64,000 nt of DNA from contig NZ_JAAXCY010000001.1 in assembly GCF_014230465.1 (NCBI RefSeq), forward strand, positions 558,001 through 622,000, written 5' to 3'. Origin of the DNA: Pseudomonas cremoris. Its GTDB lineage: Bacteria > Pseudomonadota > Gammaproteobacteria > Pseudomonadales > Pseudomonadaceae. The notes under the pieces were generated by a model. That model was not told where the DNA came from, made no database searches, and saw only the letters and a list, made by a program, of their open reading frames with translations. This document shows, one piece after another, positions 1 through 64,000 of this stretch. The position numbers and the translations under genes were made by a program. How positions within the stretch are numbered: position 1 is the first letter of the stretch; each line of letters opens with the position of its first letter.

Positions 1-297
1 CACCGATGCGATCTCGGCACGCTTGTCAGCAATTTGTTTTTTCAGCTCACGGATCATTTTCAGCAGTTGTTTAACGTTGTCCTTCAGGTTGCTGTCATCG
101 ATGTCTTTGTTGTTGGAGTCGTTTTTGGCGGCCCGGAACCCAGCACTGGAAATCTTCACCGCAACCCCTTCCGCCGCCTTTGAGTCAGCAGCGGGAGCAA
201 CGGTTTCAGCCTTGTCTTCTGCCCCGCCGACAGGCTTGGCAGTGGGTGCAGCTGGCAGGCGAATAGCAGCGTTATTGGCAGCGATGACAGACATCAT
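1..297 (-). CDS. Hypothetical protein, N-terminal part (runs off left edge)
   Basis: The reverse strand reads an open frame of 99 codons from an ATG at 297 (a second ATG follows at once) to the window edge, with AAGGAA about 8 bases upstream as ribosome binding site. The first 50 residues are rich in Ala, Pro, Thr and Val and look disordered. From about residue 65 the chain becomes charged, with alternating Lys, Leu, Ile and Glu (e.g. LLKMIRELKKQIADKRAEI), typical of a coiled coil. This layout is reminiscent of small FlxA-like coiled-coil proteins, but I cannot assign it firmly. The C terminus is outside the window. It is transcribed divergently from anr. Confidence 0.6.
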   Translation of the reverse strand, partial: MMSVIAANNAAIRLPAAPTAKPVGGAEDKAETVAPAADSKAAEGVAVKISSAGFRAAKNDSNNKDIDDSNLKDNVKQLLKMIRELKKQIADKRAEIASV

Positions 298-447
298 CTG
301 AGTTCCTTCTCATGGAGGTATCCAACTGTATCGACGCCGATACAAAAAGCTTTATACCGCTGCCGGTTTTTTGTACAGGCTGGCCTCGGCGCCCCCCAGT
401 GCGTTACCCTTACGTCTTATGTGTGTTTTCCCACAAGGATTTAAGAA

Positions 448-1182
448 ATGTCCGAGCCAGTTAAACTGCGCGCTCACAGCCAGGCTCATTGCAAGGATTG
501 CAGCCTGGCCCCCCTCTGCTTGCCACTTTCGTTGAATTTGGAAGACATGGATGCGCTGGACGACATCGTTAAACGCGGCCGCCCATTGAAAAAAGGCGAG
601 TTTCTGTTTCGCCAGGGCGACAAGTTCGATTCCGTTTATGCAGTACGTTCGGGTGCGTTGAAAACATTCAGCCTGAGCGACAGCGGCGAAGAGCAAATCA
701 CCGGCTTCCACCTGCCCAGCGAGCTGGTGGGCTTGTCGGGCATGGACACCGAGATTCACCCGGTGTCGGCCCAGGCACTGGAGACGACGTCGGTGTGCGA
801 AATCCCCTTCGAGCGCCTGGACGAACTGGCCCTGCAACTGCCGCAATTGCGCCGCCAGTTGATGCGCGTGATGAGCCGCGAGATCCGTGACGACCAGCAA
901 ATGATGCTGCTGTTGTCGAAGAAAACCGCCGACGAGCGCATCGCCACCTTCCTGGTCAACCTGTCGGCACGGTTCCGTGCCCGAGGGTTCTCGGCCAACC
1001 AGTTCCGCTTGAGCATGTCGCGCAACGAAATCGGCAACTACCTGGGCCTGGCGGTGGAAACCGTGTCCCGCGTGTTTACCCGCTTCCAGCAGAACGAGCT
1101 GATCGCGGCCGAGGGCAAGGAAGTGCATATCCTCGACCCGATCCAGTTGTGCGCGCTGGCCGGGGGCTCGCTAGAGGGCTGA
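448..1182 (+). CDS. anr: Anr, FNR-type oxygen-sensing transcriptional regulator
   Basis: Global anaerobic regulator of the Crp/Fnr family, 244 residues, cytoplasmic; it holds an oxygen-labile 4Fe-4S cluster and binds FNR-type sites when oxygen is low. Visible in the sequence are the cluster ligands C15, C18 and C24 (CxxC-x5-C) and C117 in the cyclic-nucleotide-like beta-roll, a dimerisation helix around residues 130-160, and the helix-turn-helix near residues 190-212 with the FNR-type recognition residues E204, S207 and R208. Length and start match the family; AAGGA lies 8 bases before the ATG. It stands alone before apt. I saw no FNR half-site pair (TTGAT-N4-ATCAA) in the 150 bases upstream. 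Confidence 0.95.
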
Positions 1183-1261
1183 TCCAGACACTGCGGTCGC
1201 GCCAACCGGTGAGGCCGCAGGTATACTTCGAGTCCGTTTCCAACCCCAGGACTCTTCGACG

Positions 1262-1810
1262 ATGACCTTCGATTCGTTCGACATCAAATCCCTGATCCGC
1301 CCCGTCATCGACTTCCCCAAGCCTGGGGTGATCTTTCGAGACATCACGCCGCTGTTCCAATCGCCCCGCGCCTTGCGCCTGGTGGCCGACAGTTTTGCCC
1401 ACCGATACGTCGAGGCCGATTTCAGCCATATCGGCGCGATGGACGCGCGCGGCTTCCTGATCGGCTCGATCATCGCCTACCAACTGAACAAACCGCTGAT
1501 CCTGTTCCGCAAGCAAGGCAAGCTGCCGGCCGACGTGCTGGCCGAGGGTTACCAGACCGAATACGGCGAGGCCTTCCTGGAAGTGCATGCCGACAGCTTG
1601 TGCGAAGGTGATTCGGTGCTGATGTTCGATGACCTGATTGCCACGGGCGGTACTTTGATTGCGGCGGCGAACCTGGTGCGGCGCATGGGCGCGAAGATTT
1701 TTGAAGCGGCGGCGATTATTGATTTGCCGGAGTTGGGTGGGTCGCAGCGGCTAGAAGATATGGGGATTGCGACATTTTGTTTGACGCAGTTTGGGTTGAA
1801 CGAGCAGTAA
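1262..1810 (+). CDS. apt: Adenine phosphoribosyltransferase
   Basis: Cytosolic purine-salvage enzyme that converts adenine plus PRPP to AMP and pyrophosphate. The 182 residues match the usual family length. The start region has the typical [20 protein letters not shown] block, and the PRPP-binding loop [13 protein letters not shown] lies at about residues 120-133. The flexible catalytic region carries FRKQGKLP near residues 82-89. The gene follows anr by about 80 bases and probably has its own promoter in that gap. It is convergent with recR, with a single REP element between them. Confidence 0.95.
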
Positions 1811-1837
1811 GGGCCTTCTCGGCTGTCTTTGCCGGCC

Positions 1838-1866
1838 TCTTCGCGAGCAAGCCCGCTCCCACATTT
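1838..1866 (-). repeat. REP element, GTGGGAGCGGGCTTGCTCGCGA family (single copy)
   Basis: A single palindromic REP unit in the gap between the convergent genes apt and recR. Read on the reverse strand it is the same 24-28 base unit found as pairs at 24113, 26393 and 54610. No second arm lies nearby, so this is a REP singlet rather than a REPIN. Confidence 0.85.
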
Positions 1867-1882
1867 TGCTTTGCTGTGTTGC

Positions 1883-2485
1883 TTAGAGCGCGATCGGCTT
1901 GCGACCTGCAAACGAATGCGCCAGCGTCCCGCCATCTACCAATTCCAACTCACCACCCAACGGCACACCATGGGCGATACGCGAGGTGATCAGGCCTTTG
2001 TTGGTCAGCAGTTGAGCGATGTAATGCGCCGTCGCTTCACCTTCCACCGTCGGGTTGGTGGCCAGGATCACTTCGGTGAAAGTGCCTTGCTCTTCGATAC
2101 GCGCCACCAATTGTGGAATGCCGATGGCTTCCGGCCCCAGGCCGTCCAACGGCGACAGATGGCCTTTGAGCACAAAGTAGCGCCCGCGATAGCCGGTCTG
2201 CTCCACCGCGTACACATCCATCGGCCCTTCCACCACGCACAGCAGCGTGTCGTCACGGCGTGGGTCAGCGCATTGTGGGCAGAGTTCTTCCTCGGTGAGG
2301 GTGCGGCACTGGCGGCAGTGGCCCACCCCGGTCATGGCCTGGCTCAAGGCCTGCGCCAGCCGGGTGCCGCCGCTGCGGTCACGCTCCAGCAGTTGCAGCG
2401 CCATGCGTTGGGCGGTTTTCTGGCCCACACCCGGCAAGGTCCGCAGGGCGTCGATCAGTTGGCGAATCAGGGGGCTGAAGCTCAT
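1883..2485 (-). CDS. recR: Recombination protein RecR
   Basis: Recombinational repair protein that acts with RecF and RecO to load RecA on gapped DNA. 200 residues, the family's normal length, when started at the ATG at 2485 ([10 protein letters not shown]); an in-frame TTG six codons upstream is less likely. It shows an N-terminal helix-hairpin-helix ([13 protein letters not shown]), a zinc finger with CRQC and CPQC near residues 57-72, and a Toprim domain from about residue 80 (VVEGPMD at its start). In many gammaproteobacteria recR directly follows dnaX-ybaB. Here an oxidoreductase gene, a REPIN and a terminator separate it from ybaB, so it is probably transcribed apart from dnaX. Confidence 0.93.
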
Positions 2486-2551
2486 GGGCGAAAGGTCCGA
2501 CAAAACAACGAGACGCGGTTTATACCCGCGCCCCGGATTAGCGTCAAATGG

Positions 2552-3586
2552 TCAATCCTGTGCGACCCGCACCACCAACTTGCCGAAGTTGCGCCCTTCG
2601 AGCAAACCGATAAACGCTTCGGGCGCTTGCTCAAGGCCGTCCACCACGTCTTCACGGAATTTCACCTTGCCCTCGCGCACCCACGGTGCCATCGCGCTGA
2701 TGAACTCAGGGAGACGGTCGCCATAGTCGTCGAACACGATAAAGCCCTGGATACGGACCCGCTTGGTCAGCAACGTGCGTTGCAGCGCCGGCAGCCGGTC
2801 GGGACCGCTGGGTGGCTGATGGGCGTTGTAGCCGGCGATCAAACCACACAGGGGAATGCGTGCCTTGGGATTGAGCAACGGCACGACCGCGTCGAAGACC
2901 TTGCCACCGACGTTCTCGAAATAGATATCCACGCCTTTGAAGCAGGCCAGCGCCAGTTCGTTGGCGAAATCCGCGCTCTTATGGTCGATGCAGGCATCAA
3001 AGCCCAATTCGTCCACCACGTAGCGGCATTTGTCCGCACCACCTGCGATCCCCACCACCCGCAAACCTTTGAGCTTGGCCACTTGGCCAACGACCGAGCC
3101 CACTGCGCCGGACGCGGCCGCCACTACCAGGGTTTCACCGGCCTTGGGCTGGCCAATATCCATCAGGCCCATGTAGGCCGTCATGCCCGGCATACCCAAC
3201 ACGCCCAAGGCCATGGAGGGGCTGGCCAAGCCCTTTGGCACCGGCATCAAGTTGTGGCCGTCGGAAATGCTGTGGCTCTGCCAGCCGGTGGAACCGACCA
3301 CCAGGTCACCCACTTCGAACTTAGGATTACGTGACTGCTCGATACGGCTGACAGCACCTCCAGTCATCACCTCGTCGATTTCAACCGGTGCCGCGTAGGA
3401 CGGCGCGTCACTCATGCGCCCGCGCATATAGGGGTCGAGGGACAGGTACAGGGTTTTCAGCAACACCTGGCCGTCTGCCAATTCCGGCAGGTTCACACGC
3501 TCCAGGCGGAAGTTTTCCGGGGTTGGCGCACCCTGGGGGCGTGAGACCAGGACAATGCGCTGGTTCAGAATCGGTTGTTGAGGCAT
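2552..3586 (-). CDS. NADP-dependent MDR-family oxidoreductase (YncB/CurA-like)
   Basis: Zinc-independent medium-chain dehydrogenase/reductase of the leukotriene B4 dehydrogenase-like group, which reduces activated double bonds with NADPH. 344 residues from the ATG at 3586, chosen because AAGGAG lies 6-7 bases before it. The frame is open further upstream, but that part is intergenic repeat sequence. The N-terminal half has the LSLDPYMRGRM motif characteristic of this group. The Rossmann domain has VVAAASGAVGSVVGQVAKL, the nucleotide-binding AASGAVG loop. No catalytic-zinc cysteine cluster is seen. The natural substrate cannot be read from sequence. It lies upstream of recR in the same direction with a 66-base gap, so the two may be co-transcribed. 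Confidence 0.88.
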   Translation of the reverse strand: MPQQPILNQRIVLVSRPQGAPTPENFRLERVNLPELADGQVLLKTLYLSLDPYMRGRMSDAPSYAAPVEIDEVMTGGAVSRIEQSRNPKFEVGDLVVGSTGWQSHSISDGHNLMPVPKGLASPSMALGVLGMPGMTAYMGLMDIGQPKAGETLVVAAASGAVGSVVGQVAKLKGLRVVGIAGGADKCRYVVDELGFDACIDHKSADFANELALACFKGVDIYFENVGGKVFDAVVPLLNPKARIPLCGLIAGYNAHQPPSGPDRLPALQRTLLTKRVRIQGFIVFDDYGDRLPEFISAMAPWVREGKVKFREDVVDGLEQAPEAFIGLLEGRNFGKLVVRVAQD

Positions 3587-3663
3587 CAGGGGCTCCTTTA
3601 ACGAATCCATCGGTATAGGGTGCAGACCGTCTTTGCAGTGCCAGGGTTCAGAACAGATGACCC

Positions 3664-3797
3664 TGTAGTGAGCGGGCTTGCCCCGCGCAGGGCTGCGCAG
3701 CAGCCCCATTAAACTCACCGTACCATTCCAGGTAAAATGCGGCGCCTGGTATTAGGGCCGCTTCGCGCCCCAGCGCGGGGCAAGCCCGCTCACTACA
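3664..3797. repeat. REPIN, GTAGTGAGCGGGCTTGCCCC family
   Basis: Two inverted REP units about 134 bases end to end: the left arm starts with TGTAGTGAGCGGGCTTGCCC and the right arm is its mirror ending in GAGCGGGCTTG on the reverse strand. The sequence between them can also pair (GGGCTGCG / CGCGCCC region). Same family as the elements at 10731, 12101 and 30756. No RAYT transposase gene is in the window. Confidence 0.9.
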
Positions 3798-3824
3798 ACA
3801 ACGGCGTTCACTACGAGCACATAC

Positions 3825-3853
3825 AAAAATGCCAGGCACTGGGCCTGGCATTG
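3825..3853 (-). terminator. Rho-independent terminator after ybaB
   Basis: On the reverse strand a 10-base stem (AATGCCAGGC / GCCTGGCATT) with a short loop is followed by a T run. It lies about 25 bases beyond the ybaB stop and should end the dnaX-ybaB transcript. Confidence 0.8.
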
Positions 3854-3875
3854 GAGTCTAGCTAACGCTCGCCGA

Positions 3876-4214
3876 TCAGAACGGCAGCTTCATGCCCGGT
3901 GGCAGTTGCATGCCAGCGGTCACGCCGCCCATTTTTTCCTGGCTGTTGGCTTCGATCTTGCGCACCGCGTCGTTGACGGCTGCCGCGAACAACGCTTCCA
4001 GCATTTCCAAGTCATCTTCGCCTACACCCGGCAATACGCTTGGGTCGATGCTCACGCGCTTGATGTCGTGACGACCGGTCATCACCACGCTGACCATATC
4101 GCCACCGGCTTTACCGGTGACTTCGGCGTTGGCCAGTTCTTCCTGCATCTTGGCCATTTTTTCCTGCATCTGCTGCGCCTGCTTCATCAGGCCGGCCATG
4201 CCACCTTTCATCAT
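3876..4214 (-). CDS. ybaB: YbaB/EbfC nucleoid-associated protein
   Basis: Small DNA-binding protein of the YbaB/EbfC family, 112 residues, that forms a dimer and coats or bends DNA. The Met/Gln-rich first helix ([20 protein letters not shown]), the central strand pair ([19 protein letters not shown]) and the C-terminal [17 protein letters not shown] tail are diagnostic. The ATG at 4214 is preferred because GAGG lies 9-10 bases upstream; a GTG three codons earlier lacks a site. It follows dnaX by 43 bases and is probably in the same operon, closed by the terminator at 3825. Confidence 0.93.
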
Positions 4215-4257
4215 GGGAATCACCTCAAAGTACGTGGATCAAGTTAGTTGCCCGGTG

Positions 4258-6312
4258 TCATGACGCTTGGGGCACCAGGGCTTCGACAGGTTCAATAGTA
4301 TCGTGGCGGACGACCGCACCGAACTGTTGCATCATTTGTTGGATGAGCGGATCACCGTGGATCGAGTCTTCTGCTTCGCGCTGGCGGTTGATACGCCGGC
4401 GGGTCGCGGCCTGGGCCGGGGTTTCCTGCTCAGGCTTGATCAACTCGATGGCGATGGTCAGCGTGCGCTCATGGTACTGGTTCAGGGCATCGTTGAGGCG
4501 ACGTTGCTGCGTCGCGTTGAACAGGGCGCTGTGGGCCGGGTCCAGGTGCAACAACCAGTGGTCGCCGTCGATAGAGATGAGTGTGCAGTTGGCGGCGATG
4601 CTGCCGGTCATGCCGGAGATCGGCAGTTTCGGGAACAGCTCCAGCCACTGCAGGGCCAAGCCGGTGGCCGGCGCGGCAGCGGGTTCCGCCTCGGGCTCGG
4701 GGGCCGGCTCGGTGGTGTGCTCGCTGGCCAAATCGTCCAGGTAGCTGTAGGCCGAATCCATGTCCGGCTCGATGTAGTCTTCGTCCAACGGCGGTTCGTC
4801 GTCATCGATACCCGGCACCGCAGCTTCCACCTGGGCGACGGTCGGCTCCGGCACAGGCGCCGACACCCACTCAGGCGCATCCGGCACTACGCTGTCCGGG
4901 GTTGGCGTGGGCATCGGTGTGAGTTCGGGCTGCTCACCGGTGGTTTCCAGAACAGGCTCCACCGCCGGCTGTTGCTCGACTTCGGGCTCGGCCTCGGCTT
5001 CTACCGGGTCATTCCATGGCAAATCGACGACCGGTTCAGGCTCGGCAACCGGCGCAGGTTCCGGCTCAACCACGGGCGCCGCCACGACCGGAACGGGCTC
5101 TGGAGCCGGAGCAGGCGCAGCAACCACTGGCGCAACGACTGCCGCGCCAGCCACTGGTTTGGCGGAATCAACTGTGGCCTGGCTGATCCCCACTGGCTTT
5201 AGCGGCTGTCTCGGTGCGTCTGCCGAGTCGGCGGGCCGGAAGGCCAGCATTCGCAACATGACCATTTCAAAGCCACCGCGCGGCTCCGGCGCCAGAGGCA
5301 AGTCCCGGCGGCCGATCAGGCCCATCTGGTAGTAGAACTGCACATCTTCGGCCGGCAGTGCCTGGGCCAGGGCCAACACGCGGTCGCGATCGCCATGACC
5401 ATTGTCGACACCTTCAGGCAGGGCCTGGGCGATGGCAACGCGGTGCAGCACATTGAGAATTTCAGACAGTACGCCGTTCCAGTCCGGACCTTGCTCCGAC
5501 AGGTGACGCACGGCTTCGAGCAATGCCTTGGCGTCACCTTCGATCAAGGCGTGCAGCACGTCGAATACCTGGCCATGGTCCAGGGTACCGAGCATGGCGC
5601 GCACATCGGCGGCCATGACCTTGCCTTCACCAAAGGCGATGGCCTGGTCGGTGAGGCTCATGGCGTCACGCATCGAGCCATCGGCGGCGCGGCCAAGCAG
5701 CCACAGTGCGTCGTCTTCGAACGGTACATTCTCGACGCCCAGCACGTGGGTCAGATGCTCGACTACCCGTTCAGGCGTCATGTTCTTGAGGGAGAACTGC
5801 AGGCACCGCGACAGAATGGTTGCAGGAAGTTTCTGCGGGTCGGTAGTGGCCAGGATGAATTTGACGTAGGGCGGTGGCTCTTCCAGGGTTTTCAACAGTG
5901 CGTTGAAGGAATGACTGGAAAGCATGTGCACTTCGTCGATCAGGTAGACCTTGAAACGCCCGCGGCTGGGCGCGTACTGCACATTATCCAGCAGTTCACG
6001 GGTGTCTTCGACCTTGGTGCGGCTCGCGGCGTCGATCTCGATCAGGTCGACAAAACGGCCTTCGTCGATTTCCCGGCACACCGAGCAGGTGCCGCAAGGC
6101 GTGGAAGTGATACCGGTTTCACAGTTCAGGCATTTGGCGATGATGCGCGCGATGGTGGTCTTGCCCACCCCACGGGTCCCGGTAAACAGGTAGGCGTGGT
6201 GCAGCCGCTGGCTGTCCAAGGCATTGATCAGAGCCTTGAGCACATGGGTCTGGCCGACCATTTCGCGGAACGAGCGCGGACGCCATTTACGTGCAAGAAC
6301 CTGATAACTCAT
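4258..6312 (-). CDS. dnaX: DNA polymerase III subunits gamma/tau
   Basis: Clamp-loader ATPase that assembles the replicative sliding clamp and links the polymerase cores. 684 residues from the ATG at 6312 (MSYQVLARKWRPRSF), the universal DnaX start. Walker A GTRGVGKTT at about residues 45-53, the zinc module with four cysteines (CLNCETG...CGTCSVC) at about 64-79, and DEVH Walker B near 126. AAA+ and lid domains run to about residue 370, followed by a long Pro/Ala/Glu/Val-rich linker (about 400-555) and a C-terminal domain V that would bind the alpha subunit. I found no A-AAA-AAG slippery heptamer, so E. coli-style frameshifting to a short gamma form is not evident. Confidence 0.96.
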   Translation of the reverse strand: MSYQVLARKWRPRSFREMVGQTHVLKALINALDSQRLHHAYLFTGTRGVGKTTIARIIAKCLNCETGITSTPCGTCSVCREIDEGRFVDLIEIDAASRTKVEDTRELLDNVQYAPSRGRFKVYLIDEVHMLSSHSFNALLKTLEEPPPYVKFILATTDPQKLPATILSRCLQFSLKNMTPERVVEHLTHVLGVENVPFEDDALWLLGRAADGSMRDAMSLTDQAIAFGEGKVMAADVRAMLGTLDHGQVFDVLHALIEGDAKALLEAVRHLSEQGPDWNGVLSEILNVLHRVAIAQALPEGVDNGHGDRDRVLALAQALPAEDVQFYYQMGLIGRRDLPLAPEPRGGFEMVMLRMLAFRPADSADAPRQPLKPVGISQATVDSAKPVAGAAVVAPVVAAPAPAPEPVPVVAAPVVEPEPAPVAEPEPVVDLPWNDPVEAEAEPEVEQQPAVEPVLETTGEQPELTPMPTPTPDSVVPDAPEWVSAPVPEPTVAQVEAAVPGIDDDEPPLDEDYIEPDMDSAYSYLDDLASEHTTEPAPEPEAEPAAAPATGLALQWLELFPKLPISGMTGSIAANCTLISIDGDHWLLHLDPAHSALFNATQQRRLNDALNQYHERTLTIAIELIKPEQETPAQAATRRRINRQREAEDSIHGDPLIQQMMQQFGAVVRHDTIEPVEALVPQAS

Positions 6313-6445
6313 CGAAAACCGTCGCAACTGGGAAACAGAAGCCGGTAATGCTAGCGGAGCAAGGGGGAAATTGCATCCGGCACGCTCGCCTAATCTGACT
6401 AAGCTCTGTTGGCTGGCCCCGAAAAGGCCTGAACCCGGAGAGTGT

Positions 6446-7204
6446 ATGCGCGTAGTCCTGGGCGCTTTATGGATGATCACCACGGCAAGCCTGGCAGCGC
6501 CCACACCGCTGCGCTTCTCGGTTTCCGACAGCTGGGCGATGCCCATGGTGCAGTTGGACGGCGACCAGCCCACCCAAGGCATCCTCTATGACCTGATGTC
6601 GAGCCTGGCCACCCAGGTCGGGCGCCCGGCGCAGTTCCACGTCCTGGCTCGGGCGCGCATTGCCGGCGCCATGGAACACGGCGACATCGACATACGCTGT
6701 TATGTCGCCCAAGCCTGGGTCGACAACCTCTCCGGCGACTACATCTGGAGCGTGCCCCTGATGGTGCAGCGCAACGTGCTGGTAAGCCCCCGCGTTCCGG
6801 TGCAACCGGTGCAACTGGCCAAGCTGGCACCACAGTCGATCGGCACGGTGCTCAACTACCGCTACTCCAGTCTCGACGCGCTGTTCGCCAAAGGCCAACT
6901 CACTCGCGACGACGCTCGCAATGAAGAGCAAGTGCTGCATAAGCTGGTGGCCGGACGCTACCAGTACGCCGTCATCAATGAATGGACCCTGAACCGTTTC
7001 AACCTGGGCATGCCAGATGGTCGCCGGCTGCATAAAGTGGCAGCGATCGAGGAGCTGAGCCTGGGCTGCATTGTGCGCAACGACCCAAATGTGCCCGTGC
7101 AACCGATTTTGCGCACGCTGCTACGGATGAAGATGTCCGGCGAGATCGACGACATCATCCGGCTGTACACCGGGGAGGCCGCACCCAGCGCCCCTCAAGA
7201 CTGA
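6446..7204 (+). CDS. Periplasmic amino-acid-type solute-binding protein
   Basis: 252 residues from the ATG at 6446 (GGAG 7 bases upstream). A short signal peptide ends near AALAA-type residues (TASLAAPTP, about residue 18), so the protein should be exported to the periplasm. The rest resembles the family-3 extracellular solute-binding fold (ABC transporter binding proteins): YDLMSSLATQVG, a mid-protein switch region around VLNYRYSSLD and a C-terminal lobe ending in EIDDIIRLYTGE. No permease or ATPase gene is adjacent, so it is either an orphan binding protein or a sensor-type relative. Its ligand is unknown. Its last 50 bases overlap the 3' end of the convergent transporter gene. Confidence 0.75.
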   Translation: MRVVLGALWMITTASLAAPTPLRFSVSDSWAMPMVQLDGDQPTQGILYDLMSSLATQVGRPAQFHVLARARIAGAMEHGDIDIRCYVAQAWVDNLSGDYIWSVPLMVQRNVLVSPRVPVQPVQLAKLAPQSIGTVLNYRYSSLDALFAKGQLTRDDARNEEQVLHKLVAGRYQYAVINEWTLNRFNLGMPDGRRLHKVAAIEELSLGCIVRNDPNVPVQPILRTLLRMKMSGEIDDIIRLYTGEAAPSAPQD

Positions 7205-8054
7205 TGGCTGCCACACTGGCCAGCACAATCACCCCGCCCAACACCACCTGCGCAGCAATGTGCTCGCCCAACAATGTCGCCGCCATCACCATCGCCACGG
7301 GCGGGATCAAATACATCGCCACCGATGCGCGGCTGACCTCCACATGCTTCAACACGTACCCCCACGCCAGGTACGCCAGGGCACTTGGGAAGATGCCCAG
7401 CACCAGCACCGCCAGGTTCTCCGGCAACGGCGCCTGCGCCACGGCAGCGGGCAGGCCCGGCAGGTTCACCAGCAACATCAAGGTGCCCGCCCACACCATG
7501 TAGCACGCCATGGTCAGTGGGCTGTAGCGATGGGCATAGTGTTTCTGGATGGCGAAATACACGCTCCACGACACCGCTGCCAGCAGAATCAGCAAGCCAC
7601 GCGGGTCAATATCCCCCACGCCATGATCCCCCCAGATCACCACCAACACGCCGAGCAACCCCAGCAACACGCAGCCCCAACGCCAGGCACTGACCCGCTC
7701 CTTCAAGCAGAAAAATGCGATCAACACGCTGAACAGCGGCGCCGACTGCGCCAATACGCTGGACGCCGCCGCCGTGACGAACTGCTGCCCTTGATTGAGG
7801 CTGGTGTGGTGCAGGAACACCCCGAAAAAACCCAGCACCAGCAACCACGGCAGATCCCTCACGCGCGGTCGACCGATGCCCATCACCAGCGCCACACCCG
7901 CCATGAACACCGACGCTATCAAAAACCGCAGCAACGCCAACTGGCCAGGACTGTAGCTGTGCAGCCCCATGTGCACGCCAATCGGCGAATAGGCCCAACA
8001 AAGGATGACGCTGGCAATGACTAGCGTAAGCTTCACGGGTGACGGGGTATTCAT
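7155..8054 (-). CDS. EamA/DMT-family transporter
   Basis: Inner-membrane exporter of the drug/metabolite transporter superfamily with two EamA repeats, 299 residues from the ATG at 8054. About ten hydrophobic segments are visible, with the typical family block LNQGQQFVTAAASSVLAQSAP at the end of the first repeat and LAYLAWGYVLKHVEVSRAS in the second. Substrate unknown; relatives export amino acids or other small metabolites. It is divergent from the LysR regulator at 8157 with a 102-base shared promoter region, suggesting local control by that regulator. Its 3' end overlaps the convergent gene at 6446 by 50 bases. Confidence 0.88.
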   Translation of the reverse strand: MNTPSPVKLTLVIASVILCWAYSPIGVHMGLHSYSPGQLALLRFLIASVFMAGVALVMGIGRPRVRDLPWLLVLGFFGVFLHHTSLNQGQQFVTAAASSVLAQSAPLFSVLIAFFCLKERVSAWRWGCVLLGLLGVLVVIWGDHGVGDIDPRGLLILLAAVSWSVYFAIQKHYAHRYSPLTMACYMVWAGTLMLLVNLPGLPAAVAQAPLPENLAVLVLGIFPSALAYLAWGYVLKHVEVSRASVAMYLIPPVAMVMAATLLGEHIAAQVVLGGVIVLASVAAISLEGRWVRPPRCTAG

Positions 8055-8156
8055 CGACGGTATCCAGAAACTGAGAAGGAATGCCGTCAGTCTTGGGCCG
8101 CACAAGGCGTAGGACAATTAACCGTTTCTGACTTCTGAAATCACTGGAACTGAGCA

Positions 8157-9020
8157 ATGGAACTGGCCCAACTGAAAATGGTGCGAGCCGTGGCGCAAAC
8201 CGGCAGCGTGGCCCAGGCCGCCGTGCAGCTGCATTGCGTGCCGTCCAACATCACCACGCGCATCAAGCAACTGGAAGGCGAGTTGGGCACCCCGCTGTTT
8301 ATCCGCGCCGGGCGTGGGTTGGCCATCAGTGCCGCCGGTGAGATCTTTTTGGAGTACTGCGAACGCATTCTCGCGCTGGTGGACGAATCCAAACGCGCCG
8401 TGGACGCCAACGCCATTCCCCGTGGCACCTTGCGCATCGGCGCCGTGGAGTCGAGCGCCAGCGGCCGCCTGCCGCCGTTGCTGGCGGAGTATCACCGGCG
8501 CTACCCGGATGTGAGCCTGGAACTGGTGACCGGCGCCTGGGGCCAGTTGCTCGACGACCTGCAACACCACCGCCTGGATGTGGCGCTGGTGGCGTCCGGC
8601 GGCAAGCGCACCAAGCTCGAACACAGCGTGGTCTACAGCGAACGCCTGGTGCTGATCGCCAGCGCCTCCAGCGAACCGATCCGCAACGCCGCCGACCTGG
8701 CCGGCCGCACCCTGCTGGTATGGCCGCCCGGCTGCCCCTACCGCGCGGCGCTGGAAAACTGGGTCAAGCCCCACGACTTCAAGCCAAGCATCGCCAGCTA
8801 TGCCAGCTGGGGCACGATCATCGGCTGCGTGAGTGCGGGGATCGGCGTGGCGTTGGCGCCAGAGGGCATCCTGGCGCGCTATGAGCAGGCCAACCAACTG
8901 GCGTCTTATCGGTTTGAAGAACTGCAGGCCGTGGACAACCTGCTGTTCTGGCACAAAGACACCCAGCGGCACCTGGCGCGGGATGCGTTTGCCGGGTTGC
9001 TGCGAGAGACGTTCGGCTAG
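8157..9020 (+). CDS. LysR-family transcriptional regulator
   Basis: 287 residues. The N-terminal winged helix-turn-helix has the LysR pattern (MVRAVAQTGSVAQAAVQLHC, then PSNITTRIKQLEGELGTPLF). A linker helix follows and then a periplasmic-binding-protein-like effector domain from about residue 90 (GTLRIGAVESSASGRLPPLL). It faces away from the DMT transporter gene across a 102-base gap, the usual geometry for a LysR protein controlling its neighbour and itself. I could not name a ligand. Confidence 0.92.
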   Translation: MELAQLKMVRAVAQTGSVAQAAVQLHCVPSNITTRIKQLEGELGTPLFIRAGRGLAISAAGEIFLEYCERILALVDESKRAVDANAIPRGTLRIGAVESSASGRLPPLLAEYHRRYPDVSLELVTGAWGQLLDDLQHHRLDVALVASGGKRTKLEHSVVYSERLVLIASASSEPIRNAADLAGRTLLVWPPGCPYRAALENWVKPHDFKPSIASYASWGTIIGCVSAGIGVALAPEGILARYEQANQLASYRFEELQAVDNLLFWHKDTQRHLARDAFAGLLRETFG

Positions 9021-9027
9021 CCTAACT

Positions 9028-9615
9028 TCACTGCGGGCACGGGTTGACGATTGCAAACTCATCCGTATTCGCCATCCCCGGCTTATAGCCAGGCGTGGTG
9101 ACGTAGCGCAAAACCTTATTACCGGTGAGTTTCACAAATGAGCCCTCGACACCGGTGAACACCTTTTGCTGGTTACCGGTCAGGTAATCGAAGATCTTCA
9201 ACTTCATCGGCATATTCATCTGGCCGCCCGGCGTGATGGGCGCCAGCATGAAGGCATCGTCTTTGGTGAACACGTAGAAGATTTCCGGCTTGTCACGGCC
9301 CTCCGTCACTTTCGCGCACATCACCTCATCGACACGCAAGGTCCTGACCGGAATATAAGTCTTGTTCTGGTAGAGGCTGAGAATGAACCCCTGTTTGGTC
9401 AACACACCCAACCCTTGGGTGGCATGGCAGATCTCTGCAATCCTGTAGGTGTAGGGGCACCAGTTGGTTTCGGTGATGCCGATGATATCGGCCGGTGCAA
9501 CGCCCAGGTCATGTTCAATTTTGGCCCGGTCTTCGGGGCTCTGATAGGGAATCATCACGCAGCCGTGCAAACCCAGCACCAGTGCGGAGAGTAAAACGAG
9601 GGACGAAAAACGCAT
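9028..9615 (-). CDS. Putative lipoprotein of unknown function
   Basis: 195 residues beginning with a lipoprotein signal peptide: charged MRFSS, hydrophobic stretch, then the lipobox LHGC with C19 as the acylated residue. The mature part has four further cysteines (in NWCPYTYRIAEICHA, VMCAKV and the C-terminal NPCPQ), consistent with two periplasmic disulfides. I recognise no domain. It is convergent with the LysR gene, only 7 bases away. GGAGGT upstream of the start is a good ribosome binding site. Confidence 0.7.
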   Translation of the reverse strand: MRFSSLVLLSALVLGLHGCVMIPYQSPEDRAKIEHDLGVAPADIIGITETNWCPYTYRIAEICHATQGLGVLTKQGFILSLYQNKTYIPVRTLRVDEVMCAKVTEGRDKPEIFYVFTKDDAFMLAPITPGGQMNMPMKLKIFDYLTGNQQKVFTGVEGSFVKLTGNKVLRYVTTPGYKPGMANTDEFAIVNPCPQ

Positions 9616-9791
9616 GTGGGACCTCCATGTCTACGGGAGGCGCATGCTACGCGAGTCAGGGCTTGGGCGCAGCCAGGCGACGGATTAGCCCGCCTGTAAA
9701 ATCCGGACTTTCAATTTAAACGAAGCGTTTATTCACAAGCTGGGCTACTGTCACGGACGCATGACGCACCTGAAAACATTCAAGGATTGAA

Positions 9792-10352
9792 ATGAAAGCG
9801 CCTTTACTACTGATCTCGTTGCTCCTGGTCCTGCTGTCCGGCTGCACCACCTCTGCAACTCCAGATATGTCACGCCCCTCGATTGCCGAAACCAAGACAG
9901 TGGTGTTCGGCAGCAAGACGTTCGTCCTGAAATTCCAGAAGGATGGTTTGTGGGAGTATTTCCCCGCTGAGGAAAGCGTCGATGCCTGGAGTGAAATGGT
10001 GGACTTCACCGTCGTTTCTCGCGACTTCAACCGCTTCACGCCTCTGGACCTCGCCAAGCGCGCCATCCAGTTGCACCAGCAGGAAAACCCGAACAGCCCG
10101 GCGATCCTGCTGACGGACAATAAAACGGGGATCGACTATTCGATGCATTTCTACCCCAAGTCACTGCGTAAAGACGGGCACTTCTCTGAAATCAGTTATT
10201 TCAAGTATTACAAAGACAGCGGCACCGGCCAGACCATCATTTTCCACTTCGCGAGGAATATTCCGGTTCCGAGCGACCCCGAGGCAAAGGCCGTGGAAAC
10301 AGGCCGGGAAATAGTGCCGCTGATTGAGGCATTTCCGAAGTACCGGCCATGA
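9792..10352 (+). CDS. Putative lipoprotein of unknown function
   Basis: 186 residues with a clear lipoprotein signal: MKAPLLLISLLLVLLSGC, lipobox LSGC with C18. The mature protein is soluble and mixed alpha/beta, with no motif I can name. Its composition is less GC-rich than the neighbours. The start is supported by the signal peptide; AAGGATTG lies just before it. Divergent from the lipoprotein gene at 9028-9615. Whether the two lipoproteins are functionally linked cannot be told. Confidence 0.7.
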   Translation: MKAPLLLISLLLVLLSGCTTSATPDMSRPSIAETKTVVFGSKTFVLKFQKDGLWEYFPAEESVDAWSEMVDFTVVSRDFNRFTPLDLAKRAIQLHQQENPNSPAILLTDNKTGIDYSMHFYPKSLRKDGHFSEISYFKYYKDSGTGQTIIFHFARNIPVPSDPEAKAVETGREIVPLIEAFPKYRP

Positions 10353-10460
10353 GGCCGCAGAGCGGGCAGCACGAAGCTGTTCGCAGGCAGTGATTGCCAG
10401 CAAAGCGCATATAAAAAATTTGGGTTTAGGTGGGTGTTGCAGGAAGAGCGTTATGGAGGC

Positions 10461-10565
10461 AACCCCACCAGCCACACCCCGGCACACAATGTTCCCGCTG
10501 TGGCTGCTGCCTTCCGGCTCTGACCAGGTTCACGGGTAATCGTTGCGGGGGGACCGATGGGGTCA
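10461..10565 (-). ncRNA. ffs: 4.5S RNA of the signal recognition particle
   Basis: The reverse strand carries the conserved SRP domain IV core: the ACCTGGTCAGAGCCGGAAGG segment followed by CAGCAGCC, with the GGAA tetraloop and asymmetric internal loop, flanked by the CCGCAACG and GTGTGCCGGG arms. The outer ends pair (ACCCCA near the 5' end with TGGGGT near the 3' end). It binds Ffh and targets membrane proteins to the translocon. End positions are estimated from the outer pairing and may shift by several bases. Confidence 0.93.
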
Positions 10566-10730
10566 CCATAACGACGCCTGCCTCTCGGCAAGCGGGGCCA
10601 TTGTACCGATCTAATCAGAAGTTACAACCGTTCGTGGCGGATTAAAAATATCTGATGGCTCAAGTACTTGCCTGTTTCCCCAGAAGGTCCATCGCCCGCT
10701 GTGGAGCCGGGATGCAGACGACTCGGTCTA

Positions 10731-10862
10731 GTAGTGAGCGGGCTCGCCCCGCGCTGGGTGGCGAAGCCGCCCTAAACCGGGCGTTGCGATATTTCAGAAA
10801 GACCGAGGTGCCGGGATTTGGGGCGGCTTCGCCACCCAGCGCAGGGCAAGCCCGCTCACTAC
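10731..10862. repeat. REPIN, GTAGTGAGCGGGCTTGCCCC family
   Basis: Inverted pair of REP units in the gap between ffs and the metallopeptidase gene. Arms begin GTAGTGAGCGGGCTCGCCCC (left, one base off the consensus) and its mirror on the right; the inner parts GCTGGGTGGCGAAGCCGCCC and GGGCGGCTTCGCCACCCAGC also pair, giving a long imperfect hairpin. Confidence 0.9.
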
Positions 10863-10870
10863 AGACTCAG

Positions 10871-12037
10871 CTATTGGGCCTGTAGCACCTCATCCGCCCG
10901 GCCGCCCTCTTCCTGGATTACCAGGTGGATGAAGTGCAGCTTGGCGATCACCGGCGGTGGCAGCACGAAGGGATAGAAATCCGGCTGGCCCATGCTGCGC
11001 GACAGCTCATTGAGCATGCCGGCAAGCTCGATCCACGCGTTGACGAATGACAGGAACGCCACGCCGCCAGGGTGTTCGGGATCGTAGAGGGTGGTGAGGG
11101 GAAACGGCTGGTAATCCAGGTCCATCTCGCGGGCGCTCATGCCGAAGCCGAGCGCAGTGTCGACGGCGTCCATCATGTGCAGGTAGTGCGCCCAGGTTTC
11201 TGCCCAGTCTTCCCAGGGGTGCATGGTGGCATAGGCGCTGACGCAGGTTTGCTGCCAGTCGGGACGCGCGCCGTTCTGGTAGTGATGATCCAGTGCATCG
11301 GCATAACTGGCGCGTTCGTCGCCGAACAGGTTACGAAAGGGTTCCTGCCACTGGGTATTGGCGATCAGGCGATCCCAATAATAGTGGCCGACTTCATGTC
11401 GAAAATGTCCGAGCAAAGTGCGATAAGGCTCGCGCATTTGCACACGGACTTTTTCGCGGTGGGCGTCGTCGGCCTCCTTGATATCGAGGGTGATCAGGCC
11501 GTTGGCGTGGCCCGTCATCGGGGCGTTGCCTTCCAGGTCGATGCCGACGAAGTCAAAAGCCAGGCCGGCATCCTCATCGACGGTTTTGGGGACCACTCGC
11601 AAACCCAGACTGACCAGTTGCGCCACCAGACGACGCTTGGCGATCTCGACCTTGCGCCAGCGCTCAGGGTTTTCCGGAACGGACAGGTCAGGGATGGTGC
11701 GATTCAAGCTACAAGCCACACACAGGGGTGCGGTGCTGTGGGCGGGAATCAACCAGTTGCAGGCCGCCGGGGTGTCAAGGTTGGCGCAGCGGCGGAAGGC
11801 GCCGGCGTCGAGGTTGCCGTCCTGCAGCCAGGTGCCTTCGACGGGGCCGGGCTGCAGGGAGGCTAGCCGGCTTTGTTGGGGTTGGTAGCCCAGCAACGCC
11901 TGGCAAGCCAAGCATTGGCTGTTGCGAAAGAACAGGGATTGGCCGCAGCGGCATTGCCACACCTTGCTGTTGCGAGATGGGCTGGCCACGAACGGTGCGG
12001 CGATGCGCGAACTGAGCTGCTCGAAGTAGCGGAACAT
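10871..12037 (-). CDS. Putative zinc-binding metallopeptidase with N-terminal zinc ribbon
   Basis: 388 residues. The N-terminal part has a zinc-ribbon pattern (CRC at about 29-31 and CLAC at about 42-45), then a conserved CANLDTPAACNWLIP block. The C-terminal two thirds carries the gluzincin-type motif HEVGHYYWD (about residues 214-222) and a downstream ETWAHYLHMMD segment that supplies a likely third ligand. This arrangement matches the pseudomonad family annotated as putative zinc-binding peptidase (Peptidase_Mx type). There is no signal peptide, so it is probably cytoplasmic. Substrate unknown. It stands alone between two REPINs. Confidence 0.82.
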   Translation of the reverse strand: MFRYFEQLSSRIAAPFVASPSRNSKVWQCRCGQSLFFRNSQCLACQALLGYQPQQSRLASLQPGPVEGTWLQDGNLDAGAFRRCANLDTPAACNWLIPAHSTAPLCVACSLNRTIPDLSVPENPERWRKVEIAKRRLVAQLVSLGLRVVPKTVDEDAGLAFDFVGIDLEGNAPMTGHANGLITLDIKEADDAHREKVRVQMREPYRTLLGHFRHEVGHYYWDRLIANTQWQEPFRNLFGDERASYADALDHHYQNGARPDWQQTCVSAYATMHPWEDWAETWAHYLHMMDAVDTALGFGMSAREMDLDYQPFPLTTLYDPEHPGGVAFLSFVNAWIELAGMLNELSRSMGQPDFYPFVLPPPVIAKLHFIHLVIQEEGGRADEVLQAQ

Positions 12038-12100
12038 GGCGATCTCTCCCTGGGTGACAGAGACTAGATCATTTCCCAGTCAAAATCGTTCCGCATGCTT

Positions 12101-12232
12101 GTAGTGAGCGGGCTTGCCCCGCGCTGGGGGGGCGAAGCCGCCCAAACCCAGACGCCGCAATCTTCCTGAAACACCGCAGCGCGCTTGTTAGGGCGGCTTC
12201 GCCCCCCAGCGCGGGGCAAGCCCGCTCACTAC
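12101..12232. repeat. REPIN, GTAGTGAGCGGGCTTGCCCC family
   Basis: Inverted REP pair between the metallopeptidase gene and ligA. Both arms match the family consensus exactly over GTAGTGAGCGGGCTTGCCCC, and the inner GCTGGGGGGCGAAGCCGCCC / GGGCGGCTTCGCCCCCCAGC segments pair almost perfectly. Because ligA ends at 12260, the element sits directly downstream of the ligA stop. Confidence 0.92.
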
Positions 12233-12259
12233 AACAGCCCTGCCCATCACATCACGCGG

Positions 12260-14656
<2,397 letters not shown>

Positions 14657-14704
14657 TCAATATGTTAGTGCACGGATTCTACAGACAACGCTTAAGATCG
14701 AACC

Positions 14705-15568
14705 TCAGCGTTTCTGTGTCAGGGCGCGACGCTCAAACTCGACGATGCGCTGACGGTAGTGCTCGATGGTCTGGGCGGTGAGGACGCTGCGTTGGTCGTC
14801 CTTGAGCTCGCCGTTCAGTTCCTGGGACAGCTTGCGGGCTGCGGCCACCATCACGTCGAACGCTTGTTTCGGGTGACGCGGGCCTGGCAGGCCGAGGAAG
14901 AAGCTCACGGCTGGCGTGCTGAACAGGTCGATATCGTCCAGATCGAAGGTGCCCGGCTTGACCGCGTTGGCCATCGAGAACAGCACTTCGCCGTTGCCGG
15001 CCATGCTTTCGTGGCGGTGGAAGATATCCATCTCGCCAAAACGCAGGCCGCTTTCGAGGATGTTCTGCAACAGGGCTGGGCCTTTGAAACCGGCGGCGTC
15101 GCGGCAGATCACGCTGATCACCAAGACTTCTTCGGCAGCCGGCTGATCGGCAACCGATTGACGCGGTGCATTCTTGCCAACATTTTCATCCGGGAAATCA
15201 TCGTCACGGCTGCTGAAACTCGGGCCTTCATCGACGTCCAAGTTCAGGTCGCCCTGATGCGGCTCGGCAACCGGTGCGCTGTTGCGCTTGCCACGCTTGG
15301 AAGACGGCTCGCGGGCTTCACGCACCGGCGCGCTCATCGACGGCAAGTCGTGCTCGTCCAATTGCGGTTCTTTATGGGTATCCAGCACACGGGGCGGCCC
15401 CAGCAGCTCGGCGCTGCCGTCGTCGTCAGGCAAGTTGGACAGGTTGCGGTCCAGACGGAATTTGAGCTTGCCCTTGCCACCGCGCATCCGGCGCCAGCCA
15501 TCAAAAAGAATACCGGCAATGACAATAATGCCGATGACGATCAGCCACTCGCGCAGACCGATTTCCAT
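14705..15568 (-). CDS. zipA: Cell division protein ZipA
   Basis: Inner-membrane anchor that tethers FtsZ at the division site. 287 residues from the ATG at 15568. The N terminus is a single transmembrane helix ([20 protein letters not shown]) followed by a basic stretch ([16 protein letters not shown]). A disordered acidic and proline-containing linker runs to about residue 140, and the FtsZ-binding domain fills the C terminus ([20 protein letters not shown] onwards). It lies between smc and ligA, the usual pseudomonad order smc-zipA-ligA. Confidence 0.95.
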
Positions 15569-15827
15569 GTAATCCCGTGCCTCTAATAAAAAATGCTGAA
15601 AAATAAGGGGTTTAGCACCGTGCAAACCGCTTTAAAACGTGGCGCCAACTCTATGTTCTGACTGACGTTTTGCCCACGCACACGAAAAATTGACATTAAA
15701 CTAGCACGACCAAAGATAACTTTACACCGTCTGTCAAAATGCCTTGGACAATTATGTCCTTTAGCCATATTTGCCAGCCTCGTAAAAGACCTTACATCCT
15801 GCCGAAAATTCTCTTCCAAAGCCTGGG

Positions 15828-18800
15828 TCAGGATTCCACCATCGCCATCGCTTCTTCCACATCCACGGCCACCAAACGCGAACAGCCAGGTTCGTGCATC
15901 GTCACACCCATCAGTTGATCGGCCATTTCCATGGCGATCTTATTGTGGGTGATATAGATGAACTGCACCGTCTGGGACATCTCTTTAACCAGCCGTGCGT
16001 ACCGTCCAACGTTAGCGTCATCCAGCGGTGCGTCAACTTCATCGAGCATGCAGAACGGCGCCGGGTTCAACTTGAAGATGGCAAATACCAGGGCCAAAGC
16101 GGTCAGGGCTTTCTCGCCACCGGACAACAAATGGATGGTGCTGTTCTTCTTGCCCGGAGGCCGCGCCATGATCGTTACCCCTGTATCGAGTAGATCTTCG
16201 CCTGTCAGTTCCAAGTAAGCGCTGCCACCGCCGAAAACTTTCGGGAATAACGCCTGTAAACCGCTATTAATCTGATCAAAGGTATCTTTGAAGCGATTAC
16301 GGGTTTCCTTGTCGATCTTGCGGATCACGTTTTCCAACGTGTCCAGGGCTTCGACCAAATCAGCATCCTGGGCATCCAGATAACGCTTACGTTCGGACTG
16401 CTGTTGGTATTCGTCGATGGCGGCGAGGTTGATCGCGCCAAGGCGTTGGATACGTGCAGCAATGCGCTCAAGTTCTTCTTCGGCGTCTTTCTCGTTGGCC
16501 TGGGCGGTCAACGTATTAAGTACGCCATGCAAGTCATAGCCGTCTTCCAGCAACTGGTCCTGCAAGGTCTTGCGACGCACGGTCAGGGCTTGCCATTCCA
16601 TACGCTGTTGTTCGAGTTGGCCGCGGATCAGCTGGGATTGCTGCTCGGCCTGGGTCCGGCGTTTTTCTGCATCGCGCAGTTCGCGGTCGGCGTCTTCAAG
16701 CGCGATCTGCGCGGTCTTGAGTTCTTCGTCGACCGTCATGCGCTTGTCGAGCAGTTCTTCGAGCTTGAGGCGCAACTCTTCGAGCGGCGCTTCGCCCTCT
16801 TCCAGGTTAAGGCTCAGTTGCTCACGCTTTTCGGTCAAGCGTTCGGATTGCATCTCCAGACGCTCAAGAGCCTGGGCCGTGGACGCGTGCTGGGCTTTGA
16901 GCGAGCCCAACCGCACCGCCAACTGATGAGCATGATCCTTGTGCTGCCGCGCTTCCTGACGCACGCGGTCGAGGCGTTCGCGCAGGCTGTCGCGCTGGGC
17001 CAGCAGCAATTCGCGCTGCTCGGTGTCCAGCGCCATGCTGTCGAGGGCTTCCTGCAAGTGCAGGCGCGCTTCGCCGATCTGTTCGTGCTCCAGGGCACGC
17101 TGCTCGCCCATCTCGGCGACTTCTTCGTCCAGGCGAGTGCGGCGCAGGGTCAGTTGTTCAGCCTTGGCTTTGCTCGCAGAGAGCTGGGCCTTGAGTTCGC
17201 CTTGCTGGCGCGCTTCGTCCTGCAACAGACGGCGCAGGTGTTCGCGGCCGGTCTCTTGCTGACGCTGGGTGGCGCGCAGGGTTTGCAGTTGGGTTTCCAG
17301 GCTTTCCAGAGTGGCTTCGCGCTCTTCGCGTTCGGCGATCAGGTTGACGATTTCCTGGCCTCGGGCCAGAACGCCGCTTTCCGCTTCACTGGCACGGCGC
17401 ACCCGCAGGAAGTGGCGACCCACCCAGTAGCCATCACGGCTGATCAGGCTTTCACCGGCGCCCAGTTGGCCGCGTTGGGCCAGCGCCTGTTCCAGGGAAT
17501 CCACTGGTTTGACCTGGCCCAGCCATGGCGACAGATCAATGGCCGCCTCAACCTTGTCCAGCAGGCTGCCCGGCACGCGCGCGCCATCGGCTGCGGGGCT
17601 GAGCAAACGCAAATCACCCTGGGCAAAACCGGCCAGGTCGAAGCCGCCAAAATCATCCACCAGCACGGCTTGCAGGTCGGCGCCCAGCACGGTTTCCACC
17701 GCCAGTTCCCAGCCGGCTTGCACTTTCAAGCCTTCTGCCAGTCGTGGACGCTCGGCCAAGTGCTGGTCACGCAGCCATTCGGCGGTGCCGGTGCCTGGGT
17801 CCAAGGCGGCTTGCTGCAAGGCTTCGAGGGACGCCAAGCGCCCGTTCAACCGCTGCAAATCGCCTTGGGCCTGTTGCTGTGCCTGGGTCGCCTGCTGCAG
17901 TTGTTGACGCAACTGCTCCAGGCGCTCCACTTGTTGTTCTTCGCTGGCTTCCAGCTCTTCCAGCGTCATTTCGCTTTCGGCCAGTTGCTCGCTCAGTTCC
18001 ATGATCGCTGCGTCTTCCGGGTCGGCAGACAGCAGCGCACGTTCTTCCTGCATGCGACGCTGGCGCTCGGCCAGGCGCTCCATGCTGGTTTCCAGCTGCT
18101 GGATACGCGACTGCTGCACCTCGGCCTGGCGGCGCGGCTCGGCGGATTGCAGGTTGAACGTGTCCCACTGCTCCTGCCAGCCGTGCATGGTGGTTTCGGA
18201 TTCTTCCAGGGCGGCGGCGGCTTCTTCGGCTGCAGCGCTGATGACTTCCTGCTCGGGGGTGAGCATGTCCAGCTCCTCCCCAAGGGTCAGCAGCAAGGTA
18301 CGATCGTGGCCCAGGTGCGACTCCGTCTCCAGTCGCGCGCGCTCGGCTTCCTTCAAGTCGTCCTGCAACTGGCGCAGGCGCTGCTGGCCGTGCTGGATGC
18401 TCTGCTCCACACGGGCAATATCGCCGCCCACCGAATAGAAACGGCCTTGCACCAAATTGAAGCGTTCAGACAGGTCATGGTGACCGTCACGCAAGCGCTC
18501 GATGCTGGCGTCGGCGTTGCGCTGCTCGGCCACCAGCGCTTCAAAGCTGATTTCCTGGGTACCGATGATCGCTTCGCGCTGGCCAACCTGATCATTCAAC
18601 GCCTGCCAACGCAGGGCCGACAGTTGCGCCTTGATTTGGCGCTCCTCGCCCTTGTATTCCTGATACTTCTCGGCGGCCTGGGCCTGGCGGTGCAGGCGCT
18701 CCAACTGGCGCTCCAGCTCTTCGCGCAGGTCGGTGAGGCGGGCGAGGTTTTCGTGGGTGCGACGAATGCGGTTTTCGGTCTCGCGGCGGCGCTCCTTGTA

Positions 18801-19316
18801 CTTGGAGATGCCGGCCGCTTCTTCGATAAAGTTGCGCAGGTCTTCGGGCTTGGCTTCGATCAGCTTGGAGATCATGCCCTGTTCGATGATCGAGTAGCTG
18901 CGCGGGCCCAAGCCGGTGCCGAGGAAAATATCGGTGATGTCTCGACGGCGACACTTGGTGCCGTTGAGGAAGTAGCTGTTCTGGCTGTCGCGGGTCACTT
19001 TGCGGCGGATCGAGATTTCCGCGTAGGCCGCATACTCGCCGATCAGGGTGCCGTCGGAGTTGTCGAACACCAGTTCGATGCTGGCCTGGCTCACGGGTTT
19101 GCGGCTGGTGGAGCCGTTGAAGATGACGTCGGTCATCGACTCGCCACGCAGGTTTTTTGCCGAGCTCTCGCCCATCACCCAACGGACGGCGTCGATGATG
19201 TTCGACTTGCCGCAACCATTGGGCCCGACCACCGCCGCCATGTTACTGGGGAAGTTCACCGTGGTCGGGTCGACGAAGGATTTGAACCCCGCCAGTTTGA
19301 TGCACTTGAGCCGCAC
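15828..19316 (-). CDS. smc: Chromosome segregation protein SMC
   Basis: Condensin ATPase that compacts and helps separate chromosomes. 1162 residues. It starts at a GTG at 19316 (reading MRLKCIKLAGFKSF), chosen because the family always begins there. Walker A GPNGCGKSN lies near residues 32-40, long Gln/Glu/Leu/Arg-rich coiled coils run about 165-490 and 660-1000, the hinge lies about 500-650, and the C-terminal head has the ABC signature LLSGGEKALTALAL and Walker B CMLDEVDAPLDDAN. Its start is 2 bases from the stop of the upstream GntR gene, so the two are probably translated from one transcript. This is the true-SMC type rather than MukB. Confidence 0.97.
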   Translation of the reverse strand: MRLKCIKLAGFKSFVDPTTVNFPSNMAAVVGPNGCGKSNIIDAVRWVMGESSAKNLRGESMTDVIFNGSTSRKPVSQASIELVFDNSDGTLIGEYAAYAEISIRRKVTRDSQNSYFLNGTKCRRRDITDIFLGTGLGPRSYSIIEQGMISKLIEAKPEDLRNFIEEAAGISKYKERRRETENRIRRTHENLARLTDLREELERQLERLHRQAQAAEKYQEYKGEERQIKAQLSALRWQALNDQVGQREAIIGTQEISFEALVAEQRNADASIERLRDGHHDLSERFNLVQGRFYSVGGDIARVEQSIQHGQQRLRQLQDDLKEAERARLETESHLGHDRTLLLTLGEELDMLTPEQEVISAAAEEAAAALEESETTMHGWQEQWDTFNLQSAEPRRQAEVQQSRIQQLETSMERLAERQRRMQEERALLSADPEDAAIMELSEQLAESEMTLEELEASEEQQVERLEQLRQQLQQATQAQQQAQGDLQRLNGRLASLEALQQAALDPGTGTAEWLRDQHLAERPRLAEGLKVQAGWELAVETVLGADLQAVLVDDFGGFDLAGFAQGDLRLLSPAADGARVPGSLLDKVEAAIDLSPWLGQVKPVDSLEQALAQRGQLGAGESLISRDGYWVGRHFLRVRRASEAESGVLARGQEIVNLIAEREEREATLESLETQLQTLRATQRQQETGREHLRRLLQDEARQQGELKAQLSASKAKAEQLTLRRTRLDEEVAEMGEQRALEHEQIGEARLHLQEALDSMALDTEQRELLLAQRDSLRERLDRVRQEARQHKDHAHQLAVRLGSLKAQHASTAQALERLEMQSERLTEKREQLSLNLEEGEAPLEELRLKLEELLDKRMTVDEELKTAQIALEDADRELRDAEKRRTQAEQQSQLIRGQLEQQRMEWQALTVRRKTLQDQLLEDGYDLHGVLNTLTAQANEKDAEEELERIAARIQRLGAINLAAIDEYQQQSERKRYLDAQDADLVEALDTLENVIRKIDKETRNRFKDTFDQINSGLQALFPKVFGGGSAYLELTGEDLLDTGVTIMARPPGKKNSTIHLLSGGEKALTALALVFAIFKLNPAPFCMLDEVDAPLDDANVGRYARLVKEMSQTVQFIYITHNKIAMEMADQLMGVTMHEPGCSRLVAVDVEEAMAMVES

Positions 19317-19318
19317 GC

Positions 19319-19978
19319 TTAGGCGTCCGCCAAGGCTGCGATGACCAGTGAGCAACTGCGCTGGCCGTAGGCGGACAGCACTTGGCGGATCTGTGCCAGG
19401 TCACGGGCGAGTACGGCGGCGAGCAGTTGCTCGAACAGCACCAGGTATTCGCTCATGGACGCTTTGCGCTGGTCCAGGGCCAGGTAGTAGGCGCGGTTCA
19501 TCGCCGGCTGCAGGTTTTCGACGGTTTCCTGCAAATAGGGGTTGTTGGCAAATGGGTACGCGGCGCGCATCACGTTGAAGCTTTCTTCAACGAACGCACG
19601 GATATCCTGGCGTTCGAAGCTGACGATCAAGCGCTGCTGGATCTGCAGGAACGGCGCCATGTCGGCCTGGGTCTGCCAGCCTTCGGCAACGGCATTGCCC
19701 AACAGGATGTAAAGCTCGCCCATCAGCGTGCACAGGCTCTGCACCTTGTGCGCGGTGAGTTCGGTGACGTGGGCGCCTCGGCGCGGCAGGATCGCGATCA
19801 AGTGGCGGCGTTCGAGGATCAACAAGGCTTCGCGCACGGAACCACGGCTGACATTAAGCGCCAGCGTGACCTTTTGCTCCTGGATTCGCTCCCCAGGCTT
19901 GAGATCGCCGCGAATGATACGTTCGGCGAGGTGGTGAGCAATTTGCTCGGCGAGACTGTCCGGCGCCTTGAACGTCAT
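19319..19978 (-). CDS. GntR-family (FadR-type) transcriptional regulator
   Basis: 219 residues. Winged helix at the N terminus (LAERIIRGDLKPGERIQEQK, then NVSRGSVREALLILERR) and an all-helical FCD-type ligand domain. The gene is immediately upstream of smc in the same direction and divergent from the xanthine dehydrogenase operon across a 280-base gap containing operator-like dyads, so xdhA is a plausible target. In pseudomonads a GntR gene is commonly found just before smc, so the smc linkage may be ancestral. Effector unknown; a purine intermediate is an inference from context only. Confidence 0.88.
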   Translation of the reverse strand: MTFKAPDSLAEQIAHHLAERIIRGDLKPGERIQEQKVTLALNVSRGSVREALLILERRHLIAILPRRGAHVTELTAHKVQSLCTLMGELYILLGNAVAEGWQTQADMAPFLQIQQRLIVSFERQDIRAFVEESFNVMRAAYPFANNPYLQETVENLQPAMNRAYYLALDQRKASMSEYLVLFEQLLAAVLARDLAQIRQVLSAYGQRSCSLVIAALADA

Positions 19979-20161
19979 GTTTTCCCTTCAAAATCTTCTA
20001 TCGGTACAAGCGCGGCAGTGTAGCGCATTGGCCCGCTGATGGCGCTACGCCCGCCGTGGCGAATTTGGCATGAAATAAGCAACGTTGAAAAGCCAAAAGC
20101 CCCTGAAAACGCCGGTTCCAGAAGACTGGACCATAATTGAAAGTGTTGCGACTGCATTTTC

Positions 20162-20213
20162 TTGACCTTCTGGTCAGAAAATCGTTGACCGAAAAGTCAG
20201 ACATGACTAGATT
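20162..20213 (+). promoter_or_regulatory. Candidate xdhA promoter with paired operator-like dyads
   Basis: Two similar dyads 23 bases apart: TTGACC-TTC-TGGTCAG at 20162-20177 and TTGACC-GAAAA-GTCAG at 20185-20200. The second TTGACC also serves as a good -35 element with TAGATT 17 bases downstream (20208-20213) as -10. A repressor bound to the second dyad would cover the -35. The GntR regulator encoded divergently is the natural candidate, but binding is inferred. Confidence 0.5.
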
Positions 20214-20258
20214 CGGCGCAAAGCGGTTAACAACAATAATGAGTCTGCGAGGCCTTCC

Positions 20259-21707
20259 GTGATCCAGTTTTTACTTAACCAGGAACTCCGTAGCGAGCAC
20301 GCCCTGGACCCCAACCTGACCGTGCTCAACTATTTGCGTGAGCACCTGGGCAAATCCGGTACCAAGGAAGGCTGCGCCAGTGGCGATTGCGGTGCATGTA
20401 CCGTGGTGGTCGGCGAACTGCACGCCGATGCTCAAGGCATCGAGCAGATTCGTTATCGCAGCCTCAATTCGTGCCTGACCTTTGTCTCGTCCCTGCACGG
20501 CAAGCAATTGATCAGCGTAGAAGACCTCAAGCACCAGGGCCAACTGCACAGCGTGCAACAGGCCATGGTGGAATGCCACGGCTCGCAATGCGGCTTTTGC
20601 ACGCCCGGTTTTGTGATGTCGTTGTTTGCCCTGCAAAAGAACAGCGATGCCCCCGACAGTCAAAAAGCCCATGAAGCCCTGGCCGGCAACCTCTGCCGTT
20701 GCACCGGTTATCGCCCGATCCTTGCCGCTGCCGAACAGGCTTGCTGCAACAAACCACAAGACCAATTCGACAGCCGCCAGGCCGAGACCATTGCGCGCCT
20801 CAAAGCCATCGCGCCCACCCAGACCGGCGAACTCAACAGCGGCGACAAACGCTGCCTGGTGCCCCTGACCGTCGCCGACCTGGCCGACCTCTACGATGCC
20901 TACCCCCAAGCGCGCCTGCTGGCCGGCGGCACCGACCTGGCGCTGGAGGTCACCCAGTTCCACCGTACGCTGCCGGTGATGATCTACGTGGGCAACATCG
21001 CCGAGATGAAGCGCATCGACGACTTCGACGACCGCCTGGAAATCGGCGCTGCCACCGCCCTCTCCGACTGCTACAGCGCGCTGCACCACCAATACCCTGA
21101 CTTCGGCGACTTGCTGCACCGTTTCGCCTCCTTGCAGATCCGCAACCAGGGCACCCTGGGCGGCAATATCGGCAACGCTTCGCCCATCGGCGACTCGCCG
21201 CCACTGCTGATCGCCCTCGGCGCGCAGATCGTGCTGTGCAAGGGCGAAACCCGGCGCACCCTGGCGCTGGAGGACTACTTCATCGACTACCGCGTCACCG
21301 CGCGTCAAGACAGCGAATTCATCGAGAAAATCATCGTGCCCAAGGGCCACACATTGTTTCGCGCCTACAAGGTTTCCAAGCGCCTGGACGATGATATTTC
21401 TGCGGTCTGTGCCGCTTTCAACCTGAAGATCGACAACGGTGTCATCCGCGAGGCTCGCGTCGCCTTCGGCGGCATGGCCGCCACGCCAAAACGCGCCCAA
21501 CACTGCGAGGCCGTGTTGACCGGCGCCACTTGGAACGCCGCCACCGTCGAGAAGGCCTGCGCCGCCCTGGCCGAGGATTTCACCCCGCTGTCGGACTTCC
21601 GCGCCAGCAAGGAATACCGCCTGCTCAGCGCACAGAACCTGCTGCGCAAATACTTCATCGAACTGCAAACGCCGCACATCGAGACTCGGGTGACCGCTTA
21701 TGTCTAA
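20259..21707 (+). CDS. xdhA: Xanthine dehydrogenase small subunit (FeS/FAD)
   Basis: Electron-transfer subunit of xanthine dehydrogenase, which oxidises hypoxanthine and xanthine to urate and passes electrons to NAD+. 482 residues from a GTG at 20259 (MIQFLLN), with GAGG upstream. The plant-type 2Fe-2S cluster ligands are in GCASGDCGACTVVV (about 38-51). The second cluster is in GSQCGFCTPGFVMS and NLCRCTGYRPI (about 107-155), and the FAD domain follows, with LLAGGTDLALEV and TLGGNIGNASPIGDSPP. Overlaps the start of xdhB by 8 bases, so the two are translationally coupled. Confidence 0.95.
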   Translation: MIQFLLNQELRSEHALDPNLTVLNYLREHLGKSGTKEGCASGDCGACTVVVGELHADAQGIEQIRYRSLNSCLTFVSSLHGKQLISVEDLKHQGQLHSVQQAMVECHGSQCGFCTPGFVMSLFALQKNSDAPDSQKAHEALAGNLCRCTGYRPILAAAEQACCNKPQDQFDSRQAETIARLKAIAPTQTGELNSGDKRCLVPLTVADLADLYDAYPQARLLAGGTDLALEVTQFHRTLPVMIYVGNIAEMKRIDDFDDRLEIGAATALSDCYSALHHQYPDFGDLLHRFASLQIRNQGTLGGNIGNASPIGDSPPLLIALGAQIVLCKGETRRTLALEDYFIDYRVTARQDSEFIEKIIVPKGHTLFRAYKVSKRLDDDISAVCAAFNLKIDNGVIREARVAFGGMAATPKRAQHCEAVLTGATWNAATVEKACAALAEDFTPLSDFRASKEYRLLSAQNLLRKYFIELQTPHIETRVTAYV

Positions 21708-24099
21708 CCATCACGCCGTGGTAAAAACCCAGGCCGAACTCGCCGAACTGTTCTCACAGGACCTCACCTCCGGTGTGGGCCGCAGCGTCAAGCATGACAG
21801 CGCCACCAAGCATGTTTCCGGCGAAGCGCAATACATCGATGACCGCCTGGAATTCCCCAACCAATTGCACCTGTATGCGCGCATGTCCGACCGTGCCCAC
21901 GCCCGCATCATCAGCATCGATACAGCGCCGTGCTACGCCTTTGACGGCGTGCGCATCGTCATCACCCACGAAGACGTGCCGGGCCTGAAAGACATCGGCC
22001 CGCTGATGCCCGGCGACCCGTTGCTGGCCATCGACACGGTGCAGTTCGTCGGCCAGGTGGTACTCGCCGTCGCAGCGCGTGACTTGGAAACCGCACGTAA
22101 AGCCGCGATGGCAGCCGTGATCGAATACGAAGACCTGGAACCCGTGCTGGATGTGGTCGAGGCCTTTCGCAAAAAACACTTTGTGCTGGACAGCCACACC
22201 CACCAGCGTGGCGATTCGGCCAGCGCACTGGCGTCGGCGAAAAACCGCATCCAGGGCACCCTGCACATCGGCGGCCAGGAACACTTCTACCTGGAAACCC
22301 AGATCTCCTCGGTGATGCCCACCGAAGACGGCGGCATGATCGTCTATTGCTCCACGCAAAACCCCACCGAAGTGCAGAAACTGGTGGCCGAAGTGCTGGA
22401 CGTGTCGATGAATAAAATCGTCGTCGACATGCGCCGCATGGGCGGTGGTTTCGGCGGCAAGGAAACCCAGGCTGCCAGCCCGGCGTGCCTGTGCGCGGTG
22501 GTCGCGCGCCTCACTGGCCAGCCGACCAAGATGCGCCTGCCGCGCGTCGAAGACATGCTGATGACCGGCAAGCGCCACCCCTTCTATATCGAATACGACG
22601 TCGGCTTTGACGACAGCGGCCGCCTGCACGGCATCAACCTGGACCTGGCCGGCAACTGCGGCTGTTCACCGGACTTGTCGAACTCGATTGTCGACCGTGC
22701 GATGTTCCACTCCGACAACTCGTATTACCTGGGCGACGCCACGGTCAACGGCCATCGCTGCAAGACCAACACCGCATCCAACACTGCCTATCGCGGCTTC
22801 GGCGGCCCGCAAGGCATGGTCGCCATCGAGGAAGTGATGGACGCCATCGCCCGCCATCTGGCGCTGGACCCGCTGGCGGTGCGCAAGGTCAACTACTACG
22901 GCAAGACCGAGCGCAACGTCACCCACTACTACCAGACTGTCGAGCACAACATGCTCGAAGAAATGACCGCCGAGCTTGAAGCCAGCAGCCAATACGCCGA
23001 GCGCCGTGAAGCGATTCGCCTGTACAACGCCCACAGCCCGATCCTGAAAAAAGGCCTGGCGCTGACCCCGGTGAAATTCGGCATTTCGTTCACCGCGAGT
23101 TTTCTCAACCAGGCGGGCGCGCTGATCCATATCTACACCGATGGCAGCATCCACCTGAACCACGGCGGCACCGAGATGGGCCAGGGGTTGAACACCAAGG
23201 TTGCGCAGGTTGTAGCCGAAGTGTTCCAGGTGGAAATCGACCGCGTACAGATCACCGCCACCAACACCGACAAGGTACCCAACACCTCGCCGACCGCTGC
23301 CTCCAGCGGTGCCGACCTGAACGGCAAGGCCGCGCAGAACGCCGCCGAAACCATCAAGCAGCGCCTGGTGGAATTTGCCGCGCGCAAGTACGACGTGAGT
23401 GAAGCGGATGTGGAATTCCACAACGGCCATGTACGCGTGCGCGACCAGATCCTGACGTTCGAGGCGCTGATCCAGCAGGCGTATTTCGCCCAGGTGTCGC
23501 TGTCGAGCACCGGTTTCTACAAGACCCCGAAAATCTTCTACGACCGTAGCCAGGCGCGCGGTCGGCCGTTCTACTATTTCGCGTTCGGCGCGGCGTGCTG
23601 CGAAGTGATCGTCGATACGCTGACCGGCGAATACAAGATGCTGCGCACCGACATCCTCCATGACGTGGGCGCCTCGCTGAACCCGGCCATCGACATTGGC
23701 CAGGTGGAAGGCGGATTTATCCAGGGCATGGGCTGGCTGACCATGGAAGAGCTGGTGTGGAACAACAAGGGCAAGCTGATGACCAACGGTCCGGCCAGCT
23801 ACAAGATCCCGGCGGTGGCGGACATGCCGCTGGACCTGCGGGTGAAGCTGGTGGAAAACCGCAAGAACCCGGAAGACACGGTGTTCCATTCCAAGGCCGT
23901 GGGTGAGCCGCCGTTCATGCTCGGGATCGCCTCGTGGTGTGCGATCAAGGATGCAGTGGCGAGCCTGGGTGACTATCGCCATCAGCCGAAGATCGATGCA
24001 CCGGCGACGCCGGAGCGGGTGTTGTGGGGATGTGAGCAGATGCGGCAGTTGACTGCGGCTGTGGCTGTGGAGACTGAAACTGAGATGGCTTCGCTCTAG
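21700..24099 (+). CDS. xdhB: Xanthine dehydrogenase large subunit (molybdenum)
   Basis: Catalytic molybdopterin subunit, 799 residues, cytoplasmic, paired with XdhA. Shows the family motifs MRRMGGGFGGKETQ (cofactor binding, about 246-259), AYRGFGGPQGM (about 363-373), and the C-terminal VGEPPFMLGIA segment containing the catalytic glutamate (about 735). It begins inside the last codons of xdhA. A perfect inverted REP pair lies just after its stop, before xdhC. Confidence 0.95.
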   Translation: MSNHHAVVKTQAELAELFSQDLTSGVGRSVKHDSATKHVSGEAQYIDDRLEFPNQLHLYARMSDRAHARIISIDTAPCYAFDGVRIVITHEDVPGLKDIGPLMPGDPLLAIDTVQFVGQVVLAVAARDLETARKAAMAAVIEYEDLEPVLDVVEAFRKKHFVLDSHTHQRGDSASALASAKNRIQGTLHIGGQEHFYLETQISSVMPTEDGGMIVYCSTQNPTEVQKLVAEVLDVSMNKIVVDMRRMGGGFGGKETQAASPACLCAVVARLTGQPTKMRLPRVEDMLMTGKRHPFYIEYDVGFDDSGRLHGINLDLAGNCGCSPDLSNSIVDRAMFHSDNSYYLGDATVNGHRCKTNTASNTAYRGFGGPQGMVAIEEVMDAIARHLALDPLAVRKVNYYGKTERNVTHYYQTVEHNMLEEMTAELEASSQYAERREAIRLYNAHSPILKKGLALTPVKFGISFTASFLNQAGALIHIYTDGSIHLNHGGTEMGQGLNTKVAQVVAEVFQVEIDRVQITATNTDKVPNTSPTAASSGADLNGKAAQNAAETIKQRLVEFAARKYDVSEADVEFHNGHVRVRDQILTFEALIQQAYFAQVSLSSTGFYKTPKIFYDRSQARGRPFYYFAFGAACCEVIVDTLTGEYKMLRTDILHDVGASLNPAIDIGQVEGGFIQGMGWLTMEELVWNNKGKLMTNGPASYKIPAVADMPLDLRVKLVENRKNPEDTVFHSKAVGEPPFMLGIASWCAIKDAVASLGDYRHQPKIDAPATPERVLWGCEQMRQLTAAVAVETETEMASL

Positions 24100-24112
24100 A
24101 CCGAGGCGCGGC

Positions 24113-24179
24113 CTTCGCGAGCAAGCCCGCTCCCACATTTGAAATGCATTCCCATGTGGGAGCGGGCTTGCTCGCGAAG
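24113..24179. repeat. Inverted REP pair with reversed arm order between xdhB and xdhC
   Basis: Two copies of the GTGGGAGCGGGCTTGCTCGCGA unit form a perfect inverted repeat around a 13-base spacer. The units point the opposite way to those in the REPINs at 26393 and 54610: the TCGCGA ends face outwards and the GTGGGAG ends face the spacer. In RNA this would be a very stable hairpin inside the xdh operon. Confidence 0.9.
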
Positions 24180-24214
24180 ACGACCGAACTGACAACAGAA
24201 ATGTTGAGGTAGAC

Positions 24215-25054
24215 ATGAACAACTGGATCAGCGCCCTCGCGAATCTGCAAAAAAGCGGCGAACCCTGCGTGCTCGTGACCATCATCGAAGAGCTCGGCTC
24301 CACCCCGCGCAACGCCGGCTCCAAGATGGTCATCAGCGCAGCCCAGACCTTCGACACCATCGGTGGCGGGCACCTGGAATACAAGGCGATGCAGATCGCC
24401 CGGGACATGCTTGTGCGGGGTCAGCAGAACACCCATCTGGAGCGTTTCAGCCTCGGCGCGAGCCTGGGCCAATGCTGCGGTGGCGTGACCGTGTTGCTGT
24501 TCGAACCGATGGGCCAGGTACAGGCGCAGATCGCGGTGTTCGGCGCAGGCCACGTGGGCCGCGCACTGGTGCCGCTGCTGGCGAGCCTGCCGTGCCGGGT
24601 GCGCTGGATCGACTCCCGTGAGCAGGAGTTTCCGGAACATATCCCCGAAGGCGTGCGTAAAATCGTCAGCGAAGAGCCGGTGGACGAAATTGCCGACCTG
24701 CCGGTGGGCAGTTACTGCATCGTCATGACCCACAATCACGCACTGGATTTGGAACTCACCGCCGCCCTGCTCAAGCGCAACGACTTTACCTACTTCGGCC
24801 TGATCGGCTCGCAGACCAAACGCGTCAAGTTTGAACACCGCCTGCGTGACCGCGGCTTCGACGCCGCACAGCTGCAACGCATGCACTGCCCCATGGGCCT
24901 CACCGAGGTGAAGGGCAAATTGCCGGTGGAGATCGCCATTTCTATCGCCGGCGAAATCATCGCCACCTATAACGCCAATTTCGGCCAGCACACCGCCAGC
25001 GCCGAACCCATTGCCAAACTGCTGCCGGCCTCGCGTCGCAGCCAAGCCATTTGA
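24215..25054 (+). CDS. xdhC: Xanthine dehydrogenase accessory protein XdhC
   Basis: 279 residues; a cofactor chaperone that binds molybdenum cofactor, promotes its sulfuration and inserts it into XdhB. N-terminal XdhC/CoxI domain with VTIIEELGSTPRNAGSKMVI and GGGHLEYKAMQIAR, followed by SLGASLGQCCGGVTVLLFEP with the paired cysteines typical of the family, and a C-terminal Rossmann-like domain (AVFGAGHVGRALVPLL). It lies 115 bases after xdhB with the REP hairpin in between, and 12 bases before guaD. Confidence 0.94.
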   Translation: MNNWISALANLQKSGEPCVLVTIIEELGSTPRNAGSKMVISAAQTFDTIGGGHLEYKAMQIARDMLVRGQQNTHLERFSLGASLGQCCGGVTVLLFEPMGQVQAQIAVFGAGHVGRALVPLLASLPCRVRWIDSREQEFPEHIPEGVRKIVSEEPVDEIADLPVGSYCIVMTHNHALDLELTAALLKRNDFTYFGLIGSQTKRVKFEHRLRDRGFDAAQLQRMHCPMGLTEVKGKLPVEIAISIAGEIIATYNANFGQHTASAEPIAKLLPASRRSQAI

Positions 25055-25066
25055 ATTGAGACGACC

Positions 25067-26371
<1,305 letters not shown>

Positions 26372-26392
26372 TTTCAGCCACACCACAAAACC

Positions 26393-26486
26393 AATGTGGG
26401 AGCGGGCTTGCTCGCGAATGCGGAGTATCAGTCACCAGATAGAGTGACTGACCCGCTGCATTCGCGAGCAAGCCCGCTCCCACATT
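26393..26486. repeat. REPIN, GTGGGAGCGGGCTTGCTCGCGA family
   Basis: Classic REPIN downstream of guaD: left unit AATGTGGGAGCGGGCTTGCT, right unit its exact mirror, about 94 bases end to end. The spacer arms ATGCGG...GTCAC and GTGAC...CTGCAT are also partly complementary. Lies between the convergent genes guaD and the GntR regulator. Confidence 0.92.
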
Positions 26487-26510
26487 TTTATCCCCAGTGA
26501 ATCAGGGAAA

Positions 26511-27275
26511 TTACAGCTTGATCGAGGAACGCCCTGGCTTCTTCGTTTGCAGCAAATGCGAAAACACCGCATGCAAATCATCCGACGCGCTTTCCTCATC
26601 GAGGTTGAGCTTGCTGTCGATGTGATCCATGTGATGCATCATCAGATCCACTGCCAACACTGCGTCCCGCGCTTCGATCGCATCGATCAACTGGGTGTGT
26701 TCGTCGTACGAGCAGTGCGACCGGTTGCCGCTTTCGTACTGGGCGATGATCAACGAGGTCTGCGACACCAGGCTGCGCTGGAAGCTGATCAGCGGTGCGT
26801 TCTTCGCCGCTTCGGCCAGCTTGAGGTGGAACTCGCCGGAGAGGCGAATGCCGGCACCACGGTCGCCACGGGAAAAGCTGTCGCGCTCGTCGTTAACCAT
26901 CTGGCGCAATTCGGCCAGTTGCTCGGCGGTGGCGTGCTGCACTGCCAATTCGGTGATCGCCCGCTCCACGAGACGACGCGCCATGAAGACCTGGCGGGCT
27001 TCCTCGACACTCGGGCTGGCAACCACTGCGCCGCGATTGGGCCGCAGCAACACCACGCCTTCATGGGCCAGGCGCGAAAGTGCGCGGCGAATGATGGTGC
27101 GGCTGACGCCAAAGATTTCCCCCAGTGCCTCTTCACTCAATTTGGTACCGGGTGCCAGGCGTTGTTCGAGGATCGCTTCGAAGATATGCGCGTAGACGAT
27201 ATCGTCCTGGGTTCCGCTGCGACCGGCCTTGCCGGCTCGCGGTGTTTTCTTGAGAGGTTGCAACTGTTCGTTCAT
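26511..27275 (-). CDS. GntR-family (FCD domain) transcriptional regulator
   Basis: 254 residues from the ATG at 27275; an in-frame GTG two codons upstream is an alternative. The winged helix has EAILEQRLAPGTKLSEEALG and VSRTIIRRALSRLAHEG. The FCD ligand domain follows, with metal-ligand-like histidines in GEFHLKLAEAA and MMHHMDHID. Divergent from the BenE-type transporter across 214 bases that include a TTGTACACAA palindrome-like site, so it probably regulates that transporter and possibly the purine genes. Effector unknown. Confidence 0.88.
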   Translation of the reverse strand: MNEQLQPLKKTPRAGKAGRSGTQDDIVYAHIFEAILEQRLAPGTKLSEEALGEIFGVSRTIIRRALSRLAHEGVVLLRPNRGAVVASPSVEEARQVFMARRLVERAITELAVQHATAEQLAELRQMVNDERDSFSRGDRGAGIRLSGEFHLKLAEAAKNAPLISFQRSLVSQTSLIIAQYESGNRSHCSYDEHTQLIDAIEARDAVLAVDLMMHHMDHIDSKLNLDEESASDDLHAVFSHLLQTKKPGRSSIKL

Positions 27276-27363
27276 GGGCACTCGGGTTTGGAGAACGGCG
27301 GCGAATTAACGGTAATACGGCAACAGCGGGTCGCTGGCAAGTATCACCTAAAAACATGGCACA

Positions 27364-27373
27364 TTGTACACAA
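27364..27373. promoter_or_regulatory. Possible GntR operator in the regulator/benE gap
   Basis: TTGTACACAA resembles the short palindromes (TTGTA-n-TACAA type) bound by FCD-class GntR proteins. A related CTGTACGG lies about 18 bases further on. The palindrome is imperfect, so this is only a candidate. Confidence 0.3.
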
Positions 27374-27489
27374 CCGAATGCGCCAACACACTGTACGGCT
27401 GTTTGTGGCCTCGGCTGTATTGCAATGAGTAGTTACGTTTGAGTTTAGGCTTGAATTCGATTTTTCATCGGTAGAAGGAACACCGCTCC

Positions 27490-28680
27490 ATGACCGACGC
27501 CACTCAAGCGCCACTGCGCCCGCTGGCCGACTCTTCACCGTCGGCTGTCGTCGCCGGTTTTATCGCCATGATGACCGGCTACACCAGTTCCCTGGTGCTG
27601 ATGTTCCAGGCCGGCCAAGCCGCCGGTTTGACCACGGCGCAAATTTCCTCGTGGATCTGGGCGATTTCCATCGGCATGGCGGTCTGCAGCATTGGCTTGT
27701 CCCTGCGGTATCGCACGCCGATCACGATTGCCTGGTCCACCCCCGGTGCGGCCCTGCTGATCACCAGCCTGGGCGGCGTAAGTTACGGCGAAGCCATCGG
27801 CGCCTATATCACCTGCGCAGTGTTGGTAACGCTCTGCGGGCTGACCGGCAGCTTCGAAAAACTGGTCAAGCGTATCCCGGCGTCATTGGCAGCGGCGCTG
27901 CTGGCGGGGATTCTGTTCAAGATCGGCAGCGAGATCTTCGTCGCCGCCCAACACCGTACCGGCCTGGTGCTGGGGATGTTTTTCACCTACTTGGTCATCA
28001 AGCGCCTGTCACCACGTTATGCGGTACTGGCCGCGTTGGTGATCGGCACGGCATTGTCCGGGGTGATGGGCTTGCTGGATTTCAGCGGTTTTCACCTGGA
28101 GGTGGCAACACCGGTGTGGACCACACCGCACTTCTCCCTGGCAGCAACCATCAGCATCGGCATCCCGCTGTTCGTGGTGGCCATGACCTCGCAGAACATG
28201 CCGGGAGTCGCTGTTTTACGTGCCGATGGCTACAACGTACCGGCCTCGCCACTGATTACCGCCACAGGCCTGGCGTCCCTGGTGCTGTCGCCGTTCGGCT
28301 CCCATGGCATCAACCTGGCTGCGATCAGCGCGGCGATCTGCACCGGGCCCCATGCCCATGAAGACCGCAACAAGCGCTACACGGCCGCCGTGTGGTGCGG
28401 GGTGTTCTACGGGATTGCCGGCGTGTTCGGCGCAACCTTGGCAGCACTGTTCGCCGCTTTGCCCAAGGAGTTGGTGCTGTCGATTGCGGCGTTGGCGTTG
28501 TTTGGCTCGATCATCAATGGCTTGAGCATCGCCATGAATGAGCCGAAGGAACGGGAAGCGGCGCTGATCACCTTTATGGTTACTGCGTCGGGCTTGACGC
28601 TGTTTTCCATTGGGTCGGCGTTCTGGGGGATTGTCGCGGGGGTGTTGACGCTGCTGATTCTTAACTGGCGCAAGGCATAA
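27490..28680 (+). CDS. benE: BenE-family transporter (benzoate/H+ symporter type)
   Basis: 396-residue inner-membrane protein with about 11-12 hydrophobic segments. Family blocks visible are GFIAMMTGYTSSLVLMFQAG near the N terminus, RTPITIAWSTPGAALL, and FVVAMTSQNMPGVAVLRADG in the middle, followed by SPFGSHGINLAAISAAICTG. BenE proteins are named for benzoate uptake, but here the gene follows purine catabolism and a GntR gene and no ben/cat gene is nearby. The real substrate may therefore differ: the family shares its fold with nucleobase transporters. Ends at the terminator at 28681. Confidence 0.85.
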   Translation: MTDATQAPLRPLADSSPSAVVAGFIAMMTGYTSSLVLMFQAGQAAGLTTAQISSWIWAISIGMAVCSIGLSLRYRTPITIAWSTPGAALLITSLGGVSYGEAIGAYITCAVLVTLCGLTGSFEKLVKRIPASLAAALLAGILFKIGSEIFVAAQHRTGLVLGMFFTYLVIKRLSPRYAVLAALVIGTALSGVMGLLDFSGFHLEVATPVWTTPHFSLAATISIGIPLFVVAMTSQNMPGVAVLRADGYNVPASPLITATGLASLVLSPFGSHGINLAAISAAICTGPHAHEDRNKRYTAAVWCGVFYGIAGVFGATLAALFAALPKELVLSIAALALFGSIINGLSIAMNEPKEREAALITFMVTASGLTLFSIGSAFWGIVAGVLTLLILNWRKA

Positions 28681-28714
28681 AAAAACGGCGACCCTCAGGT
28701 CGCCGTTTTTTTCA
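28681..28714. terminator. Bidirectional terminator between benE and yggL
   Basis: Nine-base stem ACGGCGACC / GGTCGCCGT with a CTCA loop, preceded by an A run and followed by seven T residues. Serves both convergent genes. Confidence 0.92.
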
Positions 28715-28717
28715 GTA

Positions 28718-29062
28718 TCACTTAGCCGCGTTGATCGGCTTTTCCGGATACCACACGTCCAGCAGCGGGCTGACTTCAGCCTTGGTCAGCTCGGAACGGG
28801 TTTTCAGCCAGGCTTCAACAGCAGCACGTTGCTCTTCGGATACCGAGCCACGCTTCTGCAGGCAAACCAGACCGTAGTCGTCGCCGCCAACATAGCCCAG
28901 ACCGTTGGCTTCCATGGCTTCTTTGATGAATGCTTCGAGGAAAGCGTCGATAGCTTCTTCACTCAGGCCTTCGTTGAAGTCCAGGTTCAGTTCGAAACCC
29001 AGCTCTTGAAATTCATCAACGCACAGTTTTTTGCGCAGACGCTGGGAACGGTTAGTCGCCAT
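28718..29062 (-). CDS. yggL: YggL-family protein (50S ribosome-binding)
   Basis: 114 residues. The start MATNRSQRLRKKLCVDEFQE and the block GLSEEAIDAFLEAFI are typical of the YggL (DUF469) family, reported to bind the large ribosomal subunit. The C-terminal half includes LGYVGGDDYGLVCLQKRGSV. Acidic, soluble, single-domain. It is divergent from dacB and shares the terminator with benE on its 3' side. The family has no well-established biochemical activity. Confidence 0.9.
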   Translation of the reverse strand: MATNRSQRLRKKLCVDEFQELGFELNLDFNEGLSEEAIDAFLEAFIKEAMEANGLGYVGGDDYGLVCLQKRGSVSEEQRAAVEAWLKTRSELTKAEVSPLLDVWYPEKPINAAK

Positions 29063-29298
29063 TGGAACAATCCTCTTAAGTAATAACGGGCGGCACTTTA
29101 GCAGTTTAAGGAGGCAATTGCCCGACTCTCTGGGACAGGCGGCGCTTTGCCTGTAAAAAAACCCCGAATACCAGCTATCGTTCAGCTACAAGTGGCCCTA
29201 CCTTGGGGCATAATGCCGACACTTTCATGACTAATGAGGGATTTTCTTACATACCCCTCACCTTTTTCACCCTCCTCAGCAGTAGGGTCTTATCACCT

Positions 29299-30759
29299 AT
29301 GATCAAATCTTTGCGTTCAGCACTACTCGCCGGTTTTATTCTGCCACTGGCCTTTTCCGCTACCGCTGCCCCCGTCAACAACAGCCTGCCACCGAATGTC
29401 CAGCAGGCGCTTTCAAAAGCCAAACTGCAAAACACCGCACTGTCCCTGGTGATGATTCCCCTGAACGGCCCGGGCACTCCCACCGTGTTCAACGCGGATG
29501 TGTCGGTGAACCCAGCGTCCACCATGAAGCTGGTCACCACCTATGCGGCCCTGGAAATGCTCGGCCCCAATCACCAGTGGAAAACCGAGTTCTACACCGA
29601 TGGCACCCTCAGTGGCGGCGTGTTGCATGGCAACCTGTACCTCAAGGGCGGCGGCGACCCTAAGCTGAACATGGAAAAACTCTGGCTGTTGATGCGCGAC
29701 CTGCGCGCCAATGGCGTGCAACAAGTCACCGGCGACCTGGTACTGGATCGTGGCTTCTTCAACCAGCCGCAACTGCCGGAATTCAATGACGACGGCAACG
29801 ACGAGAACAAACCGTTCCTGGTCAAGCCCGATGCCCTGCTGGTCAACCTCAAGGCGCTGCGCTTCGTGACTCGCAACGACGCTGGCCGCGTACTGGTGTC
29901 GGTAGAGCCGCCGATTGCCAGCATCCGTATCGACAACCAGGTCAAGGTCTCCAACGCCAAGCAGTGCACCGGTGACGTGCGCTACAACCCGGTCACCGCC
30001 GCCGATGGCAGCGTCACCGTGACGGTCAGCGGCCAGTTGGCCGATGGCTGCAGTTCGCAGACGTATTTGTCTCTGCTGGACCATGCGACATACACCGCCG
30101 GCGCCGTACGCGCGATCTGGCAGGAACTGGGCGGCACCATTCAGGGCCGCGATATCCAGGCACCCGTGCCCAAGGATGCCAAGGTCCTGGCCCGAGCGTT
30201 CTCGCCGGACCTGGCGGAAATTATCCGCGACATCAACAAATACAGTAACAACACCATGGCCCAACAGCTGTTCCTGAGCCTGGGCGCGCAGTTCCGCAAC
30301 GATGCCGACGGCGACGACGCCAAGGCCGCGCAACGCGTGGTACGCCAGTGGCTGGCGAAGAAAGGCATCACCGCGCCGCACCTGGTGATGGAAAACGGCT
30401 CCGGCCTGTCCCGTGCCGAACGGGTCAGCGCCCGCGAAATGGCCGCCATGCTGCAAGCCGCCTGGAAAAGCCCCTATGCTGCGGAATACATCAGCTCGCT
30501 GCCGATTGCCGGCACCGACGGCACGATGCGCAAACGCCTGAAAACCACTGCCATGCGCGGTGAAGCCCACGTCAAGACCGGCACCTTGAACACCGTGCGT
30601 GCCATCGCTGGGTTCAGCCGCGACAACAACGGCAATACCTGGGCAGTGGTCGCGATTCTCAACGATCCGAAGCCATGGGGCGCTTCATCGGTACTGGACC
30701 AGGTGCTGCTGGACCTGTATCGCCAGCCGAAAGTAGCCGCCGCCGCCCCCGTTTTGTAG
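29299..30759 (+). CDS. dacB: D-alanyl-D-alanine carboxypeptidase/endopeptidase (PBP4)
   Basis: Periplasmic peptidase of the peptidase S13 class that trims or cleaves peptidoglycan cross-links. 486 residues from the ATG at 29299, the start that leaves a normal signal peptide (MIKSLRSALLAGFILPLAFS, cleaved near ATAA). The three penicillin-binding motifs are present: SxxK as S74-TM-K77, YSNN (SxN class) around residue 314, and KTGTL near residue 424. The stop codon TAG is formed by the first bases of a REPIN, so the last residues lie at the repeat boundary. The frame is open upstream to 29203, but an extension would bury the signal peptide. Confidence 0.93.
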   Translation: MIKSLRSALLAGFILPLAFSATAAPVNNSLPPNVQQALSKAKLQNTALSLVMIPLNGPGTPTVFNADVSVNPASTMKLVTTYAALEMLGPNHQWKTEFYTDGTLSGGVLHGNLYLKGGGDPKLNMEKLWLLMRDLRANGVQQVTGDLVLDRGFFNQPQLPEFNDDGNDENKPFLVKPDALLVNLKALRFVTRNDAGRVLVSVEPPIASIRIDNQVKVSNAKQCTGDVRYNPVTAADGSVTVTVSGQLADGCSSQTYLSLLDHATYTAGAVRAIWQELGGTIQGRDIQAPVPKDAKVLARAFSPDLAEIIRDINKYSNNTMAQQLFLSLGAQFRNDADGDDAKAAQRVVRQWLAKKGITAPHLVMENGSGLSRAERVSAREMAAMLQAAWKSPYAAEYISSLPIAGTDGTMRKRLKTTAMRGEAHVKTGTLNTVRAIAGFSRDNNGNTWAVVAILNDPKPWGASSVLDQVLLDLYRQPKVAAAAPVL

Positions 30760-30887
30760 TGAGTGGGCTTGTCCCGCGCTGGGTGGCGAAGCCGCCCTAA
30801 ACCCAGGCACCTCGGTTTTACTGAAATACTGCGGCGCCCCTGTTAGGGCGGCTTCGCCACCCAGCGCGGGACAAGCCCGCTCACTAC
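30756..30887. repeat. REPIN spanning the stop codons of two convergent genes
   Basis: Inverted REP pair of the GTAGTGAGCGGGCTTG family (left arm GTAGTGAGTGGGCTTGTCCC, right arm the mirror of GTAGTGAGCGGGCTTGTCCC). TAG within GTAGTGAG ends dacB at 30757-30759, and the mirrored TAG on the other strand ends the diguanylate cyclase gene at 30884-30886. Confidence 0.93.
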
Positions 30888-33286
30888 ATAGCCTGTACTC
30901 GTTCGGACTCTACGCGGTCGCGGCCGGCCTGCTTGGCCACGTATACCGCCGAGTCGGCGCGCAGCAACAGGCCATCAATGCCTTCATCGATGCGCCAGCT
31001 GGCCACGCCAAAGCTGGCGGTGACGATACCCACCGGCGTCATGGGTGCGTTGCGCAACGACTGCCACAACTCCATCGCCAGGCTGTACGCCTGTTCGCCG
31101 TCGGTATTGGGGCACAACACCACGAACTCTTCACCTCCCAGGCGGCAGAACACATCGGTGCGGCGAACGCGTTGACCGATACGTTTGCACAACTCCTGCA
31201 ACACCCCATCCCCTACCCCATGCCCATATTGATCGTTGATGCGTTTGAAATGGTCGATATCCAGCATGATCAGTGACAAGGCTCCCGAGCTGCGGTTGAG
31301 CCTCACCATTTCGGCTTTGAGACGGTCCTGGAAATAACGCCGGTTGTGGATACCGGTGAGGGAGTCGGTGATGGACAGCGCGCGAAGCTCTTCTTCCACC
31401 CGCTTTAGATCGGAAATATCCGACACGTAACCGTGCCACAACGTACCGCCTCCAGGTAATTCTTCCGGGGTGGCCTCGCCGCGAATCCAACGCAAGCCAC
31501 GCTGTGGCAACAACACCCGGTACTCTTCGCGCCAGTGGCTCAACTGCAACGCCGACAAACGAATAGACGCGCGCACCCGCTCAGCATCCAGTGGGTGGAT
31601 GCGCTCGAAGACCTTTTTTGCGTCCTGTTGCAGCACCCCTGGGTCGATCTCATAAATGTCCCGCATGCCGTCGCTGGCGTAGATGAAGCGCCAGTCGTCT
31701 TGAGGTTCGAGGGTGAACTGGAAGATCCCCCCAGGCACGTGGGCACTGAGTTTCTTCAGCAATCGATCCCGCGCGGCCAACGCCTCATAGGCGCGCTTTT
31801 GTTCGGTGATATCGAGGTAAATCGCCAGGTGGCCGATCCACAGACCATGATCATCCAGCAACACGGTGGCGAGCATATTCACGGTCAACTGGCTGCCGTC
31901 TTGGCGGCTTAAACTCCATTCGCGGGCTTCGTGCAGGTTGTCCGGGCTTTCCACCAGCATCGCCTGGCTCGCCGGAATGCGCTTGCCAAGCGCCACACTC
32001 AAGCTGGCAGAGCGCGCTTCCAGTTCCGGCGCCAAATGCAGGCTTTCGAGGGTCAGCCTGCCCACCACCTGCGCGGCCTTGAACCCGAGCATGTTTTCCG
32101 CGCCGGCGTTGAATGTGTTGATGACACCGCGCAGATCCGTGGCAATGATCGCGACCTGGGTGGCGGCGTTCAGCACACTGCGCAGTTGACCATGGGCCCC
32201 ACGTAGCTCCTGCTCGCGCAGACGTAACTGGGCAGTGCGCTGTTCCACCAGTTTCAAGGCGCGCTGGCGTTGGCTGACGAGCATGTAAAGCAAGGCGCTC
32301 AGCAGTACGCTAAGCAGCCCACCCATGGCCAGGATGGTGCTCAGGGAGGAGTGGTTGGCCAGGTCGAACACCTGACTCGGGCGCAAACTCAGGGTGTAGA
32401 CGTGATCCCCCAGGGTCAGGCGACGTGCGGCAATCAGGTCGCTCTCGCCCAGCGCGTTGCTGGATTCGTAGAGCACTCGTGCTTGTGTGTCGGAGGTGTC
32501 GACAATCTGCACCACCAGGTTATCCCGGTCTGGCTTGGGCAACCCGTCGGCCACCAGTTGGCGCATGCTGATCACGGCCATCACATAACCATAGGGCTCA
32601 TTACGCAATTGTTCAGCAGTGGGCAGGTTGCTGACCGGCGCCACCAACAACACGCCAGTGGCGTAGGCAGGTTCCACACCGACCAGTTGCATCGGTTGGG
32701 ACACCGCCAGCTTGCCGCTCTTTTGCGCACGCTCCAGGGTGGCGCGTCGCAGCGGCTGGGCCAACAGATCAAAGCCTAGGGGAGAACCCAGCAAGCTCTG
32801 GGTCTGGCTGTACAGCACCGGCGCGTATTCATCACGCTCGGGCGCAGGCGCTAGCTCACCGGCCGAATTCAGCTCGCGGATAACAAAGGGCCTGCCGAGC
32901 TGCCGGGAGACTTCGCGCTCGAATTGATTGCGCTGGTTGCGAAACACTCGCGGCGCCCAGGAATAGGCGCGGGTCCGCAATAACAGCGGTTGGGCGAAAC
33001 CGTCGAACTCTTCGCGGGACACGTCGTCCGAGTTGACGAAAAACCGGCGCAGGCTGTTCAGGCGTTGTTCCTGGTCCTCAAAGCGTTCTTGCAGGCGGGA
33101 ATAGCGCTCGTTGACCAGCAACTGGAAGCGCTGGCGCACCTGTTGCTCATACAGGTCGAACGCGGCCCAAGCGATGATGACCGTCAGCGCACACCCTGCC
33201 AACACCACCACCAATGCCACCAGCCAAGCCGACGCCTGCTCACTGATAAAGCCTAGGATCTTTGGGCGAACAGCTTGTAACGGCAT
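30884..33286 (-). CDS. Membrane diguanylate cyclase with CHASE-type sensor, PAS and GGDEF domains
   Basis: 800 residues from the ATG at 33286. An N-terminal transmembrane helix (about 15-42) is followed by a periplasmic CHASE-like sensor (about 70-300, with YSWAPRVFRNQRNQFEREV) and a second transmembrane helix (about 315-340). Two PAS domains come next (about 365-490 and 495-620). The C-terminal GGDEF domain has RLGGEEFVVL as active site and RRTD five residues before it as the inhibitory I-site, so it should make cyclic di-GMP and be product-inhibited. No EAL domain. It ends inside a REPIN. The signal sensed is unknown. Confidence 0.92.
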   Translation of the reverse strand: MPLQAVRPKILGFISEQASAWLVALVVVLAGCALTVIIAWAAFDLYEQQVRQRFQLLVNERYSRLQERFEDQEQRLNSLRRFFVNSDDVSREEFDGFAQPLLLRTRAYSWAPRVFRNQRNQFEREVSRQLGRPFVIRELNSAGELAPAPERDEYAPVLYSQTQSLLGSPLGFDLLAQPLRRATLERAQKSGKLAVSQPMQLVGVEPAYATGVLLVAPVSNLPTAEQLRNEPYGYVMAVISMRQLVADGLPKPDRDNLVVQIVDTSDTQARVLYESSNALGESDLIAARRLTLGDHVYTLSLRPSQVFDLANHSSLSTILAMGGLLSVLLSALLYMLVSQRQRALKLVEQRTAQLRLREQELRGAHGQLRSVLNAATQVAIIATDLRGVINTFNAGAENMLGFKAAQVVGRLTLESLHLAPELEARSASLSVALGKRIPASQAMLVESPDNLHEAREWSLSRQDGSQLTVNMLATVLLDDHGLWIGHLAIYLDITEQKRAYEALAARDRLLKKLSAHVPGGIFQFTLEPQDDWRFIYASDGMRDIYEIDPGVLQQDAKKVFERIHPLDAERVRASIRLSALQLSHWREEYRVLLPQRGLRWIRGEATPEELPGGGTLWHGYVSDISDLKRVEEELRALSITDSLTGIHNRRYFQDRLKAEMVRLNRSSGALSLIMLDIDHFKRINDQYGHGVGDGVLQELCKRIGQRVRRTDVFCRLGGEEFVVLCPNTDGEQAYSLAMELWQSLRNAPMTPVGIVTASFGVASWRIDEGIDGLLLRADSAVYVAKQAGRDRVESERVQAM

Positions 33287-33373
33287 AGGCAACACTCACA
33301 ACGCCAGCGTGCGGGGGGTGTCACTTTGGCTAGGCCTTAAGTTATAGCCATCAGCCTGGTGTTTGACCAGCGC

Positions 33374-33412
33374 AAAAAAGCCGCAAGCCCGGATTAGTCC
33401 CGGCTTGCGGCT
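33374..33412 (-). terminator. Terminator after rlmKL
   Basis: On the reverse strand a ten-base stem GCCGCAAGCC / GGCTTGCGGC is followed by six T residues, 16 bases beyond the rlmKL stop. Confidence 0.88.
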
Positions 33413-33427
33413 TCTTGTGTACGGCAA

Positions 33428-35692
33428 TCAGCGCGCGGTGATTTTCCAGGCCCTGTGGATCTTGGCATTACGCGCAAAGTCCGGGTCGATAGTCTTGTCG
33501 CTGATCTCCTCGACCGCATAGCGTTCGCTGAGATTGTCCTCCAGCTGGAACTTGCGGAAGTTGTTCGAGAAATACAGCACGCCACCCGGCGCCAGACGCG
33601 CCATCGCCAGGTCGAGCAATTGCACGTGATCACGCTGCACGTCGAAAATGCCTTCCATGCGCTTGGAGTTGGAGAACGTCGGCGGATCGATGAAGATCAG
33701 GTCGAACTCATCGCGGCTCGCCTCCAGCCACGCCATCACATCACCCTGCTCCAGACGGTTCTTGTCGGAGAAACCGTTGAGGGAGAAGTTGCGACGGGCC
33801 CAGTCCAGGTAAGTCTTGGACAGGTCGACGCTGGTGGTGCTGCGCGCGCCGCCCTTGGCTGCGTGCACACTCGCCGTGGCGGTGTAGCAATACAGGTTGA
33901 GGAAACGCTTGCCGGCCGCTTCTTTCTGGATGCGCATACGCATCGGGCGGTGGTCGAGGAACAGGCCGGTGTCCAGGTAGTCAGTGAGGTTCACCAGCAG
34001 CTTCACGCCGCCTTCGCTGACCTCGGTGAACTTGCCCTGGGCGCTTTGACGCTCGTACTGCTTGGTGCCGCTCTGGCGCTCGCGACGCTTGACCACCACG
34101 CGGCTCTTGTCGATGTTCAGCGCCTGGGGAATGGCAGCCAGGGCATCGAACATGCGCGCAGAGGCTTTTTCCGGGTCGATGGACTTCGGCGCAGCGTATT
34201 CCTGCACGTGGACCCAGTCGTGGTACAGGTCGATGGCCATGGAGTATTCCGGCATATCGGCGTCGTACACGCGGTAGCAATCCACGCCTTCGCGCTTGGC
34301 CCACTTGCCCAGCAACTTGAGGTTCTTTTGCAAGCGGTTGGCAAACATCTGCCCGCCTTCGCTCAGGCGCGGCTGTTCGACTACCGGAGCCGGGGCTGGC
34401 TTGATTGGGTTGCCGTTCTTGTTGTACTGGCGCTCTTGCGGCTCGGCCGGGGCTTGGTCATAAGCGGCTTGCTCACGTTCGGCCTGGCGTTGCTCCGGTG
34501 TACGACGCTCGCCGGTGACGAACTGGTCCGGGTTGACCTTGATCAACAGCAACTTGCACGGCAAGGCGCCGTTCCAGAACGAGTACTGCTTGTGGCTGCG
34601 GATGCCCATGCGCTTGCCCAGGTCTGGCGCACCGGTAAACACCGCCGCTTCCCAGCCCATGCACGCTTGGCGCAGACGCTCGCCGAGGTTCTGGTAGAGG
34701 TACAACAGGCTGGCTTCGTCACCCAGTCGCTCGCCGTACGGCGGGTTGCAGATGACCAGGCCTTTCTGGTTCTGATCCGGACGCGGCTCGAAAGTACCGA
34801 CCTCACCCTGGTACACCTTGATCCAGTGACTCAGGCCGGCGCGCTCGATGTTGTTGCGCGCGGGCTGGATCAAACGCGGGTCGGCTTCATAGCCACGCAC
34901 CCACAACGGCGGCTTGTTCATGCCGATGGTGGCGCGTTCAGCCGCTTCCGCGTGGAGTTTTTTCCACAGCGCCGGGACGTGGCCCAGCCAAGTGGTAAAG
35001 CCCCACAGTTCGCGATTCAGGTTGGGCGCCATGTCGGCGGCGATCATCGCGCCTTCCACCAGGAAGGTACCTACGCCGCACATCGGGTCGGTCAGCGCGC
35101 CGCCTTCGGCAGCAATGCGTGGCCAACCAGCGCGAATCAGGATCGCAGCGGCCAGGTTTTCCTTCAAGGGTGCGGCACCCTGCTGCAGGCGGTAGCCGCG
35201 CTGGTGCAGGCTGTGGCCGGACAGATCGAGGGACAGGATCGCTTCGCCACGGTCCAGGCGCAGATGGATGCGCAGGTCCGGGTTGATCTTGTCGATGGAC
35301 GGGCGTTCGCCGGTGGGGGTGCGCAGCTTGTCGACAATCGCATCCTTGACCTTCAGCGCGCCGAAGTGGGTGTTGTCGATGCCTGAGCCATGCCCGCTGA
35401 ATTCCACAGCCAGGGTGCCATCGGGGACCATGTGGTCGGCCCATTCGATATCCAGCACGCCGTGGTAGAGGTCTTCGGCGTCCTTCATCGGGAAGCGCTT
35501 GAGCACCAGCAGCACGCGGTTGGCCAGGCGTGACCAAAGGCACAGACGGTAGGCGGTTTCCATGTCGGCCATGCCGCGCACGGCCGAGGTGTGCTCGCGG
35601 GCTTCCTCAAGGCCAAGCCCGACGGCTTCCTCGATCAGCAGGCCTTCGAGGCCCTTGGGGCAAGTGAGGAAGAGTTCAAAACGGTCCGACAT
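33428..35692 (-). CDS. rlmL: Bifunctional 23S rRNA methyltransferase RlmKL
   Basis: Methylates G2445 (N2) and G2069 (N7) of 23S rRNA. 754 residues from the second of two close ATGs (MSDRFELFLTCPKGLEGLL), which has GGA 7 bases upstream; an ATG two codons earlier is possible. A THUMP domain spans about 45-155. The first methyltransferase domain has DPMCGVGTFLVEGAMIA and the catalytic ICNPPYGERLGD. A Pro/Ala/Gln linker (about 395-440) leads to the second methyltransferase domain with LNLYCYTATASVHAAKGG and IDPPTFSNSKRM. Full length for the fused form. Confidence 0.95.
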   Translation of the reverse strand: MSDRFELFLTCPKGLEGLLIEEAVGLGLEEAREHTSAVRGMADMETAYRLCLWSRLANRVLLVLKRFPMKDAEDLYHGVLDIEWADHMVPDGTLAVEFSGHGSGIDNTHFGALKVKDAIVDKLRTPTGERPSIDKINPDLRIHLRLDRGEAILSLDLSGHSLHQRGYRLQQGAAPLKENLAAAILIRAGWPRIAAEGGALTDPMCGVGTFLVEGAMIAADMAPNLNRELWGFTTWLGHVPALWKKLHAEAAERATIGMNKPPLWVRGYEADPRLIQPARNNIERAGLSHWIKVYQGEVGTFEPRPDQNQKGLVICNPPYGERLGDEASLLYLYQNLGERLRQACMGWEAAVFTGAPDLGKRMGIRSHKQYSFWNGALPCKLLLIKVNPDQFVTGERRTPEQRQAEREQAAYDQAPAEPQERQYNKNGNPIKPAPAPVVEQPRLSEGGQMFANRLQKNLKLLGKWAKREGVDCYRVYDADMPEYSMAIDLYHDWVHVQEYAAPKSIDPEKASARMFDALAAIPQALNIDKSRVVVKRRERQSGTKQYERQSAQGKFTEVSEGGVKLLVNLTDYLDTGLFLDHRPMRMRIQKEAAGKRFLNLYCYTATASVHAAKGGARSTTSVDLSKTYLDWARRNFSLNGFSDKNRLEQGDVMAWLEASRDEFDLIFIDPPTFSNSKRMEGIFDVQRDHVQLLDLAMARLAPGGVLYFSNNFRKFQLEDNLSERYAVEEISDKTIDPDFARNAKIHRAWKITAR

Positions 35693-36090
35693 GGGCATTC
35701 CAGGCTTTTCAGCAATAAATGAACGGGCGACGCATCGCCGGCTCGGTTTTCAATCAAGCACTTTTCTTGAAGAGTGCTCGCGTGGCACGAATGTGCCGTC
35801 CCACCCCATCTGGCGGGCCTTTGGGCCTTTATAGACGGGGCAGAGAAAAATTTTGCGCAACAAAAAGAAACATTGCGACCCTTCGTCGAATAATAACCGA
35901 CTGCAACGAGCGGGCATTCTCACTAAAGGATTAAACCCATCCTCTTTGCAGGGTGCATCATAGCTGGCTTTGCCCTACAAATGGGGCGAAAAGCCATCCC
36001 AGCTTATGGCTATAGCATCGTTATCGTTACGTGCTTATGACAAAACGATCATTGAATCCATGTGACCTATTGGTTAGAACTCAACACAGG
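35693..36090. other. Intergenic stretch between rlmKL and rmf leader, one strong hairpin
   Basis: No credible gene. It must hold the rlmKL promoter (reverse) and the rmf promoter (forward). The DNA is less GC-rich than the genes. A small perfect stem GGCAC-GAAT-GTGCC lies near 35787-35800, and a larger hairpin lies at 35965-35996 (TGGCTTT-GCCC / GGGC-GA-AAAGCCA with a TACAAATG loop). Neither is followed by a T run, so they are not ordinary terminators. Confidence 0.5.
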
Positions 36091-36222
36091 TTGGCGCCGT
36101 AACGACGCCGACACATTGGCTCGCCACGCCGGCAGCGAGCCCACCAACGGCAGAAAAACTCTGCCCGGCCTCAGACGAGGCCGAAGGATATCAAGACAGT
36201 CAACAAGTGAGGGAAACACCCT
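36091..36222 (+). promoter_or_regulatory. Structured 5' leader of rmf (rmf RNA motif)
   Basis: Four hairpins in tandem just before the rmf start. They are GGCG/CGCC (36093-36109), GGCTCGC/GCGAGCC (36118-36141), GGCAGA/TCTGCC (36149-36165) and CGGCCT/AGGCCG (36166-36183). After them come about 25 unpaired bases and the GAGG ribosome binding site. The location and style agree with the cis-regulatory rmf RNA motif described in pseudomonads. The regulatory mechanism is not evident from sequence. Confidence 0.75.
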
Positions 36223-36438
36223 ATGAGAAGACTTAAGCGTGATCCGTTGGAAAGAGCATTTTTACGCGGATATCAATATGGCGTTCATGGCAAATCCCGT
36301 GAGCTTTGCCCATTTACTCTACCGTCGGTACGCCAAGCCTGGATCAACGGCTGGCGAGAAGGACGCGGCGACAACTGGGACGGTATGACTGGCACTGCGG
36401 GCATCCACAGACTCAACGAACTTCACGCCGTCGGCTAA
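36223..36438 (+). CDS. rmf: Ribosome modulation factor
   Basis: 71-residue basic protein that binds 70S ribosomes in stationary phase and dimerises them into inactive 100S particles. The start MRRLKRDPLERAFLRGYQYG and the block HGKSRELCPF, then RQAWINGWREGRGDNWDG are diagnostic. It lies behind a structured leader and ends 89 bases before a terminator. Convergent with pyrD. Confidence 0.95.
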   Translation: MRRLKRDPLERAFLRGYQYGVHGKSRELCPFTLPSVRQAWINGWREGRGDNWDGMTGTAGIHRLNELHAVG

Positions 36439-36526
36439 TCAGGGCACTTAATTCCGACATACCACCTTTGAATATGTAACGACTTAACCACGCACGTCCT
36501 ATCCGGGCGGCGGGCTTCGGCCCAGG

Positions 36527-36550
36527 GGGCTCCTTTATGGAGCCCTTTTT
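36527..36550 (+). terminator. Terminator after rmf
   Basis: Stem GGGCTCC / GGAGCCC with a TTTAT loop and five T residues, oriented for rmf and sitting in the gap before the convergent pyrD. Confidence 0.92.
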
Positions 36551-36562
36551 AATGGGCGGCTA

Positions 36563-37588
36563 TCAGGCTTTTGGCAATGCCGCGATTGCGTCTACCGACT
36601 GGCGAATCAACGCCGGGCCCTTGTAGATGAAACCAGAGTACAACTGCACCAGGCTGGCGCCAGCGGCAATCTTCTCGGCCGCATGCTTGCCCTCGGTGAT
36701 GCCACCTGCGGCGATGATCGGCAAGCGTCCTGCCAGCTCAGCGGCCAGTACCTTGACAATATGGGTGCTCTGCTCGCGCACCGGTGCACCCGAGAGGCCG
36801 CCCGCTTCGTCACCATGGGCCAAGCCTTCAACACCCACACGGCTGAGGGTGGTGTTGGTGGCGATCACTGCGTCCATACCCGAATCCACCAGGGCCTGGG
36901 CCACCAGTACGGTCTCTTCGTCGCTCATGTCCGGGGCAATCTTGATCGCCAGCGGTACGCGTTTGCCATGGCGAACGGCCAGATCTTCCTGGCGCTGGCG
37001 CAAGGCTTCGAGCAGTTGCTTGAGCGAATCACCGAACTGCAAGCTACGCAGGCCCGGGGTATTAGGCGAACTGACGTTAACGGTGACATAGCTGGCGTGT
37101 GCGTAGACCTTGTCCAAGCAGATCAGGTAGTCGTCCACTGCCCGCTCTACTGGCGTATCGAAGTTCTTGCCGATATTGATGCCGAGAATACCTTTGTACT
37201 TCGCCGCTTGAACCCGCGACAGCAGGTTATCGACACCCAGGTTGTTGAAGCCCATGCGATTGATGATCGCCTCGGCTTCCGGCAGGCGGAAGATACGGGG
37301 CTTGGGATTGCCCGGTTGTGGACGCGGCGTCACGGTGCCGATTTCGACAAAGCCGAAACCCAATTGCGAGAAGCCATCGATGGCCGCGCCATTCTTGTCC
37401 AAGCCTGCCGCCAACCCCACCGGGTTAGGGAAATCGAGCCCCATCACCGATACCGGCATTTTTGCCGGTGCCTTGCATACCAGGCCATTGAGCCCCAGGC
37501 GGCCACCGGCACCGATCAGGTCCAGGGACAGATCGTGGGAGGTTTCCGGGGAGAGTTTGAACAACAGCTGGCGGGCCAGGGTATACAT
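36563..37588 (-). CDS. pyrD: Dihydroorotate dehydrogenase (quinone), class 2
   Basis: Pyrimidine biosynthesis enzyme that oxidises dihydroorotate to orotate with FMN and passes electrons to quinone at the inner membrane. 341 residues, normal for class 2. The N-terminal helical extension ([20 protein letters not shown]) that binds the membrane is present. FMN and substrate motifs are [34 protein letters not shown] and the catalytic-serine region [12 protein letters not shown] (about 171-182). GGLSGAP and AAGGI sit near the C terminus. Confidence 0.96.
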
Positions 37589-37674
37589 GGGCGGGCTAGA
37601 CTCGGATGGCGGCGAAAGGTGGCGCCGATTATAGCCGGGGGAACGGGCTGCGTGCGAGGCGTCCCGTCCAATCG

Positions 37675-38136
37675 TCAGTAGCGAAGGGCGACCAGCGCTT
37701 CATAACGCGCCCAGATTTTCTGTGCGTACTGCATGCGTAACGTCTCCCTTTGCGGCCCTGGACCTGGCCCCACGTTATAGGAACCAACAGCCGTCCAGTT
37801 GTAGCCGAAACGCTGGATGAACCCGGCGAGAATCGAGGCGCCTACCTCTACCGACAAACACGGCTCACTGAGTAGCCGCTCCTCGGTAACGCCCTGCTTG
37901 AGCAGGCCCGGTAAATGAATGCTGTTGATCTGCATCAGGCCAATGTCCCGCGTACCGTTACTGTTGCTGTAATTCATCGCCCCTGCCTGATACCCCGACT
38001 CCACAGCTGCGATGGCCTGCAGCAATTCCGCTTCGATGTCGTAGCGGGCCGCGACCTCTTCCCAACAGTAAGCCAATGCCTTGTTGCTCGACACCAGCAG
38101 CACCCACAACAAGCATCGAACCCATCCCTTAACCAT
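37675..38136 (-). CDS. IagB/IpgF-like lytic transglycosylase (T3SS-associated type)
   Basis: 153 residues with a signal peptide ([20 protein letters not shown], cleavage after ALA) and a compact SLT domain. Catalytic glutamate is in [10 protein letters not shown] (about residue 46), followed by [16 protein letters not shown] and a C-terminal [11 protein letters not shown] segment. This small single-domain form with a conserved N-terminal Cys (YCWEE) and a mid-protein Cys (EPCLSV) is typical of the transglycosylases that open peptidoglycan for type III secretion or type IV pilus assembly (IagB, IpgF, EtgA). It overlaps the winged-helix regulator gene by 8 bases, just as iagB follows hilA in Salmonella SPI-1. 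Confidence 0.82.
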
Positions 38137-38533
38137 GGCGGACTTGGCCGCAGGCCGAACAGATATGCGCTAAACGGCCCTGCCCTGACCGTGGCGCGTC
38201 ATCCCCTTCGGTGCTCACGGAGCATGTAAAGCGATAGCCCCGGCCATAAATGGTCTTGATAAACCCTTTGTCAGCCTTGAGATGCTTGCGCAACGAATAG
38301 ATACAACGGGTCAGTGACTCTTCCGAAACATCTCCATGAGGCCACGCCCGCTCCAGCAAACGATCCTTGGTCATCAATGCACCGCCGGATACCAGTAGCA
38401 ATCGCAACACTTGCCACTCCTTGGGAGGCAACTGAATATCCATGCCCTCTGCGGTCAATCGACCATCACCGTGCAAGGTCCAACGTGCAAAAACCAAGGG
38501 AGCCGGCATCATTCGATCACTCAGGGCGGCCAT
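38129..38533 (-). CDS. HilA-like winged-helix regulator (OmpR/ToxR-type DNA-binding domain only)
   Basis: 134 residues from the ATG at 38533, with GAGG 6 bases upstream. Almost the whole protein is a Trans_reg_C winged helix: LPPKEWQVLRLLLVSGGALM, RAWPHGDVSEESLTRCIYSL and the wing IKTIYGRGYRF. There is no receiver domain before it and none of the long TPR/ATPase region that follows in Salmonella HilA (about 550 residues). The C terminus has a CSAC pair plus an earlier Cys, perhaps a metal or redox site. Neighbour order (regulator, transglycosylase, nearby secretin) supports a type III secretion origin. Target genes are unknown. Confidence 0.75.
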   Translation of the reverse strand: MAALSDRMMPAPLVFARWTLHGDGRLTAEGMDIQLPPKEWQVLRLLLVSGGALMTKDRLLERAWPHGDVSEESLTRCIYSLRKHLKADKGFIKTIYGRGYRFTCSVSTEGDDAPRSGQGRLAHICSACGQVRHG

Positions 38534-38769
38534 ATATACCTCTGCATCCAATTACCGACATTGAGGGTCCTCGTTTACTGTTCTCTCCATTCCGCCAACA
38601 TCAGGACTATAGGAATCTGGACAGGAGATCACGCTAGGAAAAAACCCATACATCCGACGCCTTTCGGGAAGCCGTACGTAAGACATTTGCCCAAAGCATC
38701 TGAAACAACGACATCGTCGTGATACCCCATAGCTCATGTAGAAAGCTTCCAGATACATGCATAAACGCT

Positions 38770-40239
38770 TTACTCATGGGGAGGGCTAGCGACCGGACGA
38801 ACAAACGCGCGCTGTACACGCTCATACTGAGCCTGGGTCAATGGTGGAGGCGCCACAGCGCCCGCCAATGTCGTGGGCTCGCCGCCTACCCCTCGCGCCT
38901 GGATGACAAACAGGCGTACCTCGCCGCGACGGCCCCTCATCGTGCCCCGTGGCACGGTTTCGGCATCACGTTGAAAGCCCCCCATCCACAAGCGCCGACC
39001 TTGGGGTACACGAATAACAGTGCTCACACCCACGCTCCCCACCACCGCCGAAAGCTTGCGTTGCTTCTCCATGTCGATAGGGTGTTCGTCCACAGCAGTG
39101 AGCGACATCTCGATTTCATTGCCTGGGACAAAACGCGGCAACACGCTGATCTGGGTGCCATATCGCACAGGCTGCCATTCGCCGCTCTCCTCTCCTGGCC
39201 TTGGCAGGTAGAACGTCTGGTTATCGTGAAACACGAGCGGAACATTTTCCTGGCCAAGCATCACCGGCAGCGCCACCACCCGTGCGCGCCGACGCCGCTC
39301 CAGTGCGTTGATCAACGCCATCAGCCGGTTGTCTTCCAAGGGCTCCAGCACCCGGGTTGCAGCAAGCGAAGGGTTGGACTCGTCAAGCCAGCCGAGCTCC
39401 AATTTCTTGAGTTCTTCGTTATCCACGTCCACGACCCACAGCGAAACCTCCAGTTGCCGCTTAGGCACATCCAGCCTCGCGACAAGCTGTTCCAAGACAC
39501 TCACTTGGCCTGGCTTGCCCTTGATCAACAGACTGTTGGTATCCGGGAATGGAATTACCGAAAGGCCCTCGTCAGCCAACACGCCAAGCGACTGTTTCGC
39601 CCCCCCTTTGCGCTCACTGGCCAACAGGGAATCGATCATCGATGCCATCCCCGGCACATTGACCTTGTCATCGCCCATGGCGTATTGACGATCAGCCACG
39701 TGGGTATTGAATACCTGCACCACGCCGAACGCTTCCTTGCCTACGAGCAGTTCAGCCCGCTGGCGATCCATCATTTGTGCCAGTCGCAAGACCTGGTCGA
39801 CATAGTTAGGCGGTCCGGACAGGTAGAACATTCTCTGCCCGCTCTCACGCAAAGGATGTCGTGACTCGTCCAGTCCTGAGCGGCGCATGAGTTCACGCAG
39901 CCTCTCGACGGTAATGTGCCGCAGCGCCACCGCCGAGCTTTTGGCTTCACTCGATTCATAGAGGTGGAGCACCTGCCCGTCGCCATGCCAGATCAGGTCA
40001 TGTTGCCGAGCCGTTGCCTCCAGCACCTGCTGGGCCTTGCCAAAGTCGTAGGTCCCGGAAATACGCTGACGGCTCGCAGCCCGGCTGACAACGATGGGCA
40101 CCCCCAGTGGTACCGACAGCGCAGTAAAAAAGGTATGCAGGCTTTCATCCCGTGCCAGATAGGTTTCCCCCCACGCCGAAACGCAGACCAGCATCAACAA
40201 GGCGCACACAAGCCAGCGGCACAGCCAGTGACATCTCAT
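38770..40239 (-). CDS. InvG/SctC-like type III secretion secretin
   Basis: 489 residues from the ATG at 40239, chosen because it gives a normal signal peptide (MRCHWLCRWLVCALLMLVCV, cleavage near AWG). The N0-type domain (about 28-95) opens with LHTFFTALSVPLGVPIVVSR. The N1-type repeat contains YLSGPPNYVDQVLRLAQMMD, the signature of SctC ring proteins. An N3-like domain follows (with LSVIPFPDTNSLLIKGKPGQ), then the secretin barrel region (RRRRARVVALPVMLGQENVP ... VRYGTQISVLPRFVPGNEIE ... RLWMGGFQRDAE). It is shorter than InvG (about 560) but the barrel motifs look complete. No other apparatus gene (sctV, sctN, sctJ, sctR-U) is in the window. Confidence 0.82.
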   Translation of the reverse strand: MRCHWLCRWLVCALLMLVCVSAWGETYLARDESLHTFFTALSVPLGVPIVVSRAASRQRISGTYDFGKAQQVLEATARQHDLIWHGDGQVLHLYESSEAKSSAVALRHITVERLRELMRRSGLDESRHPLRESGQRMFYLSGPPNYVDQVLRLAQMMDRQRAELLVGKEAFGVVQVFNTHVADRQYAMGDDKVNVPGMASMIDSLLASERKGGAKQSLGVLADEGLSVIPFPDTNSLLIKGKPGQVSVLEQLVARLDVPKRQLEVSLWVVDVDNEELKKLELGWLDESNPSLAATRVLEPLEDNRLMALINALERRRRARVVALPVMLGQENVPLVFHDNQTFYLPRPGEESGEWQPVRYGTQISVLPRFVPGNEIEMSLTAVDEHPIDMEKQRKLSAVVGSVGVSTVIRVPQGRRLWMGGFQRDAETVPRGTMRGRRGEVRLFVIQARGVGGEPTTLAGAVAPPPLTQAQYERVQRAFVRPVASPPHE

Positions 40240-40367
40240 CGTCTTGGGAGTATCTGCGTACACCGTGGGTATCCTGGGCGGCCTGGCGAAAAGAAGCGGC
40301 CATACTGAAAGCCGGCGACGTTTCAATCTTGATGGAAAGTTGACGGCAGACCAGCACGGTCTATCCG

Positions 40368-40383
40368 TGGCATGTGCCTTGCT
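40368..40383 (+). promoter_or_regulatory. Sigma-54 promoter for nasS-nasT
   Basis: TGGCAT-GTGCC-TTGCT matches the -24/-12 consensus, with GG and GC separated by exactly 10 bases. The start site would be near 40394, giving a leader of about 118 bases before nasS. Nitrogen control through NtrC is expected from family knowledge; I did not find a convincing NtrC site. Confidence 0.7.
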
Positions 40384-40460
40384 TTGCTCTCTGCATCAGA
40401 GCACGCGCCAACGATGGAACGGGCTTACGGACAAAGGCGTCGTTACCTGCAGTGGCCTAC

Positions 40461-40491
40461 AGCGCCATCTGAAGGAACGGCGCTTTTTTTT
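40461..40491 (+). terminator. Terminator-like hairpin in the nasS leader
   Basis: Stem AGCGCC / GGCGCT with a 12-base loop, followed by eight T residues, ending 20 bases before the nasS start and downstream of the sigma-54 promoter. It would attenuate nasST unless antiterminated. Confidence 0.7.
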
Positions 40492-40511
40492 GAGCAATAA
40501 GGTAGGTATTG

Positions 40512-41738
40512 ATGAACGACGCGGTCGGAAACAGCCCGATAAAAGACCCGCTGGCCTGGGTCAACGGCAGTGACGCCCCGGAAAAGAGCGGCCTGGACCT
40601 GGGCTTCATGGCCTTGAGCGATTGTGCCTCGCTGGTGGTCACCGCCACCCAGGGGTTCGCCCAACCCTACGGGCTGACGCTGAACCTCAAGCGCCAATCC
40701 TCCTGGGCCAACCTGCGCGACAAACTGGTCAGTGGCGAACTGGATGCCGCCCACAGCCTGTATGGGCTGATCTACGCCGTTCACCTGGGCATCGGCGGCG
40801 TGGCGCCTACCGACATGGCGGTGCTGATGGGGCTGAACCAGAACGGCCAGAGCATCAACCTGTCCCGTGGCCTGCAACAGCAAGGGGTGATCACTCCTGA
40901 GGCACTGGATCGCCACGTGCACCAAAGCCGAACAAAACTGACGTTCGCGCAGACATTTCCCACCGGCACCCACGCCATGTGGCTGTATTACTGGTTGGCG
41001 AGCCAAGGCATTCATCCTTTGCAGGATGTGGACAGCGTAGTGGTACCGCCACCACAAATGGTTGCGCACCTGCAGGCTGATCGCATCGATGGCTTTTGCG
41101 TCGGCGAGCCCTGGTGCGCCAGTGCGGTAAAGCAAAACCAGGGCTTCACCCTGGCGACCACCCAGGCCATCTGGCCGGATCATCCAGAAAAGGTCCTCGG
41201 CTGCACCCAAGCGTTCGTCGACCAGTACCCCAATACCGCACGAGTGTTGGTAATGGCAATTTTGGAGGCCAGCCGTTTTATCGAACAGAACACCGAAAAC
41301 CGCCGCTCCACAGCGCAACTGCTCAGTGGCCGCGAGTACCTGGATGCTCCACTCGACTGCATCGAGCCCCGTTTGTTGGGGGCTTACGAAGACGGTCTGG
41401 GTAACCAATGGCAAGACCCCCACGCCCTGCGGTTTTTCGCCGAGGGCAAAGTGAACCTGCCGTACCTCTCCGACGGCATGTGGTTCATGACCCAGTTCCG
41501 CCGCTGGGGCCTGCTGCGCGAAGACCCGGACTACCTCGGCGTTGCCCGCCAGGTACAACAATTGGCGCTATACCGCCAGGCCGCCGAGGCGATAGGTGTC
41601 GCGGCCAACCTCGATGACATGCGCAGCAGCCAGTTGATCGACGGCAAGGTCTGGGACGGCTCCGATCCGACTGGCTACGCCCGCAGCTTCCGCCTGCACG
41701 CAATGGCCGAGCACGCCAGCCGCCAAGCGTTGCGCTGA
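40512..41738 (+). CDS. nasS: NasS-type nitrate-sensing protein
   Basis: 408 residues from the ATG at 40512 (AGG upstream). It belongs to the CmpA/NrtA binding-protein family (GLDLGFMALSDCASLVVTAT at the start of the fold, SLYGLIYAVHLGIGG, FPTGTHAMWLYYWLASQGIH) but has no signal peptide. That is the hallmark of NasS: a cytoplasmic nitrate sensor that holds the antiterminator NasT inactive until nitrate or nitrite binds. NasT is encoded 13 bases downstream in the same operon. Preceded by a sigma-54 promoter and a terminator hairpin. Confidence 0.92.
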   Translation: MNDAVGNSPIKDPLAWVNGSDAPEKSGLDLGFMALSDCASLVVTATQGFAQPYGLTLNLKRQSSWANLRDKLVSGELDAAHSLYGLIYAVHLGIGGVAPTDMAVLMGLNQNGQSINLSRGLQQQGVITPEALDRHVHQSRTKLTFAQTFPTGTHAMWLYYWLASQGIHPLQDVDSVVVPPPQMVAHLQADRIDGFCVGEPWCASAVKQNQGFTLATTQAIWPDHPEKVLGCTQAFVDQYPNTARVLVMAILEASRFIEQNTENRRSTAQLLSGREYLDAPLDCIEPRLLGAYEDGLGNQWQDPHALRFFAEGKVNLPYLSDGMWFMTQFRRWGLLREDPDYLGVARQVQQLALYRQAAEAIGVAANLDDMRSSQLIDGKVWDGSDPTGYARSFRLHAMAEHASRQALR

Positions 41739-41751
41739 CAGGAGCCACGAC

Positions 41752-42327
41752 ATGCTGCGAATCCTGTTGATCAACGACACCCCGCGCAAGGTTGGCCGCC
41801 TTAGAACGGCACTGATCGAAGCCGGTTTTGAGGTGATCGATGAGTCCGGCCTGATCATCGACCTGCCCGCGCGCGTCGAAACGGTGCGCCCGGATGTAAT
41901 CCTGATCGATACCGAGTCACCGGGCCGCGACGTGATGGAACAAGTGGTGCTGGTGAGCCGCGATCAGCCGCGGCCGATCGTGATGTTTACCGATGAGCAT
42001 GACCCGAACGTGATGCGCCAGGCGATCAAGTCCGGTGTCAGCGCCTACATTGTGGAAGGCATCCAGGCCCAGCGCCTGCAACCGATTCTCGACGTGGCCA
42101 TGGCCCGCTTCGAAAGCGACCAGGCGTTGCGCGCTCAGTTGCAGGCACGCGACCAGCAACTGGCCGAACGCAAACGCATAGAGCTGGCCAAGGGCATGTT
42201 GATGAAAATGAAGCACTGCAATGAGGAAGAGGCCTACACCCTGATGCGCCGCCAAGCCATGAGCCGGCAGCAGAAACTGATCCAAGTGGCGGAGCAGATC
42301 ATCGCCATGAGTGAGCTGCTCGGCTGA
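41752..42327 (+). CDS. nasT: NasT, ANTAR-domain transcription antiterminator
   Basis: 191 residues. N-terminal pseudo-receiver domain (MLRILLINDTP, VILIDTESPGRDVME) and C-terminal ANTAR RNA-binding domain from about residue 130 (RKRIELAKGMLMKMKHCNEE, then EAYTLMRRQAMSRQQKL). When released from NasS it binds two-hairpin leader RNAs and prevents termination. A fitting target lies directly downstream, in front of the nitrate transporter gene. Confidence 0.95.
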   Translation: MLRILLINDTPRKVGRLRTALIEAGFEVIDESGLIIDLPARVETVRPDVILIDTESPGRDVMEQVVLVSRDQPRPIVMFTDEHDPNVMRQAIKSGVSAYIVEGIQAQRLQPILDVAMARFESDQALRAQLQARDQQLAERKRIELAKGMLMKMKHCNEEEAYTLMRRQAMSRQQKLIQVAEQIIAMSELLG

Positions 42328-42329
42328 TT

Positions 42330-42345
42330 TGGCGCAGCTCTTGCT
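42330..42345 (+). promoter_or_regulatory. Sigma-54 promoter for the nitrate transporter gene
   Basis: TGGCGC-AGCTC-TTGCT starts 3 bases after the nasT stop, with GG and GC 10 bases apart as required for -24/-12. The predicted start, about 42356, falls only a few bases before the first ANTAR hairpin at 42360, which supports both assignments. Confidence 0.72.
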
Positions 42346-42359
42346 AAAGGATATTCACA

Positions 42360-42441
42360 GGTAACCAACGGCGGTTGCCCCTCCACGACAAAGACGTCGC
42401 ACATCCGGTTTGCCCTCGCGAACCTGGTGGCGGCGTTTTTT
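42360..42441 (+). promoter_or_regulatory. ANTAR-type antitermination leader with overlapping terminator
   Basis: Hairpin P1 is GGTAACC-[AACGGC]-GGTTGCC (42360-42379). Hairpin P2 is CGAC-[AAAGAC]-GTCG (42386-42399). Both loops are six bases with A at position 1 and G at position 4, the known recognition pattern of ANTAR proteins. The 3' strand of P2 is reused in a terminator: GTCGC-A-CATCCGGTT pairs with AACCTGGTG-GCGGC (42396-42434), followed by GTTTTTT. P2 and the terminator are therefore mutually exclusive. NasT is the expected protein. Confidence 0.88.
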
Positions 42442-42538
42442 CGTTTTGGCCCTGCTAACACGGGGCGGGTGGGGCAGCCTGAGCCGGCTGTTCCATCACT
42501 CGGCCTTCTTACAAGACTTCCTACCGTTGAGGTGCGTG

Positions 42539-43750
42539 ATGAAATCAAGCTTCTGGAAATCCGGGCACACCCCGACCCTGTTTGCCGCGTTCCTGTATTT
42601 CGACTTGAGCTTCATGGTCTGGTACCTGCTGGGCCCCCTGGCCGTGCAAATTGCCGCCGATTTGCACCTGACCACCCAACAGCGCGGCCTGGTGGTAGCG
42701 ACGCCAATTCTGGCGGGCGCGGTACTACGTTTCCTGATGGGCATGCTGGCGGACAAATTGTCGCCCAAGACCGCTGGCCTGATTGGCCAGGTGATTGTCA
42801 TCGCCGCATTGTTCGGCGCCTGGAAACTGGGGATCCACAGTTACGAACAGGCATTACTGCTGGGGGTGTTCCTCGGTATGGCCGGGGCGTCCTTTGCGGT
42901 GGCGCTGCCACTGGCGTCGCAGTGGTATCCGGCCGAGCATCAAGGCAAGGCGATGGGGATAGCCGGGGCGGGCAACTCCGGTACGGTGTTCGCCGCGCTG
43001 CTCGCACCGGTGCTAGCGGCGGCGTTCGGCTGGAGCAACGTATTTGGCTTCGCATTGATTCCACTGGTACTCACCCTGATTGTTTTCGCCTGGCTGGCCC
43101 GCAATGCCCCTGAGCGGCCGAAAGCCAAATCCATGGCCGACTACTTCAAGGCCCTGGGCGACCGTGACAGCTGGTGGTTCATGTTTTTCTACAGCGTCAC
43201 CTTCGGTGGCTTTATCGGCCTGGCAAGCGCCCTGCCCGGCTACTTCAACGATCAGTACGGCCTGAGCCCGGTGACCGCCGGCTACTACACCGCCGCCTGC
43301 GTGTTCGGCGGTAGCCTGATGCGCCCACTGGGCGGGGCCCTGGCGGACCGATTCGGCGGGATTCGTACCCTGCTGGGCATGTACAGCGTGGCAGCAATCT
43401 GCATCGCGGCAGTCGGTTTCAACCTGCCAAGCTCCTACGCGGCACTGGCGCTTTTCGTCTGCACCATGCTCGGCCTCGGCGCAGGAAATGGCGCGGTGTT
43501 TCAATTGGTACCCCAACGCTTCCGTCGCGAAATCGGCGTAATGACCGGCCTGATCGGCATGGCCGGTGGCATCGGCGGCTTCGCCCTGGCGGCAGGCATG
43601 GGCGCGATCAAGCAAAGCACCGGCAGCTATCAAATGGCCTTGTGGTTATTTGCCAGCCTGGGTGTACTCGCCTGGTTCGGCCTGCATGGCGTGAAGCGTC
43701 GCTGGAGAACAACGTGGGGCTCGGCTGCCGTCACGGCTGCGCGGGTCTGA
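42539..43750 (+). CDS. nasA: NarK/NasA-type nitrate/nitrite MFS transporter
   Basis: 403-residue inner-membrane protein with about 12 transmembrane helices. The first helices contain TLFAAFLYFDLSFMVWYLLG, with the substrate-binding region and arginine-bearing motifs typical of the nitrate porter family (AGAVLRFLMGMLADKLSPKT; GAGNSGTVFAALLAPVLAAA; GGSLMRPLGGALADRFGGIR). Nitrate signature motifs GAGNSG and GAGNGA are both present. Start ATG at 42539 with GAGG 9 bases upstream. Controlled by the leader at 42360. Its stop shares a base with the start of the next gene (TGATG). Confidence 0.93.
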   Translation: MKSSFWKSGHTPTLFAAFLYFDLSFMVWYLLGPLAVQIAADLHLTTQQRGLVVATPILAGAVLRFLMGMLADKLSPKTAGLIGQVIVIAALFGAWKLGIHSYEQALLLGVFLGMAGASFAVALPLASQWYPAEHQGKAMGIAGAGNSGTVFAALLAPVLAAAFGWSNVFGFALIPLVLTLIVFAWLARNAPERPKAKSMADYFKALGDRDSWWFMFFYSVTFGGFIGLASALPGYFNDQYGLSPVTAGYYTAACVFGGSLMRPLGGALADRFGGIRTLLGMYSVAAICIAAVGFNLPSSYAALALFVCTMLGLGAGNGAVFQLVPQRFRREIGVMTGLIGMAGGIGGFALAAGMGAIKQSTGSYQMALWLFASLGVLAWFGLHGVKRRWRTTWGSAAVTAARV

Positions 43751-45420
43751 TGAGCCTGCAACTGAGCATCGCCCATGCCAGCGCTATCGGCCCCAGGGCC
43801 GAAAACCAGGACGCGCTGCGGGTAGTAACGCCCGCAACGGAACTGGCGGCGAGCAAAGGCTACCTGTGCGCCATAGCAGATGGCGTCAGCCAGTGTGCCG
43901 ACGGCGGACTCGCCGCCCGCGCGACCTTGCAGGCACTGGCGCTGGACTATTACGCCACACCCCAAACCTGGGGCGTGGCCCAGGCCTTGGAGCGACTGCT
44001 GCTGGCGCAAAATCGCTGGTTGCAGGCCAATGGCGGTGGCCAGCCCTTGCTGACCACCCTCAGTGCCCTGGTGTTTCGCGGCCAGCGCTTTACCCTGGCC
44101 CATGTCGGCGATTGTCGCGTGTATCGCTGGCTAGACGGCGAGTTGCAGCGCATCAGCGAAGATCACGTGTGGGAGCAACCGGGCATGCAGCATGTGCTCA
44201 AGCGCGCCCTCGGCCTGGATCAACATCTGGTGGTAGATTTTCTGGACGGCCAGTTGCGTGAAGGCGAGTGCTTCCTGCTGCTCAGCGATGGTGTGTGGGC
44301 AACGCTGGGCGATCACAGCATCCGGACGATTTTGCGGGAACAATCGGATCTGGATCTGGCGGTCAGCACCTTGGTGAATGCAGCACACCTAGCGGGCAGC
44401 CAGGACAATGCCAGCGCCCTGATGGTGCGCATCGATAGCCTGGGGGCGGCCACACTCGGCGACGCACTGGTGCAATTGCAGCAATGGCCAGTGCCGCCTC
44501 TCTTGAAGGCCGGGCAACAGTTTGAAGGCTGGCAGGTAGAAACCTTGCACGCGCAAAGTCGCCAGTCGTTGCTGTATCGGGTACGCGATGCCCAGCAGCA
44601 ACCTTGGCTGCTGAAAACCCTGCCGTTGAGCCGCGACGATGAGCATGATGCCGGCCAGGCGTTGTTGTCGGAAGAATGGTTTTTACGGCGGGTTGCCGGC
44701 CGCGGCTTTCCTGAAGTCCACGTCGCTAGCGGGCGTCAGCATTTGTACTACGTGATGCGTGAATATCCCGGAAAAACCCTCGCCGAGCTGTTCCAGCAGC
44801 AAGGCGCCCTGCCCTTGGCGCAATGGCAGTCGGTTGCCGAGCGGTTGCTGCGGGCGGTGGGCATGCTGCATCGACGGCAGATCCTGCACCGCGATATCAA
44901 GCCGGAAAACCTGCTGCTAGGGGACGATGGCGAACTGCGGGTACTGGATTTCGGCCTAGCCTACTGCCCTGGCCTCTCGCAAGACCGTGCCCACGTGCTG
45001 CCGGGTACGCCGAGTTTTATTGCGCCTGAGGCATTCAATGGCGACGTTCCTACACCACAACAGGATTTGTATAGCGTTGGAGTAACCCTCTTCTACCTAC
45101 TGACAGGGCACTATCCCTACGGTGAAATCGAAGCTTTCCAGCGACCCCGGTTCACCCAACCTGTCAGCGCCAGCCGTTACCGACCTGACTTGCCGGATTG
45201 GTTGACCCTCAGCCTGGAACGGGCCGTGGGCGCACAACCGGCACAGCGTTATGAAACCGCAGAAGAATGGTTGCTCGCGCTGGAACAAGCAGATCGCCAG
45301 GAGCTGAACATCCGCCCCAAGCCGTTGCTGGAACGTGAACCGTTGAAGGTGTGGCGCACCCTTGGGTTGATCTCGATGCTGATCAATCTGGTGTTCTTGT
45401 ATTGGCTTTTTCACAGCTGA
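43750..45420 (+). CDS. PP2C phosphatase-Ser/Thr kinase fusion protein
   Basis: 556 residues. Residues 1-235 are a PP2C-like phosphatase: ENQDALRVV, IADGVSQCADGG, HVGDCRVYRW, LLSDGVWATLGD and QDNASAL carry the metal-binding aspartates. Residues about 255-520 are a Hanks-type kinase: catalytic loop HRDIKPENLLL, DFGLAY, and GTPSFIAPEAF. The C-terminal 20 residues form one transmembrane helix (LGLISMLINLVFLYWLFHS), so the enzyme faces the cytoplasm from the inner membrane. It overlaps the transporter gene by one base. The same fusion accompanies nitrate assimilation genes in P. aeruginosa (PA1782). Its phosphorylation target is unknown. Confidence 0.92.
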   Translation: MSLQLSIAHASAIGPRAENQDALRVVTPATELAASKGYLCAIADGVSQCADGGLAARATLQALALDYYATPQTWGVAQALERLLLAQNRWLQANGGGQPLLTTLSALVFRGQRFTLAHVGDCRVYRWLDGELQRISEDHVWEQPGMQHVLKRALGLDQHLVVDFLDGQLREGECFLLLSDGVWATLGDHSIRTILREQSDLDLAVSTLVNAAHLAGSQDNASALMVRIDSLGAATLGDALVQLQQWPVPPLLKAGQQFEGWQVETLHAQSRQSLLYRVRDAQQQPWLLKTLPLSRDDEHDAGQALLSEEWFLRRVAGRGFPEVHVASGRQHLYYVMREYPGKTLAELFQQQGALPLAQWQSVAERLLRAVGMLHRRQILHRDIKPENLLLGDDGELRVLDFGLAYCPGLSQDRAHVLPGTPSFIAPEAFNGDVPTPQQDLYSVGVTLFYLLTGHYPYGEIEAFQRPRFTQPVSASRYRPDLPDWLTLSLERAVGAQPAQRYETAEEWLLALEQADRQELNIRPKPLLEREPLKVWRTLGLISMLINLVFLYWLFHS

Positions 45421-45450
45421 ACCAAGCCTGAGGTTAATTTCAGGCAAAAA

Positions 45451-45476
45451 AAAGCCCGGCCTAAGCCGGGCTTTTT
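45451..45476. terminator. Bidirectional terminator between kinase gene and oprF
   Basis: Eight-base stem AGCCCGGC / GCCGGGCT, CTAA loop, A run on one side and T run on the other. It serves both convergent genes and occupies nearly the whole gap. Confidence 0.94.
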
Positions 45477-45490
45477 CGACTACTCAGTAA

Positions 45491-46474
45491 TTACTGAGCA
45501 GCTTGAGCTTCTACCGAGGCTTCTACGCGACGGTTGATAGCACGGCCTGCTTCAGTTGCGTTGTCAGCAACTGGACGGGATTTACCGTAGCCAACCGAGC
45601 TAACGCGGTTAGGAGCGATACCGTCTTTGACCAGAACTTGCTTGACCGCGTCAGCACGACGCTGGGACAGCTTCTGGTTGTAAGCGTCTGGACCTACGGA
45701 GTCAGTGTGACCTTCAACCACGGTGGTGGTTTGTGGGTACTGCTTCATGAAGTCGGCCAGGTTTTTCACGTCGCCGTAGCTGTTAGGCTTAACAACGGAC
45801 TTGTCGAAGTCGAACTTGACGTCCAGCTCAACACGAACAACCTGAGCAACTGGAGCTTCTGGCTCTGGAGTTGGCTCTGGAGCTGGTGCTGGGGTAGGAG
45901 CTGGAGCAACTGCGCCAGCGTTGCCGCCGAAGTTCACACCCAGGCCGACCAGTGCGGAGTAATCCCACTTGCCGTTGTCCAGGTTGTAGTCAGACTCAAC
46001 ACCAGCACGGGCGAACAGGTTGTTGGTGAAGTAGTACTTCACACCAGCGCCAGCGATAGCCAGGGTCGACTGGTCGCGACCGCTGTGGCCGTCAGCCTGT
46101 ACGTTGGTACGGGACTGGTGACCAAAACCACCTTCTACGTATGGACGCAGGGAATCAACGCCGGCCTGACCGAAGTGGTACTGAGCAGTCACGCTGCCAG
46201 TGTCACCTTTGATCTTCTGGTTGCCAGTACCGTCGTTCGAACGGGTGTGGTTGGTGGTGTCGTAGTTCAGGTTGATCGACACGTCGTCGGTCAAGAAGTA
46301 ACCGATGCTTGCGCCAGGGTTGTAGCCGTCTTCGATGTGCTTGACGCTATCGTTGAACTGCTTTTTGTAGAACAGCTGGCCTTCAACTGCGCCTTGGCCT
46401 TGTGCCAGTGCGCCGAAAGAAGTGGCCGCAATAAGAGTACCAATGGCCAAGCCCAAGGTGTTTTTCAGTTTCAT
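45491..46474 (-). CDS. oprF: Major outer-membrane porin OprF
   Basis: 327 residues with a signal peptide (MKLKNTLGLAIGTLIAATSF, cleavage after ALA). The N-terminal eight-stranded barrel (about 25-180) belongs to the OprF family. A Pro/Ala/Glu hinge (PAPTPAPAPEPTPEPEAP) leads to an OmpA-type peptidoglycan-binding domain (FDFDKSVVKPNSY, VEGHTDSVGPDAYNQKLSQR). It contains no cysteine at all, whereas P. aeruginosa OprF has two disulfides in the linker region. Slow general porin and structural link between outer membrane and cell wall. Preceded by sigX in the same direction. Confidence 0.97.
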   Translation of the reverse strand: MKLKNTLGLAIGTLIAATSFGALAQGQGAVEGQLFYKKQFNDSVKHIEDGYNPGASIGYFLTDDVSINLNYDTTNHTRSNDGTGNQKIKGDTGSVTAQYHFGQAGVDSLRPYVEGGFGHQSRTNVQADGHSGRDQSTLAIAGAGVKYYFTNNLFARAGVESDYNLDNGKWDYSALVGLGVNFGGNAGAVAPAPTPAPAPEPTPEPEAPVAQVVRVELDVKFDFDKSVVKPNSYGDVKNLADFMKQYPQTTTVVEGHTDSVGPDAYNQKLSQRRADAVKQVLVKDGIAPNRVSSVGYGKSRPVADNATEAGRAINRRVEASVEAQAAQ

Positions 46475-46581
46475 CCGTTAAATCCCCATCTGGTGATTGT
46501 AAAGCAGTCCCACAAACCGGGGGACAACTCGGCGACAAGTCTAACAGAACTTGCCTACACGTAAGAGATATTTGCCACGCA

Positions 46582-47172
46582 CTAAGTTTCAGTCTCGCCC
46601 GCAAATTTCTCACGTAATTTATCTAGAGCACGTTTGTAACGCATTTTTGTAGCACTCAAACCCATATGCATAATGTCAGCGATTTCCTGAAATTCCAGTT
46701 CTGCGACAAAACGTAGCACCAGAATTTCTCGGTCAATCGGGTTCACATGCACCAACCAGCGATCAAGTCCGCCCTTCTCCTCGGGTGCCGGCGTCTTCTC
46801 TTCCGACGCTTCCTCGAGGGGGTCCAGACTCAATGCGTCCATCAAGCGACGCTTTCGCCGTTCCTTCCGATACTGCGTGATGCACTCGTTGTACGTGATG
46901 CTATATAGCCATGTCTTGAACTTCGATTTGCCCTCGAAGTTCTTCAAGCCATACAGCACCTTGAGCATCACTTCCTGACAGACATCATCCGCATCTCTAT
47001 CGTTCCCTAAATACCTTGAACAAACGTTGAACAGAGTGCGTTGATATCTGCGCATCAATTCTTCGTACGCGCGTGTTACGTGAAACAGCTCCGTGTGCGA
47101 GCGCGCGACCAACTCCTCATCAGAGAGCTCACGGGGGTCATAGCGCGTGGACAGCGTTTGGGCTTTATTCAA
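46582..47172 (-). CDS. sigX: ECF sigma factor SigX
   Basis: 196 residues starting at a TTG (47172), the family start MNKAQTLSTRYDPRELSDEE. Region 2 contains LFNVCSRYLGNDRDADDVCQ and GKSKFKTWLYSITYNECITQ; region 4 contains PIDREILVLRFVAELEFQEI and MHMGLSATKMRYKRALDKLR. SigX controls oprF, envelope and fatty-acid genes and responds to membrane and cell-wall stress, together with the upstream cmpX. No anti-sigma factor gene is adjacent, as in P. aeruginosa. Confidence 0.95.
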   Translation of the reverse strand: MNKAQTLSTRYDPRELSDEELVARSHTELFHVTRAYEELMRRYQRTLFNVCSRYLGNDRDADDVCQEVMLKVLYGLKNFEGKSKFKTWLYSITYNECITQYRKERRKRRLMDALSLDPLEEASEEKTPAPEEKGGLDRWLVHVNPIDREILVLRFVAELEFQEIADIMHMGLSATKMRYKRALDKLREKFAGETET

Positions 47173-47260
47173 AACAAGTCGTGCCGACAGTCAGGTCAAT
47201 GTCCGCTACAGCCCGGTCAGCCGGGTTTGCGGCGGCGTACATTAGCAGGGTTTTGCCGGA

Positions 47261-48085
47261 TTAGCGGCTACTGACCTGCTGCTCCAGGAGAATCCGATTG
47301 GACAACGACACCAGGTCACCGTCATCAGTCAGCACCGTCGTCTTGACTGTGCCGATCTCCTCGATCTGCCCTTCGACCTCGCCCACACGCACCTGTTGCC
47401 CAACCTGATACAGCTCACGCACGTAGATTCCCGCAAGAATCTGGCCGGCAATTTCCCGGCTTCCCAACCCCATGGCCAGTGCAACGGCCAGACCAACGGT
47501 AATCAAAACGATCACAATCACGTGGTTGAGCAGGTCAGTCTTGACCTCCAACTGGCTGATCGCGACCGAAATACTGATGATAATGACCAGCCCCTGGGCA
47601 ATTCGCCCCAGCCCCGCAGCATAGTCCAGGCCCACGCCTTCTGCGGCGCCGCGCACCAGCCCATTGGCCAGTTGCGCCAGCAAAACACCTACCAGCAGTA
47701 CCAGCGCGCCGCCGAAAACCTTCGGCAAATACAGTGCCAGCATGTCGAGCGTAGCTGAAACTCGCTCAAGGCCAAGGGATTGCGCCGCAGAAACCAGAAA
47801 AATAAGTAAAACAAACCAGTAGACGATCTTGCCGATCAGCGTGGAGATCGGCACTTGCAGCCCCGCACGCCCCAGCAGCTTGGTCAGGCCAGTGCCTGCC
47901 ATCAAGCGATCGAGGCCCAGTTTCGCGAGCAATTTGGACAGCAGGGTGTCGAGCAGCTTGGCCACGACAAAGCCCAGCAACACCAGTACCAGGGCACCAA
48001 ACAGGTTGGGAATGAAGTTCGCCACCTTGGTCCACAATGCGGTCATCGCGGTGACCAGGCTCTGGGTCCAGAGATCAAGTTCCAT
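47261..48085 (-). CDS. cmpX: CmpX, small-conductance mechanosensitive-type membrane protein
   Basis: 274 residues from the ATG at 48085. An in-frame TTG two codons earlier would overlap crfX. Repeated pairs of hydrophobic helices (TM_helix repeats, e.g. FGALVLVLLGFVVAKLLDTL and FGGALVLLVGVLLAQLANGL) precede a MscS-like segment with LITVGLAVALAMGLGSREIA and a C-terminal beta domain (VGEVEGQIEEIGTVKTTVLT). In P. aeruginosa CmpX modulates SigX activity. Its stop lies 88 bases before the sigX start. Confidence 0.9.
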   Translation of the reverse strand: MELDLWTQSLVTAMTALWTKVANFIPNLFGALVLVLLGFVVAKLLDTLLSKLLAKLGLDRLMAGTGLTKLLGRAGLQVPISTLIGKIVYWFVLLIFLVSAAQSLGLERVSATLDMLALYLPKVFGGALVLLVGVLLAQLANGLVRGAAEGVGLDYAAGLGRIAQGLVIIISISVAISQLEVKTDLLNHVIVIVLITVGLAVALAMGLGSREIAGQILAGIYVRELYQVGQQVRVGEVEGQIEEIGTVKTTVLTDDGDLVSLSNRILLEQQVSSR

Positions 48086-48087
48086 AT

Positions 48088-48333
48088 TCAATCAGCCTTA
48101 TCAGCAGTGCGAGCAAGAGGTTTACGACGGGAAACCGGTGATACGTGGGCCGAACCGTTGTTCAGGGCCATCATCAACGCCGGCAGCCAGCGGCCGAGCA
48201 GACCGAACAGATCGCCCGCGCCTACCTGGCGGTTGGCGGTTTTCAACACGCGGCCCAGGCAGGCATCGTCATCCCGGTTGGACGGCGAAGCATTGAGCAT
48301 GTCACGCAAAGACTGTTCGAACGGATCGTGCAT
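48088..48333 (-). CDS. crfX: CrfX
   Basis: 81 residues from the ATG at 48333, with GAGAGG 6 bases upstream. Small hydrophilic protein with a central helix (LFGLLGRWLPALMMALNNG) and a basic C terminus. Identified by position (cmaX-crfX-cmpX-sigX-oprF) and by the start MHDPFEQSLRDMLNASPSNR. Function unknown. Stop and cmpX start are 2 bases apart, so the two are coupled. Confidence 0.85.
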   Translation of the reverse strand: MHDPFEQSLRDMLNASPSNRDDDACLGRVLKTANRQVGAGDLFGLLGRWLPALMMALNNGSAHVSPVSRRKPLARTADKAD

Positions 48334-48419
48334 ATAGACCTCTCGCAAGTGAGTTAAAAGACGAGGGTTAAATTCTTGGGGTCACATAGGACCCTTCCTA
48401 CGTTCAGGTCATATTCAGC

Positions 48420-49415
48420 TCAAACCCAGCGCAATCGTCGAAATAGCCACCATTGTCCGAGCGCGACGGCCACCATCATCAGGCAGGCAATCACGAAACC
48501 ATAGGGGCTGGCGGAGAACGGAATCCCCCCCACGTTTATACCCAGCAGGCCGGTCAGAAAGCTCATCGGCAGAAAGATCCCAGTGATGATTCCGAAGCGG
48601 TACATGGTGCGATTCATGCGCACGCTCAAACGCCGGTCTTCGGTCTCAAGCACAAGCCCCACGCGCTCCCGGGTCAATTCGAGCTCTTCCAGGTAGCGGG
48701 TCAGGCTGTTGTTCAATTCGTTCCAATAATCGGCATCGTCGTCGCAAAACCACGGCAATTTGATCCGTGTGAGCTGGGCAAAAATATCCCGTTGTGGCGC
48801 GAGGAATCGCTTGAGCCCGGCTGCCCTGCGACGGATTTGCAGGACACTGCCATGCTCCGGGGTATACCGTTCGTCGGCGTCGAGTTTTTCTTCCTCGCCG
48901 TCGACGATTTCAGACAGGTCACTGACCAGATCCTGCACTTTATTGGTCAGGTACTGCGCCATATAAAGGATGAGTTCTGACGCAGTTTTGGGGCCCTTGC
49001 CATCCGCCAACTGCACCAGCAGCTCATCGGTGGCACGCAGCGGGCGCAAACGCAGGGAGATCACACGGTTGGCTGCAGCGAAGATGCGCACCGAGACCAT
49101 GTCTTCCGGCTCCGCACCCGGATTGAGATTGACCCCGCGCAGAAACAGCAGCAGCTCAGAATCCGGCAATGGCAACAGCCGTGGGCGCGTGTTCTCTTCC
49201 AGCAGCAGGTCACACGCGAATTCGCTCAAACCGCTGGATTTACGCAGCCAGGTCTGGGTTTGCGGGTGGCTGCGATCCCAATGCAGCCACAGGCTTTCCT
49301 GGGGCTGCAATTGCAAATCGTCGAGCTCAGTCCGGGCAATCGAACGCGCGCCGCCTTTACCGTCCAGCACCAGGGCGTGCACCAGCCCCCACTGCGCGTT
49401 TTCTTCCTCGAACAT
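48420..49415 (-). CDS. cmaX: CmaX, CorA/ZntB-like divalent cation transporter
   Basis: 331 residues from the ATG at 49415 (AGGGG upstream); a GTG two codons earlier is possible. A long cytoplasmic N-terminal domain is followed by the stalk helix and two C-terminal transmembrane helices. Between them sits GINVGG, the ZntB-type version of the CorA GMN loop. In this family that suggests zinc or another divalent ion rather than magnesium. First gene of the cmaX-crfX-cmpX-sigX-oprF block. Confidence 0.92.
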   Translation of the reverse strand: MFEEENAQWGLVHALVLDGKGGARSIARTELDDLQLQPQESLWLHWDRSHPQTQTWLRKSSGLSEFACDLLLEENTRPRLLPLPDSELLLFLRGVNLNPGAEPEDMVSVRIFAAANRVISLRLRPLRATDELLVQLADGKGPKTASELILYMAQYLTNKVQDLVSDLSEIVDGEEEKLDADERYTPEHGSVLQIRRRAAGLKRFLAPQRDIFAQLTRIKLPWFCDDDADYWNELNNSLTRYLEELELTRERVGLVLETEDRRLSVRMNRTMYRFGIITGIFLPMSFLTGLLGINVGGIPFSASPYGFVIACLMMVAVALGQWWLFRRLRWV

Positions 49416-49440
49416 CCTCACCCCTGTCGGTTATTGCGGT

Positions 49441-49932
49441 TTATTCAGGCATTTTCAGCGGGCTGGGTGACACGATCACACCGTTATTGTCGGCGTAGAT
49501 GTATTCTCCCGGGCGGAACGTCACGCCTGCAAACGTCACTACGACGTTGAGGTCGCCGATGCCGCGCTTGTCGGTCTTCATGGGATGGCTGGCCAGGGCC
49601 TGCACACCAAGATCGGTCTGGGCGATGACGTCGACGTCACGAATGCACCCGTAGATCACCAACCCTTCCCAGCCGTTTTTCGCGGCTTTTTCGGCGATCA
49701 TGTCGCCAAGCAGCGCGCGGCGCAGCGAACCACCACCGTCGACCACCAGCACCTTGCCGGCGCCCGGCTGGTCGGCTTGTTCCTTGACCAGCGAGTTATC
49801 CTCGAAGCACTTGATGGTGACAATCTCACCGCCAAAGGAGTCTCGGCCACCAAAGTTACTGAACATCGGCTCGACCACCTGTACCAGTTCCGGGTAGGCG
49901 TCGCAGAGGTCGGGGGTCACGTAATGGTTCAT
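49441..49932 (-). CDS. rraA: RraA-family protein (putative 4-hydroxy-4-methyl-2-oxoglutarate aldolase/RNase E regulator type)
   Basis: 163 residues from the ATG at 49932, with AAGGAA upstream. The fold is shared by RNase E inhibitor RraA and by HMG/CHA aldolases: [20 protein letters not shown], the core [20 protein letters not shown] and [10 protein letters not shown]. The GD-x20-R-D pattern (GDM ... RDVD) required for aldolase activity is present, so both activities are possible. It lies immediately before cmaX, as in P. aeruginosa. Confidence 0.9.
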
Positions 49933-50119
49933 CGAAAAATTCCTTTCTGTCAAAGAAGTGTCTTTCAAGGAAGTACCGGTCGAAGCAGGTAGGGAACATC
50001 CCACTCGCTTCGCCGCAACGCAATAGTCACTGCGCGACTGAATATGACCAGAAGCGATCAGCGCGTCATATCTTAGCCGCAACCTGCTACAAGCGAAACG
50101 CCCTTGGCAGAGCGCTTCA

Positions 50120-51103
50120 TCAATCCACCGCCAATGCGGGCGCTTCGAAAAACGGTGCAAGCGGATCTCTCAACCAGCGTTCCACCAACGGCCACACTTC
50201 GGCCTGTGCAGGCTTGCTGACCAACATCTCTACGTGCCCGAAATCCCCGGTAAAACCCTGCTGACGCCCCAGGCATAAGTACTGGCGATGTTCCGACCCC
50301 ACTTGTTCGAACAACTTGCGACACGCCCAGTCTGGGTCTTGACGATCCCCCGCGGCGCTCACCGCCAGCAACGGCACATCGACTTCAGCCAAGCCCTTCC
50401 ACCAATCATTCTTGCCTTCGCCAAACCGGCCAAACAGACCATTCCAACGCATGGCTTCGATCATCACGCCTGCCGGTTCGTCCTCTGGGCCACGCTTGAG
50501 GCGCGAGCCGGACACCTCGCCGAAGCGTTTCAATAGCAAGCGCCCCGTCCACTCAACCGGCGGCAGTTTCAGCGGCCAGTGAGTGCGGCTGACCTGACAG
50601 CCAAACAGCGCCACCGAAGCCACTGCTGGCGCGCCCAGGTGTTGCCCGCCAAGGGCCGCAGCCAAGCTGGTGCCACCCAGGGAGTGACCGATCCAGTGGG
50701 GAATCTGCCCACTTTGCTCGCGCACAAACGCACCAATCGCCGGCAAATCGTAGCGTGCATAGTCGGCGACGCGGTTGCGCGCGTAGTTCTGGTTACGCTT
50801 GGACAGGCCGTGACCGCGCATTTCAGGGATCCACACATCGAACCCTTGGCGCGCCAGATAAGCACCGAGACCGATGCCCTTGGGTGAGTACCAGAAACGC
50901 CGATTGGAAAAACTGCCATGCAACAAGATAACCGGGATGCCCCGGTTTTCCGGGACATCCGCCAGGCCCAAACGGGTAACCGCGAGCTCAACGGTGCCGT
51001 CGGGACTGTTACCGGGCTTGAGGCGGTACACATCTTCACTCAGGTCGCCACGACGTTCAGCGCTGATCAGGGCGACGGGAAACAGGTTGCTGCTGCTTTG
51101 CAT
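50120..51103 (-). CDS. Alpha/beta-fold hydrolase (probable esterase)
   Basis: 327 residues from the ATG at 51103, with AAGAG upstream. Oxyanion-hole block [14 protein letters not shown], then the nucleophile elbow [17 protein letters not shown] (serine near residue 138), an acid in [13 protein letters not shown] and a late histidine in [10 protein letters not shown] complete a plausible triad. No signal peptide. It lies between ppsA and rraA as in P. aeruginosa, where it is annotated esterase/lipase. Substrate unknown. Confidence 0.88.
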
Positions 51104-51162
51104 AATGCTCTTGCACAAAAAAGGGCGACGTCCGCAAGGATTCCGCCCTGTACAGATAAGAA

Positions 51163-51194
51163 TGCCGGCCACCCTCGACGAGTGGCCGGCACTT
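51163..51194 (-). terminator. Terminator-like hairpin after ppsA
   Basis: Ten-base stem TGCCGGCCAC / GTGGCCGGCA 17 bases beyond the ppsA stop. On the reverse strand it is followed by ATTCTTATCT, a weak T tract. Confidence 0.7.
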
Positions 51195-51208
51195 TTGACG
51201 TAGCGACC

Positions 51209-53584
51209 TTAGGCGGACGCTTGGCCTTCCGCCAGGAAGAACCAGGTTTCCAGCACGGAGTCCGGGTTCAACGAGACGCTTTCGATGCCCTGTTCCATCA
51301 GCCATTTGGCCAGGTCAGGGTGGTCGGAAGGGCCTTGGCCGCAGATACCGATGTACTTGCCGGCTTTATTACAGGCCTGGATAGCGTTGGCCAGCAGCTT
51401 CTTGACCGCAGGGTTACGCTCGTCGAACAGGTGCGCGATGATCCCGGAGTCACGGTCCAGGCCCAGGGTCAGCTGGGTCAGGTCGTTGGAACCGATGGAG
51501 AAACCGTCGAAGAATTCCAGGAACTCCTCGGCCAGGATGGCGTTGGACGGCAGCTCGCACATCATGATCACGCGCAGGCCGTTTTCGCCACGGGACAGGC
51601 CGTTCTCAGCCAGCAGATCGATGACCTGGCTCGCTTCGCCCAAGGTACGCACGAACGGCACCATGATCTCGACGTTATCCAGGCCCATCTCGTTGCGCAC
51701 GCGCTTGAGGGCACGGCATTCGAGTTCGAAGCAGTCACGGAACGCTTCGCTGATGTAACGCGAGGCGCCACGGAAGCCCAGCATCGGGTTTTCTTCTTCC
51801 GGCTCGTAGAGCTTGCCGCCGATCAGGTTGGCGTATTCGTTGGACTTGAAGTCCGACAGACGCACGATGACCTTTTTCGGGTAGAACGCCGCCGCCAGGG
51901 TGCTGATGCCTTCCACCAGCTTCTCGACGTAGAAGCCCACCGGGTCGTTGTAACCGGCGATGCGCTTGTCGACGCTTTCCTTGATGTCCAGCGGCAGGCC
52001 GTCGTAGTTCAACAGGGCCTTGGGGTGCACGCCGATCATGCGGTTGATGATGAACTCCAGGCGGGCCAGGCCCACACCGGCGTTCGGCAACTGCGCGAAG
52101 TCGAAGGCACGGTCCGGGTTGCCGACGTTCATCATGATCTTGAACGGCAGGTCGGGCATGGCATCGATGGAGTTTTGCTTGATATCGAAGCCCAGCTCGC
52201 CTTCGAAGATAAAGCCGGTATCGCCCTCGGCACAGGAAACGGTCACGCCCTGGCCATCTTTGAGCAGTTGAGTCGCGTTGCCGCAGCCCACGACCGCAGG
52301 AATACCCAGCTCACGAGCGATGATCGCCGCGTGGCAAGTACGCCCGCCACGGTTGGTGACGATGGCGCTGGCGCGCTTCATTACCGGTTCCCAGTCCGGG
52401 TCGGTCATGTCGGAAACCAGTACGTCACCTGGCTGGACTTTGTCCATTTCGGACACGTCCTTGATGATCCGCACCTTGCCGGCGCCGATGCGCTGGCCAA
52501 TGGCACGGCCTTCCACCAACACAGTGCCGGTTTCTTTCAGCAGGTAGCGTTCCATGACGTTGGCCGAAGTACGGCTCTTCACGGTTTCCGGACGGGCCTG
52601 CACGATGTACAGCTTGCCGTCGTCACCGTCCTTGGCCCACTCGATGTCCATCGGGCACTTGTAGTGCTTTTCGATGATCATCGCTTGCTTGGCCAGCTCG
52701 CTGACTTCAGCGTCGGTCAGGCAGAAACGCGCGCGCTCGGCCTTGTCGACTTCAACGGTTTTAACCGAGCGACCAGCCTTGGCTTCGTCGCCGTAGATCA
52801 TCTTGATGGCCTTGCTGCCCAGGTTGCGGCGCAGGATGGCCGGGCGACCCGCTTCGAGGGTGCCCTTGTGTACGTAGAATTCGTCCGGGTTTACCGCGCC
52901 TTGTACGACGGTTTCGCCCAGGCCGTAGGCACCGGTGATGAACACCACGTCACGGAAACCGGATTCGGTGTCCAGGGTGAACATCACGCCGGCAGTACCG
53001 GTTTCCGAACGCACCATGCGCTGCACGCCGGCAGACAGGGCTACCAGCTTGTGGTCGAAACCTTGGTGTACGCGGTAGGAAATAGCGCGGTCGTTGAACA
53101 GCGAGGCGAACACTTCCTTGGCCGCGCGGATCACGTTTTCCACGCCGCGGATGTTCAGGAAGGTCTCTTGTTGACCGGCGAAGGAGGCGTCCGGCAAGTC
53201 TTCGGCGGTAGCCGAGGAGCGCACGGCAACGGCCACATCCGGGTTGCCGGCAGACAATTCAGCAAAGGCGGTACGAATTTCTTCGTTGAGCTTCTCGGGG
53301 AACTCGGCTTCCATGATCCACTGGCGGATCTGGGCGCCAGTCTTGGCCAGGGCGTTGACGTCGTCGACGTCCAGGGCATCCAGCGCGGCGTGGATCTGAG
53401 CGTTGAGGCCGCTCAGTTCGAGGAAATCGCGGTAAGCCTGGGCCGTGGTGGCGAAACCACCCGGCACCGAGACACCAGCGCCTGCAAGATTACTGATCAT
53501 CTCGCCGAGGGATGCGTTCTTGCCCCCTACGTGCTCTACATCATGGACGCCGAGCTTATCGAGGGAAACTACGTACTCTACCAA
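51209..53584 (-). CDS. ppsA: Phosphoenolpyruvate synthase
   Basis: Converts pyruvate and ATP to phosphoenolpyruvate, AMP and phosphate; gluconeogenesis. 791 residues from a TTG at 53584 (GGAGAGA upstream), the start used throughout the genus. The ATP-grasp N-terminal domain has [14 protein letters not shown] and [20 protein letters not shown]. The swivelling domain with the phosphohistidine is in [20 protein letters not shown]. The C-terminal PEP-binding barrel ends in [20 protein letters not shown]. Divergent from ppsR, which encodes its regulatory kinase/pyrophosphorylase. Confidence 0.97.
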
Positions 53585-53762
53585 GGTGATCTCTCCACTA
53601 ACTGTGTTGGAAAAGCTCAGGACGCCGGTTGCTCAGTAGGAGCGCTTACCGGCGTTTGTGGCCTGGACCTGGAAAATAAGTGAGAATGCGGCCCACTGCG
53701 GGACGGCAAAATCGCGCCTATCATATCCAAGATTCGTCATCAGCTTAAGGCCCAGGGCTCAA

Positions 53763-54581
53763 ATGAAACGATCTGCTTTCTTTATCTCCGACGGCACCGG
53801 CATCACAGCCGAAACATTGGGTCAAAGCCTGCTCGCGCAGTTCGAAAACATTACCTTCGCCAAATTCACGCGGCCCTATATCGACAGCGTGGATAAAGCG
53901 CGGGCCATGGTACAACAAATCAATCTGGCGGCTGAAAAAGACGGTTTTCGGCCGATCATTTTCGACACCATCGTCAATCAAGACATCCGTGAGATCCTCG
54001 CAACCTCCAATGGTTTCATGATCGACATCTTCTCCACGTTCCTTGCGCCACTGGAGCAAGAGCTGAGTGAACACTCCTCATACTCCGTAGGAAAGTCCCA
54101 CTCCATTGGCCACAACTCCAACTATATGGAGCGAATCGAGGCGGTGAACTTCGCCCTCGACAACGACGACGGCGCCCGCACCCACTACTACGACAAGGCC
54201 GATCTGATCCTGGTGGGTGTGTCCCGCTGCGGCAAGACGCCGACTTGTCTGTACATGGCCATGCAATTCGGCATCCGCGCGGCGAACTACCCGCTGACCG
54301 AAGACGACATGGAGCACCTGACATTGCCCGCTGCCCTGCGCGCCCATTCCCACAAGCTATTCGGCCTGACCATCGACCCGGACCGGCTGACGGCGATCCG
54401 CAATGAGCGCAAGCCTAATAGTCGCTACTCCAGCTATGCCCAGTGCGAGTTCGAAGTGCGCGAAGTAGAAAATCTGTTCCGTCGCGAGAATATTGCGCAC
54501 ATCAATTCCACGCATTTTTCGGTGGAAGAGATTTCGGCGAAGATTTTGGTGGAGAAAGGGGTTGAGCGTAGGTTCAAGTAA
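53763..54581 (+). CDS. ppsR: PEP synthase regulatory kinase/pyrophosphorylase PpsR
   Basis: 272 residues from the ATG at 53763 ([20 protein letters not shown]), the family start. Bifunctional DUF299 enzyme that inactivates PEP synthase by ADP-dependent phosphorylation of a threonine next to the catalytic histidine and reverses this by phosphorolysis. P-loop [10 protein letters not shown] lies near residues 152-161. Divergent from ppsA with a shared promoter gap of 178 bases. Confidence 0.95.
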
Positions 54582-54609
54582 GGCTGATTGCCCGACAGCG
54601 CCGCAGTCC

Positions 54610-54718
54610 AATGTGGGAGCGGGCTTGCTCGCGAATGCGGTGTGCCAGTCAATAGATTCGTTGGCTGATACACCGCATTCGCGAGCAAGTCGAATCGTCG
54701 CACCGCCGCTCCCACATT
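54610..54718. repeat. REPIN, GTGGGAGCGGGCTTGCTCGCGA family, right arm with 16-base insert
   Basis: Left unit is the standard ATGTGGGAGCGGGCTTGCTC. The right unit reads GCGAGCAAG, then a 16-base segment (54690-54705, TCGAATCGTCGCACCG), then CCGCTCCCACAT. The inner arms ATGCGGTGTGCCAGTCAA and the mirror TGATACACCGCAT also pair. Confidence 0.9.
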
Positions 54719-54739
54719 TGGTTCAGTGTATATCCCCGC

Positions 54740-56164
54740 CTACAGATGAAACCTGCCCCCACCCTGCCCCAGCGCAGTGGCCAACGCATCAAACCCCGCC
54801 CGCAACAGCAGATCATCTCCCGACGTATTGCAGATGCTCGCCCGAATAAACTGCGGCACCGCCGTCTGCCCCACGGCAAACGCCTCGGCAGTGGCGATCA
54901 GGTAATTATTCTGCTTGAGCTCTGCCTCGATTTCCGACGCGCGCCACGGCTCCGGCACTTCAATCCAGAAGTGCGGGCTATTGAGATGGGTGCGGTATTC
55001 CAGGCCGGCCAACAGGTCGCGCACCAGCGCCTTGCGCCGGCTGATCTCGTTGATCTGCTGGCGCAGCAGGTACTCCGCCGTGCCGTTTTCGATCCATTGT
55101 GTGGCCAGTTCCAAGGTCACCGGGGTGGCCATCCAGCACGTCGAGCGCAGCGCCGCCGAGATGCGGCTGACCAACGCCGGCGGCGCATGTACGTAACCCA
55201 CGCGCAACCCGGCTGACACCGCCTTGCTCAAGCTGCTGATCAAAATCGTACGCTCGGGCGCGAAATAACTGAGCGGTGGCGGTCGGTCTTCTACCAATAC
55301 ACCGTGGGCCTCGTCTTCAAGGATCAGCAGGTTGTGTTCACGGCACACCCTGACCAGCGCTTCTCGACGCGCGACGGATAACACCGCCGTGGTCGGGTTT
55401 TGAATAGTCGGCGTGCAGTACAACGCTGAAACCCGATGACTGCGACAGACTTCATCCAGCGCACTCGGCAGCACGCCTTCTTCATCCATCGCCAGGCCGA
55501 TCAGTCGTATGCCGAGCATGCGCGCGGCAGTGATGAGGCCGGGATAGGTCAATTGCTCGGTGACCACCGTGTCGCCGGCCCGCAGCAACGCCATCATCGC
55601 GCAGAGCAAGCCGTGCTGGCCGCCATTGACGCAGATGACCTGTTCGGGAATCGGATGGAAATCGCGCTGCACCAGCCACTGCGCGCCCGCCTCGCGGTAA
55701 CGCGGCAGACCCGCGTCCGGGGTGTAGGCGCTGATGTCCTGGAGGAACTTGGCATTGGTCGACAGGGTTTGGAAACTCTGGGCGAGGAACGTCGTTTCCT
55801 GCCCGGGGATATGCATGTTGCGGCTCATGTCGAAGTACTGGCGCGGCTCTTCGCTGAAGTTGCGAAAGCCTTCATCGCGCTGGCGCTCCATCCCACGCTT
55901 GCGGACGAACGTGCCGTCGCCCACACGCGCCACTACCAACCCCAGGCGTTCCAACTCGCCGTAGGCCCGGCTGATGGTGCCGATCGTGACGCCAAGATTG
56001 TCGGAAAGCACCCGATGGGGTGGCAGTTTTCTTCCCGGTTCAATCAAGCCTTCGAGGATGCCCCGTTCCATGACATCGGACAGGCGCTTGTACTTCACGC
56101 CCTGCCCGTTGGACAACCCCTCACGCATAATTGACACCATGTCAATATTTGTTTTGACAGCCAT
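54740..56164 (-). CDS. MocR-type GntR regulator with aminotransferase domain
   Basis: 474 residues. N-terminal GntR winged helix (YKRLSDVMERGILEGLIEPG, GVTIGTISRAYGELERLGLV, about 25-90) fused to a class I aminotransferase fold. The PLP lysine is K314 in SSLSKAVSAGLRVG, and the PLP ring aspartate region is ILEDEAHGVL. MocR proteins sense amino acids or PLP adducts. It is divergent from the five-gene sulfur operon starting at 56268, with a 103-base gap containing an imperfect inverted repeat, so it most likely controls that operon. Confidence 0.92.
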   Translation of the reverse strand: MAVKTNIDMVSIMREGLSNGQGVKYKRLSDVMERGILEGLIEPGRKLPPHRVLSDNLGVTIGTISRAYGELERLGLVVARVGDGTFVRKRGMERQRDEGFRNFSEEPRQYFDMSRNMHIPGQETTFLAQSFQTLSTNAKFLQDISAYTPDAGLPRYREAGAQWLVQRDFHPIPEQVICVNGGQHGLLCAMMALLRAGDTVVTEQLTYPGLITAARMLGIRLIGLAMDEEGVLPSALDEVCRSHRVSALYCTPTIQNPTTAVLSVARREALVRVCREHNLLILEDEAHGVLVEDRPPPLSYFAPERTILISSLSKAVSAGLRVGYVHAPPALVSRISAALRSTCWMATPVTLELATQWIENGTAEYLLRQQINEISRRKALVRDLLAGLEYRTHLNSPHFWIEVPEPWRASEIEAELKQNNYLIATAEAFAVGQTAVPQFIRASICNTSGDDLLLRAGFDALATALGQGGGRFHL

Positions 56165-56201
56165 CTTTCGCCCTAATAGTGTGCTTTTACGGGTTCAATC
56201 G

Positions 56202-56248
56202 CCGAATTTTACAACTCATTACAAGCTCAATATAGAGTTCAATTTCGG
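56202..56248. promoter_or_regulatory. Imperfect inverted repeat in the mocR/operon gap
   Basis: CCGAATTTTACAACTC (56202-56217) and GAGTTCAATTTCGG (56235-56248) are near-mirror images: CCGAA, T-rich, CAACTC against GAGTTC, AATTT, CGG. Such long, spaced repeats are usual for MocR dimers. It also lies close to the start of the DMT gene. Confidence 0.45.
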
Positions 56249-56267
56249 CTCAGGGAAGCAATAAACG

Positions 56268-57218
56268 ATGCCAATGTCCGCCGTTCTCGAAAATACCGCC
56301 AAGGCCAAAAACCAAAAACAGTGGTTGGCCGGCCTGGTCACCAGCGTGATGTTCCTGATCGTGTGCCTGAGTTGGGGCACCACTTGGCTGGGCATCAAGA
56401 TTGCCGTGGAGAGCGTTCCGCCGCTCACATCCGCCGGCCTGCGCTTCCTGATCGCCTTCCCACTGTTCCTGTGTTTTGCCATGGTGCGCCGCGAGCCCAT
56501 CCTGTTCCCTCGTGAAAGCCGCTGGTTCTTTGTGTTCGTGACCCTTTCCTACTTCAGCGTTCCCTATTACCTGCTCAATTACGGCGAGATGCATGTCTCA
56601 TCCGGCCTCACTGCCCTGCTGTTCAGCTGCATGCCGGTCTTCATCCTGATTTTCTCCGCGCTGTTCCTGCGCGAACGCATCTACTTTTCCCAGGTGGTCG
56701 GTATCGGTATCGGCTTTGGCAGCCTGTACATGATCATCAAGAGCCAGGGCCTGCACCTGGACCACGCCGAGTTCTTCGGCGTGCTGGCGATCCTCACCGC
56801 CGCGATCATGCATGCCTTGTGCTACGTGATTACCAAGCAAAAAGGCAGCGCCATCAGTGTGATCACCTACAACACCCTGCCCATCGGCATCGCTGGGCTG
56901 ATGCTGTTTGTCGCCGGACTGTGGTTTGAAACACCGACCTTTGAAGCCATCACCCTGCGCTCCTGGGGGGCACTGTTCTATCTGGGGCTGGTGGCTTCGG
57001 TCGGCGGGTTCATCGTGTACTTCATGCTGCTCAAGCGTTTGAGCCCGATCATCCTGTCGTTCGTGTTCATCATCTTTCCGGTGTTCGCGGTGATCATCGG
57101 CGCCTGGTACGAAGGCGTAGCGATTTCCCGCGACCTGATGCTGTATTCGGCCATCCTGCTGGCCGGTTTTGCGATTACCAAGTTGCCGGTTGAAAAACTG
57201 CTGGCCAAGAAAAATTGA
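56268..57218 (+). CDS. EamA/DMT-family exporter, first gene of the sulfur operon
   Basis: 316-residue inner-membrane protein, two EamA repeats, about ten transmembrane helices (e.g. VTSVMFLIVCLSWGTTWLGI, LSYFSVPYYLLNYGEMHVSS). An ATG at 56268 with GGGAAG upstream is used; another ATG two codons later is possible. Members of this family export cysteine and O-acetylserine in E. coli (YdeD) or other amino acids, which fits the biosynthetic genes behind it. The product exported here is an inference. 26 bases separate it from the next gene. Confidence 0.9.
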   Translation: MPMSAVLENTAKAKNQKQWLAGLVTSVMFLIVCLSWGTTWLGIKIAVESVPPLTSAGLRFLIAFPLFLCFAMVRREPILFPRESRWFFVFVTLSYFSVPYYLLNYGEMHVSSGLTALLFSCMPVFILIFSALFLRERIYFSQVVGIGIGFGSLYMIIKSQGLHLDHAEFFGVLAILTAAIMHALCYVITKQKGSAISVITYNTLPIGIAGLMLFVAGLWFETPTFEAITLRSWGALFYLGLVASVGGFIVYFMLLKRLSPIILSFVFIIFPVFAVIIGAWYEGVAISRDLMLYSAILLAGFAITKLPVEKLLAKKN

Positions 57219-57244
57219 CCCTTCAACCACTACGCGAGAGAAAC

Positions 57245-59107
57245 ATGGACGTCCTCCGCCCAAAAGCCCTGGAACAGATCTACGCCCACGCCAGCCGCAG
57301 CTATCCCGAGGAATGCTGCGGCTTCGTCTTCGCCGATGGCAGTGTGTACCTGGGCAGCAATATCCAGAATGAGCTGCACCGCAAGAACCCCGAGATGTAC
57401 CCACGCAACGCGGCCAACGGCTACACGTTTGCGGTGGCCGACACCCTGCTGATGAACAAGGCGTTTCGCAGCGACAACCCGGTGGTGGTGATCTACCACT
57501 CCCACCCGGATGTCGGTGCCTATTTCAGCGACGAAGACCAGGACAAGGCGCTGTTCATGGGCGAACCGATCTACCCCGTCAGTTACCTGGTGGTAGACGT
57601 TCGCCAGGGCCAGGCCCTGGGTTCCAAGCTGTTTGCCTGGGACGGCAAGCATTTCGCCCTCAACCCTTTCAACGACCTGCACACGGAGTTGTCCATGAAC
57701 GCTGTCTCTTTCCCCGACATTCTGGTTCGCGTGGCCAAGCTGCCGGAATCGACCCTTGAGGGTACCGGATCGACATTGCGCGAAGTCATTGAAAACCTCT
57801 GCAGCAGCCACCCACAGTTGCGTCCGCACCTGTTCCACGAGAAAAACAACCAGCTCAAGGAGCACTTCCTGTTTACCGCCGAGGAAGCGCTGATCGACGC
57901 GGACGACCTGCTGCCCGAAAAAGCCAAGATCGAAGTGCTGCTCGCCACCTCGGGCGGCATCGACGTCGACACCTTGAGCAACGAAGAAGTACAGCGCTAC
58001 GTGCGCCACATCACCCTGCCCGGTGTCGGTCGTGAAGGCCAATTGAACCTCAAGAAAGCCAAGGTGCTGATCATCGGCACTGGCGGCCTGGGTTCGCCCA
58101 TCAGCCTGTACCTGGCGGCGGCCGGCATCGGCACCCTGGGCCTGGTGGACTTTGACGTGGTGGAAAGCAGCAACCTGCAGCGCCAGATCGTGCACGGCAA
58201 CAGCACCCTTGGCATGCCCAAGGTCGAGTCCGCCAAGCAACGCCTGCAAGACCTAAACCGACATATCCAGATCAACGCGCACGACACCGCCTTGAACGCC
58301 GACAACGCCCTGGACCTCGTGGGCGCCTACGACCTGGTGATCGACGGCACCGACAACTTCGACACCCGCTACCTGGTCAACGACGCCTGCGTGCAGCTGG
58401 GCAAACCCTTGGTGTACGGCGCCATCTACCGTTTCGACGGGCAGATCAGCGTCCTCAACTATAAAGGCGGGCCGTGCTACCGCTGCCTGTTCCCCAAGGC
58501 CCCGCCCGCTGAGCTGGCGCCCAATTGCAGCGCCGGCGGCGTGATCGGCGTGCTGCCCGGCGTGGTCGGAATGATCCAGGCCACCGAGGCAATCAAGCTG
58601 CTGATCGGCATTGGTGAGCCGCTGTCCGGCCGCCTGATGCGCTTCGATGCGCTGGCGATGAAATTCAGCGAGATCCGCTTCAAGCGCCGTACCGACTGCC
58701 CGTGCTGCTCGGAACTGCGCCACAGCGAAACCCAGGCGCCGGCGGTGTGCGCCGATGCCGTGCCGAGCCAGCCGTCACTGGCCGAAGAGCGCTACATCAA
58801 GCCCCGCGTGCTCAAGCAATTGCTCGAACACCCACGCAGCGCCGACGTGCTGCTGGACGTACGCGATGCCAGCGAACTGGAAGTGTGCAAGTTGCCGGGC
58901 GTGGTGCACATCCCGCTGGCCGAACTGGATGGGCAACTCGACAGCCTCAGCCGGGACAACACCCATTACCTGATCTGCTATGCCGGTACCCGCGCCGAGC
59001 AGGCCGCCAGCACGCTGCTGGCGGCAGGTTTTGCCAACACCAAAGTCCTGCAAGGTGGCATGAAACATTGGGTTCGCGACGTCGAACCCGACATGCCTTT
59101 GTACTGA
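57245..59107 (+). CDS. JAMM protease-ubiquitin-like carrier-E1-rhodanese fusion protein
   Basis: 620 residues holding a complete sulfur-carrier system. Residues 1-145 are a JAMM/Mec+ metalloprotease (E23, H85, H87, S95, D98 in YHSHPDVGAYFSDED). Residues 151-238 are a MoaD/ThiS-like beta-grasp domain (LREVIENLCSSHPQLRPHLF ... KIEVLLATSGG) ending in G237-G238. Residues 245-490 are a ThiF/MoeB-type adenylating domain (GTGGLGSP at 278-285; zinc cysteines C411, C414, C485, C488; candidate catalytic C428). Residues 515-620 are a rhodanese with C578 in CYAGTR. Known family logic: E1 adenylates the carrier C terminus, rhodanese adds sulfur, a synthase uses the thiocarboxylate, and the JAMM protease releases the amino acid. 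A strong internal start (GGAG, then ATG at 57695) sits at the JAMM/carrier boundary. Confidence 0.93.
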   Translation: MDVLRPKALEQIYAHASRSYPEECCGFVFADGSVYLGSNIQNELHRKNPEMYPRNAANGYTFAVADTLLMNKAFRSDNPVVVIYHSHPDVGAYFSDEDQDKALFMGEPIYPVSYLVVDVRQGQALGSKLFAWDGKHFALNPFNDLHTELSMNAVSFPDILVRVAKLPESTLEGTGSTLREVIENLCSSHPQLRPHLFHEKNNQLKEHFLFTAEEALIDADDLLPEKAKIEVLLATSGGIDVDTLSNEEVQRYVRHITLPGVGREGQLNLKKAKVLIIGTGGLGSPISLYLAAAGIGTLGLVDFDVVESSNLQRQIVHGNSTLGMPKVESAKQRLQDLNRHIQINAHDTALNADNALDLVGAYDLVIDGTDNFDTRYLVNDACVQLGKPLVYGAIYRFDGQISVLNYKGGPCYRCLFPKAPPAELAPNCSAGGVIGVLPGVVGMIQATEAIKLLIGIGEPLSGRLMRFDALAMKFSEIRFKRRTDCPCCSELRHSETQAPAVCADAVPSQPSLAEERYIKPRVLKQLLEHPRSADVLLDVRDASELEVCKLPGVVHIPLAELDGQLDSLSRDNTHYLICYAGTRAEQAASTLLAAGFANTKVLQGGMKHWVRDVEPDMPLY

Positions 59108-59116
59108 CCTCCGGCC

Positions 59117-60046
59117 ATGGGCTCCTACCTGATGCTGCATAACTCTATTCTCGACGCCATCGGCCACACGCCGATCGTGCGCCTGGCGCAGTTTTCCGAA
59201 GACCTCGGCATCGAGGTCTACGCCAAGCTGGAATCCCTCAACCCCGGCGGCAGCCACAAGGCGCGCATCGCCTTGGGCATGATCCTCGACGCCGAGCGCC
59301 GGGGCGTGCTGATCCGCGACTCCGGGCAAACCATCATCGAACCCAGCGGCGGCAACACCGGCATCGGCCTGGTGATGGCCGGCAATGTGCTGGGCTACAA
59401 GGTGGTGCTGGTGATCCCCGACAACTACAGCCCTGAAAAACAAAAATTGCTGCGCCTGTACGGGGCCAAGGTGGTGCTGTCGGACAGCCGCCTGGGCAAC
59501 AACTCCCATGGCGAAAAGTGCATGGAACTGCAGCTGGAAAACCCCAGCTTCGTGATGCTCAACCAGCAGCGCAATGGCGCCAACCCGCAGACCCACCGCG
59601 ACACCACCGCACGGGAAATCATCCGCGCCTTTGGCGAGCGTCGCGTGGACTATTTCGTCAGCGGCATTGGCACCGGCGGGCATATCACCGGCATCGGTGA
59701 AACCTTGAAAGCGACCTGGCCAGCCGTGCGCGTCATGGGTGTGGAACCGGAGGAATGCGACCTGCTGAAAAACCAGCACGCACCGCACCATATCCAGGGC
59801 CTGTCGATCGGCCTGATTCCGAGCATCCTCAACCTGGACGTGATCGACGGCATGCTCAAGGTCTCGCGCCAGGAGTGCATCGACATGATGAAACGCATCA
59901 TGCGCACCGACGCCATCAGCCTGGGCCTGTCCTCTGCCGCCAACATGGTGGCCATCGCCAAGCTCGCCCCCGAATTGCCGCCCGAAACGGTGGTGTTGAC
60001 CATGGTCTACGACAATGCCGACAGCTACCTGCCCAGTTTCGAATAA
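59117..60046 (+). CDS. Cysteine synthase-like PLP enzyme (CysM/CysK family)
   Basis: 309 residues from the ATG at 59117, 9 bases after the fusion gene. A start at 59132 (MLHNSILDAIG) would remove five residues and neither has a strong ribosome binding site. PLP lysine K48 in NPGGSHKARIA, substrate loop EPSGGNTGIGL, phosphate-binding SGIGTGGHITGIGETLK. The NPGGS motif is closer to CysM than to CysK. By analogy with mycobacterial CysM it would transfer the carrier-bound sulfur to an activated serine. A different sulfur- or nitrogen-containing amino acid cannot be excluded. Confidence 0.9.
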   Translation: MGSYLMLHNSILDAIGHTPIVRLAQFSEDLGIEVYAKLESLNPGGSHKARIALGMILDAERRGVLIRDSGQTIIEPSGGNTGIGLVMAGNVLGYKVVLVIPDNYSPEKQKLLRLYGAKVVLSDSRLGNNSHGEKCMELQLENPSFVMLNQQRNGANPQTHRDTTAREIIRAFGERRVDYFVSGIGTGGHITGIGETLKATWPAVRVMGVEPEECDLLKNQHAPHHIQGLSIGLIPSILNLDVIDGMLKVSRQECIDMMKRIMRTDAISLGLSSAANMVAIAKLAPELPPETVVLTMVYDNADSYLPSFE

Positions 60047-60083
60047 GCGGTATTCCAACAAACCAGAATGCGGGGGTGCCTCC

Positions 60084-61076
60084 ATGAGCGGTTTTATCGA
60101 CATGCAACAGCTGCACGATGAGTTGCTCACCCACCTCATCACCACCCTCACGCCGGCGCAGATGAAGCAGTTGGAACCGCACCTCGCGCCGCTGATCCAG
60201 AACGCCGCGCAGGCGGTGGCCGAAGACCTGATCGCCTACGCTTACCGCGACCCGGCATCCCGTGGGCGTGGGGAGCTGATCCTGGAGTCCTATGCCTCGT
60301 TCAAGGCGGTGCTGTATTACCGCTTGGCGCACTTGGTGTGGAATTTCCCCGACCAGACCAACGGGGTGTTTTCGCGCATGGCGCTCAAGCTGAGCAACCA
60401 GGGCAAGATCCTCTCCGGCGCCGAGATCCACCCGGCAGCCCGCATTGGTCGGCGCTTTGTGCTCGACCACGGCTACGGCACGGTGATCGGTGAAACCTGC
60501 GAGATCGGCAACGACTGCTACATCCTCTGCGGCGTGACGCTCGGCGCCCGAGGCATCGCCAACAACCCCGACGGCAAGCGCCACCCGCGCCTGGGCAACA
60601 ACGTCGAGGTCGGCTCCGGCGCACGCGTGCTGGGTTACGTGCTGATCGGCGACAACGTGTTTATCAGCCCTTCCTGCGTGATCACTCAAGACGTGCCGGC
60701 CGGCACCAAGGTCAAGGTGGTGAACCAGGTCCAGCTGCAGAAAAACGATGAATCAGAGCACAGCAACTACCTCGGCGCTTTCGCCCTCGACGAGCGTTTG
60801 CACGTGGTCGGCGAGATCAACGCCAGTCACAAGGTCACGGTGCTGGACGCCGATTTCCACCCCTTGCAAGGGCTGATGCTGGAGCCCACGGTGAAGGAGC
60901 GCCACCACCTGCAATTTCGTCTGCATCGCGTGGAGTCAGGCAACCACCTGCCGCGCCTGCCGCTGAACCTGAAAGTGTGCGGCCCGGAATTTGAAATCAC
61001 CCTGCTATCCCCCCCTGGCTTGAGTGCAATGGTGCGTTCCCTGATGCAAGCCAGCCCATTGACTGTCGGAGGTTGA
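60084..61076 (+). CDS. Serine acetyltransferase with extra C-terminal domain
   Basis: 330 residues from the ATG at 60084 (GGGGGTG upstream). Residues about 10-105 are the helical N-terminal domain and 110-205 the left-handed beta-helix of hexapeptide repeats, with the catalytic D128-H129 in LDHGYGTVIGE. This is the EpsC/CysE-type enzyme that makes O-acetylserine, the substrate of the upstream synthase. After the hexapeptide part there is an extension of about 105 residues (225-330) that I do not recognise, containing ADFHPLQGLMLEPTVKERHH. It replaces the short CysE tail that normally binds cysteine synthase. Confidence 0.88.
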   Translation: MSGFIDMQQLHDELLTHLITTLTPAQMKQLEPHLAPLIQNAAQAVAEDLIAYAYRDPASRGRGELILESYASFKAVLYYRLAHLVWNFPDQTNGVFSRMALKLSNQGKILSGAEIHPAARIGRRFVLDHGYGTVIGETCEIGNDCYILCGVTLGARGIANNPDGKRHPRLGNNVEVGSGARVLGYVLIGDNVFISPSCVITQDVPAGTKVKVVNQVQLQKNDESEHSNYLGAFALDERLHVVGEINASHKVTVLDADFHPLQGLMLEPTVKERHHLQFRLHRVESGNHLPRLPLNLKVCGPEFEITLLSPPGLSAMVRSLMQASPLTVGG

Positions 61077-61078
61077 AC

Positions 61079-61807
61079 ATGTCTGTGCACACCATGGAAA
61101 CCCTGGCGCTGTTCGATAGCGCGCCCTACCAGAACGCCTTCAGCGCCCGGGTGATCGCCGTCAGCGAACACGGCGTCGCGCTGGAACACACGTTGTTCTA
61201 TCCCACTGGCGGCGGGCAGCCGGGCGACACCGGCCACCTCACGCTGGCCGACGGCACGCGGGTTGAAGTGACCGGCACGGTACGCGACCCGGTACTGCGC
61301 TCGATCATCTGGCACCAGGTGGAACAGTGGCCGGCGCAGTTGGCTGCCGGCGCGCAGGTGGATGCGGGTATCGATTGGGAGCGGCGCTACCAACACATGA
61401 AGATGCACACCTGCTTGCACCTGCTGTGTTCGCTCATCGACGCTCCGGTCACCGGTTGCAGCATCAGTGCCGACAAAGGCCGCCTGGATTTCGACTTGCC
61501 GGAAATGACCCTCGACAAAGACAGCCTCACCCGTGACCTGAACGCGCTGATCGAGCAAGCCCATACGGTCAAGACCCTGTCGATGCCCGCCTCCGAGTAT
61601 TCCACCCTGCTGCAGATAACCCGCACCCAGGCGGTCGCGCCTCCGGTGGTCCAAGGCTCGGTCCGGGTCATCGAGATCAGCGGTATCGATATACAACCAT
61701 GCGGCGGTACCCACGTCACCAACACCGAGGAAATCGGCCGGGTGTTCTGCGAGAAAATCGAGAAGAAGAGCAAGCACAACCGCCGGGTAATCCTGCGGTT
61801 TGAATAA
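61079..61807 (+). CDS. AlaX-type alanyl-tRNA editing protein
   Basis: 242 residues from the ATG at 61079, 2 bases after the previous stop and with GGAGG 6 bases upstream. It matches the free-standing editing domain of alanyl-tRNA synthetase: TLFYPTGGGQPGDTGHL near the N terminus and the zinc ligands H110, H114 (HTCLH), C208 and H212 (CGGTH). These proteins hydrolyse wrongly charged tRNA, classically Ser- or Gly-tRNA(Ala). Its place as last gene of a sulfur amino-acid operon suggests it protects translation from the operon's product or from excess serine/cysteine, but that is inference. Confidence 0.9.
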   Translation: MSVHTMETLALFDSAPYQNAFSARVIAVSEHGVALEHTLFYPTGGGQPGDTGHLTLADGTRVEVTGTVRDPVLRSIIWHQVEQWPAQLAAGAQVDAGIDWERRYQHMKMHTCLHLLCSLIDAPVTGCSISADKGRLDFDLPEMTLDKDSLTRDLNALIEQAHTVKTLSMPASEYSTLLQITRTQAVAPPVVQGSVRVIEISGIDIQPCGGTHVTNTEEIGRVFCEKIEKKSKHNRRVILRFE

Positions 61808-62049
61808 CCGCCGGGCAACAGCTGGGGCGACCGCGCCCTGGCTGCGTTTCGTACAGCAAACTGACAGCAAATTTATGTGCTTGTAACATTCAGAAACGTA
61901 CAATCCCGCCTGCAGCCATCCCCCTGATGTGCAGCCACCTGACTCATGGAAAAAGAGCGTCCGCCCATTCTCGGTGGGGCTTTCGAACAGAAGCTAAGCT
62001 CACCCCCATCGCATCTCTTAGAACCTGAACGCTGCAGGAATGACTGCCT

Positions 62050-63795
62050 ATGAACAAAGTGTTCCGCCACTACATCCCGGCGTCCACATTGCGCTTGCTG
62101 CCCAACCGCTGGGATTTGGTTGCCCTGCCGCTGGTAATCGGCTTTCTACTGTTTTTCTCGATCACTGCCCGTGAAACCTGGGCTCCCATCGACACCCTGC
62201 AGAGCGAAATCATTTCCCTCGACCCGGCCAACCTGCCGGAGTACGCGATGCGCACCACCCTACGCATGCTCGCAGCGATGTTTGCGGCGCTGGTTTTCAC
62301 CCTGTTGTATGGCACCTTGGCGGCCAAAAGCCGGCGCGCCGAGAAGCTGCTGGTGCCGGTGCTCGACATCCTGCAATCGGTGCCGGTGCTCGGTTACATC
62401 TCCTTTACGGTGACGTTTTTCCTGCTGCTGTTCCCCGGGCGCGTGCTCGGTGCCGAGTTCGCGGCGATCTTTGCGATCTTCACCAGCCAAGCCTGGAACA
62501 TGACGTTCAGCTTCTACCAGTCGCTGCGCATGCTGCCTCACGACCTGGTGGAAGTGTCCACCAACCTGCGGCTGTCGGGCTGGCAGAAGTTCTGGAAACT
62601 CGACGTGCCCTTCGCCATGCCCGGGCTGGTGTGGAACATGATGATGAGCATGTCCGGCGGCTGGTTCTTCGTGGTCGCATCCGAAGCCATTACCGTCGGC
62701 GACAAAACCATCACCCTGCCCGGCGTGGGTTCGTACCTGGCCCTGGCCATTGCCCAGAAAGACTTGCACGCCGTGGGTTACGTGATTCTGGCGATGATCG
62801 CGGTGATCCTGATCTACGACCAGTTCCTGTTCCGCCCGCTGGTGGCCTGGGCCGACAAGTTCCGCATGGAAACCACCGCCTCCCAAGGCGCTGCGCCACA
62901 GTCCTGGGTGCTGAACCTGATCCAGCGCACGCGCATGGTCCAACGCATCTTGCGCCCGATCACCCGCACCATCAGCCGGATTGGCAACAAGCGCTTCAGC
63001 CTGGCAGGCGGTGCGTTCAAGGCATTGCCGGCAGAAACGCCGGCAGCCTCGAAGGTGATCGACTGGGCATGGGGCAGCCTGATCGCCTTGATGGCCGCCT
63101 ATGCGCTGTACCACATCGTGCTGTACGTCGGCACGGAAGTAGGCCTGGCCGAAGTTGGCCACGTGCTGGTGTTGGGCCTGATCACCTTGTTGCGGGTCGC
63201 GGGGCTGATCCTGATCGCGTCGCTGATCTGGGTGCCCCTAGGCGTGATGATCGGCCTGCGTCCCAAACTGGCGGAAAAGATTCAGCCGTTGGCGCAGTTT
63301 CTCGCGGCGTTCCCGGCCAACCTGCTGTTCCCGGTGTTCGTCATCGTGATCCTGCACTACAAACTCAACCCGGATATCTGGCTGAGCCCACTGATCGTGC
63401 TGGGCACCCAGTGGTACATCCTGTTCAACGTCGTCGCCGGTGCCAGCGCCTTCCCCAACGACTTCAAGGAAGCCGCCGCCAACTTCCGCATTCGCGGCTG
63501 GCTGTGGTGGCGCAAAGTGATGCTGCCGGGCATTTTCCCGTACTACGTCACCGGCGCGATCACCGCCTCAGGCGGTGCGTGGAACGCCAGCATCGTTTCC
63601 GAGTACGTGTCGTGGGGCCAGGACACCGTGGTCGCCCATGGCCTGGGCGCCTACATCGCACAAACCACCGCCGCCGGCGACTTCCCCAAAATCGCCCTGG
63701 GCGTGGTGGTGATGTCGATCTTTGTGGTGGCCTTCAACCGTGCGGTCTGGCGGCCGATGTACGCCATGGCTGAAAACAAACTGCGTCTGAATTGA
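62050..63795 (+). CDS. ABC transporter permease, duplicated (anion/nitrate/sulfonate type)
   Basis: 581-residue inner-membrane protein made of two tandem BPD-type permease domains (about 60-270 and 350-575), each with the EAA loop (NLRLSGWQKFWKLDVPFAMP and NFRIRGWLWWRKVMLPGIFP). This one-chain double permease belongs to the anion-transport group related to nitrate/sulfonate/bicarbonate importers. The ATPase gene follows directly. No periplasmic binding protein is in the window. The 240 bases upstream hold no gene and must contain its promoter. Confidence 0.9.
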   Translation: MNKVFRHYIPASTLRLLPNRWDLVALPLVIGFLLFFSITARETWAPIDTLQSEIISLDPANLPEYAMRTTLRMLAAMFAALVFTLLYGTLAAKSRRAEKLLVPVLDILQSVPVLGYISFTVTFFLLLFPGRVLGAEFAAIFAIFTSQAWNMTFSFYQSLRMLPHDLVEVSTNLRLSGWQKFWKLDVPFAMPGLVWNMMMSMSGGWFFVVASEAITVGDKTITLPGVGSYLALAIAQKDLHAVGYVILAMIAVILIYDQFLFRPLVAWADKFRMETTASQGAAPQSWVLNLIQRTRMVQRILRPITRTISRIGNKRFSLAGGAFKALPAETPAASKVIDWAWGSLIALMAAYALYHIVLYVGTEVGLAEVGHVLVLGLITLLRVAGLILIASLIWVPLGVMIGLRPKLAEKIQPLAQFLAAFPANLLFPVFVIVILHYKLNPDIWLSPLIVLGTQWYILFNVVAGASAFPNDFKEAAANFRIRGWLWWRKVMLPGIFPYYVTGAITASGGAWNASIVSEYVSWGQDTVVAHGLGAYIAQTTAAGDFPKIALGVVVMSIFVVAFNRAVWRPMYAMAENKLRLN

Positions 63796-63809
63796 TGGGA
63801 TTCACCGTG

Positions 63810-64000
63810 ATGAGTACTTCTATCGAACACACTGCAGGCACCCCGGAAATCTACGCGTTGAAAAACGTCAACCGGGTGTTTGGCAAAGGCAAAGACGAGC
63901 TGCAAGTACTCAGCGGCGTCGACCTGAGCCTGCATGAAGGCGAGATCGTAGGCATGCTAGGGCGCTCCGGCTCCGGCAAGTCCACCTTGCTGCGCATTAT
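63810..64000 (+). CDS. ABC transporter ATP-binding protein, N-terminal part (runs off right edge)
   Basis: First 63 codons of an ATPase with Walker A GRSGSGKST close to the window end (MLGRSGSGKSTLLRI). The ATG at 63810 is preferred; an in-frame ATG at 63795 overlaps the permease stop (TGATG) and is an alternative. The start of the fold, EIYALKNVNRVFGKGKDELQ, is typical of nitrate/sulfonate-type ATPases. Partner of the permease just upstream. The C terminus is outside the window. Confidence 0.9.
   Translation, partial: MSTSIEHTAGTPEIYALKNVNRVFGKGKDELQVLSGVDLSLHEGEIVGMLGRSGSGKSTLLRI

Follow-up and report, generated by a model that had tools for sequence, protein, structure and literature searches.

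The stretch of Pseudomonas cremoris DNA that was analysed (64,000 nucleotides; the window) carries an operon that probably serves to form cysteine, under certain conditions, on a ubiquitin-like sulfur carrier that is part of a single fused chain (rough probability 0.6). In this chain, the carrier lies between a JAMM metalloprotease domain and an E1-rhodanese part. The invariant Gly-Gly at the end of the carrier is internal and a translation start is retained at its beginning, two features that were overlooked in the first-pass annotation. The domains, motifs, start signals and gene order were read from sequence and fold:

54740..56164, minus strand: MocR-type regulator (Pfam GntR and Aminotran_1_2), divergent from the operon
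56130..56146, unstranded: palindrome ATTGACA-N3-TGTCAAT, candidate operator, within the annotated 5' end of the MocR gene
56268..57218, plus strand: putative DMT/EamA exporter (Pfam EamA)
57245..59107, plus strand: 620-residue fusion of JAMM, CysO-like carrier, E1 (MoeB/ThiF) and rhodanese (Pfam, profile and fold)
57263..57601, plus strand: JAMM domain, residues 7-119 (Pfam Prok-JAB; E23, H85-S-H87, S95, D98)
57685..57688, plus strand: ribosome-binding-like GGAG, 6 nt 5' of the internal ATG at 57695
57695..57958, plus strand: CysO-like ubiquitin-fold carrier, residues 151-238, starting at the internal ATG (profile, model and fold)
57944..57958, plus strand: internal ATSGG, residues 234-238, with the predicted cut between G238 and I239
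57998..58705, plus strand: E1 adenylyltransferase domain, residues 252-487 (Pfam ThiF; GTGGLGS; CYRC at 411, CPCC at 485)
58808..59077, plus strand: rhodanese domain, residues 522-611 (Pfam Rhodanese; active loop CYAGTR at 578)
59132..60046 (alternative start 59117), plus strand: CysK/CysM-like PLP synthase (Pfam PALP; GSHK lysine motif, SGGNTG)
60084..61076, plus strand: SAT-like hexapeptide acetyltransferase (Pfam Hexapep)
61079..61807 (ORF open from 61073 too), plus strand: AlaX-type tRNA-editing protein (Pfam tRNA_SAD)

Conservation of the operon

The first-pass annotation described a MocR gene divergent from five closely spaced genes at 54740-61807, with which ORFs, gaps and Pfam domains all agree. 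The intergenic gaps are 26, 9, 37 and 2 nucleotides with the starts 57245, 59117, 60084 and 61079 of the ORF list, and a promoter and terminator scan found no terminator downstream of AlaX. The order MocR-DMT-JAMM-UBL-E1/Rhd-CYS-SAT-AlaX is identical in all 75 contig loci recovered with the fusion protein; gene order, on which the annotation had been staked beforehand, is thus alike throughout, and its conservation is more than chance. Pfam domains, the carrier profile and fold, and gene order also bear out the claim that the four functions of the CysO pathway and a SAT-like gene lie together in one conserved operon. A locus of another family (L171), 36-59% identical, keeps the order DMT-JAMM-UBL/E1-CYS-SAT-AlaX, and the 11 kb read there contain no MocR match. 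Locus L088 (genome G096) contains Prok-JAB, a carrier-like match without Pfam ThiS match, E1-like and CysK-like pieces and a SAT-like start in broken frames, and was taken as evidence for neither a split nor a fusion.

The carrier and its internal Gly-Gly

The carrier of the window protein scores 15.3 bits against Pfam ThiS, under the cut-off of 22.5. Its profile matches CysO from Amycolatopsis (4n6e_B, E = 1.4e-10) and from Mycobacterium tuberculosis (3dwg_C, E = 2e-7), and both alignments reach the final residues of these proteins, GG. Modelled alone (pLDDT 89.7), the domain has a beta-grasp ubiquitin fold near that of CysO (Foldseek against 3dwg_C, TM 0.82). However, the Gly-Gly of CysO-type carriers is at the C-terminus of the gene product, whereas 382 residues come after it here. 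Since the Gly-Gly lies inside the chain, loading of the carrier would need a cut there.

The motif A(T/A)SGG is present in 121/121 of the homologs listed, and P(A/S)IAGG in 72/72 of a second family among the matches listed. The residues directly after the internal GG are variable whereas the GG itself is invariant (entropy of 2.06 bits at position 239 and of 0 at G237 and G238, in 40 sequences with less than 85% identity). This pattern would be compatible with cleavage after the internal GG, as in fusions of the MoaX and DR2607 type. In three other genera, the carrier ORF terminates at GG beside the E1 (L165, L094 and L095; genomes G325, G209 and G441). All three unfused carriers exceed the Pfam ThiS cut-off, and no JAMM motif was found within about 1.5 kb of flank (L094, L095) or 5 kb (L165). 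An apparent natural split near GG in genome G579 (L153) is a damaged copy, its motif reading ATSGE followed by a stop. Three irregular loci were likewise excluded as evidence of a split: L073 has carrier and E1 in different frames, L060 has a break in its frame, and the E1 match of L059 is shortened.

The carrier might never be freed, the module being fixed, regulatory or vestigial and the true substrate of the E1 being another carrier (MoaD or ThiS). Carrier and E1 do share one chain among the homologs listed, and some ThiF proteins are known with a fused Ub-like domain other than ThiS (Iyer et al. 2006). Nevertheless, this possibility is given little weight, since nothing in a fixed module would require the Gly-Gly to be invariant while the residues after it vary, and since the carrier gene stops at GG in the three other genera.

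The internal GGAG and ATG are kept in all 105 loci having the JAMM in frame with the carrier, a count that concerns the JAMM-carrier joint only and includes L073, L060 and L059. In unfused relatives, the same GGAG stands before a separate gene. As these signals are retained, the fused gene likely gives two products.

The JAMM domain and precedents for the cut

The JAMM domain carries the metalloprotease motif of Mec+ and other JAMM proteins (E ... H-S/T-H-x7-S-x2-D), and E23, H85, S86, H87, S95 and D98 are present in 95/95 distinct JAMM sequences. The AlphaFold model of the whole chain has poor confidence in this part (44-63 for ten-residue blocks). In the single-contig genome G018, the fusion is both the sole Prok-JAB match and the sole full-length match to the carrier profile. 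A loose pattern retrieved 129 possible carrier-E1 fusion loci, two of them without JAMM motif (L098 and L103); these two encode rhodanese-E1 proteins without carrier and were dropped. In the 127 others, a JAMM motif was always found fused or nearby by motif search; these loci are mostly from Pseudomonas and mostly from close relatives, the rest being from Vreelandella, three genomes of genus g34 and genome G122. The association is one-sided, as JAMMs accompany free-standing carriers too (mycobacteria, siderophore clusters).

Cleavage of fused ThiS/MoaD by JAB proteins was proposed by Iyer et al. 2006. In Deinococcus, the JAMM protein DR0402 cleaves the MoaD-MoaE fusion DR2607 and leaves a C-terminal Gly (PMC8832034), and cleavage of the mycobacterial MoaX at Gly82 is required (PMC4326299). 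These are likewise fused carriers with an internal Gly-Gly needing a cut, but their partner is MoaE, a sulfur user, whereas it is here the E1, the loader, with the JAMM in the same chain. PMC4326299 does not identify the protease that cuts MoaX, and HvJAMM1 cuts linear fusions without need for a di-glycine (PMC8832034). The conserved GG therefore favours use as a carrier over the JAMM being the cutter. The thioquinolobactin system QbsE/QbsD and PtmS2/PtmS1 likewise combine a carrier capped after GG with an uncapping protease of the JAMM family, uncapping being shown for QbsD (PMC6006322) and hypothesised for PtmS1. The cap is one or two residues in PtmS3 and PtmS2, against 382 residues of enzyme here, and these systems reportedly yield a thiocarboxylic acid, unlike the product proposed here.

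The E1 and rhodanese domains

As in MoeZR, the E1 is followed by a C-terminal rhodanese with a catalytic Cys. However, the second CXXC of MoeZR is mostly missing and NYRD stands in place of the first (PMC3227635), whereas CYRC and CPCC are both present in the fusion, as in MoeB/MoeBR; its E1 thus appears to be MoeBR-like. As a database name for these fusion proteins, MoeB is probably misleading. It is very improbable that they are molybdopterin MoeB paralogs misplaced beside cysteine genes: this would agree with the source names and with the two CXXC motifs, but the genomes of the same genus, with the fusion or with none, list a separate E1-only match (about 47-54%) that is likely MoeB, the operon has no moa gene and the carrier is CysO-like.

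Amino-acid enzymes, exporter and AlaX

The CysK-like protein scores 293 against NCBIfam cysK (cut-off 350.95) and 299 against cysKM (cut-off 344.15), and is also under the curated cut-off of cysM. Its nearest PDB chain is an O-ureido-L-serine synthase (E = 2e-66), cysteine synthases being at 5e-66. The SAT-like protein scores 148 against cysE (cut-off 210.65) and has a C-terminal extension of about 100 residues without Pfam match. This tail was considered as a second carrier, which was rejected as a general feature: Gly-Gly ends 26 of the 28 distinct locus tails but only 39/120 of the listed wider hits (some of which are fragments), and related full-length SAT-like proteins end with GV, ED, SA or PG. 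AlaX scores 204 against AlaXM (cut-off 300), with the motifs GGGQ, HTCLH and CGGTH intact and HxxxH and CxxxH present. That the three enzymes are all under curated family cut-offs would count against the pathway.

Concerning the roles put forward in the first-pass annotation, clearing of mischarged tRNA by AlaX agrees with the intact editing motifs but not with its AlaXM score. Cysteine export by the DMT protein is weakly supported: the best exporter model is YedA (91 bits, cut-off 270) and the O-acetylserine/cysteine exporter model gives 37 (cut-off 472). The expectation that core cysteine synthesis exists elsewhere is confirmed in the nearest genome, G001, by cysE and cysK/cysM matches above curated cut-offs.

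The same pathway chemistry might lead to another product, the CysK-like enzyme making a different beta-substituted alanine that the DMT protein exports and against which AlaX guards tRNA. The divergence of all three enzymes, the top PDB chain of the synthase, the core cysteine genes present elsewhere and the exporter and tRNA editor inside the operon at 75/75 loci all point this way. This is however considered unlikely, since the synthase is still closest to the CysK family and the carrier to CysO, the gap in PDB ranking is negligible and the five genes include no further tailoring enzyme.

Regulation and the P. aeruginosa counterpart

The candidate operator is found, with one base variable, in 89 of the 91 loci having the region. 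The genes PA2100-PA2106 of P. aeruginosa are named like the parts of the operon (comparison by name), and the MocR would be the counterpart of PA2100/MdrR2, matched by position and named function alone. PA2100-PA2103 are tabulated among genes that respond to N-acetylcysteine, and the text describes PA2100 as upregulated (PMC9431628). PA2101-2104 and PA2106 appear in a table of an RpoH study (PMC9866376), and PA2100 is enriched with a pyridoxal probe (PMC9321722). Recent papers on P. aeruginosa cysteine metabolism mention PA2104 and PA2105, yet, in the text available, investigate other genes. PAO1 lacking cysE is reported as a cysteine auxotroph despite PA2105 (PMC13256707), so that the operon does not seem to be used for primary cysteine supply, and a cysK cysM double mutant hardly grows (PMC12895370); both would count against a main biosynthetic role. 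The role in stress or in a special product suggested by the first-pass annotation is compatible with the N-acetylcysteine and RpoH-study tables; no metabolite evidence for cysteine or another product of the operon was found in the literature.

The N-acetylcysteine response, as reported, appears opposite to that expected of a feedback-controlled cysteine biosynthesis operon and would count against the pathway. It might fit a thiol-response operon, in which cysteine or a related thiol is the signal for the MocR, excess is pumped out by the DMT protein and the carrier traps or moves sulfur with no cysteine supply; the pyridoxal-probe enrichment, which fits a PLP or amino-acid sensor, and the auxotrophy of the cysE mutant agree with this. 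Such an operon is nonetheless judged improbable, as the SAT-like and CysK-like genes would add cysteine rather than remove it and as the response comes from a single transcriptome, from whose available text PA2104-2106 are absent (PMC9431628).

Proposed mechanism

The chemistry proposed for the cysteine-forming pathway resembles that of M. tuberculosis CysO-MoeZR-CysM-Mec+, which likewise combines a GG ubiquitin-fold carrier, an E1 with rhodanese, a PLP synthase and a JAMM hydrolase. However, the carrier and the JAMM are here both within a fused chain, DMT, MocR and AlaX are extra, and the presence of a SAT among the operon genes suggests O-acetylserine instead of O-phosphoserine.

The cut, catalytic steps and roles that we infer can be ordered as follows. 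The JAMM of the same or of another copy would cleave the 620-residue protein after Gly238, freeing the GG of the carrier from the E1. The internal start would yield a 470-residue carrier-E1-rhodanese protein, from which the same cut would release a free 88-residue carrier. The freed glycine would be adenylated by the E1 and converted to a thiocarboxylate by the rhodanese persulfide. The SAT-like enzyme would supply O-acetylserine, and the CysK-like enzyme would couple the aminoacrylate derived from it to the carrier sulfur. The JAMM would then set cysteine free and the carrier would be recycled. The product or its excess might leave through the DMT protein, a thiol- or amino-acid-responsive MocR might control the operon and AlaX might limit mischarged tRNA. 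It is more tentatively proposed, at slightly less than even odds, that the polypeptide processes itself and amounts to a complete system of ubiquitin-like activation, with the protease, the carrier, the E1 and the site that donates sulfur all made as one chain. The protease would then cut the carrier away from its loading enzyme, and the balance between protease-bound and free carrier would be set by the retained internal start.

Significance

The E1 superfamily was reportedly the subject of a later survey by Burroughs et al. The operon brings together the ThiS/MoaD-like carrier, E1-rhodanese, JAB and cysteine synthase of class 4c, an operon class that Iyer et al. 2006 define in Table 1 and that includes P. 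aeruginosa, R. palustris and others. The available part of that work describes no carrier-E1 fusion, internal GG, four-domain chain or second start. The open-licence literature searched, as far as its text was available, contained no description of the four-domain chain and assigned no function to PA2101-PA2106.

Whether a carrier that is fused to its own E1 is matured by a bacterial JAMM could be tested clearly and cheaply on these proteins. If so, JAMM cutting, known for MoaD-MoaE, would be extended to the loading step in ubiquitin-like systems. If self-processing is true, the second family (Endozoicomonas, Photobacterium, Shewanella and others) would make the same cut in trans. The proposed pathway, if true, would also hint at what PA2100-PA2106 do in P. 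aeruginosa.

Gene content and conservation of the operon

The operon comprises five closely spaced genes and a divergent MocR gene (window 54740–61807), whose positions in the first-pass annotation were borne out, the gaps of 26, 9, 37 and 2 bases being recovered. According to Pfam and NCBIfam, these genes encode MocR, an EamA/DMT protein, a PALP enzyme (CYS), a hexapeptide acetyltransferase (SAT), an AlaX-like protein and a fusion protein that joins Prok-JAB (JAMM), ThiF (E1) and rhodanese domains in a single chain. The window DNA is from Pseudomonas, near the fluorescens group.

The gene order MocR(-), DMT, JAMM-carrier-E1/rhodanese, CYS, SAT, AlaX is kept in all 75 loci found via the fusion protein in genome_contigs, including one from Vreelandella boliviensis (L074); 10 further loci, short cuts without AlaX, are outside this count. 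The fusion proteins of these 75 loci share 87–97% identity with that of the window in 67 cases, 79% in one (L071) and 62–65% in seven; that of genome G001 is 100% identical. In the more distant genome G1167, which shares its family and genus label with G092, DMT, JAMM, carrier, E1, CYS, SAT and AlaX follow in order (50, 55, 36, 55, 59, 41 and 48% identity, respectively); no MocR match was found in the 11 kb examined, 3.2 kb of which lie upstream. A PEP-synthase regulatory gene is present upstream in 65 of the 75 loci and an ABC permease downstream in 22, some contigs stopping too early to show neighbours. As the flanking neighbours vary, the unit is the operon together with its regulator.

62050–63795: single-chain ABC permease of 581 aa bearing two BPD_transp domains, downstream of the operon

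Matches at E 1e-140 or better were found in 69 of 398 genomes of the genus sample (two of the 69 incomplete). An even draw of the class gave 18 matches among 369 genomes at E 1e-90, only G001 matching across the whole carrier-E1-rhodanese query; a draw of the phylum gave 33 among 398 at E 1e-105, six of them, all from the same genus, across the whole query. The operon is real and well conserved, and it is of an already known class, listed in 2006 according to the available text of PMC1779556.

Catalytic motifs are intact in E1 (GTGGLGS and two CXXC pairs), rhodanese (CYAGTR), CYS (GSHK, SGGNTG) and AlaX (GGGQ, HTCLH, CGGTH), and the JAMM residues E23, H85, S86, H87, S95 and D98 are found in 95/95 distinct sequences. 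CYS, SAT and AlaX each score under the curated cut-off of the nearest NCBIfam family and are therefore divergent forms. SAT carries a C-terminal extension whose last two residues are Gly-Gly in 26 of 28 distinct tails among the loci, a share that drops to 39 of 120 in the wider hits listed.

60750–61076: C-terminal extension of SAT, about 100 aa, no Pfam match

A carrier with an internal Gly-Gly

Pfam gives nothing above cut-off for residues 151–238, the carrier of the window protein; five homologs (P0073, P0095, P0111, P0113 and P0115) carry PF02597 (ThiS). A profile of 21 carrier domains matches CysO from Amycolatopsis (E 1.4e-10) and M. tuberculosis (E 2e-7), these alignments running to the last residues of the chains, Gly-Gly. 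The carrier modelled alone has a mean pLDDT of 89.7, and its top Foldseek matches are SAMP1, the BexX/CysO complex and CysO.

The Gly-Gly of the fusion proteins is internal, with E1 downstream in the same chain. A(T/A)SGG followed by another residue occurs in 121/121 sequences (the query and 120 listed of 7,999 scored hits), a set with many close relatives and a few fragments. Among 40 sequences under 85% identity, A234, S236, G237 and G238 are invariant and D240 is retained in 35, sites 239, 241 and 243 being variable (2.06, 2.90 and 2.57 bits). ATSGG ranks 8th among 460 five-residue windows, all seven higher-ranked ones being in E1. A search with the carrier portion of an Endozoicomonas-like protein revealed a second family, in which P(A/S)IAGG precedes a further residue in 72/72 hits. 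The substrate of E1 is a free C-terminal carboxylate. On this chemical argument, carriers with an internal Gly-Gly would not be loadable before a cut.

Three other genera of the class, from two families, encode the carrier separately, in a short gene that adjoins an E1 gene and terminates directly after the Gly-Gly codons. All three carriers are above the Pfam ThiS cut-off and matched to their last residue; no JAMM-motif ORF was found in the stretches examined around them.

G325: carrier ending in TALSGG, the E1 ATG on the next base
G209: carrier ending in PAVAGG, adjoining the E1 gene
G441: carrier ending in TAIAGG, adjoining the E1 gene

A JAMM motif is present in the locus for 127/127 fused carriers, which span Pseudomonas, Vreelandella and genomes G092, G1166, G1167 and G122. 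G122 has a fusion of carrier, rhodanese and E1 with its domains arranged differently, and the start of this fusion gene is overlapped by the JAMM gene. The fusion at L101 859–2313 reads carrier-rhodanese-E1, with internal AVAGG and an overlapping JAMM gene upstream. G096 also has a JAMM, with broken frames.

At loci L094 and L095, free-standing Gly-Gly carriers and E1-rhodanese adjoin YcaO genes (Pfam) and a putative TfuA-like ORF, which suggests a thioamide-forming system without a nearby JAMM. Fusion-gene frames are irregular in L153, L073, L059 and L060, through decay or sequencing error; the break in L153 falls at the carrier tail.

Candidate start signals

JAMM, carrier and E1 are in one frame in 102 of 124 loci (some being the same genome under two identifiers); JAMM is separate in 19, including L060 via a frame break, and three are irregular. 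In the separate form, GGAG lies directly ahead of the ATG of the carrier-E1 gene. Wherever JAMM and carrier share a frame (105/105 loci), GGAG and ATG are likewise retained 6 nt apart; the 24-base stretch takes 11 distinct versions, and surrounding residues vary. Ahead of GAG stands ACG, GCG or ATG; ACC and GCC, which the fusion gene mostly uses for these residues (18 ACC vs 3 ACG; 37 GCC vs 15 GCG), do not occur there. As related loci are non-independent, this retention supports, without proving, an internal start that would yield a second product.

A palindrome overlaps codons 7–12 of MocR as annotated. Translation of MocR may in fact begin at a later ATG, at 56128, which would make the palindrome the candidate operator region.

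56130–56146: palindrome ATTGACA-CCA-TGTCAAT, kept in 89/91 loci with one base variable

Precedents and putative role

As the first-pass annotation had expected, core cysteine genes lie elsewhere: G001 has cysE and cysKM matches of 258 and 408 bits, both above cut-off. The single-contig genome G018 has no Prok-JAB match besides the fusion, and no other full-length match to the carrier profile; other genomes searched, including G001 and G005, have further Prok-JAB matches. A second divergent SAT-like gene occurs elsewhere (G001:C1:1196794-1197282 and G018:C1:4999864-5000352), in frames of 356 and 351 aa, respectively, with 170 bits to cysE, below cut-off.

P. aeruginosa PA2100-PA2106 has the same parts by name in the available text of PMC9431628 and PMC9866376, a likeness judged by names; PA14 counterparts of PA2100-PA2103 are absent from the list in PMC9431628. 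Available parts of PMC12800425 and PMC13256707, papers on other genes, mention PA2104 (34% to E. coli CysK) and PA2105. The latter describes a P. aeruginosa cysE mutant as auxotrophic, so PA2105 is no substitute for CysE under those conditions. Growth of a cysK cysM mutant is minimal and delayed, and the accessible part of PMC12895370 suggests as its source either reverse transsulfuration or further enzymes of low activity; PMC12800425, in its available text, concludes that additional cysteine-forming enzymes exist.

Close precedents for cutting appear in available portions of several papers: PMC1779556 proposed that JAB proteins liberate carriers fused to other proteins, a bacterial JAMM cuts a MoaD-MoaE fusion, leaving a C-terminal glycine (PMC8832034), MoaX requires cutting (PMC4326299) and capped carriers are described (PMC6006322). 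The comparisons between loci support the proposed mechanism, in which the carrier would be cut. Cysteine is the putative product. Judged from sequence, what is new is that an invariant carrier tail lies inside a chain shared with the loader and with a protease of a suitable class, and that start signals for a candidate second product are kept.
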